Assembly: GCA_026393865.1 (NCBI GenBank)
Contig: JAPKZI010000204.1
Coordinates: 1 to 40,184 of the forward strand
Length of the DNA: 40,184 nucleotides
Direction of reading: 5' to 3'
DNA from: Candidatus Aminicenantota bacterium
GTDB taxonomy: Bacteria; Acidobacteriota; Aminicenantia; Aminicenantales; UBA4085
This document shows positions 1 to 40,184 of this stretch, piece after piece. Under the pieces are notes generated by a model. That model worked only from the letters and a program-made list of their open reading frames with translations. It was not told the origin of the DNA and did not search any database. The translations under genes and the position numbers were made by a program. How positions within the stretch are numbered: position 1 is the first letter of the stretch; each line of letters starts with the position of its first letter.

Positions 1-40
1 TGGGAGCAAGAGGTCGTCGGTTCGAATCCGACCTCCCCGA
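1..40 (+). tRNA. tRNA-Pro(TGG), 3' part only (window starts at the anticodon)
   Basis: TGGGAGCAAGAGGTC then T-arm GTCGG-TTCGAAT-CCGAC and acceptor CTCCCCG+A; matches the usual tRNA-Pro CTTTGGGAG anticodon-arm context. Confidence 0.75.
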
Positions 41-67
41 TTGTCCCCGGGGCCCGACATATATGGT

Positions 68-141
68 GCGCCTGTAGCTCAGGTGGATAGAGCATCTGCC
101 TTCTAAGCAGAGGGTCGGGAGTTCGAATCTCTCCAGGCGCG
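68..141 (+). tRNA. tRNA-Arg(TCT)
   Basis: Acceptor GCGCCTG/CAGGCGC, anticodon arm CTGCC-TTCTAA-GCAG, T-loop TTCGAAT; complete cloverleaf. Confidence 0.93.
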
Positions 142-306
142 CTTCTTATTCCCTAATTTTTCAGTCAGTTAACCTGATTTCATTTTTAGCCTGAGTCAGC
201 AGAACGGAGCCATTTTTAGCGGTTTTGTCCCCACCGTGTCCCCACGGCTTTCGTACGGGGGGAGGTCTACAAATTCAAATTGAATAACAATGCTAAGTTG
301 TCAGAT

Positions 307-915
307 TTAAGCAGGTGCGATGAACTCTCGATGGAACTCAATCAAAGGGCCGTAATCTGATTTATCGGCGGCTTGAAGAGCTCGAATAAATCTATTTCGA
401 ATTTCGGTCGTTAAAAGCAGCTCGTCCTCGGGGAAACGAATGAAAGAATTCATGTGTTCTTTGAGAAAGAGATTGACGACGAATCGCGCCCATCGACCGT
501 TCCCATTATTGAAAGGATGGATGTAGACAAGCCGATGGTGAAGTCGCGCGGAAATTTCGATGGTGTCCATTTTGAGCACCAACCAATAATCCAGATCATC
601 CGTTAGCTTTTTCACCTCTATGTCAATCTGGGCTTTATCGACTCCGATATTCTTATTGGTTTTCCTCTTTTTCCCCGCCCATAACCAGACATGCCCGAAC
701 ATCTCCTTATGGATCAAGAATAGATCGATCAGTTCGAATCGGAAGGATTTCTTTCTTTTAAATAGAAAGTATTTCTTCAGCGCTTCAGAATTGTTCTTGG
801 ATTCTGCGTCGTTGAGGTCTTTTCGTGTCGTGATAAAACTTGGCAATAAGCCTTCGAATTCTTCAGCTGTCATAGGTGTGGCACCAGGAGGAAGGTCCTG
901 ATTGAAATTCCTCAT
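307..915 (-). CDS. Fic-domain protein, mobile mystery protein B family
   Basis: Fic motif HPFNNGNGRWAR intact; N-terminus PPGATPMTAEEFEGLLPSFITTRKDLND typical of mobile mystery protein B; start overlaps the upstream gene stop (ATGA). Confidence 0.88.
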   Translation of the reverse strand: MRNFNQDLPPGATPMTAEEFEGLLPSFITTRKDLNDAESKNNSEALKKYFLFKRKKSFRFELIDLFLIHKEMFGHVWLWAGKKRKTNKNIGVDKAQIDIEVKKLTDDLDYWLVLKMDTIEISARLHHRLVYIHPFNNGNGRWARFVVNLFLKEHMNSFIRFPEDELLLTTEIRNRFIRALQAADKSDYGPLIEFHREFIAPA

Positions 916-1370
916 GATTCCCAGAGGCTGCTTCTGCGTTTTTCCAGGATTTCTTTCTTCAGAGTCTCTATTTGTTCTTTGGTCTCCTCATCCGAAGGAG
1001 TCTGTAATTCTAGTGCTGAGCTGGCCTTGTTCAAACCGACGATTTGTTCTGCTTTTTGAGTAGCTTTCGCATCAAGAAACTCCAGTAGATTCTGACGGGG
1101 AATGATCATGATTTTCAATTCTGCGTTTAAAGCATTTGCGATTTTTTTTAGGGTGCTGATCCTCGGTATTGCGCGTCCACTCTCGATGAACTGGATATAT
1201 CTCGAGGAGAAATTGATGAGTCTCCCAAGCTGTTCCTGGCTCATACCCAGCGTTTCTCTTATCAGTTTGATTTGGTCTTTAAAATCGGGATAAGTAGCCA
1301 ACCATTCAGGAATCTTCTTTACTGAACCTAGTTTTTTACTGATCTGATCTATAAAAAAGTGTTTTTTCAT
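912..1370 (-). CDS. XRE/HTH regulator, mobile mystery protein A family
   Basis: HTH segment IRETLGMSQEQLGRLINFSSRYIQFIESGRAIPRISTLKKIANAL; located directly 5' of the Fic gene. Confidence 0.87.
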   Translation of the reverse strand: MKKHFFIDQISKKLGSVKKIPEWLATYPDFKDQIKLIRETLGMSQEQLGRLINFSSRYIQFIESGRAIPRISTLKKIANALNAELKIMIIPRQNLLEFLDAKATQKAEQIVGLNKASSALELQTPSDEETKEQIETLKKEILEKRRSSLWES

Positions 1371-1378
1371 AACCTAAG

Positions 1379-1510
1379 TATACAAACTATTGTATTGTGT
1401 TTCAAGTGTATTATACGAACTGCTATTTCGTGATATGAGTAATGTATACGAAGTGGTGTTTCGTGTTGTGGGCAATGTATACGAAGTGGTACTTCGTGTT
1501 GGCGACTAAT
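1379..1510. repeat. Four tandem 33-bp repeats (TATACGAANTGGTNTTTCGT...), putative operator array
   Basis: TATAC begins at 1379, 1412, 1445 and 1478 (exact 33-bp period); each unit holds an ACGAA...TTCGT-type inverted repeat; array starts 9 bp upstream of the XRE start codon. Confidence 0.85.
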
Positions 1511-2067
1511 TCTAAGTAATGAAAACTGCTCATTTCTGAATAGAAGTGGGTGAAGAAGAGTTGAAATTCCTATTTCCGGCAATCTCATCTTCATCAAAGT
1601 GGATAAGTTGGGGGCTGCTCGAAGAATTCCCGTGACGGCTACGATCAGGCGAAGCTTAGGGCGAAATAAGCCGCGTACTCTCGACTTAACTTCCCATTTA
1701 GGGATGAAAAAGGACAATTTTCTGCCTTCCTGGGATGCTACTTGGCCAATAAAGGCATAATAAAGATGCAAAAAGACCCCGGAAGGAGCTTTTAGGACGG
1801 CCAATTTGCCGAGCTTTTTTGAGTATTCCAGATAAGCCAGGTCATCAGAATGCCCAAAAACTAAAATTTAGGTATGTTTGGGGGCAGATGGGGATTTTCC
1901 TATTAAGCGTTCGATTCTTTTTTGCCTTATTAAATCGGCCAGTTCAGGCTAAAATAGCGAACCCCCCCATGTTGCTGGTCATAGTTGTCGGTTCTCGGCT
2001 AAAAGGAACTAATTTAGAGGATAGGCTAGACCGGTTTATTAGAACGCGAAATTACGACTTACTCAAA

Positions 2068-4302
2068 TCATGATACTTTGTCTACAATCCAAATATGAAT
2101 CTGCAAGCCAATCTCAAACTTCATATTGTCCACGTAACTGCGGATGTCAGTCTCCGGGTTATTAGGAAAGCGCCGTTCGAGTTTTCCCTCATTTAAGGCG
2201 ATGGAGGCCATAACTTGGAGACATTCATTTAATATGAGATCGGCAAGGCGAACTTGACAATGGGCATTCTCTGTCAGAGTTTTATATGGTTCAGTGCCGA
2301 AGTAACGCTGATTTACAGGATCCTTTGTATTGATTAGAATAACGCCTTCCGTATCATACCAAGATTGCACCTTAAGCTCGAGGGGTCTAAACTCATAATT
2401 CTTGAAAAGGCCCTGCATTCCCTGTAGCTGTTTTTCTTTCTTTACGACGGACACGCTAGTGCCAGCCACGTACTGTTGATGGCTTGCATTGACCAAAGTC
2501 CCCTTCGTTAACTCTGTGCCAATTACGGGAATATCAATTTGTGCCACTTGCGGTGTTATTAATTGAGATGTTTGTACCATTACTTTGTGATCGTCAATAT
2601 GGATAGCTGGTGAATCAGCAATTACCTTAATCTCTGATCCAACCAGGACTTTTTCTACGTCCACGTAGAGACGGAGATTCCGTTTAGAATGGATCTTCGT
2701 CACGTATTCATCGCGTTCAAATTCAAGCCCATTTACTGGAGTAATTATTTCTCGTGCTGTTGTAGTTACCTCTAGCTCTACCTTTTTTTCCTTCCAAGTA
2801 GCTAAGATTTTTCCGTGGATGTCAGCAATATCCGATTTAACTCGAAGTATTTTTATATGCAAACCGCTTGACCGATCCTCTTTTTCGATATTGATGACTC
2901 GCGGAGTTACAGTGATTTCAGGACAATCGCTTTCGACTAATATGAGATCATTAGGGTGAACCAAGATTGTATTGATCAATAAAGCAGTGGGAGTAGATAC
3001 TCCCGTTTGAATTGATATATGGGATGTTACAAAAGCGATACCTTCTGGAGGGGGCGTTTTCAGATGCCCTGGAATAACGGGCGCCTTTCCGGAAATTCCT
3101 AATAGCTCGTCTGCAATCTTATTCAATATTTCTAACGCCTTCTGATGTCTCTCTTTAGTCTGTTCTGAAAGTTTGGATTTTGGCTCTGGATAATCCCTCA
3201 GTATTTTCACAATCGGCTCTAGATGAGCGTGTATTTGGGTGCGTAGTAATCGGAAAAAGGGGTGATTTTTGTCGAAACCATCCCTGGTTTCCGTGAGGAT
3301 TTCTTCGGGATCTGCTTGATTCAGTTTGGATCTGATATACGCACCGGCTCCAATCAGATTGAGAGTTCCGGAAATACGACGTGCGGCAGGATCCTGGTCA
3401 AAATCAAAAAGGCATAAATCCAGGACGGCATTATCTTCGTCGAGTACAAGCAAGCCGCCCTGACGTTCAACATAACCGACTTCTCCTTGAGTCAGTTCTT
3501 TTTCAGCCAAACCGATTTCACCCTTTATGCGAATGGGATTACCTGCGTCTATCTGTAGATCGTCTTCAAATCGGTCTTTGATATCAATCTCTGGAAATCG
3601 ATAATTCAACTGCTGATCAAAAGCGAGTTGCCCACGACTATCCAATACTTTTAGAACCACTTCTCTATGGGGATCGCTGTTGATCATTCTTAGCATGTAG
3701 AAGTTATTCAAATGTTCAATTAATTTATCTGTTTGAGGATTATGTACTCCTTCGGCTAGTTGAAACTCCACTCGAGTTCCATTTCCTGGGATGCCTAAGG
3801 CAGTTCGGAGCTCAGGGGTCACGCGACAGGGAGCCTTAATATTCACAAATGGCTTTTGATTCCCGCTGACCTCTTTCCAACGAAATTGGCAGTTATAAAA
3901 CAACCCGTTCTTAATGGATTTTACCTGGCCAACACGTTGAGTAAAGAGAACGTCGCGCAATCCTTTGCCAAAAAGACTCCTGGTCCTATAACCTCGCGCA
4001 CGGTCAACTGATTCCTGGCCATACATGACAAAGCGGTCTTCCATTTCCTTGTCTGTAAGGCCTTCTGCATGATCAATCACGCTAAAATGCTTTTTATTCC
4101 TAGTAAAAACGATTGTGATAGGCGCCGGATCTTCAATTTCTGGTTCTCTCCCTACTTGAAAAGCAGCGTCCGCAATTCTCCTGTAGCTATCGTCTGCGTT
4201 TGTTATCAATTCAGTTAGAATTTTTGGGATACTTTTGCCAACCGCTCGCGTAAATATTCGCCTCAGATGCCGTTCCGCAAGTTCAAGTTGGTACTCAGGC
4301 AT
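2068..4302 (-). CDS. GHKL (MORC/MutL/Hsp90-like) ATPase, 744 aa
   Basis: N-box ELITNADDS, G1-like DHAEGL, G2-like SLFGKGLRDVLF; strong SD AAGGAGG; long beta-rich C-terminal region. Confidence 0.8.
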   Translation of the reverse strand: MPEYQLELAERHLRRIFTRAVGKSIPKILTELITNADDSYRRIADAAFQVGREPEIEDPAPITIVFTRNKKHFSVIDHAEGLTDKEMEDRFVMYGQESVDRARGYRTRSLFGKGLRDVLFTQRVGQVKSIKNGLFYNCQFRWKEVSGNQKPFVNIKAPCRVTPELRTALGIPGNGTRVEFQLAEGVHNPQTDKLIEHLNNFYMLRMINSDPHREVVLKVLDSRGQLAFDQQLNYRFPEIDIKDRFEDDLQIDAGNPIRIKGEIGLAEKELTQGEVGYVERQGGLLVLDEDNAVLDLCLFDFDQDPAARRISGTLNLIGAGAYIRSKLNQADPEEILTETRDGFDKNHPFFRLLRTQIHAHLEPIVKILRDYPEPKSKLSEQTKERHQKALEILNKIADELLGISGKAPVIPGHLKTPPPEGIAFVTSHISIQTGVSTPTALLINTILVHPNDLILVESDCPEITVTPRVINIEKEDRSSGLHIKILRVKSDIADIHGKILATWKEKKVELEVTTTAREIITPVNGLEFERDEYVTKIHSKRNLRLYVDVEKVLVGSEIKVIADSPAIHIDDHKVMVQTSQLITPQVAQIDIPVIGTELTKGTLVNASHQQYVAGTSVSVVKKEKQLQGMQGLFKNYEFRPLELKVQSWYDTEGVILINTKDPVNQRYFGTEPYKTLTENAHCQVRLADLILNECLQVMASIALNEGKLERRFPNNPETDIRSYVDNMKFEIGLQIHIWIVDKVS

Positions 4303-4312
4303 TGTAGCCTCC

Positions 4313-5002
4313 TTATGCTGATTCGCCCATCCGATGCTCTAGAACTTTTATAACGTTTTTCAGAAAACTACATATATCGGAACGTCCCGCTTGTAAGGCT
4401 GTCTCCTGGAGCAGCTTTGCTCTGTCTCTAATCGCGCGGAGAGGCGTATAGGCATAGGCCCCTAGCATAATTAGAAAGTCCATAGTATTTTCCTCGTCCA
4501 GCGTCCCTTCTTTCCATTTAGTGAACAACGATGATTGTTCTAATGAAGCAAGCTCTTTTGAAGGGTCCATAGTACGCTTAATCGCTTGGCTTTTCTTTAT
4601 ATCTTCTTGGATCTGAGGCTTTCCTGACGATATAATTTGACTAACTCTATCTGCTTTCGAAAGGCCCGCATCGGTTAGAAGAAACCCTTGCTGCACACTT
4701 CCTCTTGCCCAATTACGATACTTCGGTCCCAACTGTAATAAGCTTCGGCCCACACGAGCTGAATCTGGAAAATCCGAATAGCCTTCAAGAGCAAACTTCG
4801 AAGGAAACATTTTGTAAAGAAAAACTACAATATTCTCAAAAGTCGTCGGGATGTTGCGTTGTTGTAGCCAGTTGATGGCGAATGTGGCAAGACTATTAAG
4901 ATCGATGTTCCGATAGACTGCCTCTTGACACGGCTCAAGGGCACGGAGTTTTTCTTGACAAGATTGTTCAGCTTTGGATTTCATTTTGGCGCTCCGGTTC
5001 AT
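4313..5002 (-). CDS. Hypothetical protein, 229 aa, co-operonic with the GHKL ATPase
   Basis: Full-length ORF 10 bp upstream of the ATPase start; no family recognised. Confidence 0.7.
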   Translation of the reverse strand: MNRSAKMKSKAEQSCQEKLRALEPCQEAVYRNIDLNSLATFAINWLQQRNIPTTFENIVVFLYKMFPSKFALEGYSDFPDSARVGRSLLQLGPKYRNWARGSVQQGFLLTDAGLSKADRVSQIISSGKPQIQEDIKKSQAIKRTMDPSKELASLEQSSLFTKWKEGTLDEENTMDFLIMLGAYAYTPLRAIRDRAKLLQETALQAGRSDICSFLKNVIKVLEHRMGESA

Positions 5003-5190
5003 CTTGGCCTGACTTACCCCTACTCAATGTATCATCCGTGAAGTGGATTTTTCAAGTAGTAGCTCGTTTCCCGATATGCTACTGATTATGCCTGAGCTGA
5101 AATCTGATAGTTTGATAGAGGTTGTTCTACAAAGAGTGTTGGGCTAAAATCCATTTAGGCTTGTGAGTATCAAGCATTGAAGGTGAAAAA

Positions 5191-6186
5191 ATGAAAAGGG
5201 ACAATAATAGGGTGCCCCGAATCTCCGGAAGCATATTCAACAAAAGGCCCCCGGTCATAAGAACTGCATTTAAGAAGGCCGGTCGTGTGGTTGTTATTGA
5301 GGGCGATACGGAAGAAATTCTCAAGAGAGTTCCAAATGGGACTTTTAAGCTAATCATCGCATCTCCACCCTACAACTTAGGCAAGGAATATGAGCTTAAG
5401 AGGAATTTCAATGAATATTTAGACAAGCTGGAGCCGATTATGAACCAGTTAGTCCGGGTTCTCCATCCTAAAGGTTCCTTATGTTGGCAGGTGGGGAACT
5501 ATGTAAGGCAGTCGGAAGTATTCCCTCTTGACGTTTTATTCTATCCGTTCTTCAAGCAGCACGGGTTAAAACTAAGGAATCGAGTAATCTGGCATTTTGG
5601 ACACGGACTTCACGCGTCCAAGCGGTTCTCAGGGCGTTATGAGACATTGCTCTGGTTTACCAAGGGCGATCATTATACATTCAACCTCAATGCCGTCCGT
5701 GTACCAGCGAAGTATCCTGGGAAAACCGGTTACAGACCGGGCAAGAACTATGGGAAACCATCAGGGAATCCTTTCGGAAAAAACCCTTCAGATTTCTGGC
5801 GTGTGATTAAGCAGGACTGGCAAAGTTGTGTTTGGGAATTGCCTAATGTTAAGGCAAATCATCCGGAAAAAACAATACATCCGTGTCAATACCCGATTGA
5901 ATTAGTAGAACGCTGTGTCCTAGCTTTGACAAATGAAGGCGATTGGGTGCTTGATCCCTTCGCTGGTGTAGGGTCGGCTGTACTTGCAGCACTTATGCGC
6001 AATAGACGCGGTATGGCATGCGAAAAAGAACATCGGTATTGTAAAGAAATAAAAAGGCGGATTAATCAGCTATTCAGCGGAACTCTTCGTTACCGCCCGC
6101 TTGGAAAAGCCATCCATAAGCCGACTGGACGGGAAAAGGTAGCGCAAGTTCCATTAGAGTGGCTAGAACCGAAATCCAGGCTATGA
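5191..6186 (+). CDS. Site-specific DNA methyltransferase, beta class (SPPY motif, likely N4-cytosine or N6-adenine)
   Basis: Motif IV ASPPYNLGKEYE precedes motif I DPFAGVGSAVLAAL; TIHPCQYPIELVERCVLALT typical. Confidence 0.92.
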   Translation: MKRDNNRVPRISGSIFNKRPPVIRTAFKKAGRVVVIEGDTEEILKRVPNGTFKLIIASPPYNLGKEYELKRNFNEYLDKLEPIMNQLVRVLHPKGSLCWQVGNYVRQSEVFPLDVLFYPFFKQHGLKLRNRVIWHFGHGLHASKRFSGRYETLLWFTKGDHYTFNLNAVRVPAKYPGKTGYRPGKNYGKPSGNPFGKNPSDFWRVIKQDWQSCVWELPNVKANHPEKTIHPCQYPIELVERCVLALTNEGDWVLDPFAGVGSAVLAALMRNRRGMACEKEHRYCKEIKRRINQLFSGTLRYRPLGKAIHKPTGREKVAQVPLEWLEPKSRL

Positions 6187-6203
6187 GTGGTCAGCTGTTT
6201 GCG

Positions 6204-6519
6204 TTATATCCTCAGTGCCTCGCTCATGGCCTTGTTCCGTTCGAGTTCTTCTTTTCCCTTCAAATCGACATAACACAACGTCGACGATAGGGAAGCGTGC
6301 CCAAGGCGACGCTGGATATCAAAAGCACTATAGCCCTTTGAGGCAAGAATTACGCCACACGAATGACGTAAGGCGTGGGGGTGGAACGTCGGCGGCAATC
6401 CGGCCAGCTTCAGATACTTTTTGAACCGGCGATAAAGCTGGTCGTGGGAGAGATGCTCGGCCTGCCCTCTTCGTCGTCCGTTCAGACTCATCTGGCTTAC
6501 GAAAAGGTAGGGACACCCT
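6204..6519 (-). pseudogene. Tyrosine recombinase/integrase, C-terminal fragment
   Basis: PYLFVSQMSLNG...HALRHSCGVILASKGYSAFDIQRRLGHASLSSTLCYVDL has HxxRH, GH and Y catalytic residues; the frame runs about 10 codons beyond the listed start to a stop near 6520; N-terminal part absent. Confidence 0.82.
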
Positions 6520-6532
6520 TAAATGCCTACGA

Positions 6533-6584
6533 CTGCCTCCTAAGCAGAGGGCCGGGAGTTCGAATCTCTCCAGGCGCGTTTCTT
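6533..6584 (+). repeat. Duplicated 3' half of tRNA-Arg (att-site-like direct repeat)
   Basis: 49/52 ungapped identity to 96-147; no 5' half present; anticodon position reads CCT. Confidence 0.85.
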
Positions 6585-6869
6585 TTCCTCTTGTTTATTA
6601 ATCAGTCAGTTTCTTTTGTGTTTTTTAACCTGAATACGTCGAACCGAGTCTTTTTAGCTATTTTGTTCTCAATTTGTCCTCAAGCTATTTAGGCGACGCG
6701 GGGAAAAGTCTGGAAGCCTGCTTCAATCGATTTTGTCACTTATTTGCAGCCCGGCGAAAAAACGGATCACTTCAGCGGACGGTTGATAGCTGCCGCTGAG
6801 CTCAATCGTTGGGAAACAAGATACCGTGTCCCTGATTTTCGGATCATTTCAAAGTAGAGTCAGTTGCTT

Positions 6870-8216
6870 TCATGAGGAGTGAGAATTGTAACCCCGATGA
6901 GAAGCCGAGCGGTGGAACGGCTTCCGGGTTTCGCCTCTTCCGAACTTGTGCTTTTCCACTCTTCCGCCACTGTCTTTTTTCTGCGGGGCGGATGTCGCAG
7001 GACGGTTACCGGATGGTTTTGTTATTTTCTGCTCCCTGCGTTGCTGCGGTTTATGCGGAGGGCGGGCAAATTCGGTATCGCGGCCCGGCATCGGCTTTTT
7101 ATAGTCAAAGCCCTCCAATGTGCGGCGCTCCACTTTTTCGCCAAGGACGCGTTCGATGCTGCGGACCATATCCCCGTCTTCACGGGTAATGAACGTGAAG
7201 GCGTCGCCGGTCTTCGCGGCACGTCCCGTGCGGCCAATCCTGTGCGTGTAGGCATCAGCGGTGTCAGGCATGTCGTAGTTGATGACGTGGGATATGCTTG
7301 AGACATCTATCCCGCGTGCGGCGATGTCGGTCGCCACAAGAATCTGATGAGAGCCGTCACGGAATCCGTCAAGCGCCGCCTGCCGTCTGTTCTGTGAAAG
7401 GTTGCCCTGCAGGGATGCGGCACGGTAGCCGGCATTTTCCAATTGCTGTCCCACGCGTTTGGCGCGGTGCTTGGTGCGCGCAAATATAAGGACCGATTCA
7501 GTGTCGGTATGGCGCAGGAGTTCCAGGAGGAGCGCGGTTTTCAGATGCTGATCAACGGGATAGAGCGCGTGCGCTACAGTGTTAATGGGTGCCGTGTAAT
7601 TGACCTGCACCGTTACCGGGGCGTGTAGGATCTCGCGCGCCAGCCTGCGGATATCATCGGGCATGGTCGCCGCGAACAACAGCGTCTGTCTTTGGGACGG
7701 CACATGCTTTATGATCTTCCTGATATCAGGAAGGAAGCCCATGTCGAACATCCGGTCCGCCTCGTCGAGCACGAGCACTTCCAAACGCGACAGGTTGATC
7801 GTGCGCTGATTGATATGATCGAGCAAACGGCCTGGACAGGCAACAACGATCTCGACACCGTTGCGAAGTTTCCGTATCTGCGGGCTTAGGCCCACGCCGC
7901 CGTAGATCGTTGCGCTCCGGAGGCGTGTCTGCTTTCCCATGCTTACGATGGCCTCGTGGATCTGCTCCGCCAGTTCGCGCGTAGGCGCGATAATGAGGGC
8001 GCGTACAAGACCGCGAGGACCCTGCATCAGACGGTGCAGGATCGGCAGCACAAAGGCCGCTGTCTTCCCTGTTCCCGTCTGGGCCAGTCCCATGACATCG
8101 TGTCCCTTAAGGACCGGCGGGATCGCCTGCTCTTGTATCGGCGTCGGTGTGACATAACCTGTGGCCTTTACCCCGGCCGCGACATCGGGGTGAAGATTAA
8201 ATTTACTAAATTCCAT
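6870..8216 (-). CDS. DEAD-box RNA helicase, RhlE-like
   Basis: AQTGTGKT, PTRELA, DEAD, SAT-like (AAT), HRIGRTGRA motifs; basic C-terminal tail. Confidence 0.95.
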   Translation of the reverse strand: MEFSKFNLHPDVAAGVKATGYVTPTPIQEQAIPPVLKGHDVMGLAQTGTGKTAAFVLPILHRLMQGPRGLVRALIIAPTRELAEQIHEAIVSMGKQTRLRSATIYGGVGLSPQIRKLRNGVEIVVACPGRLLDHINQRTINLSRLEVLVLDEADRMFDMGFLPDIRKIIKHVPSQRQTLLFAATMPDDIRRLAREILHAPVTVQVNYTAPINTVAHALYPVDQHLKTALLLELLRHTDTESVLIFARTKHRAKRVGQQLENAGYRAASLQGNLSQNRRQAALDGFRDGSHQILVATDIAARGIDVSSISHVINYDMPDTADAYTHRIGRTGRAAKTGDAFTFITREDGDMVRSIERVLGEKVERRTLEGFDYKKPMPGRDTEFARPPHKPQQRREQKITKPSGNRPATSAPQKKDSGGRVEKHKFGRGETRKPFHRSASHRGYNSHSS

Positions 8217-8587
8217 AAAAACTCCTTCTTACTTTTGTTCTGCGTTCGGGGGAAAAAGCCAGGTGTATTCGGGGATTACAGTGACGTAGTTCTCATCCGG
8301 GTACGGCAGTTATTTGATATATTAGCATAGCATCTTTGGGGGAATTCCGCAAGCAAAGAAATTTCCGGAGAGAGGCAAAGGCCTTTTAGGTCGCTTTGTG
8401 TTGACATCCTTTCAATCAGAGTGATAATCTCCATGTGAGTTGAGAAGGGGATATTTGCGGACAAGAGAGGAAGGGGCATTCGTCGCGGGGAAAAAACCGC
8501 ATATTCCGCTCGTATATACCAGGAAGCCCTGACGCCGACGAAAGAGGCAAGCCGCGGAATACTGCAAGGGAGATCGGAGGCATAACA

Positions 8588-9004
8588 ATGACTCAAACAT
8601 CGCTACCGGAACAAAACGCACAACCGTCACCGGCGCCCATTGCGAATCAAGCCGAAAGCGTCTTGGGATTGTCTGCCGGTGATCTTGCCGGGTTATCTGT
8701 GGACGAGATCACCGGGAACAAAGCCGTCATAACCATGGTCATGCATTACCACAAACAGCTTGTCGACCAAAACACGTCTTTAAAGAACGATCTCAATACG
8801 TTGAGGACTTACGTCGATGGTTATCGGGCCAAAAAGCTTAATGCGAGCGTAGGCGCCGGTCTCCAGCTCTTGGCGGCCATTCTTATCGGCTTCGGAGTGA
8901 GTCTCCTCACCGCGAAGCTGGGACGCCCCGGCTGGGTGACTTTGGTTGCCGGTGTTGCCACCGAGATCTTTGGCCTCTACTACTCTCTGCGTGATGGCCG
9001 CTAG
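8588..9004 (+). CDS. Small membrane protein with two predicted C-terminal TM segments
   Basis: SD GGAGG; hydrophobic LQLLAAILIGFGVSLL and WVTLVAGVATEIFGLYYSL. Confidence 0.7.
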   Translation: MTQTSLPEQNAQPSPAPIANQAESVLGLSAGDLAGLSVDEITGNKAVITMVMHYHKQLVDQNTSLKNDLNTLRTYVDGYRAKKLNASVGAGLQLLAAILIGFGVSLLTAKLGRPGWVTLVAGVATEIFGLYYSLRDGR

Positions 9005-9678
9005 TGGCCGTCCGATACATCTTTAACTCAGCGGGCGCCTATGTCGCCTTCATCTCGGGAGGCCATCTGTTTTCTCCTTCAGGAGAGTGGCGTGGTTTCA
9101 TCCAAAAAGGCAACGAGGTCTATCGATCGGACGGCAATTTTCTTGGCTACCTCCTGGATGACGATCGAATCGCCCGCCGACGCGGCGAGCCGAGACGTCC
9201 TCCTCTCATGAGTCCACTTCGTCCTCTTCGGCCCCTGACGCCCCTCCGTCCGCTCCGCCGCCTGCGCATGCCCCGGCTGCAGTACCCCTACGAGGATGGG
9301 TTTGAGGCTTCAGGACCCGAAGCGGGCCTAACCGTTGGATTGTCCGATCTCGATTATTTAGAGGGCGCTCTCCTCATGGCTGATGACGGGACATTCTTGG
9401 GGCTCGTCACTCGCAATCCTTTTGACGAAAACTCCTTGTCCAACCAGTTCGGATCTTACGGCAGCCGATACAGTTCGACCTCAAGCTTCAATCCGTACGG
9501 TCAGTATGGGAGTCCTTATGGTTCCCATTCACCGTTTAATGAGAACACGTCTACGCCGCCCCGTTTTATGAAAGATGGCAATATCCTGGCCTATTTCACG
9601 GTCAATCACAACATTTCACCTCGCGTGGAACCTCATCGTTTGCTTGCGTGGCTTGGGCAAGAGGCAAGCGCAGGCTAA
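9004..9678 (+). CDS. 4-fold beta-flower-like protein with Pro-Leu-Arg linker
   Basis: GTG start overlaps the upstream TAG (TAGTG); YIFNSAGAYVAFISGGHLFSPSGEWRGFI...VYRSDGNFLGYLL repeats; (PLR)n segment. Confidence 0.6.
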   Translation: MAVRYIFNSAGAYVAFISGGHLFSPSGEWRGFIQKGNEVYRSDGNFLGYLLDDDRIARRRGEPRRPPLMSPLRPLRPLTPLRPLRRLRMPRLQYPYEDGFEASGPEAGLTVGLSDLDYLEGALLMADDGTFLGLVTRNPFDENSLSNQFGSYGSRYSSTSSFNPYGQYGSPYGSHSPFNENTSTPPRFMKDGNILAYFTVNHNISPRVEPHRLLAWLGQEASAG

Positions 9679-9683
9679 ACACC

Positions 9684-9941
9684 ATGGCCAATAAAGAAGC
9701 CACAGCCCGTATCAAGATCAATAAACTGCTCGAAGCGACAGGCTGGCGCTTCTTTCCGGAAGGGAGCGCGCCCGCCAACATCCGCCTTGAGCCCAGCGTG
9801 ACGATCAAGTCATCTGATCTGGAAGCACTCGGCGAGAACTTCGAGAAGACCGCTTTTGCTGTATCAGAATTCGATATTCTTGCCATGTCAAGCCCGAGAA
9901 GCCTTATCCCAGCTCGCTCGTTGTCAAATTCTTCTTCCTGA
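9684..9941 (+). pseudogene. Truncated type I restriction enzyme R subunit (HsdR N-terminus)
   Basis: NKEATARIKINKLLEATGWRFFPEGSAPANIRLEPSVTIKSSDLEALGENFEKT is the HsdR N-terminal signature; sequence departs after FEKT and soon stops. Confidence 0.72.
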
Positions 9942-10428
9942 AGCAGGCTGATTTCGTTGAGATATTGTCAAAAGTTGAGTATGGGCCGGAGTTGAGCATA
10001 TCCCGTTAATCGCCGTTTAAGCCGCCTTTTTCATGAGGCTGTCGGCCAATACGGCGCTTTGAATCACAGGCGCCCAGCTTAATTATGGGCTTTTCGAGTA
10101 GAGGGGGAGGACCGGCCCTTCCAGTGATGAAGGGACCAGTCCTTGAAAAACTCCTCGAGAAGCCGGCAGGGAACTCTTATTTCTGTGTTATATACGAGGC
10201 ATGGCTCGCTACGCATTGCCACCGACCGGCAATTTTAATCAATGATATTTTTAATAAATCTTATGGCATATTATCCAGCACAATTGCCGTTTTATGAACC
10301 CAACAGCGTTGCTCGCGAACTTGGGAATACTCTTCCTCCGATGCCGACCAAAATCCCAAGGCCCCATCGTCTCTTGACTCATTCCGGCCACAAAGAAGTA
10401 TAATGACTATCCAGCGCCGCTTTGCTCC

Positions 10429-10473
10429 GATCAGTGGCCGTTTTGAACGGGAATCACTGGCCGGATTGACCGG
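10429..10473. repeat. Two 22-bp near-repeats, IS21-type terminal-repeat-like remnant
   Basis: GATCAGTGGCCGTTTTGAACGG and AATCACTGGCCGGATTGACCGG, 23-bp period; no transposase ORF nearby. Confidence 0.35.
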
Positions 10474-10497
10474 AACCTACAAGAAAGGGAGGTTATA

Positions 10498-10659
10498 ATG
10501 GGAGGCGTTCACGACGGGAAAGAAAAGTTGGAAAATCTTATAAGAAAAACTAGGATTCAAAGGAACGAACAGAAAAAGAGCACACAAAGAAAGAGCGAAA
10601 AAAATAAGCTTATATTGCAGCTTACGATTCCTTCCCGCCGGGGAAGAAGAAAGAAATGA
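10498..10659 (+). CDS. Small basic ORF (53 aa), hypothetical
   Basis: SD GGGAGG then ATG; MGGVHDGKEKLENLIRKTRIQRNEQKKSTQRKSEKNKLILQLTIPSRRGRRKK; below the supplied ORF cutoff. Confidence 0.35.
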   Translation: MGGVHDGKEKLENLIRKTRIQRNEQKKSTQRKSEKNKLILQLTIPSRRGRRKK

Positions 10660-10770
10660 TTACAGTCAATGATCATGTTGGTCAGGATGGGAAAATGATT
10701 GTCTGTTGGCGCTGATTGTCGTTTGGCAGGAGGGGGAAAAAGAGGAATCACCATTATAAGGAGCAAATCA

Positions 10771-10905
10771 ATGACAAAAGAAAAAGAGAAAAGAGACAGC
10801 GAAAAAAAAGAAAAGGCGAAAAGAAAAAGAGAGAAAAGCGGAAAAGAGAAAAATAGAACTTCAAAGGATAAGAATTTCGTTTCCCGTGCCTCAAATCAGA
10901 AATGA
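10771..10905 (+). CDS. Small Lys/Glu-rich ORF (44 aa), hypothetical
   Basis: SD AAGGAG then ATG; MTKEKEKRDSEKKEKAKRKREKSGKEKNRTSKDKNFVSRASNQK; internal start of ORF 10699..10905. Confidence 0.35.
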   Translation: MTKEKEKRDSEKKEKAKRKREKSGKEKNRTSKDKNFVSRASNQK

Positions 10906-11010
10906 TATAAGCATGTTCGTCCGGTCTCCGTGCGGAAAGAGGCCGAACCGGATTGAGCGCTCGTCCACCGGGAGCTTCGCAAGAAGGGTGTCACCCGCGA
11001 GCTAGGGATT

Positions 11011-11679
11011 GTGTTGACTGTCACCGAAATAAGAAGAATTATTGTTCGTGTGGGGGCGTTGATCCTTTTCTTTGTTTCGGCTTCAGAAGCGGTGACCGCC
11101 ACGTTCAGCGGGAAATGCGTCGCTATCGGAGACGGAGACACGATCTCGGTGATGAAGGATGGGCGCGCCGTAAAAATCAGAATCGAGGGGATCGACTGCC
11201 CTGAGCTCGGCCAGGATTTCGGAACGGCGGCCAGGCGGTTCACCTCGACCCTGGTTTTCGGAAAAGTCGTAAGCTTCAAGGAATATACGCGGGATCAATA
11301 TGAGCGGATCGTCGGAAGGGTTTATATCGACGGCCAGGACCTTTCCCTGGAAATCATAAAAGCCGGACTGGCTTGGTATTACAGGTTCAGCCGTTCCGAT
11401 CCGGTCCTTTCTGCCGCCGAGAAAACGGCGCGAAAACAGAAGATCGGGCTCTGGTCCATGCCGGACCCCATCCCGCCGTGGGTCTATCGCCGGCAGAAGA
11501 GAATCGGAAACCGCCGAGAAACCCGCCTTCGGCCATTTGACGTTTTCCCCGGCGCGGCCCTATCTGGAAAAGTCCTTGGAGGGCGTCCCGCCCGGCAAAT
11601 ATCTGCTGTATTTTTTGCCGAGGACGCGATCTCCAAGGCCGTGGCTTTCACCCGGACGGGGCTGGTCATTTTGCCCTAA
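11011..11679 (+). CDS. Thermonuclease / SNase-like nuclease, secreted
   Basis: N-terminal hydrophobic segment; GDGDTISVMKDGRAVKIRIEGIDCPELGQDFG...GRVYIDGQDLSLEIIKAGLAWYYRFS; C-terminal frame uncertain. Confidence 0.85.
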   Translation: MLTVTEIRRIIVRVGALILFFVSASEAVTATFSGKCVAIGDGDTISVMKDGRAVKIRIEGIDCPELGQDFGTAARRFTSTLVFGKVVSFKEYTRDQYERIVGRVYIDGQDLSLEIIKAGLAWYYRFSRSDPVLSAAEKTARKQKIGLWSMPDPIPPWVYRRQKRIGNRRETRLRPFDVFPGAALSGKVLGGRPARQISAVFFAEDAISKAVAFTRTGLVILP

Positions 11680-11785
11680 GCGAATTCTTTATTTCCCCTT
11701 GCCTTTTATAGTCCGAATTCGTAAAATTCTCGGTTTTTGACAAAAAGTGGCAACTAGCCTTTTGGGGTGATGGAAAAACAAAAAA

Positions 11786-11817
11786 AATCACCTCGTCAAT
11801 GCTCCGTCGAGGCGATT
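11786..11817 (-). terminator. Hairpin with T-tract on the minus strand (terminator-like)
   Basis: AATC(A)CCTCG-N12-CGAGG(C)GATT; on the minus strand the stem is followed by TTTTTTTTGTTTTT. Confidence 0.4.
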
Positions 11818-11933
11818 GACCAAAATTGTCACTTAGCCCATTATTAAGGCGGAATCAAAAATGAAATGATTCTCCATGAAGGCGAAAAGAGAAAAATCGG
11901 CGGGCCAAGCGTCTTTTACAAAGAGAGACAAAA

Positions 11934-11950
11934 TTGACAATAATTGTCAA
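11934..11950. promoter_or_regulatory. Perfect palindrome TTGACAAT-A-ATTGTCAA upstream of pilB
   Basis: 8-bp arms, 1-nt spacer, about 30 bp before the pilB start. Confidence 0.5.
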
Positions 11951-11980
11951 TTCGATTAACGTTAGGTTAAAGGGATAAAC

Positions 11981-13705
11981 ATGGGTTCGACGCTCGGTGA
12001 AATTCTAGTGCGGGAGAAGCTCTTGTCGGCGGACGAGCTCAAGTCCGCCCAGGAGTTCCAAAGAAAACACGATATCTCCCTGGGGAGCTCCATCATCGCC
12101 CTGGGGCTCGTGACCGGAGAGGAAATGGCCCAGGGCTTGAGCCGGCAGCTGGGATATCCCCATATCCACCTTGACCAGTTCGAAATCTCTCCCGAGATCC
12201 TCAGCCTGATCCAGGCGGATGTGGCTAAAAAATACATGATCATGCCCGTCCAGAGGATCCGCTCATTCCTGACCCTGGCCATGGTCGATCCAACCGACCT
12301 GGACGTAATCGAGGATATCCGTTTCAGGACGGGCCTGTCCATCCAACCCGTGATCGCCTCGGAAAGCGGAATCGCCGGCGCCATCAGCAAACATTACGGC
12401 GTTTCAAGCGCCCTCCGGCCCAAGCACGTCACCGAGGACATCGAACTGGGCGAAGACTCCAAGATCACCATCGTCGAAGAAGGCGATGAAGAGCTTGAAG
12501 CCGAGGATACCGGCCCTCCGGCGGACGAAGCTCCCGTCATCACCATGGTCAATACCATTTTCGTCGACGCCATCAAAAAGGGCGTCAGCGACGTCCATTT
12601 CGAACCTTATGAGAAAACCTTCCGGGTCCGCTACCGGATCGACGGCGTGCTCTACGAGACCATGAACCTGTCGATGAAGTTCCGCGACCCCGTCCTCTCC
12701 CGGGTCAAGATCCTATCGAACATGAACATCGCCGAGAAGCGGCTGCCCCAGGACGGCCGGATCAAGATGCGGGTCCGAACCGACAAAAACGTCCGCAAGG
12801 ACGTGGATATGCGCGTCTCGTCCCTGCCGACGATCTTCGGCGAGAAGATCGTCGCCCGCATCCTGGACCGGGATATGCTCAAGATCGACCTGACCCAGCT
12901 CGGATTCGAGCCGGAATCGCTCGAGGTCTTCAAACGGGCGATCGTCCGGCCGTGGGGCATCGTCCTGGTTACGGGCCCGACCGGCAGCGGCAAGACCAAC
13001 ACCCTTTATTCGGCGGTCTCGACCCTGAACGCGCTCGAGAAGAACATCATGACCGCCGAGGACCCGGTCGAGTTCTACATCCCCGGCATCAACCAGGTCA
13101 ACATCAAAGAGGAAATCAACCTGAACTTCGCCACGACGCTCCGGTCCTTCCTCCGCCAGGACCCGGACATCATGCTCGTCGGCGAAATGCGCGACACCGA
13201 GACGGTGGATATCGCCATCAAGGCTGCCTTGACCGGCCATCTCGTCTTCTCCACCGTCCACACCAATGATGCGGCGAGCACGATCCACCGGCTGATGAAC
13301 ATGAACGTCGAGCCGTTCCTGATCGCCGATTCCATCATCCTCATCGCCGCTCAGCGGCTCGTCCGGCGGCTCTGCAAAAAATGCGCGCTGCCGCATAAAC
13401 TGTCGGCCAAGATGTTCCAGGAGATCGGATTCTCCCCCGAGGAGGCCGAGACCGTGACCCCGCTCCAGGCGCGGGGATGCGAGGCCTGCAACCATACCGG
13501 TTACAAGGGCCGGACCGGCCTGTTCGAGGTCATGGAGGTCACTCCCGCCATCCGGGACCTCATCCTGGCCCGGGCCCAGTCCAGGGACCTCAAGAAGAAG
13601 TCCGTCGAACAGGGCATGATAACACTCCGCCGGAGCGGTCTTATCAAGATCAAAATGGGGACGACGACGATCGAAGAGGTCCTCAGGGAAACGGTCAAGG
13701 ACTAG
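11981..13705 (+). CDS. pilB: Type IV pilus assembly ATPase PilB (GspE family)
   Basis: GPTGSGKTNTLYS, EDPVE, HTNDAAST, CxxC...CxxC (CKKCALPH...CEACNHTGYKGR). Confidence 0.94.
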   Translation: MGSTLGEILVREKLLSADELKSAQEFQRKHDISLGSSIIALGLVTGEEMAQGLSRQLGYPHIHLDQFEISPEILSLIQADVAKKYMIMPVQRIRSFLTLAMVDPTDLDVIEDIRFRTGLSIQPVIASESGIAGAISKHYGVSSALRPKHVTEDIELGEDSKITIVEEGDEELEAEDTGPPADEAPVITMVNTIFVDAIKKGVSDVHFEPYEKTFRVRYRIDGVLYETMNLSMKFRDPVLSRVKILSNMNIAEKRLPQDGRIKMRVRTDKNVRKDVDMRVSSLPTIFGEKIVARILDRDMLKIDLTQLGFEPESLEVFKRAIVRPWGIVLVTGPTGSGKTNTLYSAVSTLNALEKNIMTAEDPVEFYIPGINQVNIKEEINLNFATTLRSFLRQDPDIMLVGEMRDTETVDIAIKAALTGHLVFSTVHTNDAASTIHRLMNMNVEPFLIADSIILIAAQRLVRRLCKKCALPHKLSAKMFQEIGFSPEEAETVTPLQARGCEACNHTGYKGRTGLFEVMEVTPAIRDLILARAQSRDLKKKSVEQGMITLRRSGLIKIKMGTTTIEEVLRETVKD

Positions 13706-13712
13706 GAGGAGG

Positions 13713-14831
13713 ATGATGACCGTGTTGATCCAGGACCTGCTCAGGATGGCGGTCGAGGCCGACGCGAGCGATCTCCATATCACGACTCACGTCCCTCCCC
13801 GCCTCCGGATTCACGGGGCCCTCAAATCAATCGATCATTCGGACCTGTCCTCGGCCGAGACCAAGCAGCTCGTTTACAGCCTCCTGACGGACAAACAGAA
13901 AAAGATCTTCGAGGAGAAATTGGAGTTGGACTTCTCCTTCGGTCTCAAAGATTTGGGCCGCTTCCGGGCCAACGTCTTCATGCAGAAAGGGGCCGTGGCG
14001 GCCGCTATCCGCCGTTTTCTCCCCAATATAGGGAGCTTTCAGAAGCTGGGCATCCCTCAGCGGATCGCCCAGCTCTGCTATCTTCCGCGGGGGCTGATCC
14101 TTGTCACGGGGCCGACCGGCTGCGGCAAATCGACGACTCTGGCCTGCATGATCGATCACATCAACATCGAGCGGAGTGTCCATATCATAACGGTCGAAGA
14201 CCCGATCGAATACTTCTTCACCCCGAAGAAGGCCCTGATCAACCAGCGGGAGCTTTTCGCCGACACGCTCTCGTATGGGAACGCCCTGCGCTCGGTCCTC
14301 CGGGAGGACCCCGATATCGTCCTCGTCGTAGAGATGCGGGACCTCAAGACGGTCGAGGCGACGCTCCGCGTGGCCGAGACCGGGCACCTGACCTTCTCCA
14401 CCCTCCACACGAATTCCGCCGCGGAAACGATTTCCCGCATCGTCGATATCTTCCCGCCCCAGTACCAGAACCAGGCCCGGATCATGCTCTCCATGACCTT
14501 GGAAGCCGTCCTCACCCAGGCCCTTCTGCCGCGGGCCGACGGGAAGGGCCGCGCCCTGGCCATGGAGATCCTCATCCCGAACACGGCCATCCGAAACTTG
14601 ATCCGCGAGAACAAGCTCCATCAGGTCTATTCCCAGATGCAGCTCGGCCAGGAGAAGTACGGCATGCAGACGTTCAACCAGTCCCTGGCCAACCTCTATT
14701 TCGACAAGCTCATCACGCTCGAAACGGCCATGTCCGCCACCTCCGTTCCGGAGGAATTGACGGATATGATCCAACGGAAACAATCGTTCAAGCCGACGGC
14801 CTTCAACATCGGCCTGAACGCCAAAAGATAA
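13713..14831 (+). CDS. pilT: Twitching motility ATPase PilT
   Basis: DASDLHITTHVPPRLRIHG, GPTGCGKSTTLACMID, AETGHLTFSTLHTN. Confidence 0.94.
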   Translation: MMTVLIQDLLRMAVEADASDLHITTHVPPRLRIHGALKSIDHSDLSSAETKQLVYSLLTDKQKKIFEEKLELDFSFGLKDLGRFRANVFMQKGAVAAAIRRFLPNIGSFQKLGIPQRIAQLCYLPRGLILVTGPTGCGKSTTLACMIDHINIERSVHIITVEDPIEYFFTPKKALINQRELFADTLSYGNALRSVLREDPDIVLVVEMRDLKTVEATLRVAETGHLTFSTLHTNSAAETISRIVDIFPPQYQNQARIMLSMTLEAVLTQALLPRADGKGRALAMEILIPNTAIRNLIRENKLHQVYSQMQLGQEKYGMQTFNQSLANLYFDKLITLETAMSATSVPEELTDMIQRKQSFKPTAFNIGLNAKR

Positions 14832-14842
14832 GGGGAACGACC

Positions 14843-16048
14843 ATGGCCATTTATGCTTGGAAAGGAAGAAACCGATACGGGGACGCCGTCGCCGGAGAGC
14901 GCGTCGCCAACTCGCCCGAGGAACTGACCCGAGCTCTGCAGCGCGAACAGATCACCGTGTCCTCGGTCATTCCCCAAAAAAAAGGACTCAGCATCCCCTT
15001 CCTGAAAAAGGAAAAGATCAAGCTCAAGGAGTTGTGCGTTTTCAGCCGCCAGCTGTCGGTCCTGATCGACGCGGAGCTGCCGCTGATCCAGAGCCTCAAC
15101 ATCCTCGTCGAACAGACGAAAAACAAATACTTCAAAAAGGTCCTGACGCGGGTGCGCGAGGACGTCGAAGCCGGATCCAGCCTCAACCAGGCCATGCGGA
15201 AATTCCCCAAGGCCTTCGACGACCTGTACTGCAACCTGGTCGCCTCGGGCGAGCAAAGCGGTTCACTCGACATCATGCTCCAGCGTCTCGCCGACTACAT
15301 CGAGAAGATCGTCAAGCTCCGGGCCCAGGTCAAGCAGGCGATGATCTACCCGTCGGCCATCGTCTGTTTCGCTCTCCTGACCGCGGTCTTCCTGATGTGG
15401 AAGGTCATCCCCATCTTTTCCTCGATCTTCAATGAGCTCGGCGCCCAGCTGCCGTTCCTCACCCTGGGCATCATCAAGATGAGCGATTTTCTCTCGAACT
15501 ACATTCTCTATCTGTTCCTGGGCGTGATCGCCGCGCTCTTTCTCTTCCGTTATTTTCACAAGACCCAGCAGGGGAAATGGGCGGTGGACCGCTTGCTTCT
15601 AAGGCTGCCCATGTTCGGCAAGATCATGTCCAAAGTGGCCATCTCGCGCGTCACGCGGACGTTGGGAACGCTCCTGTCCGGCGGCGTCTCGATGCTCGAA
15701 AGCCTCAAGATCACGGCCTTTACGGCCGGCAACGTCATCATCGAAAAGAGCGTCATGGACGTCCGCAAGCAGGTTTCCGAAGGCAAGAGCTTGACCCAGT
15801 CGTTCACGGCCACGGGCCGCTTCCCGTTCATGATGTCGCAAATGGTCAGCGTCGGCGAAGCCACCGGGACGCTCGACCAGATGCTGGCCAAGCTCGCCGA
15901 GTTCTACGATGACGAAGTTTCAGCGTCGGTCGCCACGCTTCTCTCGGCGCTCGAACCCATCCTCCTCGTCTTCGTCGGCGGGATCGTCGGGACGCTCATC
16001 CTGTCCATGTATCTACCGATCTTCAATTTGATGTCACAGATCCAATGA
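14843..16048 (+). CDS. pilC: Type IV pilus inner-membrane platform protein PilC
   Basis: T2SSF-type architecture; FSRQLSVLIDAELPLIQSLNIL, LEPILLVFVGGIVGTLILSMYLPIF. Confidence 0.93.
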   Translation: MAIYAWKGRNRYGDAVAGERVANSPEELTRALQREQITVSSVIPQKKGLSIPFLKKEKIKLKELCVFSRQLSVLIDAELPLIQSLNILVEQTKNKYFKKVLTRVREDVEAGSSLNQAMRKFPKAFDDLYCNLVASGEQSGSLDIMLQRLADYIEKIVKLRAQVKQAMIYPSAIVCFALLTAVFLMWKVIPIFSSIFNELGAQLPFLTLGIIKMSDFLSNYILYLFLGVIAALFLFRYFHKTQQGKWAVDRLLLRLPMFGKIMSKVAISRVTRTLGTLLSGGVSMLESLKITAFTAGNVIIEKSVMDVRKQVSEGKSLTQSFTATGRFPFMMSQMVSVGEATGTLDQMLAKLAEFYDDEVSASVATLLSALEPILLVFVGGIVGTLILSMYLPIFNLMSQIQ

Positions 16049-17319
16049 CCACCGTCAAACGCGGTTTCCGGGCGCTGATCATCTCGCGCTTGATCATCGT
16101 CACCACCCTGCTCGTGGGCGCCGTGGTCATCCAGATGTCCACGGACTCGTTCCTGCCGCTCGGCCCCTTCTATGCCCTGATCGCCGGGTCCTATGCCCTC
16201 AGCTTGATCTATCTCCTTCTCTTCCGCTGGGAGACCCATCACCGCGCCCAGGCTTATCTCCAGATCGTCTTCGACCTCCTCCTGATCACGATGCTCGTTT
16301 ACATCTCCGGGGGCATCAACGGCAACCTCTATTTTCTTTATGTGTTCGCCATCGTCGCGACGAGCCTCGTCCTCGGCAATCGCGCGGCCTATTTGGCCGC
16401 ATCCCTGGCGGCGATCCTGTTCGGGGGGCTCGCCGATGGGATGTATTACAAGCTGATCCCTTATTTTCGCCAAGACCAGTTCCGCGAGATCTCGGTGGGC
16501 CTTGTGCTCTATACGATCTTCCTGGCCTGGGGCCTTTTCTTCGTGATGGCGTTCCTCGTCAATCATCTGGCCCAGAGCCTCCGGAGCGCGCGCGAGGCGC
16601 TGGCCGGCGCGCAAAAGGAGCTCGAGATCAAGGAACGCCAGGCGGCCGTGGGCCGCATGTCGGCGCTCATTGCCCACGAGATCCGAAATCCTCTGGCCGC
16701 GATCTCGGGATCGGTTCAGGTCCTCAAGAAAGAGCTTGCCGTGAATCCGGAGCAGGCCAGGCTGATGGACATCGTCCTGACCGAATCGCAGCGCGTATCC
16801 CAGTCGATCGACCAGTTCCTGAGCCTGGCCGCGCCCGGCAAGGAGAGCTTCACGACCTTCGACCTGGCCCAGACCATGCGGGAGACGATGACCATGCTCA
16901 AGATGAGCGGCGAGCTCGACGGGCGGACCGCGGTCAAGGGCAATTTCGAGACCGCGCGATTGGATTTTTATGGTAACCCCGGCCAGCTGAAACAGGTCTT
17001 TTGGAACTTGACGCGGAACGCCCTGCGGGCCATGCCCGGCGGCGGCGAGCTGACCATCGACTTCGTCCGTGAGGCCAGGGATCGGGTAGCCCTGCGCTTT
17101 GCCGACACCGGCAAAGGCATGTCGGAGGAGGAGAAGGCGCGCATGTTCGAGCCGTTCTTCTCCCGCTTCGAGGGCGGATTGGGATTAGGGCTGGCCGTTG
17201 TTAAAAAAATCGTGGATGACTACGAGGGTCAGATCCGCGTCGTGTCCGAGACGCTCCGCGGCACGGAGATCCTCATCGCCCTGCCCTTGAGGCCGGCCAA
17301 GACGGCCGAAAGAGAATGA
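16045..17319 (+). CDS. pilS: Sensor histidine kinase, PilS-like
   Basis: TM segments, H-box IAHEIRNPLAAISGSVQVL, FADTGKGMSEEE; overlaps the pilC stop. Confidence 0.85.
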   Translation: MTTVKRGFRALIISRLIIVTTLLVGAVVIQMSTDSFLPLGPFYALIAGSYALSLIYLLLFRWETHHRAQAYLQIVFDLLLITMLVYISGGINGNLYFLYVFAIVATSLVLGNRAAYLAASLAAILFGGLADGMYYKLIPYFRQDQFREISVGLVLYTIFLAWGLFFVMAFLVNHLAQSLRSAREALAGAQKELEIKERQAAVGRMSALIAHEIRNPLAAISGSVQVLKKELAVNPEQARLMDIVLTESQRVSQSIDQFLSLAAPGKESFTTFDLAQTMRETMTMLKMSGELDGRTAVKGNFETARLDFYGNPGQLKQVFWNLTRNALRAMPGGGELTIDFVREARDRVALRFADTGKGMSEEEKARMFEPFFSRFEGGLGLGLAVVKKIVDDYEGQIRVVSETLRGTEILIALPLRPAKTAERE

Positions 17320-17329
17320 GAGGCCCGAG

Positions 17330-18748
17330 ATGGAAACGATCCTGATTGTCGACGATGAAAAAAGCATTCTCGACCTCCTCGACGTCGTCTTTAAGAAGGA
17401 AGGCTACAAGGTCAAGACGAATCCGGGGACGCCGAAGGTGTACGAACTCATCGATGGGAGTGATTTCGATATCCTGATCTGCGACATCAAGATGCCGCAG
17501 GTCGACGGCATGGATCTCCTCAAGCACGCCAAGAAGCGGAACCCGATCGCTCCCGTCATCATGATCACGGCCTACGGCAGCGTCAAACAGGCCGTGGAGG
17601 CGCTGAAGGTCGGGGCCTTGGATTACGTCGTCAAGCCGTTCGATATCGAAGAGCTCAAGGTGCTTGTCGCCCACGGCCTCGAACATCGCAAGCTCCGCGA
17701 AGAGAACATCCTGCTCAAAAAGACTTTTCGCGCCGAAGCCAGTTTCGAGAAGATGATCGGCAAGAGCAAGGCCATGCAGGAGATCTTCGGCCTGATTGAG
17801 CGAGTGGCGGCGACGGACTCGACCGTCCTCGTCACGGGCGAAAGCGGCACGGGGAAGGAGATGGCCGCCCGGGCCATCCATGCCCTCAGCCGCCGCCACG
17901 ACCACTCCTTCGTCTCGATCAACTGTGCCGCCCTCCCCGAAAACCTGCTGGAGAGCGAGCTCTTCGGCCACGTCCGGGGGGCGTTCACGGGGGCCGTGGT
18001 TGACAAGCGCGGCATGTTCGAGACCGCCCAGGCCGGGACCATCTTCCTGGACGAGGTGGGCGAGATGTCGCCGTGGACCCAGGTCAAGCTTTTCCGCGTC
18101 CTCCAGGAACGGACGGTCCGTCGGGTCGGCGGCACGGAGGAGATCCCGGTCGACGTCCGGATCGTCGCCGCGACGAACCAGGACCTGAAGAAGCGTATCG
18201 AGGAGGGCAAGTTCCGGGAGGAACTGTTCTACCGCCTCAACGTCATTTCCTTCGAGGTCCCCCCGCTCCGGAAGCGGGTCGAAGACATCCCGCTCATGAT
18301 CTCTCATTTTCTCCAGAAGCATTGCGAAAAAATGGGCCGCAAGTTAAAGCGGATGACGCCCGAGGTCGTCGGCCTCTTGGAGAGCTGCCCGTGGCCGGGA
18401 AACGTCCGGGAGTTGGAAAACATCATCGAGCGGATCGTGGCCGTCGAGGAACGAGAAACAATCACGGCGAGCTGTCTTCCCGCGGAGATCCTCAACGCCC
18501 GTCCGAGGTTGGACGACCAGGCCGTTCTCAAGTTGGGATTCAACCTGGAGGCCCATTTGGACCAGGTCGCCACGAAATTCCTTCTGGAGGCGGGGCAAAT
18601 GGCCGGGGGCAACATGCGGAAGATGGCCGAGATCCTGGGGCTCAGCTACCGGTCGTTGAGATACCTGCTGGATAAATACCAGATTAAATCGGTCAAGCGG
18701 GCGGACCTGAGGAATGGACGCGACGGGGACAGAATTTTGGCGCAATAA
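17330..18748 (+). CDS. pilR: Sigma54-dependent response regulator, PilR/NtrC family
   Basis: Receiver domain DDEKSILDLL; GESGTGKEMAARAIH; sigma54-interacting GAFTGAV; Fis-type HTH at the end. Confidence 0.92.
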   Translation: METILIVDDEKSILDLLDVVFKKEGYKVKTNPGTPKVYELIDGSDFDILICDIKMPQVDGMDLLKHAKKRNPIAPVIMITAYGSVKQAVEALKVGALDYVVKPFDIEELKVLVAHGLEHRKLREENILLKKTFRAEASFEKMIGKSKAMQEIFGLIERVAATDSTVLVTGESGTGKEMAARAIHALSRRHDHSFVSINCAALPENLLESELFGHVRGAFTGAVVDKRGMFETAQAGTIFLDEVGEMSPWTQVKLFRVLQERTVRRVGGTEEIPVDVRIVAATNQDLKKRIEEGKFREELFYRLNVISFEVPPLRKRVEDIPLMISHFLQKHCEKMGRKLKRMTPEVVGLLESCPWPGNVRELENIIERIVAVEERETITASCLPAEILNARPRLDDQAVLKLGFNLEAHLDQVATKFLLEAGQMAGGNMRKMAEILGLSYRSLRYLLDKYQIKSVKRADLRNGRDGDRILAQ

Positions 18749-18796
18749 TGACAAAAATCGGCAATAAATGACAAAAAATGTTAACAATAATTGACA
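18749..18796. promoter_or_regulatory. Three spaced TGACA repeats, putative PilR upstream activator sites
   Basis: TGACA at 18749, 18769 and 18792 (20-23 bp spacing), about 65-110 bp upstream of the -24 element. Confidence 0.5.
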
Positions 18797-18857
18797 ACAA
18801 GATGGACATCGAAAAAATAACTTATTTAAATACTGTAACTTACGATTTTTTTCAGCC

Positions 18858-18873
18858 TGGCACGCACTTTGCA
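18858..18873 (+). promoter_or_regulatory. Sigma54 -24/-12 promoter of pilA
   Basis: TGGCACGCACTTTGCA: GG-N10-GC spacing, near-perfect consensus TGGCACG-N4-TTGCA. Confidence 0.88.
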
Positions 18874-18949
18874 AAGATATTGAGTGCTATGCAAATTCAA
18901 AACGCCTTGTTGGAAGAGGAAAAAAGCAACAAGGAAATAGGAGGTTTTA

Positions 18950-19483
18950 ATGTTTAACTTGAAGAAGCAAAAAGGCTTCACCCTGATCGAGCTGCTGATC
19001 GTCGTGGCCATCATCGGGATCTTGGCCGCCCTGCTCATCCCTAACGCCATGACCGCTCTCCAGCGGGCCAAGGTGAGGGGCACGCAGAAGGACCTCGCCC
19101 AGATCGCCTCGTGGATTGCCGAGTACATCACGGACAAAGCGACGCCCTTCGCCCAGACAGGCGACATTTCGACGGCCATGAACACGGCCCTTGTCCCGAT
19201 GTACACGAAGGCCCTGCCGACCACGGACCAGTGGGCGACCAAGTTCAAGGTCTACACGGGCACGGCCGTCAACGGCAACTACGGGTTGACGGGTGCGGCC
19301 ACGGACGATTTTCTGGTCTCGTCTTACGGCCGAGGCGGCACGTTGGAAAGCTGGACGTACAACGCCTCCACTCCCGAAGGCGGCTATTATTCGATCTCGA
19401 CGGCAGCCGACTTCGACAAGGACCTGGTCAATTTCAACGGTCAGTTCATCCGCGGCCCGAGATCCGGAACCGCCGTCTCGTAA
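18950..19483 (+). CDS. pilA: Type IV pilin / GspG-like major (pseudo)pilin
   Basis: KKQKGFTLIELLIVVAIIGILAALLIPN prepilin signal; strong SD AGGAGG. Confidence 0.93.
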   Translation: MFNLKKQKGFTLIELLIVVAIIGILAALLIPNAMTALQRAKVRGTQKDLAQIASWIAEYITDKATPFAQTGDISTAMNTALVPMYTKALPTTDQWATKFKVYTGTAVNGNYGLTGAATDDFLVSSYGRGGTLESWTYNASTPEGGYYSISTAADFDKDLVNFNGQFIRGPRSGTAVS

Positions 19484-19514
19484 GAATTTCGGCCCTAACC
19501 AAGCCTTGCGACAA

Positions 19515-19549
19515 GGGCGATGCGAGGGATCTCGCGTCGCCCTTTTTTT
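19515..19549 (+). terminator. Rho-independent terminator after pilA
   Basis: GGGCGATGCGAG-GGAT-CTCGCGTCGCCC followed by TTTTTTT. Confidence 0.9.
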
Positions 19550-19587
19550 ATGTGGTCCCCCCTTCTTTTATAGTATAATTCCGGGCC

Positions 19588-20301
19588 ATGAAGGTCCGGA
19601 CCCTCTTTCTTTTTCTTTTTTATATCGTGCTCGTCATCTGCCTCACTCCCATTCTCTTGTTCTGCATCCTCTTCGGGATCCGCGAGCCCTTCTATGACCT
19701 TGGCAAAGCGGCCATGCGGCTGTCGAGGTGGATCTTGGGACTTCGGCTCGAGGTGACGGGATTGGAACATGTGGACCGGGCCAAGACCTATGTCTTTATG
19801 GGCAACCACACCAGCTTCATCGACGGGCCTCTGCTGTTCATGCTCATCCCCCAGCACGTTCGGGTCATCCTTAAAAAAAGCATCTTCAGGCTGCCCGTTC
19901 TAGGTTTCGGCATGAAATATGTCGGATTCATCCCCGTCGACCGGAAGCGCGCCCAGCGGGGAAAAGAAGCGATCGAGCGCGCCGCCCGCCAAATGAGGGA
20001 GCGAAAGTATTCGTTCCTTATCTTCCCGGAAGGGACGCGGAGCCGCGATGGGAACTTAGCGGTCTTCCGTCGCGGCGGATTCTTCCTGGCCGTGGAAAGC
20101 GGAGCGCCGATCGTTCCCGTTTCGATCCGGGGTACGTTCGAGATCATGCCCAAAGGCCGTTTTTTCGTTAAGAAAGGGGACATCCGGGTGAGCTTCAGGC
20201 CGGCCATCCCGGTTCAGAACACCGGTGCGCAGGACCTGACCGATCTCATGGACAAGGTCCGGACGTCCATTCAAGACGGCCTCGGGGAGGAGAGAACATG
20301 A
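19588..20301 (+). CDS. 1-acyl-sn-glycerol-3-phosphate acyltransferase (PlsC family)
   Basis: NHTSFIDGPLL (NHxxxxD) and FPEGTRSRDG motifs. Confidence 0.93.
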   Translation: MKVRTLFLFLFYIVLVICLTPILLFCILFGIREPFYDLGKAAMRLSRWILGLRLEVTGLEHVDRAKTYVFMGNHTSFIDGPLLFMLIPQHVRVILKKSIFRLPVLGFGMKYVGFIPVDRKRAQRGKEAIERAARQMRERKYSFLIFPEGTRSRDGNLAVFRRGGFFLAVESGAPIVPVSIRGTFEIMPKGRFFVKKGDIRVSFRPAIPVQNTGAQDLTDLMDKVRTSIQDGLGEERT

Positions 20302-20858
20302 ACCAGCGAGCTTTGATCCAAGAATGCAGCCGCCTCTTGGAAATGTTTCTGATATCGCGGGCCGAAGTCCTCGAGCGGGCCGTCCGGGCCTGTGTCGAGG
20401 CCCTGCGCCGCGGAGGAAAACTCCTCCTTTTCGGCAACGGAGGCAGCGCCGCCGAGGCCCAGCATTTCGCGGCCGAGCTCGTCAATAAATTTTACGAAAA
20501 GCGGCCGCCGATCCGGGCCATCGCCCTGACGACGGATACCTCGGTCTTGACGTCGATCGGCAACGACGTGAGCTTCGAGGCGGTTTTCAGCCGTCAAATC
20601 GAGGCGCTGGCCGACGCCGGCGATGTGGCCCTGGCCCTGTCGACGAGCGGCGGATCTCCCAACGTGATCCGGGCGCTGAAAGCGGCGAGGAAGAGAAAAT
20701 TGGTAACGATCGGACTGACCGGAGAGGGCGGTGGAAAGATGGCCGGGCTTTGCGACATCCTGATCGATGTCCCTTCTTCGCGCACGCCGCGCGTCCAGGA
20801 GATCCACCTGATCGCCCTGCATGTTTTGGCTGAAGAAATTGAAAATAGGTTAGCCTAA
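20298..20858 (+). CDS. gmhA: SIS-domain phosphoheptose isomerase (GmhA-like)
   Basis: LLLFGNGGSAAEAQHFAAELVNKFYEKRPPIRAIALTTDTSVLTSIGNDVSFEAVFSRQ. Confidence 0.9.
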   Translation: MNQRALIQECSRLLEMFLISRAEVLERAVRACVEALRRGGKLLLFGNGGSAAEAQHFAAELVNKFYEKRPPIRAIALTTDTSVLTSIGNDVSFEAVFSRQIEALADAGDVALALSTSGGSPNVIRALKAARKRKLVTIGLTGEGGGKMAGLCDILIDVPSSRTPRVQEIHLIALHVLAEEIENRLA

Positions 20859-20864
20859 AATATG

Positions 20865-20879
20865 TCGTCGCGTCGACGA
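20865..20879. terminator. Small hairpin between convergent genes
   Basis: AAAATATG-TCGTCG-CGT-CGACGA-TTTTATTT; A-rich on one side and T-rich on the other, so possibly bidirectional. Confidence 0.4.
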
Positions 20880-20881
20880 TT

Positions 20882-23218
20882 TTATTTGCCGACGATCTCT
20901 TTGATCTTCTCCGCCCCGGCCGCCCCGCTGTTGAACAGGAAAAAGGCCGCGCTTCCCAGCAATTTCTGGAAGAACGATCTCTGAAGGGCTAAGCGCTCGT
21001 CCGTCGTCTGGAGCAGGTGCGGATTGAAGAATGGGGGATTTTTTCCCGGAGAGACGCTCATCCGCATCCCGGGGCTCTCGCCGGACTCCAGGATACGGAG
21101 GGCTTCATCGGGTGAAAGCTCGACGGCGGAGGGCGAGGTGGCGTCGTTTCGCAGAAGGAAGACCCAGCGGAGCGACGTCCGCCGGACGCAGGCCGCGGGG
21201 CCGCCGATCCAGTTCGGGTCGAGCAGGGCATGGGCGTCCTTGGAGGCCTTGTAGCAGAACGGCGAACCGCGGTCGAGCCGGCAGTCGTCCTGGCGGAGGC
21301 ACTCGGCGTTCTTGCAGTCGTCCTTGTGGACGACGACGTTCTCGCATTTGCTGTGATCGAAGAGCGGGGCGAGCCGGGAGTACAGCTCCGCGGTGTTGGT
21401 CGGAAGATAGACCTTGCGCTCGACGTTGTCGGCGAGGGCCGCCTTGCCCGAATAGCGGACGAAGGAGACCTCGCTCGCGTGGAACCGGAACTTCGGATCG
21501 CGGAGGAGGTCGAAGAAAAGCTCGGTTTTTTTCGTCCCGGGCGGTCCGATGAGAGCGAGCCCGTGGCCGCCCGCGTCCAGGGACATCCCGCGCAGGGAAT
21601 GGATGCCGAACAGCCTTTCGGAGACGTCGGCCACGAGGCCGAGGGCCAGGCTCCGCAGCGGACCGTAGGCGTCGACATTGACGATGACCCCGGTCTTGGT
21701 GTCCGTGTTGTAGAACGCCCGGGGTTCGCGGCCCGGGATCCCGTCGACCGCGTAGATGATGCCGTGCGGCTCGAGGTCGGACTCGAGCTGGGCGGGATAC
21801 CAGTTCTCGACCCAGAAATCGTTGAGGTGGGAAACGTTCGTCCGGAGCTGGACGATCACGCCGTTGATGTTGGCGTTCCACTCGAAATAATTCTCGGCGG
21901 AGAGATGGCCTTGAACCTCGGCCACGAGCCCGTCGCGAACCTTGTCCGGGACGGCCGCGTCCACGGGGACGGATTTATGGACGTGGGGGATGTAATTGGC
22001 CAGCGCGACGCGCTTGGCCTTCCGGGCCGGTTTGAGCTGTCCGAGAGCCCGGCCGATCCTCTCCATCCCTTTCTCCAGGTTGGTCATGGACGTCGCGTAG
22101 GAAAGGCGGATGTAGTCGTCGGCGCCGAACGCGTCGCCGGGAACGATGGCCACCTGGGCTTCCTTGAGCAGGTAATAGGCCATGCCGTAGGAATTGCGGA
22201 TGGGCGTCCCATTGAATTCCATCTCGTAGTAGGCCCGGACGTTGGGAAAAAGGTAAAAGGCGCCCTGGGACTTGAAACAGGACAGGCGGGGGATGGCCAG
22301 AAGCTTCATCAGGCAGTAATTCCGTCGCCGCTGGAATTCGGCGACCATTTTGGACAGTTCGAACTGGGGGCCGCTGAGGGCCTCAAGGGCCGCTTTCTGC
22401 GAGATCGAGGCCGGATTGGACGTGGTGTGGCTCTGGATCTTGTCCATGCCGTTGATCACGTCGGCCGGCCCGGCGGCGTAGCCGATGCGCCAGCCGGTCA
22501 TGGAGTGGGATTTCGACACGCCGTTGATGATGATCGTCTTTTTCCGGATGTCCTCCCCGAGGGAGACGAAGCTCGTGTAGGGGAAGCCGTCGAAGACGAG
22601 CTTGTTGTAGATATCGTCGGAGATGACATAGATGTCCTCGTTCCGGACGACGTCGGCGAGAGACTCGAGCTGGGCTTTCGAATACGTGGCCCCGGTCGGG
22701 TTCGAAGGCGAGTTCAGGATGAGGGCTTTCGTCGCCGGGGTGATATGGGCCTTGAGCTCGTCGGCGGTCAGGACGAACCCGTTCTCCTCCTTGGTCGGGA
22801 CGATGACGGATTTTCCCTTGGCCAGAGTCACGAGATGAGGATACGTCACCCAGAACGGGGCGGGGATGATGACCTCTTCGCCGTCGTTGACCAGGGCCTG
22901 GACGAGATGGAAGAGCGAGCTCTTGGCGCCCGTCGAGACGATGATTTCCTTGGGTGTATAGGCCAAGCCGTAATCTTCCTGGATCCGGGCGATGATGGCC
23001 TTTTTCAGCGCCGGCATGCCCCCGCTTTCGGTATACTTCGTGAAATTCTCCTGGATGGCCTTGATGCCGGCGGCCTTGACGTTCTCGGGAGTGGGGAAGT
23101 CCGGCTCGCCGAGGCTGAGGTCGACGACGTCGATGCCCTCGGCCTTCATAGCCTTGGCCTTGGCCGCGACCTTGAACGTGGGCGATTCGCCGATCTGGTT
23201 GGCTTTATCTGAGATCAT
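20882..23218 (-). CDS. Aspartate-type class I aminotransferase fused to a C-terminal HprK/PEPCK-like P-loop domain
   Basis: About residues 1-395 AspC-type (SNPTGATYSKAQLE, NGVSKSHSMTGWRIGYAAGP); C-terminal part has GPPGTKKTELFFDLL and a Cys-rich KDDCKNAECLRQDDCRLDRGSPFC segment; single uninterrupted ORF of 778 aa. Confidence 0.85.
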   Translation of the reverse strand: MISDKANQIGESPTFKVAAKAKAMKAEGIDVVDLSLGEPDFPTPENVKAAGIKAIQENFTKYTESGGMPALKKAIIARIQEDYGLAYTPKEIIVSTGAKSSLFHLVQALVNDGEEVIIPAPFWVTYPHLVTLAKGKSVIVPTKEENGFVLTADELKAHITPATKALILNSPSNPTGATYSKAQLESLADVVRNEDIYVISDDIYNKLVFDGFPYTSFVSLGEDIRKKTIIINGVSKSHSMTGWRIGYAAGPADVINGMDKIQSHTTSNPASISQKAALEALSGPQFELSKMVAEFQRRRNYCLMKLLAIPRLSCFKSQGAFYLFPNVRAYYEMEFNGTPIRNSYGMAYYLLKEAQVAIVPGDAFGADDYIRLSYATSMTNLEKGMERIGRALGQLKPARKAKRVALANYIPHVHKSVPVDAAVPDKVRDGLVAEVQGHLSAENYFEWNANINGVIVQLRTNVSHLNDFWVENWYPAQLESDLEPHGIIYAVDGIPGREPRAFYNTDTKTGVIVNVDAYGPLRSLALGLVADVSERLFGIHSLRGMSLDAGGHGLALIGPPGTKKTELFFDLLRDPKFRFHASEVSFVRYSGKAALADNVERKVYLPTNTAELYSRLAPLFDHSKCENVVVHKDDCKNAECLRQDDCRLDRGSPFCYKASKDAHALLDPNWIGGPAACVRRTSLRWVFLLRNDATSPSAVELSPDEALRILESGESPGMRMSVSPGKNPPFFNPHLLQTTDERLALQRSFFQKLLGSAAFFLFNSGAAGAEKIKEIVGK

Positions 23219-23248
23219 GGGAATCCCTTCTCCAAGCGTCCGGGCGCG

Positions 23249-24652
23249 CTATTTTCCGGCTTTTTCCTCGGGGGAGAGCTTGTCCTTCAAGAACTTCTTG
23301 AGGTCCGCTCCGGTGAGCGCCTTCACCACGTCGGGCAGCTGGGCCAGCACCTCGGCCACCTGGGCCGTGATCCGGGTCGTGCCCAGGCTCTTGTCTCCGC
23401 CGACGACCACGATCTTTTCGACCTTCGACAAAGGCTCGGAGATGGCCTTGGCCACGTCCGGGAGGACCTTCAAGTACATCTCCAGGATGGCCGCGTCGTT
23501 GAATTTCTCCCAGGCCTGGGCCTTTTTGAGCAGGGCTTCGGCCTCGGCCAGGCCTTTCCCCCGGATCTTATCGGCTTCGGCCTGACCTTCGAGCTTGAGC
23601 GCCTCGGCCTTGCCGCGGGCTTCGGCCTGGATGCGGAACTCTTCGGCCTCGGCCTCGGCCCGGATCTGATATTTGCGCGCGTCCGACGGTTTTAGGACGT
23701 TGGCGTCGAGCTCCTTCTCGCGGCGCTGGATCTCGAGATCTTCGATCTTGATGGCCTGCTCTTTCTCGACTATGCGGACCTTGGCCTCTTCCTTCTTCAG
23801 TTCCTGGCCGAGCTTGTGACGCTCGAGTTCGTAGGAAAAATCGGCCTGGGCTTTCTTGGTGTTGACCATGACCTGGGATTCGGCCTTCTTCGCCTCGTTC
23901 TCCCATTGGGCCTTGGCGATCAAGGCCTCGGCTTGGAGGCGGGCGACCTCTCCTTCCTTTCGCGCCTGAGAAGACTTGATGATCGAGTCCTTCTGGCTTT
24001 CGGCTTCGGCGATGGCCGCTTCCCTCTTGGCCGCGGAGATCAGGGGCTTGCTCAGGGCGTCGATATAGCCCTGGGTATCGCTGAACTCTTTCAGCGAGAA
24101 CGAGAGGAGGACCAATCCCATTTTGGAGAAAGCCTCATGGGCGGAATCCACGACCTTGTCGTTGAACTCATGGCGGCCCCGGTAGATCTCCTCGACCGTC
24201 ATGGTCCCGATGACCTCGCGCATCTTGCCTTCGAGGACGTTCGTCGCCACATCGCGGATGCCGTCCTTGCCGATGCCGAGAAACTGCTCGGCGGCGATGT
24301 GGATCGAGGCCTCCGAGGAGTCGACTTTGACCTGGGCTGTTGCATCGGCCAGGATGGGGACGCCGCCATGGGTTAAGACCTCCGGGGTCCGGATGCCGAT
24401 CGGGATGACGTCCATGGGCAGGACGTCGACAGTTTCCATGAAGGGCATGACGAACGTGCCGCCGCCGAGGCGGTAACGGTATCCGACCTTTCTCTTCATG
24501 CCGTCGGGTCCGGTGACCGTCCGCTTGCGCCCGGAAATGATGAGGGCTTCGTTGGGTCCGACTTTTTTATACTGCTTCGCGATGACAAGGGAGACCAGGA
24601 CCAAAAACAGGATGACGGCGCCGGCCGGGATAAGCCAGGAAATCAGACTCAT
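23249..24652 (-). CDS. Flotillin / SPFH-domain protein
   Basis: N-terminal TM; VGPNEALIISG; SPFH region; long Ala/Glu-rich coiled coil. Confidence 0.92.
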   Translation of the reverse strand: MSLISWLIPAGAVILFLVLVSLVIAKQYKKVGPNEALIISGRKRTVTGPDGMKRKVGYRYRLGGGTFVMPFMETVDVLPMDVIPIGIRTPEVLTHGGVPILADATAQVKVDSSEASIHIAAEQFLGIGKDGIRDVATNVLEGKMREVIGTMTVEEIYRGRHEFNDKVVDSAHEAFSKMGLVLLSFSLKEFSDTQGYIDALSKPLISAAKREAAIAEAESQKDSIIKSSQARKEGEVARLQAEALIAKAQWENEAKKAESQVMVNTKKAQADFSYELERHKLGQELKKEEAKVRIVEKEQAIKIEDLEIQRREKELDANVLKPSDARKYQIRAEAEAEEFRIQAEARGKAEALKLEGQAEADKIRGKGLAEAEALLKKAQAWEKFNDAAILEMYLKVLPDVAKAISEPLSKVEKIVVVGGDKSLGTTRITAQVAEVLAQLPDVVKALTGADLKKFLKDKLSPEEKAGK

Positions 24653-24754
24653 GAGGACCTCCTTGGATGATGGCTCGACGTTAGGGCTCGGAATAGCATA
24701 ACTTGTTAAAAAGAAATATATTACTGAATAGGATCGAAAAAAGTCAAGCCGCTC

Positions 24755-25456
24755 CTATTTAAAAAATTTGTAGCGGAACATGTGAAAGATGGCCGCCACG
24801 CCGTCCTTCCAGCCGATCTTCTTGCCCTCGGCGTAGTCGCGCCCCGAGTACGAGATCGGGACTTCGTAGATCCGGCACCTGAGTTCGGCCACTTTGAGGG
24901 TCACTTCGGGTTCGAATCCGAAGCGGTCGGACTTCAGTTGGATCCGCGACAACACATCCTTTTTGAACACTTTATAGCAGGTTTCCATGTCGGTCAGGTT
25001 CAGGTTGGCCAGGACATTGCAGAACGTGGTCAACATCCGGTTGGCGACATAATGCCAGAAGAAGAGCACCCGGTGGGGTCCGCTGAGGAAGCGGGAGCCG
25101 AAGACCACGTCGGCCCGGCCGTCCAGGATCGGGGCCAGAAGAACGGGGTATTCCCGGGGGTCGTATTCGAGGTCGGCGTCCTGGACGAGGACGATATCCC
25201 CCTGGGCCTGGGCGAATCCGGTCCGAAGGGCGGCGCCCTTGCCCATGTTCTTCGGCTGGAGAATGACCCGGATCCTCGGATCGCCGAGCTTATCCAGGAT
25301 CTCGCGCGTCCCGTCCTTGGAGAAGTCGTCCACGATGACCAATTCCTTTTCCAGCCCCGTCTCGACCTTGAGGACGCGGTCGACGATCTCGCGGATGGTG
25401 TCCTTTTCGTTATAGACCGGTATGACGATGGAAAGTTTCATGGGAACGCCTTTCAT
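24755..25456 (-). CDS. Family 2 glycosyltransferase (dolichol-phosphate mannosyltransferase-like)
   Basis: [34 protein letters not shown]. Confidence 0.93.
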
Positions 25457-26400
25457 ACGCGATCCCGCGCGCCGAGTGTTTCCTTAAAATATTCGATGGT
25501 CCGGGCCAGCCCCTCGTCCAGGGACACCTTGGGCTCCCAGCCGAGCTTGGCCTTGGCCATGGAGATGTCCGGCCGGCGCCGGACCGGGTCGTCGGAGGGC
25601 AGAGGCTTATGGACGAATTTCGAGCGGCTCCCGGTCATCTTGATGATCTTTTCGGCTAGTTCGATGATCGTGAATTCGCTGGGGTTCCCCAGATTGATCG
25701 GTCCGATGGTCGTCTCCTGGTCCATCATCCGGCGGATCCCCTTGATCAGGTCGGAGACGTAGCAGAACGCCCGCGTCTGGCCGCCGTCGCCGTAAATGGT
25801 GATTGGGTCGCCGCGGAGCGCCTGGACGATGAAATTGCTGACGACGCGGCCGTCGTTGACGGCCATGCGCGGCCCATAGGTGTTGAAGACGCGGACGATA
25901 CGGATATCCACCTTGTTCTGGCGGTGATAGTCCATCATCAGCGTCTCGGCCACCCGCTTGCCCTCGTCGTAACAGCTCCGCACGCCGATCGAGTTCACGT
26001 TCCCCCAATAGCTTTCGGGTTGAGGGTGGACCTGCGCGTCGCCGTAGATCTCCGACGTGGAGGTGAGAAGGATCCGGCTCCTGATCCGCTTGGCCAGGCC
26101 GAGCATGTTGATGGTGCCCATGACGTTGGTCTTGACGGTCTTGATCGGGTTCATCTGGTAGTGGATGGGGGAGGCCGGACAGGCCAGATGATAGATCCGG
26201 TCGACCTCGACGAAGAGAGGGTGGATGACGTCGTGGCGGATGAGCTCGAAATAGGGATGGGCGACGAAGGGGCGGATATTGTCCTTGTGGCCGGAGAAAA
26301 AATTGTCGATGCAGACGACGTCCGATCCCTCGCCGAGGAGCTGCTCGCAGAGATGGCTGCCCAAAAAGCCCGCGCCGCCCGTGACCAAAACCCGGTTCAT
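25453..26400 (-). CDS. NAD-dependent epimerase, UDP-glucuronate decarboxylase-like
   Basis: [53 protein letters not shown]. Confidence 0.93.
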
Positions 26401-26431
26401 CGCCGCTCCTCCTTCACTCGAGTCTCCCGCT

Positions 26432-27181
26432 CTACTTATATCCGTAGGCCATGAACATCAGGCTCTTTTTTTTCAGGACTTCCTTCTGGGCCAGAACGAT
26501 CTCCTCGATGCCCTGGTCGGCCAGCCGGAGAAGCCTTTCGAGAAGGCTTTTCGAAAAGGGTTCTCTTTCGGCCGTCGCCTGGACCTCCAAGAGCTGCCCC
26601 CGGTCGGTCTGGACGACGTTCATATCGGTTTCGGCGGAGGAATCCTCGGCGTAGTCCAGGTCGAGGAGCGGTTCGCCGTTGATGATGCCCACGCTCACCC
26701 CGGCGACGAGATGGCGGAGGGGCATGGCGTCGATGATCCGCAGATCGAGCATTTTCTTGAGGGCCAGGGCGAGGGCGATGCAGGCGGCGTTGATCGAGGC
26801 GACCCGCGTCCCGCCGTCGGCCTGGATGACGTCGCAGTCGATGATGATCTGCCGCTCGCCGATCGTCCGGAGGTCCGTGACCGCCCGGAGCGCCCGCCCG
26901 ATCAGGCGCTGGATCTCCTGGTTGCGGCCCGAGGGATAGCCCTGGTTCCGCTCGCGGTTCGTCCTCTTCTCCGTGGACCGCGGGAGCATGGAATATTCGG
27001 CCGTGACCCAGCCGGAGCCCGTGTTCTTGAGGAAGGGCGGCACCTTTTCTTCGATGGTCGCGGCGGCCACGACGCGCGTCTTCCCGCATTCGATGAGGGC
27101 CGACCCGTCGGCGAAGTCAAGGTAGTCCGGGAAAATCTTGATCGGCCTCAATTCATCGTATTTGCGATTATGGGCTCTCAT
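26432..27181 (-). CDS. rph: Ribonuclease PH
   Basis: [57 protein letters not shown]. Confidence 0.95.
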
Positions 27182-28083
27182 GGGGACGTCACCTCGTCGG
27201 CAGGTCTTGTCTGCCAGCGCTTGTGGACCCAGAACCAGAGCTCCGGGCGCTGACGGATCTCCCGCTCGATTATCTTAGTGCATAACTGGGTGATTTTCAA
27301 CACGTCCTCGTCCATGCGGCCCGCGGGAGGAACGGCGAAGGGTTCGTGGATCTTCAGGACGTACCGTCCGTGGGGGGCGGGATGGACGAAGATCGGGACC
27401 AGGGGAGCGCCCGTCTTGAGATGAAATGCGGCCAGGCCGGGCGTCGTGCCCGCCGTTTTGCCGAAGAAATCGACGAAGACGGCCTGGCTCCGCAGGACGT
27501 TCTGATCGATGAGGATGGCCACGATCTCGTTGCGCCCGAGCGCCCTCAGGATGGCCCGGGCCGCGCCGAACTTGTCGATGACCCCGGCGCCGAACTTCGT
27601 CCGCAGCCCGGAAAGGTCTTTGTCCAGGCGCGGGTTGTCCAGGGCGCGGGCGACCACCCGGAGCGTCCCGATCTCCGTCAGCGGGGCCGCGGCGAGCTCC
27701 CAGTTTCCGAAGTGGCCGGTGAACAGAAGAACCCCTTTGCCCTGGGCCAGGGCGGCCTCCATGTGGGCCCGGCCTTCGGTGGCGATGAGCCGCAGGGCCC
27801 GCTCCCGGGAATAGCGGGCGATCTTGAGAGTGTCGGCGAGAACGCCCCCGAGATTTTTAAAGGACGCCCGGGCGATCGCGGTGAGTTCGACCTCCGAGCG
27901 CTCCCGGCCGAAGGCGACGGCGAGGTTCGCCAGGGCGATCCGGCGGTGCCGGCGGTCGGCATGGAAGGCGAGGAGGCCGAGAGAGCGGCCGGCGGCCAGG
28001 CAGAGCGGGCGGGGCAGCACGGAGAAGATCAGGGTCAATCCTTTGTATGCCGCGGTCCCGGCGAAATCTCCGGACTTGCTCAT
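27178..28083 (-). CDS. Lysophospholipid / lipid A acyltransferase (LpxL/HtrB-like)
   Basis: FTGHFGNWELA and LIDQNVL motifs; located beside lpxK. Confidence 0.88.
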   Translation of the reverse strand: MSKSGDFAGTAAYKGLTLIFSVLPRPLCLAAGRSLGLLAFHADRRHRRIALANLAVAFGRERSEVELTAIARASFKNLGGVLADTLKIARYSRERALRLIATEGRAHMEAALAQGKGVLLFTGHFGNWELAAAPLTEIGTLRVVARALDNPRLDKDLSGLRTKFGAGVIDKFGAARAILRALGRNEIVAILIDQNVLRSQAVFVDFFGKTAGTTPGLAAFHLKTGAPLVPIFVHPAPHGRYVLKIHEPFAVPPAGRMDEDVLKITQLCTKIIEREIRQRPELWFWVHKRWQTRPADEVTSP

Positions 28084-29080
28084 GACGGGCGGGTCGCCTG
28101 GGAACGATTCAGATCATCGACGGGGCCGGCCGGCCCAAGAGAAGCGCTGATCTTTTCGAAAAACGCGGGCGGCAGATCGAGCCCGACATCGAGAACGTAA
28201 AGAGGTGTGGAGGCGAAGGCCCAGGTCCGGCCGAGGAGCTTGACCGCATCCTTTTCCGTCGTCAGGAGAGCCTCGATCCGGTCTCTCTCTCCGGCCGCGG
28301 CGAGCCGGTCCAAGCTTGGCGGAGGATAAAGAAAATGGTCGGGAAAGGGCATTTTCGTCTGTGGCGGAAGACCGTTTTCTACGAGGAGCGAAAAGAACCT
28401 CTCCGGCCGGGCGATCCCGCAGAAAGCCAGGATTCTCTTGCCTTTGAGAACGCCGGCCGCGATCGGTTCGCCCGTCTCGAGGAGGCGAAGCCCCCGGGGG
28501 ACCACGGCGTATTCGAAGGCGGCGGCGGAAAACCGTTGACGGATCCGCCGGAGCGCCGCCTCTCCGCCCTTCTTGACCAGGATGCACGGCGCCCGCCCTC
28601 AGCCGTCGGGTCGTAGAGGACGATGTCCACATCGCGCCCGAGCTTGAGGTGTTGGAAACCATCGTCGAGGACGGCCAGGTCGAAGCCCATTTCCTTGGCT
28701 TTGAGACAGGACCGATAGCGGTTCTTCCCGACGAAAACGCCCGCCCGGGGAATATGCCGGGCGATCATATACGGCTCGTCGCCGGCCTCTTCCCAGCCTC
28801 CGTGCAGCGCTTGGCCGTCCGACAAAACACCGCCCTCCTGCTCCCAGCGCCCCCTATACCCGCGGGTCACCAGGGCCGGCCGGCGGCCGAGCCCGAGGAA
28901 ATGGGTCAAAAGCTCCATGGCCAGGGGAGTTTTTTCCGAACCTCCCAGGGTCAGATTCCCGACGCTGATGACGGGGAGGGGGGCCTCGCGCCGCCGTCTG
29001 ATCCCAGTCTTGAAAAGGACCGTCTTAATTCGACAGACGGCGCGGGAAATCAGGGAATAAAGGCCAAGAAGAATAGCCAT
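28080..29080 (-). pseudogene. lpxK: Tetraacyldisaccharide 4'-kinase LpxK with an apparent frameshift near 28600
   Basis: N-part ISVGNLTLGGSEKTPLAMELL...AVLDDGFQHLKLGRDVDIVLYDPTAEGG in one frame; C-part CILVKKGGEAALRRIRQRFSAAAFEYAVVPRGLRLLETGEPIAAGVLKGKRILAFCGIARPERF in another; total 1001 nt. Confidence 0.8.
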
Positions 29081-29205
29081 CTTCAGTGAAATATACTACA
29101 TCCGCTCTCTGCGGAGCAAGTTTCTTCCGCGAGCCCCGCTCTTTACTTATGTTCTTCAATTCCTTATAATACCCCTTGTTTTCAAGGATGAGTGGAGGAT
29201 AAAAA

Positions 29206-30072
29206 ATGAAGCGTAAAATGTATATCTGTCTCCTGATAATCGCCGTCGGGCTGACTCTTTCCGCCTGCAAGAAGACGGCTCCGGTCAAGGGCGTGGAACT
29301 GACCGTGACGTTCTCCGAACCCGCGCTTTCCGACAACCTGATCACGGATGTCGAATACAAGTGGAAGACGAGCGAAGATTTTGTGAAGCTCGACAAGGAC
29401 TACAGCATCTTCGTCCATTTCTGGCACAACGCCAACAACCTCATCACCGGCGATTATGTCCCCGAGATCCCGACCACCAAGTGGGAAAAGGGGAAGGAAT
29501 ATACGGCCAAGCGCCGGATCTACATCCCTGCCTTCATCGACGAGTTCGATCCTCAGTTCAAAGGGGAAGAAACTCTCCGGCTCTCCGTGGGCTTTTTCAA
29601 TCCCTATGACCGCAGCGGCCAGTCCGAGAAGGAAGTGCTTTCGAAAAAGCTGAAGGTCCTGCCTCCGCCGCTCGGAACGCCTGAAGTGATCTACGAAAAC
29701 GGCTGGTACGATCTAGAGAAAGAACCGAAGTCCTTGCTGAAGCAATGGCGCTGGACGGCGAAAGAGGCCAAGTGTGTCATCGACAACCCCAAGAAGGACG
29801 CCCTCCTCGTGATCAAGGGCGGGGTGAACTTCCAGGCCGTCAAGGACCAAAAAGTGATCTTCAAGATCAACGACCTGATCTTGGATGAGTTCGTGGTCGA
29901 GCAGGAGCTCTTCGAGAAGTCTTACGATGTCAAAAAGGAGCAGTTGGGCGACAAGAACGAGTTCACCTTGACCATCGGCGTCGACAAGCCCTGGGTGCCG
30001 GCCAAGGTGATCCCCAACTCCAAGGACGACCGGGAGCTCGGCTGCCAGATCTCCTTCATCTATTTCCGGTAG
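29206..30072 (+). CDS. Lipoprotein of unknown function
   Basis: MKRKMYICLLIIAVGLTLSAC lipobox; beta-rich body. Confidence 0.82.
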   Translation: MKRKMYICLLIIAVGLTLSACKKTAPVKGVELTVTFSEPALSDNLITDVEYKWKTSEDFVKLDKDYSIFVHFWHNANNLITGDYVPEIPTTKWEKGKEYTAKRRIYIPAFIDEFDPQFKGEETLRLSVGFFNPYDRSGQSEKEVLSKKLKVLPPPLGTPEVIYENGWYDLEKEPKSLLKQWRWTAKEAKCVIDNPKKDALLVIKGGVNFQAVKDQKVIFKINDLILDEFVVEQELFEKSYDVKKEQLGDKNEFTLTIGVDKPWVPAKVIPNSKDDRELGCQISFIYFR

Positions 30073-30081
30073 GCCGCGGCT

Positions 30082-30651
30082 TTAATTGATCGCGGCCGGG
30101 GGGAACTTGTCCTTCACCCCCTGGGCCAGGATCTTATCGAGTTCGTCTTTAACCTTCGCTTCCTCGGCCTGGGCCGCCTGCAGCCTCTGGAGCGTCTCGC
30201 TGAGCTGTTTCTGCACTTGATCTTTGGCTGTCATGCTGTTGAAGCTGTAAAACTGCTGCTGTAGAGCGTTCATCTTAAGATTCAATAATTCCACCAGCTC
30301 TTTGGCCTTGCTGAGGCGGACTTCGAGCTCGGACTTTTTTTCGTCGAATTTTTTTCTAGCTTCGATCTGCAGGTCGGCGGGCGCGGCGGCTTCGCCGACG
30401 GAGGGCTCTCTAGGTTCCGCCCCCCCGCCCGGCTTCTCACTTTCGGCGGGAGTCTGCGGGTTGGCCGCGACGGCCGGCTTTTTCTTGATCCCGGCGAGAT
30501 CCGCGTTCGTCACGACGACACCCGCCTTGCCCTTGAGGCTCTCCCGCCGTTCCTTCTCTTTTTTCGCCGCTTCGGTCAGGCTTTGACCCGGTGCGGGTTG
30601 GGCGAGAGAGATGGCCAGGACGGCGGCGGCGATGATCTTGAGCGCGCTCAT
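30082..30651 (-). CDS. Secreted coiled-coil protein, hypothetical
   Basis: Signal peptide MSALKIIAAAVLAISLAQPAPGQ; heptad-rich C-terminal half. Confidence 0.65.
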   Translation of the reverse strand: MSALKIIAAAVLAISLAQPAPGQSLTEAAKKEKERRESLKGKAGVVVTNADLAGIKKKPAVAANPQTPAESEKPGGGAEPREPSVGEAAAPADLQIEARKKFDEKKSELEVRLSKAKELVELLNLKMNALQQQFYSFNSMTAKDQVQKQLSETLQRLQAAQAEEAKVKDELDKILAQGVKDKFPPAAIN

Positions 30652-30689
30652 TTCCCTGGATTCATCTTAGCGCGGCCGTCCCCCGGCTG

Positions 30690-33077
30690 TCAATCTGTTC
30701 CGGCTTTGATGGACGTCCGGACGGCCATCCGTTTCCCATCGGAGGAGATCTCGACGGCGCCGTGGAGGTCGGTCCGGTAGATGCGGGCGCCGGCCGCCAG
30801 GTAGCGGCGCAAGATTTCCGGTTGGGGGAACCCGAACCGGTTGCCGCGTCCGGCCGTGATGACGATCACCTCCGGAGCGACGGCGCGGATAAAGGCCTCC
30901 GAGCTCGACGTCGCGCTGCCGTGGTGAGGGGATTTGAAGACAGCGCTTTTGATATCGTCGCCGAAGGACAGGATCTCCGCCTCGGCGTTCGCTCCGATGT
31001 CGGCAGGGAGGAGGATGGCCGTGGCGCCGAACGAGACTTTCATGACGAGCGAACGGTCGTTGTCCGCGGGCGCGACAGAGGACGATCCTTCGGACGGGAA
31101 AAGCACGCGGACCTGGACACCTTCTTCCTGCCGGGAAAAACCGCGGAACGTCCGCTTTTGAGGAACGGAACCGAGGGCCGTTTTGAGCTCCGCGTATTTC
31201 GCGTCGTCCGGGGGGCTGAAGGCCTCCCAAAATTCGCCCACGCGAAAATTCCGGGCGATGGCCGACAGGCCGTTGGCGTGGTCGGGGTGGGGGTGGGTCA
31301 GGACCAGATAATCGAGCTTTTTGATGCCCTTGTTCCACAGGAACGGCGAGACCACGCTTTCGCCGACGTCGAAGGTCCCGGTCGGGAATCCTCCGCCGTC
31401 GATCAGCATTTTCTTGCGGCCCGGAAATTCGATGAGGACGGAATCGCCCTGACCGACATCGATGAAGGTGAGCTTGAGGTTCTTGGACGCGGACGGGAAG
31501 GGATAGAGGATGAGCAGGAGGAAAAAGAGGAGAAACCCGGCCAGGGCCGCCCGGCGGATCTTGAACAGCCGCGGCGGCAGGAGAAGGAGGAGGAGAAAAA
31601 GAAAGTAGCCGGCGACGACCAGGGGGGGCGGCGTCGGGATCCGGTACGAAAGGAAAGCGAAGCGGTCGAGGAGATGGGTCGATCCCATGAAGACCCTGAT
31701 CAGAAAAGCGATCCCGGCGGCCGCCGGCCGGGCGATCGCCGGCCCGAGGAAGGCCAGGGGCAGAAAGAGGTATCCCGCGGCCATGATGACCGCCACGAGC
31801 GGGATGCCGAACAGGTTCAAAAGGAGACCGGAAAAGATGATCCTGTTGAACATCGCGGCGATGAGCGGAAAAACGCCGGCCTGGGCCGTGAGCGACATGG
31901 CGAACATCTCGCCGATCTTCAAGGGCAGTCCGGGAAGGAAGGGCATGATCTTCGGATAGAACAGGATGATGGACAGCGTGGCGGCGAAGGTCAGCTGGAA
32001 GCCGGGATCGAACAGCTGGAAAGGATTGAAGAGGAGGATCACGAACGCGCCCAGACCGATGGTGTTGAGCAGGTGGGTGTCTTTCCAGAAGAGCCTGCCG
32101 AGGAGAAAGGCGATGCTCATGATGACCGCCCGGACGACCGAGGCCCGGCCTTCGACGAGGAGGGCGTAAAGCACGAGCAGGACGATCAGGAATCCATAAG
32201 AAAAACGGACCGGTACGCGAACGGCCTTCATCAGGCCGAAGATCATGAAGGAGATCATCCCGATATGCGCGCCGGAGATGGCGAACAGGTGGAACAGCCC
32301 GGTCTTCTGGAGAGACTGGGTCGTCTCCGGCGACAGCCGTCCCCGCCCGCCAAGGAGCAGCGTTTCGAGGACCGCCCCTTCCGCGGTCAGCGTCCGGGGA
32401 TCCTGGGGCGAGGCGAAATTCTCCTCGATCCGGCGCAGACAATCCCGCCGCAGGTTGGACATCAGGCGGAGGATCGAGAGGGGATGTCCGGCGTCGATCT
32501 TCTGGACGAGAAGAGGGCTCTTGGTGACGGCTAGGCTATGGAGCATCTGGGCCTTGAGATACATGCGGGAGAACGGCTCCTCGAAATTGTTGAATTCGAG
32601 CGGGGGCACGATCAGGGCGGAGACGATCAATCGGTCCCCCGTGGTGAGGTCCAGCCGCCCCGGAAATTCGGTCGAATGGGGAACGGATACACGGAGGTTG
32701 CCCGCCATGCGCTCCTCGCGGTTCCCGACGGCTATTTTTTCGACGCGCAGATAGAGATAATCCCGATCGAGCCCGGGAGACGGTGACCGGAAAAGGACGC
32801 CGGTGAAATCCGCGTAGCTCGTTTCCTTCAGGCGATGAAGGACGTTCCCTTCGTAGCGGTCATTGAAGGAGACGAATACGGACGACCCCAGGAACACCGT
32901 GGCGAGGAGCAGAAGGGCGAAACAGGCCCCGCTCTTTTTCAGGGCGTGGAAGATCCAGGAGAGGGCGATCGAGGCGATGAGCCCGACGACGGCCGGCGCG
33001 AGCGGGACCGAGGCCGCTTCGGACAACCAGATGCCCAGGGCGAAGGACAGGGCGAGATAGAGGAGAGGAAAGGCCAT
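30690..33077 (-). CDS. ComEC/Rec2-family DNA internalization protein
   Basis: FAISGAHIGMISFM; C-terminal beta-lactamase-like DVGQGDSVLIEFPGRKKMLIDGGG...LTHPHPDHANG. Confidence 0.94.
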   Translation of the reverse strand: MAFPLLYLALSFALGIWLSEAASVPLAPAVVGLIASIALSWIFHALKKSGACFALLLLATVFLGSSVFVSFNDRYEGNVLHRLKETSYADFTGVLFRSPSPGLDRDYLYLRVEKIAVGNREERMAGNLRVSVPHSTEFPGRLDLTTGDRLIVSALIVPPLEFNNFEEPFSRMYLKAQMLHSLAVTKSPLLVQKIDAGHPLSILRLMSNLRRDCLRRIEENFASPQDPRTLTAEGAVLETLLLGGRGRLSPETTQSLQKTGLFHLFAISGAHIGMISFMIFGLMKAVRVPVRFSYGFLIVLLVLYALLVEGRASVVRAVIMSIAFLLGRLFWKDTHLLNTIGLGAFVILLFNPFQLFDPGFQLTFAATLSIILFYPKIMPFLPGLPLKIGEMFAMSLTAQAGVFPLIAAMFNRIIFSGLLLNLFGIPLVAVIMAAGYLFLPLAFLGPAIARPAAAGIAFLIRVFMGSTHLLDRFAFLSYRIPTPPPLVVAGYFLFLLLLLLPPRLFKIRRAALAGFLLFFLLLILYPFPSASKNLKLTFIDVGQGDSVLIEFPGRKKMLIDGGGFPTGTFDVGESVVSPFLWNKGIKKLDYLVLTHPHPDHANGLSAIARNFRVGEFWEAFSPPDDAKYAELKTALGSVPQKRTFRGFSRQEEGVQVRVLFPSEGSSSVAPADNDRSLVMKVSFGATAILLPADIGANAEAEILSFGDDIKSAVFKSPHHGSATSSSEAFIRAVAPEVIVITAGRGNRFGFPQPEILRRYLAAGARIYRTDLHGAVEISSDGKRMAVRTSIKAGTD

Positions 33078-33098
33078 GGGGCCCTTATCATATGATGA

Positions 33099-34400
33099 TC
33101 AAATACCCTTTTCAAGGCGGCTCTGCTGCTCCAGGCAGTCCAGGAGGAGGTGGCAGAGGATCTTGATGCCGACGGCGATGCTCCGTTCATCGGGATTGAA
33201 ATACGGGCTGTAGAGCGGGGCCGGATTCGGCAGACGGGGATTTTTCACGCCGAGCAGGAAATAGAGGCCGGGTATCCTCTGGCTGTAAAGGGCGAAATCG
33301 TCGGCCATCATCTGGGGCTTGATCGGATTGACGTTGCCCGCGCCGATCGCCTCGGAGAGCGACGGCATCATGAGTTTCAACAGCTCGGGATGATTGGCGA
33401 CCGAAGGCGTCTCTTCATCGAAGGCGAAGGCGTAATCTCCGCCGAACGAATGGACGATGCCTTTGACCGCGTTTTCCATGAGGCGGGAGATCTTTTTCCT
33501 GTTCGTGTCGCTCAGCGTCCGGACGATCCCTTCGAGCCGGACGCGATCGGCGATGAGGTCGGATTTCGTCCCGCCCTCGATCCTCCCGATGGTCAGAAGG
33601 GCCGGATCGGTCGGATCGATGTTGCGGCTGATAAGCGTTTGGAGGGCGGCTACGACCTGAGAGGCGAGGACGATCGCGTCCACGCCGTCTTGCGGCTGCG
33701 AGCCCTCGGAGCTTTTCCCCTTGATCGTGATCTGGAACGCGTCCGAGTTGGCCAGGAGCGGGCCGGAGGAGATGAAGGTCTGGCCGACGTTCTCCGGCCA
33801 GACGTGAAAGCCGAAGATGGCGCCCACGGGGGGATTGTCGAGGACTCCTTCCTTGATCATGAGGGCGGCGCCGCCCTCCTCACCGGACGGGGGGCCCTCG
33901 CCGGCGGGCTGAAAGATGAATTTGATGTTGCCTTTGATCCGGTCTTTCAACTCGTTCAGGACGTAGGCCGTGCCGAGGACGATGGCGGCGTGGATGTCGT
34001 TGCCCTTGGCGTGCATGACGCCCGGGTTCAAGGATTTGAAGGGGACGTCGGCCATCTCCTGGATGGGAACGGCGTCCAGGTTGGCCCGCAGGGCGATCGT
34101 GGCTCCCGTCTGGCCGCCGCGGAGCAGGGCGACTACGCCCGACTTCGCGATCCCCGTTTTGACGTCGAGCCCCAGGGTGATGAGGCGCCCGCTGATGATG
34201 TTCGCCGTCTCCTGTTCCCGGTTGGCGAGCTGGGGGTCCATGTGGATGCGCCGGCGGACCTTGACCATTTCCGGGCCGATCTTGGCGATCTCGCGGTCGA
34301 TGTCCACGGCCGTTTTTTTATCGACGGCGGACTCCGCGGCGAGGCCAAAAAAGGCGGACAGGAGGAGCGATGAGAGTCGGATGAGTCCTTTGGAAATCAC
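33099..34400 (-). CDS. M20-family amidohydrolase/peptidase, secreted
   Basis: Signal-like N-terminus; RRRIHMDPQLANREQET, HAKGNDIHAAIVLGTAYVL, FIFQPAGEGPPSGEEGGA. Confidence 0.92.
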   Translation of the reverse strand: MISKGLIRLSSLLLSAFFGLAAESAVDKKTAVDIDREIAKIGPEMVKVRRRIHMDPQLANREQETANIISGRLITLGLDVKTGIAKSGVVALLRGGQTGATIALRANLDAVPIQEMADVPFKSLNPGVMHAKGNDIHAAIVLGTAYVLNELKDRIKGNIKFIFQPAGEGPPSGEEGGAALMIKEGVLDNPPVGAIFGFHVWPENVGQTFISSGPLLANSDAFQITIKGKSSEGSQPQDGVDAIVLASQVVAALQTLISRNIDPTDPALLTIGRIEGGTKSDLIADRVRLEGIVRTLSDTNRKKISRLMENAVKGIVHSFGGDYAFAFDEETPSVANHPELLKLMMPSLSEAIGAGNVNPIKPQMMADDFALYSQRIPGLYFLLGVKNPRLPNPAPLYSPYFNPDERSIAVGIKILCHLLLDCLEQQSRLEKGI

Positions 34401-34595
34401 GCCTTATCTTAGAACGAGTGCGGCCTAAAGTCAATTATTTAAACGACTAACCGTTGGACGGTTCCTTCATTGAAGCCGGGGCGCGGGGAGCCTGGGGTCG
34501 CCTCCGGAACGGCTAAGAACCAAAGAAGATTTTCGCGGAGAAGGGATTGTGTCCCTTTGTCTTTCATGATAGCTTATCCCGAAGGAGCAAATCCT

Positions 34596-35075
34596 ATGGA
34601 TCAATGGTATCGGACCTTCTATAAATCGCCGATCGGAGAAATCGAGATCATGGGGACCGACAAGGAGATCTGCTCGGTCAATTTCGTGAAGGGGCGGAAA
34701 CGGGAAAGCGCCGCGTCCCTCTCCCCTGCGCTTAAAGAATGCGTCAAACAGCTCGACGAATATTTTAAAGGCAAGCGGAGGATCTTCGAGCTCATGCTGA
34801 GGATGGGCGGGACGGACTTTCAAAAAGCGGTCTGGCTGTCCCTTTTAGGCGTCGGCTACGGAGAGACGACCTCGTACGGGGACATCGCCAAGTCCATCGG
34901 GAGGCCGAAGGCGGTGAGGGCCGTGGGCAACTCGAACCGGCTCAACCCTATCGGGATCATCGTGCCCTGCCACCGCATCATCGGGAGCACCGGCGATTTG
35001 ACCGGGTATGGCGGCGGCCTGTGGCGGAAGGAATGGCTGCTCGAGCACGAACGGAAGCATTTAAAAAAGAAATAG
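34596..35075 (+). CDS. ogt: Methylated-DNA--[protein]-cysteine S-methyltransferase
   Basis: IVPCHRIIGSTGDLTGYGGGLWRKEWLLEHE active site; SD AAGGAG before ATG at 34596. Confidence 0.93.
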   Translation: MDQWYRTFYKSPIGEIEIMGTDKEICSVNFVKGRKRESAASLSPALKECVKQLDEYFKGKRRIFELMLRMGGTDFQKAVWLSLLGVGYGETTSYGDIAKSIGRPKAVRAVGNSNRLNPIGIIVPCHRIIGSTGDLTGYGGGLWRKEWLLEHERKHLKKK

Positions 35076-35083
35076 ACGGCGGC

Positions 35084-36670
35084 TCAAAACGAGATGTGTT
35101 CCTGGTACTCTCCGAACGCGTCCTTGAGGACGTTCGTGATCTCGCCCAGAGTGGCCAGGCTTTTGACGGCCCCTATGAGCGGCGGCATGAGGTTCTGTCC
35201 CGTTGTCAAAGCCGTTCTTAGATCCGCCAAGCGCCCCTCGGCCTGAGCGGCGTCCCGCCCTTTCTTCGCTCGCCGCAGCCGGGCGATCTGTTCCCGTTCC
35301 AGCGTCTTCGGCGGCAGCTGGATCTTGAAGTCCGGCTGATCGCCGGCGTGGGCATATTCGTTCAGCCCGACGAGAATCCGCTCCTTGTTCTCGATCTGTT
35401 TCTGATAGGCATAGGCGCTCCCTTGGATCTCGCGCTGGATGTAGCCGGACTCGATGGCCTTGAGTGTCCCGCCCAGGCCCTCGATCTCCTTGAGATATCC
35501 GAGGACCCCCGCTTCGATCTCGTCCGTCCGCGTTTCGACGAAGTAGGACCCGCCGAGAGGATCGGCGGTCGCCGTAACGCCGCTCTCGTGGGCGATGATC
35601 TGCTGAGTGCGGAGGGCGATGCGGGCGGACTCCTCGCTCGGGAGGGCCAGGGCCTCGTCCCGTGAATTCGTGTGCAGCGACTGGGTGCCGCCCAGCACGG
35701 CGGCCAGCGCCTGGAGGGCGACCCGGGTGACATTGTTCTCCGGCTGCTGGGCCAGGAGCGTCGAACCGCTCGTCTGGGTATGGAAGCGGAGCATCCACGA
35801 GGCCGGGTCCTTGGCTTTGAAGCGGTCCCGCACCAGACGGGCCCAGATCCGGCGCGCGGCCCGGAACTTGGCCGTTTCCTCGAAGAGGTCGTTATGCGAG
35901 GCGAAGAAAAAAGACAAACGGGGAGCGAAGGCGTCCACGTCGAGCCCGGAGGCGGTCAGCGTCTCGAGGTAGGCGAGGGCGTTGGCGAAGGTGAAGGCGA
36001 GCTCCTGGACGGCGGTCGCGCCGGCTTCCCGGATATGGTAACCGCTGATGCTCATTGTGTTCCACTTGGGAACGTTCGTCTGGCAGAAGGCGACGATGTC
36101 GGCGATGATCCGCAGGGATGGTTGGGGCGGGAAGATATAGGTTCCCCGGGCGACGTATTCCTTCAGGATGTCGTTCTGGATCGTCCCGGACAGGGCGCTC
36201 CACGGAACGCCCCGTTCCTCGGCCAGGGCGAGGACCATGGCCAGGAGGATGCCGGCGGTGGCGTTGATGGTCATGGAGACGCTGACCTTCTCGAGCGGGA
36301 TGCCGTCGAAGAGGACGGCCATGTCCTCGAGGGAATCGATGGCCACGCCGACCTTGCCAACCTCGCCGGCGGCTAGGGGGTTGTCGGAATCGAGCCCGAT
36401 CTGGGTCGGCAGGTCGAAGGCGATGCTCAGCCCCGTCTGCCCCTGGGCGAGGAGATAGCGATAGCGCTGGTTGGACTCCCGGGCGGTCCCGAAGCCGGCG
36501 TATTGGCGCATGGTCCAAAGCCGGCCGCGGTACATCGTCGGATGGATGCCGCGCGTGAAGGGGAATTCGCCCGGCCGCCCCAGTTTTCCGGCGACGTCGA
36601 AATCCTTGAGGTCCTCTTCGGTATAAACGGTCTTGGTCTTTGGTTCCGGACTTGTTTTCGCGTTAGCCAC
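35084..36670 (-). CDS. Methylmalonyl-CoA mutase large (catalytic) subunit, without B12 domain
   Basis: [40 protein letters not shown]...GSYFVE; likely GTG start at 36670 rather than the ORF end at 36886. Confidence 0.92.
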
Positions 36671-36735
36671 GACAGCCCCCGTCGAGAAAAATGGCCCGCC
36701 GCGCTCTTCCGCGCCGCGGACGGAGAGCGGACGGA

Positions 36736-38399
<1,664 letters not shown>

Positions 38400-38407
<8 letters not shown>

Positions 38408-38768
38408 GTGATTTCTCCTTTCGTTTTTTCCATTGCCGCCAGACGAAACGGGCGATCGGAAGGGCGATGGGGAGGAATTTGGACGAGGGCCAAATGAACT
38501 TGGACGTGATCAGGGAAGAGGCTTCGGAAATGTTGACGGCGGCCCGTTTCGAGGCCTCCAGGGTCTTGCCCAGGTCCTCCACTTTTTCTTTGACGACGAG
38601 GTCGAGCTCGGTCAGATGTTTGGCCAGGATGCCGAGCTCGGCGAGAGTCTTTTCCCCTTCGGCCGCCGTCCGGCGGATCTGGACCAGGAATCGGACGAGA
38701 TAGATGACGAGGATGACGGCGGCGAAGGTAAGGACGAGAAAGAGGACCTGGTTGAGCGTCAGGGGCAT
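38400..38768 (-). CDS. DUF948-like membrane protein
   Basis: MPLTLNQVLFLVLTFAAVILVIYLVRFLVQIRRT; overlaps the YtxH gene start. Confidence 0.7.
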
Positions 38769-38992
38769 GGCAGAATAAACATAATGGAAAAGAAGGGGTT
38801 TGTCAATTCGGCTGAGGCCTTTCTCGCCCCAGGAGCACGTCATTGGGATGGCTCACGATAGCTTCGGCCATCGGGTATCGGGGTGAATTCTCCTTTTTCC
38901 GATCAGGCTCCGAGTTTGGCCATGAGATCGAGACATTTCAACCCCTGAGCCATGGCTTCCCAAGCCTTTCCTGGATCTTTAAAGCACCGCCG

Positions 38993-39020
38993 CCAATCCC
39001 CGGACGTAAGTCCGGGGTTG
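38993..39020. repeat. REP-like palindrome with GTAA (GNRA) tetraloop
   Basis: CCAA-T-CCCCGGAC-GTAA-GTCCGGGG-TTGG; 12-bp stem with one bulged T. Confidence 0.6.
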
Positions 39021-39047
39021 GTTCAAATAACAGTGGATATCTTTTTC

Positions 39048-39076
39048 TTGACAGATAGAACCCGATCCTATATATT
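39048..39076 (+). promoter_or_regulatory. Sigma70-type promoter of the arsR operon
   Basis: TTGACA-N17-TATATT; GCATATGC palindrome at 39086-39093 just downstream. Confidence 0.7.
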
Positions 39077-39230
39077 TGCCTATGTGCATATGCGTATTAG
39101 AGAATTTAATGAGACCAGACGGCCCCATCGAACCCATAATGTCTCAATACAAAGAGGGACCCTTGATTGAAATAGGTCACAAGGCCATATGGGGATTTAA
39201 GCGAATTCTCCTCGAGCCAGGAAGAAAAAT

Positions 39231-39602
39231 ATGGATAATTATTTAAAAGTCCTGAAAGCTCTTGCCGATGAAACGCGCCTCCGGATAATCAATCTGCTTT
39301 ATGAACGCGAACTTTGCGTCTGCGACCTGGAGGCTATTCTCGGCACTACCCAGACAAAAATATCGCGGCACCTAGCCTATTTAAGAAATACCGATCTTGT
39401 GCGGGACAGGAAAATCGCCCAGTGGTCATTTTATTCCTTCAACAGATCCGGCGGGATGAAATTTATCGATGAACTCGTGCACGGTGTTTTAAAAAACATT
39501 GACGTTTATCAGCATGATTTGGGACTGCTTAAAAAGAAGGAGAGGGCCGGAGACTGTCAAACAAATGTGGCTATTAAAGGAGGAATTAATGAAGATCATT
39601 GA
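39231..39602 (+). CDS. arsR: ArsR-family metalloregulator
   Basis: LADETRLRIINLLYERELCVCDLEAILGTTQTKISRHLAYLR with CxC metal motif. Confidence 0.93.
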   Translation: MDNYLKVLKALADETRLRIINLLYERELCVCDLEAILGTTQTKISRHLAYLRNTDLVRDRKIAQWSFYSFNRSGGMKFIDELVHGVLKNIDVYQHDLGLLKKKERAGDCQTNVAIKGGINEDH

Positions 39603-39888
39603 AATTTATGAGCCGCCCCTGTGCTGCCCTACCGGCGTATGCGGGCCAGCTCCGGATCCGGAACTTGCCACCCTGCAAGATGCGGTAATGAAGCTTAAAA
39701 AGGAGGGATATTCGGTGGAACGGATTGCCATCAATCAACAACCCATGCGGTTCATGAATAATCCTCTCGTCAAGGGGATCCTTAATTCAGAGGGTAAGGA
39801 ATCGCTGCCCATCACTCTCATCGGCGGAAAATTGGTCCTCAAAGGCCGATATCCGAAATATGAAGAACTATTAAAGGAGGTGATTTAA
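39589..39888 (+). CDS. arsD: Arsenic metallochaperone ArsD
   Basis: IYEPPLCCPTGVCGPAPDPEL; SD AGGAGG; overlaps the arsR 3' end. Confidence 0.9.
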   Translation: MKIIEIYEPPLCCPTGVCGPAPDPELATLQDAVMKLKKEGYSVERIAINQQPMRFMNNPLVKGILNSEGKESLPITLIGGKLVLKGRYPKYEELLKEVI

Positions 39889-40104
39889 ATGCCGACTTAT
39901 GAATTTCTATGCCCGAGGTGTAAACACGTCTTTGAAAAAAAGATGACGGTAGAGGAAAAAAAGAACACAACGGTCAGTTGCCCCAAATGCAATTCCGAGG
40001 AGGTGCGCCAGCAATTCTTCGGAGTGAGCTTTTCGGGTAAAAAAAACGCGCGCGGAAATTCCTCGGGCGGGTGCTGCGGCGGCGGGCCCAGCTGTTGCGG
40101 ATAA
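39889..40104 (+). CDS. FmdB-family zinc-ribbon protein with Gly/Cys tail
   Basis: MPTYEFLCPRCKHVFEKKMTVEEKKNTTVSCPKCNSEEVRQQF...GGCCGGGPSCCG. Confidence 0.85.
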   Translation: MPTYEFLCPRCKHVFEKKMTVEEKKNTTVSCPKCNSEEVRQQFFGVSFSGKKNARGNSSGGCCGGGPSCCG

Positions 40105-40135
40105 GCCACTCATTTCCATCCAACGGAGAGACGAT

Positions 40136-40184
40136 GTGCCTTTAGATGAAAAGACTAAAGAGCTCGTGGCTTTGGGCGCGTCCC
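40136..40184 (+). CDS. Carboxymuconolactone decarboxylase/AhpD-like protein, partial
   Basis: GTG start after GGAGAG; VPLDEKTKELVALGAS, runs off the window. Confidence 0.55.
   Translation, partial: MPLDEKTKELVALGAS

Follow-up and report, generated by a model that had tools for sequence, protein, structure and literature searches.

Aspartate aminotransferase interconverts aspartate plus 2-oxoglutarate and oxaloacetate plus glutamate, and the oxaloacetate that it makes or uses is connected with PEP by PEPCK. In the E. coli PEPCK, the metal is served by K213, H232, and D269, the P-loop includes K254 and T255, and R65 and R333 contact the substrate. To our knowledge, the class I aspartate aminotransferases described so far are single-domain proteins. 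Bacterial flotillins, on the other side of the system described below, are proposed scaffolds of membrane microdomains, and those of the SPFH2 group (FloT/YuaG, YqiK) usually have an NfeD-type gene as their operon partner (PMC2636767). The DNA analyzed here, referred to as the window, is a stretch of 40,184 nucleotides from a Candidatus Aminicenantota bacterium (Acidobacteriota, order Aminicenantales). One of its proteins shares with the class I aspartate aminotransferases (PF00155; 6f35, 1j32, 5wmh) a full-length domain match and the catalytic residues, and differs from them by a domain of ~380 aa fused behind the aminotransferase. The gene next to it resembles the SPFH2-group flotillins in its Band_7 and Flot domains, whereas its neighbor is an aminotransferase-PEPCK-like fusion in place of the NfeD-type gene that accompanies the known ones.

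Table 1. Features of the fusion gene and of the adjoining flotillin gene (window positions; residues numbered along the fusion protein)
Feature	Position	Strand	Description
Flotillin (SPFH) gene	23249..24652	-	Band_7 E 1.5e-25, Flot E 8.5e-07; 30 bases upstream of the fusion
Whole fusion gene	20882..23218	-	778 aa: aspartate-aminotransferase-type domain + PEPCK-fold domain
Aminotransferase domain, residues 1-395	22034..23218	-	PF00155 E 3.5e-75; PDB relatives are aspartate aminotransferases; catalytic residues invariant
PEPCK-fold C-terminal domain (CTD), residues 396-778	20885..22033	-	AlphaFold2 model, Foldseek, hhalign
Most conserved CTD stretch, residues 446-475, EWNA..G..vQLRTN..H..DF..EN..P	21794..21883	-	Kept across the order and distant Acidobacteriota
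Altered P-loop GPPGTKKT, residues 558-565	21524..21547	-	GxxGxGRT in distant relatives
C625-E-N-V motif and Cys cluster C635, C640, C646, C655	21254..21346	-	Candidate metal site

The fusion gene runs from ATG to stop with zero internal stops when the frame is read from 23218 to 20882 (Table 1). An earlier note on this DNA, made from the letters alone, had described a single uninterrupted 778-aa ORF without naming a strand; the ORF is confirmed and lies on the minus strand, and a 660-aa plus-strand ORF that overlaps it (21230-23212) resembles the shadow ORFs common in G+C-rich genes. The normal-length class I aminotransferase reported at the N-terminus was likewise recovered, with a PF00155 match covering residues 30-388 and, as the closest PDB relatives, 6f35 (AatB, E 5.5e-103), 1j32, and the plant aspartate/prephenate aminotransferase 5wmh. 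The PLP lysine K236 (22511-22513) and residues N173, D201, Y204, R244, and R371 show no variation across 60 non-identical fusion proteins, and the NCBIfam equivalog cut-offs were not reached by this domain (439 versus 617 bits). By its sequence, the N-terminal domain is a class I aspartate-type aminotransferase, nearest to both the aspartate aminotransferases and the prephenate/aspartate enzymes. With these catalytic residues intact, the gene product is predicted to include a working aspartate aminotransferase, which forms part of our best explanation of the locus.

The identity of the CTD was less direct to establish. Searched alone, it had no match in Pfam, NCBIfam, or the PDB sequences (PF01293, TIGR00224, and PF07475 included), and its profile matched PDB entries at chance level, except for HPr kinase 1knx, which was aligned in the right register at an E-value of 0.21. 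The AlphaFold2 model of the full-length fusion was unusable (pLDDT 48.8). The model of the CTD, based on a 15-sequence alignment, is of medium confidence (pLDDT 72.5), higher around the P-loop, with the first ~20 residues forming a low-confidence linker. The best 50 PDB matches of this model in Foldseek were all PEPCK, led by the Thermus ATP-PEPCK (E 1.7e-14, TM 0.68, 368 columns, 16% identity). Independently of the structure model, the CTD profile was aligned globally by hhalign with a profile of 31 PckA sequences; the two are collinear over 339 columns (score 39.0, E 2.7e-7), whereas 20 column-shuffled PckA profiles scored no higher than 13.9. The CTD is thus modeled with an ATP-dependent PEPCK fold, and the profile alignment backs the homology. 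Its likeness to ATP-PEPCK (PckA, PF01293; 1j3b, 1ayl) concerns the fold over the whole CTD, with the P-loop region, the E-N-V motif, and the C-terminal strands in register; the differences are the ~16% identity without a Pfam match, the shorter length (~365 versus ~540 residues), the altered metal ligands and P-loop, and a Cys cluster located after the E-N-V motif and ahead of the strand that follows.

The earlier note had called this domain HprK/PEPCK-like. Its placement in the PEPCK/HprK P-loop superfamily stands, and within it ATP-PEPCK is favored by fold and full-length alignment, as HprK matches 51 residues only. Those residues surround the P-loop (E 7.9e-5 against the HprK of the window's genome), a local match that is expected within one superfamily, and neither HprK nor GTP-PEPCK gave a global hhalign match to the CTD profile. 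This local similarity, the in-register 1knx match, and the weak matches of a standalone relative (L049, see below) to HprK-type models are what would speak for a protein kinase/phosphatase resembling HPr kinase, with the aminotransferase, the flotillin, or another protein as its target. However, this is highly improbable, as the global alignment and the fold favor PEPCK, only one acidic residue is left of the kinase-2 Asp pair that HPr kinase/phosphatase (PF07475) has, the P-loop Lys is gone in distant fusions, and a canonical HprK is present elsewhere in the genome. HprK was accordingly rejected as the main identity of the CTD. The standalone relative (572-574 aa, positions 1259-2977, plus strand, of a Terriglobia contig) aligns over the whole CTD at E 2e-37 and partly contains the conserved stretch of residues 446-475. 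Its P-loop (APTGTGKS) looks intact, it has an HSDDW motif, and the adjoining gene matches RmlD; it is possibly a catalytically complete cousin of the CTD.

Since draft metagenome assemblies carry a general risk of such errors, a missed stop codon or an assembly error joining two genes was considered as the origin of the fusion. The probability of this is close to nil, given that dozens of assemblies, which span many genera and more than one family, share this frame and boundary; absence from all relatives, named in the earlier note as what would refute the fusion, is excluded. Among genomes searched in the window's order, metagenome assemblies of varying completeness as are all those counted here, 34 of 39 (the window's own included) have the full-length fusion, the relatives being 63-95% identical; another genome, G002, has the aminotransferase alone, and in G027 the fusion is cut by a contig end. 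In a phylum-wide sample of Acidobacteriota searched with the CTD profile, 33 of 297 genomes contained the CTD, in frames of 769-799 aa joined to the aminotransferase wherever the contig permits, and no CTD without aminotransferase was found there apart from G279, where the contig starts inside the gene. For fusions outside the order, the identity is 43-60%. A search beyond the phylum, sensitive to close relatives only, returned Aminicenantes/Acidobacteria records and one "uncultured bacterium" record, and a plasmid collection gave no match. In pairwise comparisons, the identity of the aminotransferase domain is correlated with that of the CTD (rho 0.82), which fits one single old fusion. As judged from dN/dS values of 0.10-0.23 against three relatives, the CTD is under purifying selection. 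The fusion is real and ancient.

The catalytic residues of the CTD have been preserved less well than its fold. The position of H232 is R543 throughout the order (48/48) and His in 9 of 12 distant fusions, and that of K213 is mostly Ser in the order, with a register uncertain by one or two residues. The P-loop-like motif of the earlier note was located (Table 1), and it departs from GxSGTGKT, reading GPxGTKKT in most of the order and GxxGxGRT in most distant fusions; within the order its Lys (K564) and Thr (T565) are kept in 48/48 and 47/48 sequences, respectively, and in 11 of the 12 distant fusions the Lys is replaced by Arg. Of the kinase-2 Asp pair, one acidic residue (D/E583) is left, in all sequences. 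The candidate for the R333 equivalent, R647 in the order, is Pro in 11 of the 12 distant fusions, in a region where the alignment is uncertain. The four-Cys segment noted earlier was confirmed as C635, C640, C646, and C655, with a fifth Cys, C625, just ahead of it. Among 60 fusions, C646 and C655 are present in all, C635 in 59, and C640 in 56, at a position that corresponds to the PEPCK stretch between LENV and the substrate arginine; this cluster may bind a metal.

No clade examined keeps the complete PEPCK catalytic set and the losses differ between clades, so that catalysis by the usual PEPCK route is unlikely. Because different clades lost different residues, the CTD is probably a pseudo-PEPCK, and the kinase or PEPCK activity that had been suggested for the second domain is not supported. 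A bifunctional enzyme, in which the CTD would be an active PEPCK with changed residues and aspartate would be converted to PEP within one polypeptide, could still draw on the PEPCK fold, on the consecutive aminotransferase and PEPCK reactions, and on the retention of K564, T565, and D/E583 in the order. It is nevertheless quite improbable in view of the Arg and Ser at the H232 and K213 positions in the order, the Arg in place of the P-loop Lys in distant fusions, the ~365 residues of the CTD compared to ~540, and the separate GTP-PEPCK or PckL (a divergent PEPCK, see below) of fusion genomes, with just two exceptions in the order.

A PF01293 search identified a divergent PEPCK family, here PckL, scoring 85-98 bits (cut-off 26.5) compared to ~700 for true PckA. 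Its members have ~580-630 aa in Acidobacteriota (e.g., L135:1048-2898), remain under the NCBIfam NF006821 cut-off (285-300 versus 369), and in eight cases are 55-63% identical to the member from genome G015. In the alignment, PckL keeps the KKGF, LHxG, GLTATGKS-type, QDD, ENV, and NGR motifs; with these intact, it is likely an active PEPCK. Descent of the CTD from PckL itself was considered and rejected, the profile match being not significant. In five genomes (G015, G021, G025, G028, G102), the fusion is immediately followed by the PckL gene in the same orientation; in G054 PckL comes one gene later, in G096 it is downstream and convergent, and it is divergent beside the flotillin gene in nine (G040, G056, G070, G145, G171, G194, G215, G256, G279). 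Within the 297 genomes, PckL is present in 15 of the 15 fusion genomes outside the order versus 4 of 263 others (Fisher 1.6e-21, uncorrected for phylogeny), one of these four being G171, in which the fusion is lost to a contig end. Three genomes (G083, G108, G128) have PckL without the fusion. That related lineages have a divergent PEPCK gene next to the fusion adds evidence for the coupling of aspartate/oxaloacetate with PEP chemistry that the earlier note had suggested.

Only 2 of the 23 PckL genomes also hold a GTP-PEPCK (G015 and G279). Of 18 sampled fusion genomes of the order, 12 have GTP-PEPCK only, three PckL only, one both, and two neither; this largely exclusive distribution suggests that PckL does the PEPCK job of the cell. 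In the window's genome, no PckL was found, and a GTP-PEPCK and the canonical HprK are located on two further contigs. GTP-PEPCK thus appears to have mostly replaced PckL in this order, while the pair of flotillin and fusion persists.

Flotillin is found directly upstream of the fusion at every locus with enough upstream sequence, in and out of the order, and in the window both genes are probably on one transcript; the earlier note had not remarked on this partner gene. The window's flotillin did not reach the NCBIfam FloT cut-off (376.8 versus 700 bits), and no NfeD-type gene was matched among the neighboring genes scanned around it. With the same query that identified flotillin in 118 of the 297 phylum genomes, none was found in those genomes of the order that lack the CTD (G002, G024, G030, G035). 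At the G002 locus, the aminotransferase (85% identity) is flanked by recognizable neighbors, and the CTD, the flotillin gene, and the adjacent glycosyltransferase gene are missing; the first two were not found elsewhere in this single metagenome assembly either. In other Acidobacteriota (L122-L132), flotillins 43-49% identical to the window's occur without the fusion, several of them with a gene for a small NfeD-like membrane protein just upstream instead (in L124, NfeD by Pfam at E 2.4e-4).

The combination of a PEPCK-fold domain, a linked PckL, and a flotillin points to a module scaffolded at the membrane. In the reading we prefer, to which we give roughly four chances in ten, a working aspartate aminotransferase is fused to a pseudo-PEPCK that serves as a sensing or docking module and, at a flotillin scaffold, ties the exchange between aspartate and oxaloacetate to the formation of PEP. 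What the domains are, how the genes are ordered, and which of them co-occur was observed; from this we infer the binding, docking, and channeling that the mechanism would involve. The pseudo-PEPCK domain would retain a ligand pocket, for nucleotide and/or oxaloacetate/PEP, would carry a Cys-bound metal, and would act both as a sensor and as a docking surface that holds the aminotransferase to the membrane flotillin scaffold. Ancestrally, it may also have docked the aminotransferase to PckL as a partner, and the outcome would be a balance between aspartate-derived oxaloacetate and the formation of PEP. In the lineage to which the window belongs, the GTP-PEPCK encoded elsewhere would have taken the place of the partner PEPCK and the flotillin-fusion pair would have stayed. 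This proposal is consistent with the intact aminotransferase, the PEPCK fold, catalytic losses that differ among clades in a fold under purifying selection, the flotillin upstream, the G002 genome, which lacks CTD and flotillin yet keeps the aminotransferase, the proximity of PckL to the fusion in the majority of PckL genomes, its presence in all fusion genomes outside the order, and its largely exclusive distribution with GTP-PEPCK within the order.

Its strongest rival is that the CTD is a plain structural adaptor, a PEPCK fold reused as a scaffold for oligomerization or flotillin binding, free of ligand and unconnected to PEP chemistry. The degenerate catalytic residues would agree with this, as would the fact that, for the greater part of the order, flotillin and not PckL is the strictly linked gene, and the joint absence of CTD and flotillin in G002. 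Against it, the near-universal P-loop Lys and Thr within the order and the universal acidic kinase-2 residue suggest a kept pocket, and an inert part is hard to square with the PckL linkage outside the order; we consider the adaptor somewhat unlikely. A more specific version of the sensing and docking proposal assumes a flotillin-anchored complex in which the pseudo-PEPCK on the aminotransferase pairs with PckL and regulates it, so that aspartate carbon would pass through oxaloacetate to PEP at microdomains, with the pseudo-enzyme having outlived its partner in Aminicenantales as a lone sensor; in this detailed form it is unlikely. As most Aminicenantales, including the window's genome, have the fusion without PckL, the role of the CTD there cannot depend on PckL.

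If the sensing and docking reading is true, a conserved genetic link would tie a bacterial flotillin to a soluble central-metabolic enzyme and to a pseudo-enzyme that descends from the enzyme acting next in the pathway. This would constitute a membrane-anchored site of control where amino-acid metabolism meets sugar metabolism, of which, as of the fusion, of a flotillin with an aminotransferase, or of PEPCK in connection with Aminicenantes, no description was found in the open-access literature searched. The flotillin-fusion pair is a candidate metabolic client of bacterial flotillin. PckL, in turn, may be the sole PEPCK of several Acidobacteriota, and its scores below curated NCBIfam cut-offs affect the metabolic reconstruction of uncultured groups of this phylum.

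In the window, the flotillin-fusion pair lies amid lipopolysaccharide-type genes (19588-29080), which encode an acyltransferase, a gmhA-like isomerase, a glycosyltransferase, an epimerase, RNase PH, a lipid A acyltransferase, and LpxK, with a pilin-like gene and a type II/IV secretion ATPase farther out. The lpxK-like gene (28080-29080, minus strand) is distributed over two frames, 28379-29080 corresponding to positions 2-157 of the LpxK profile and 28080-28505 to positions 225-326, and this copy looks frameshifted, by mutation or assembly error.
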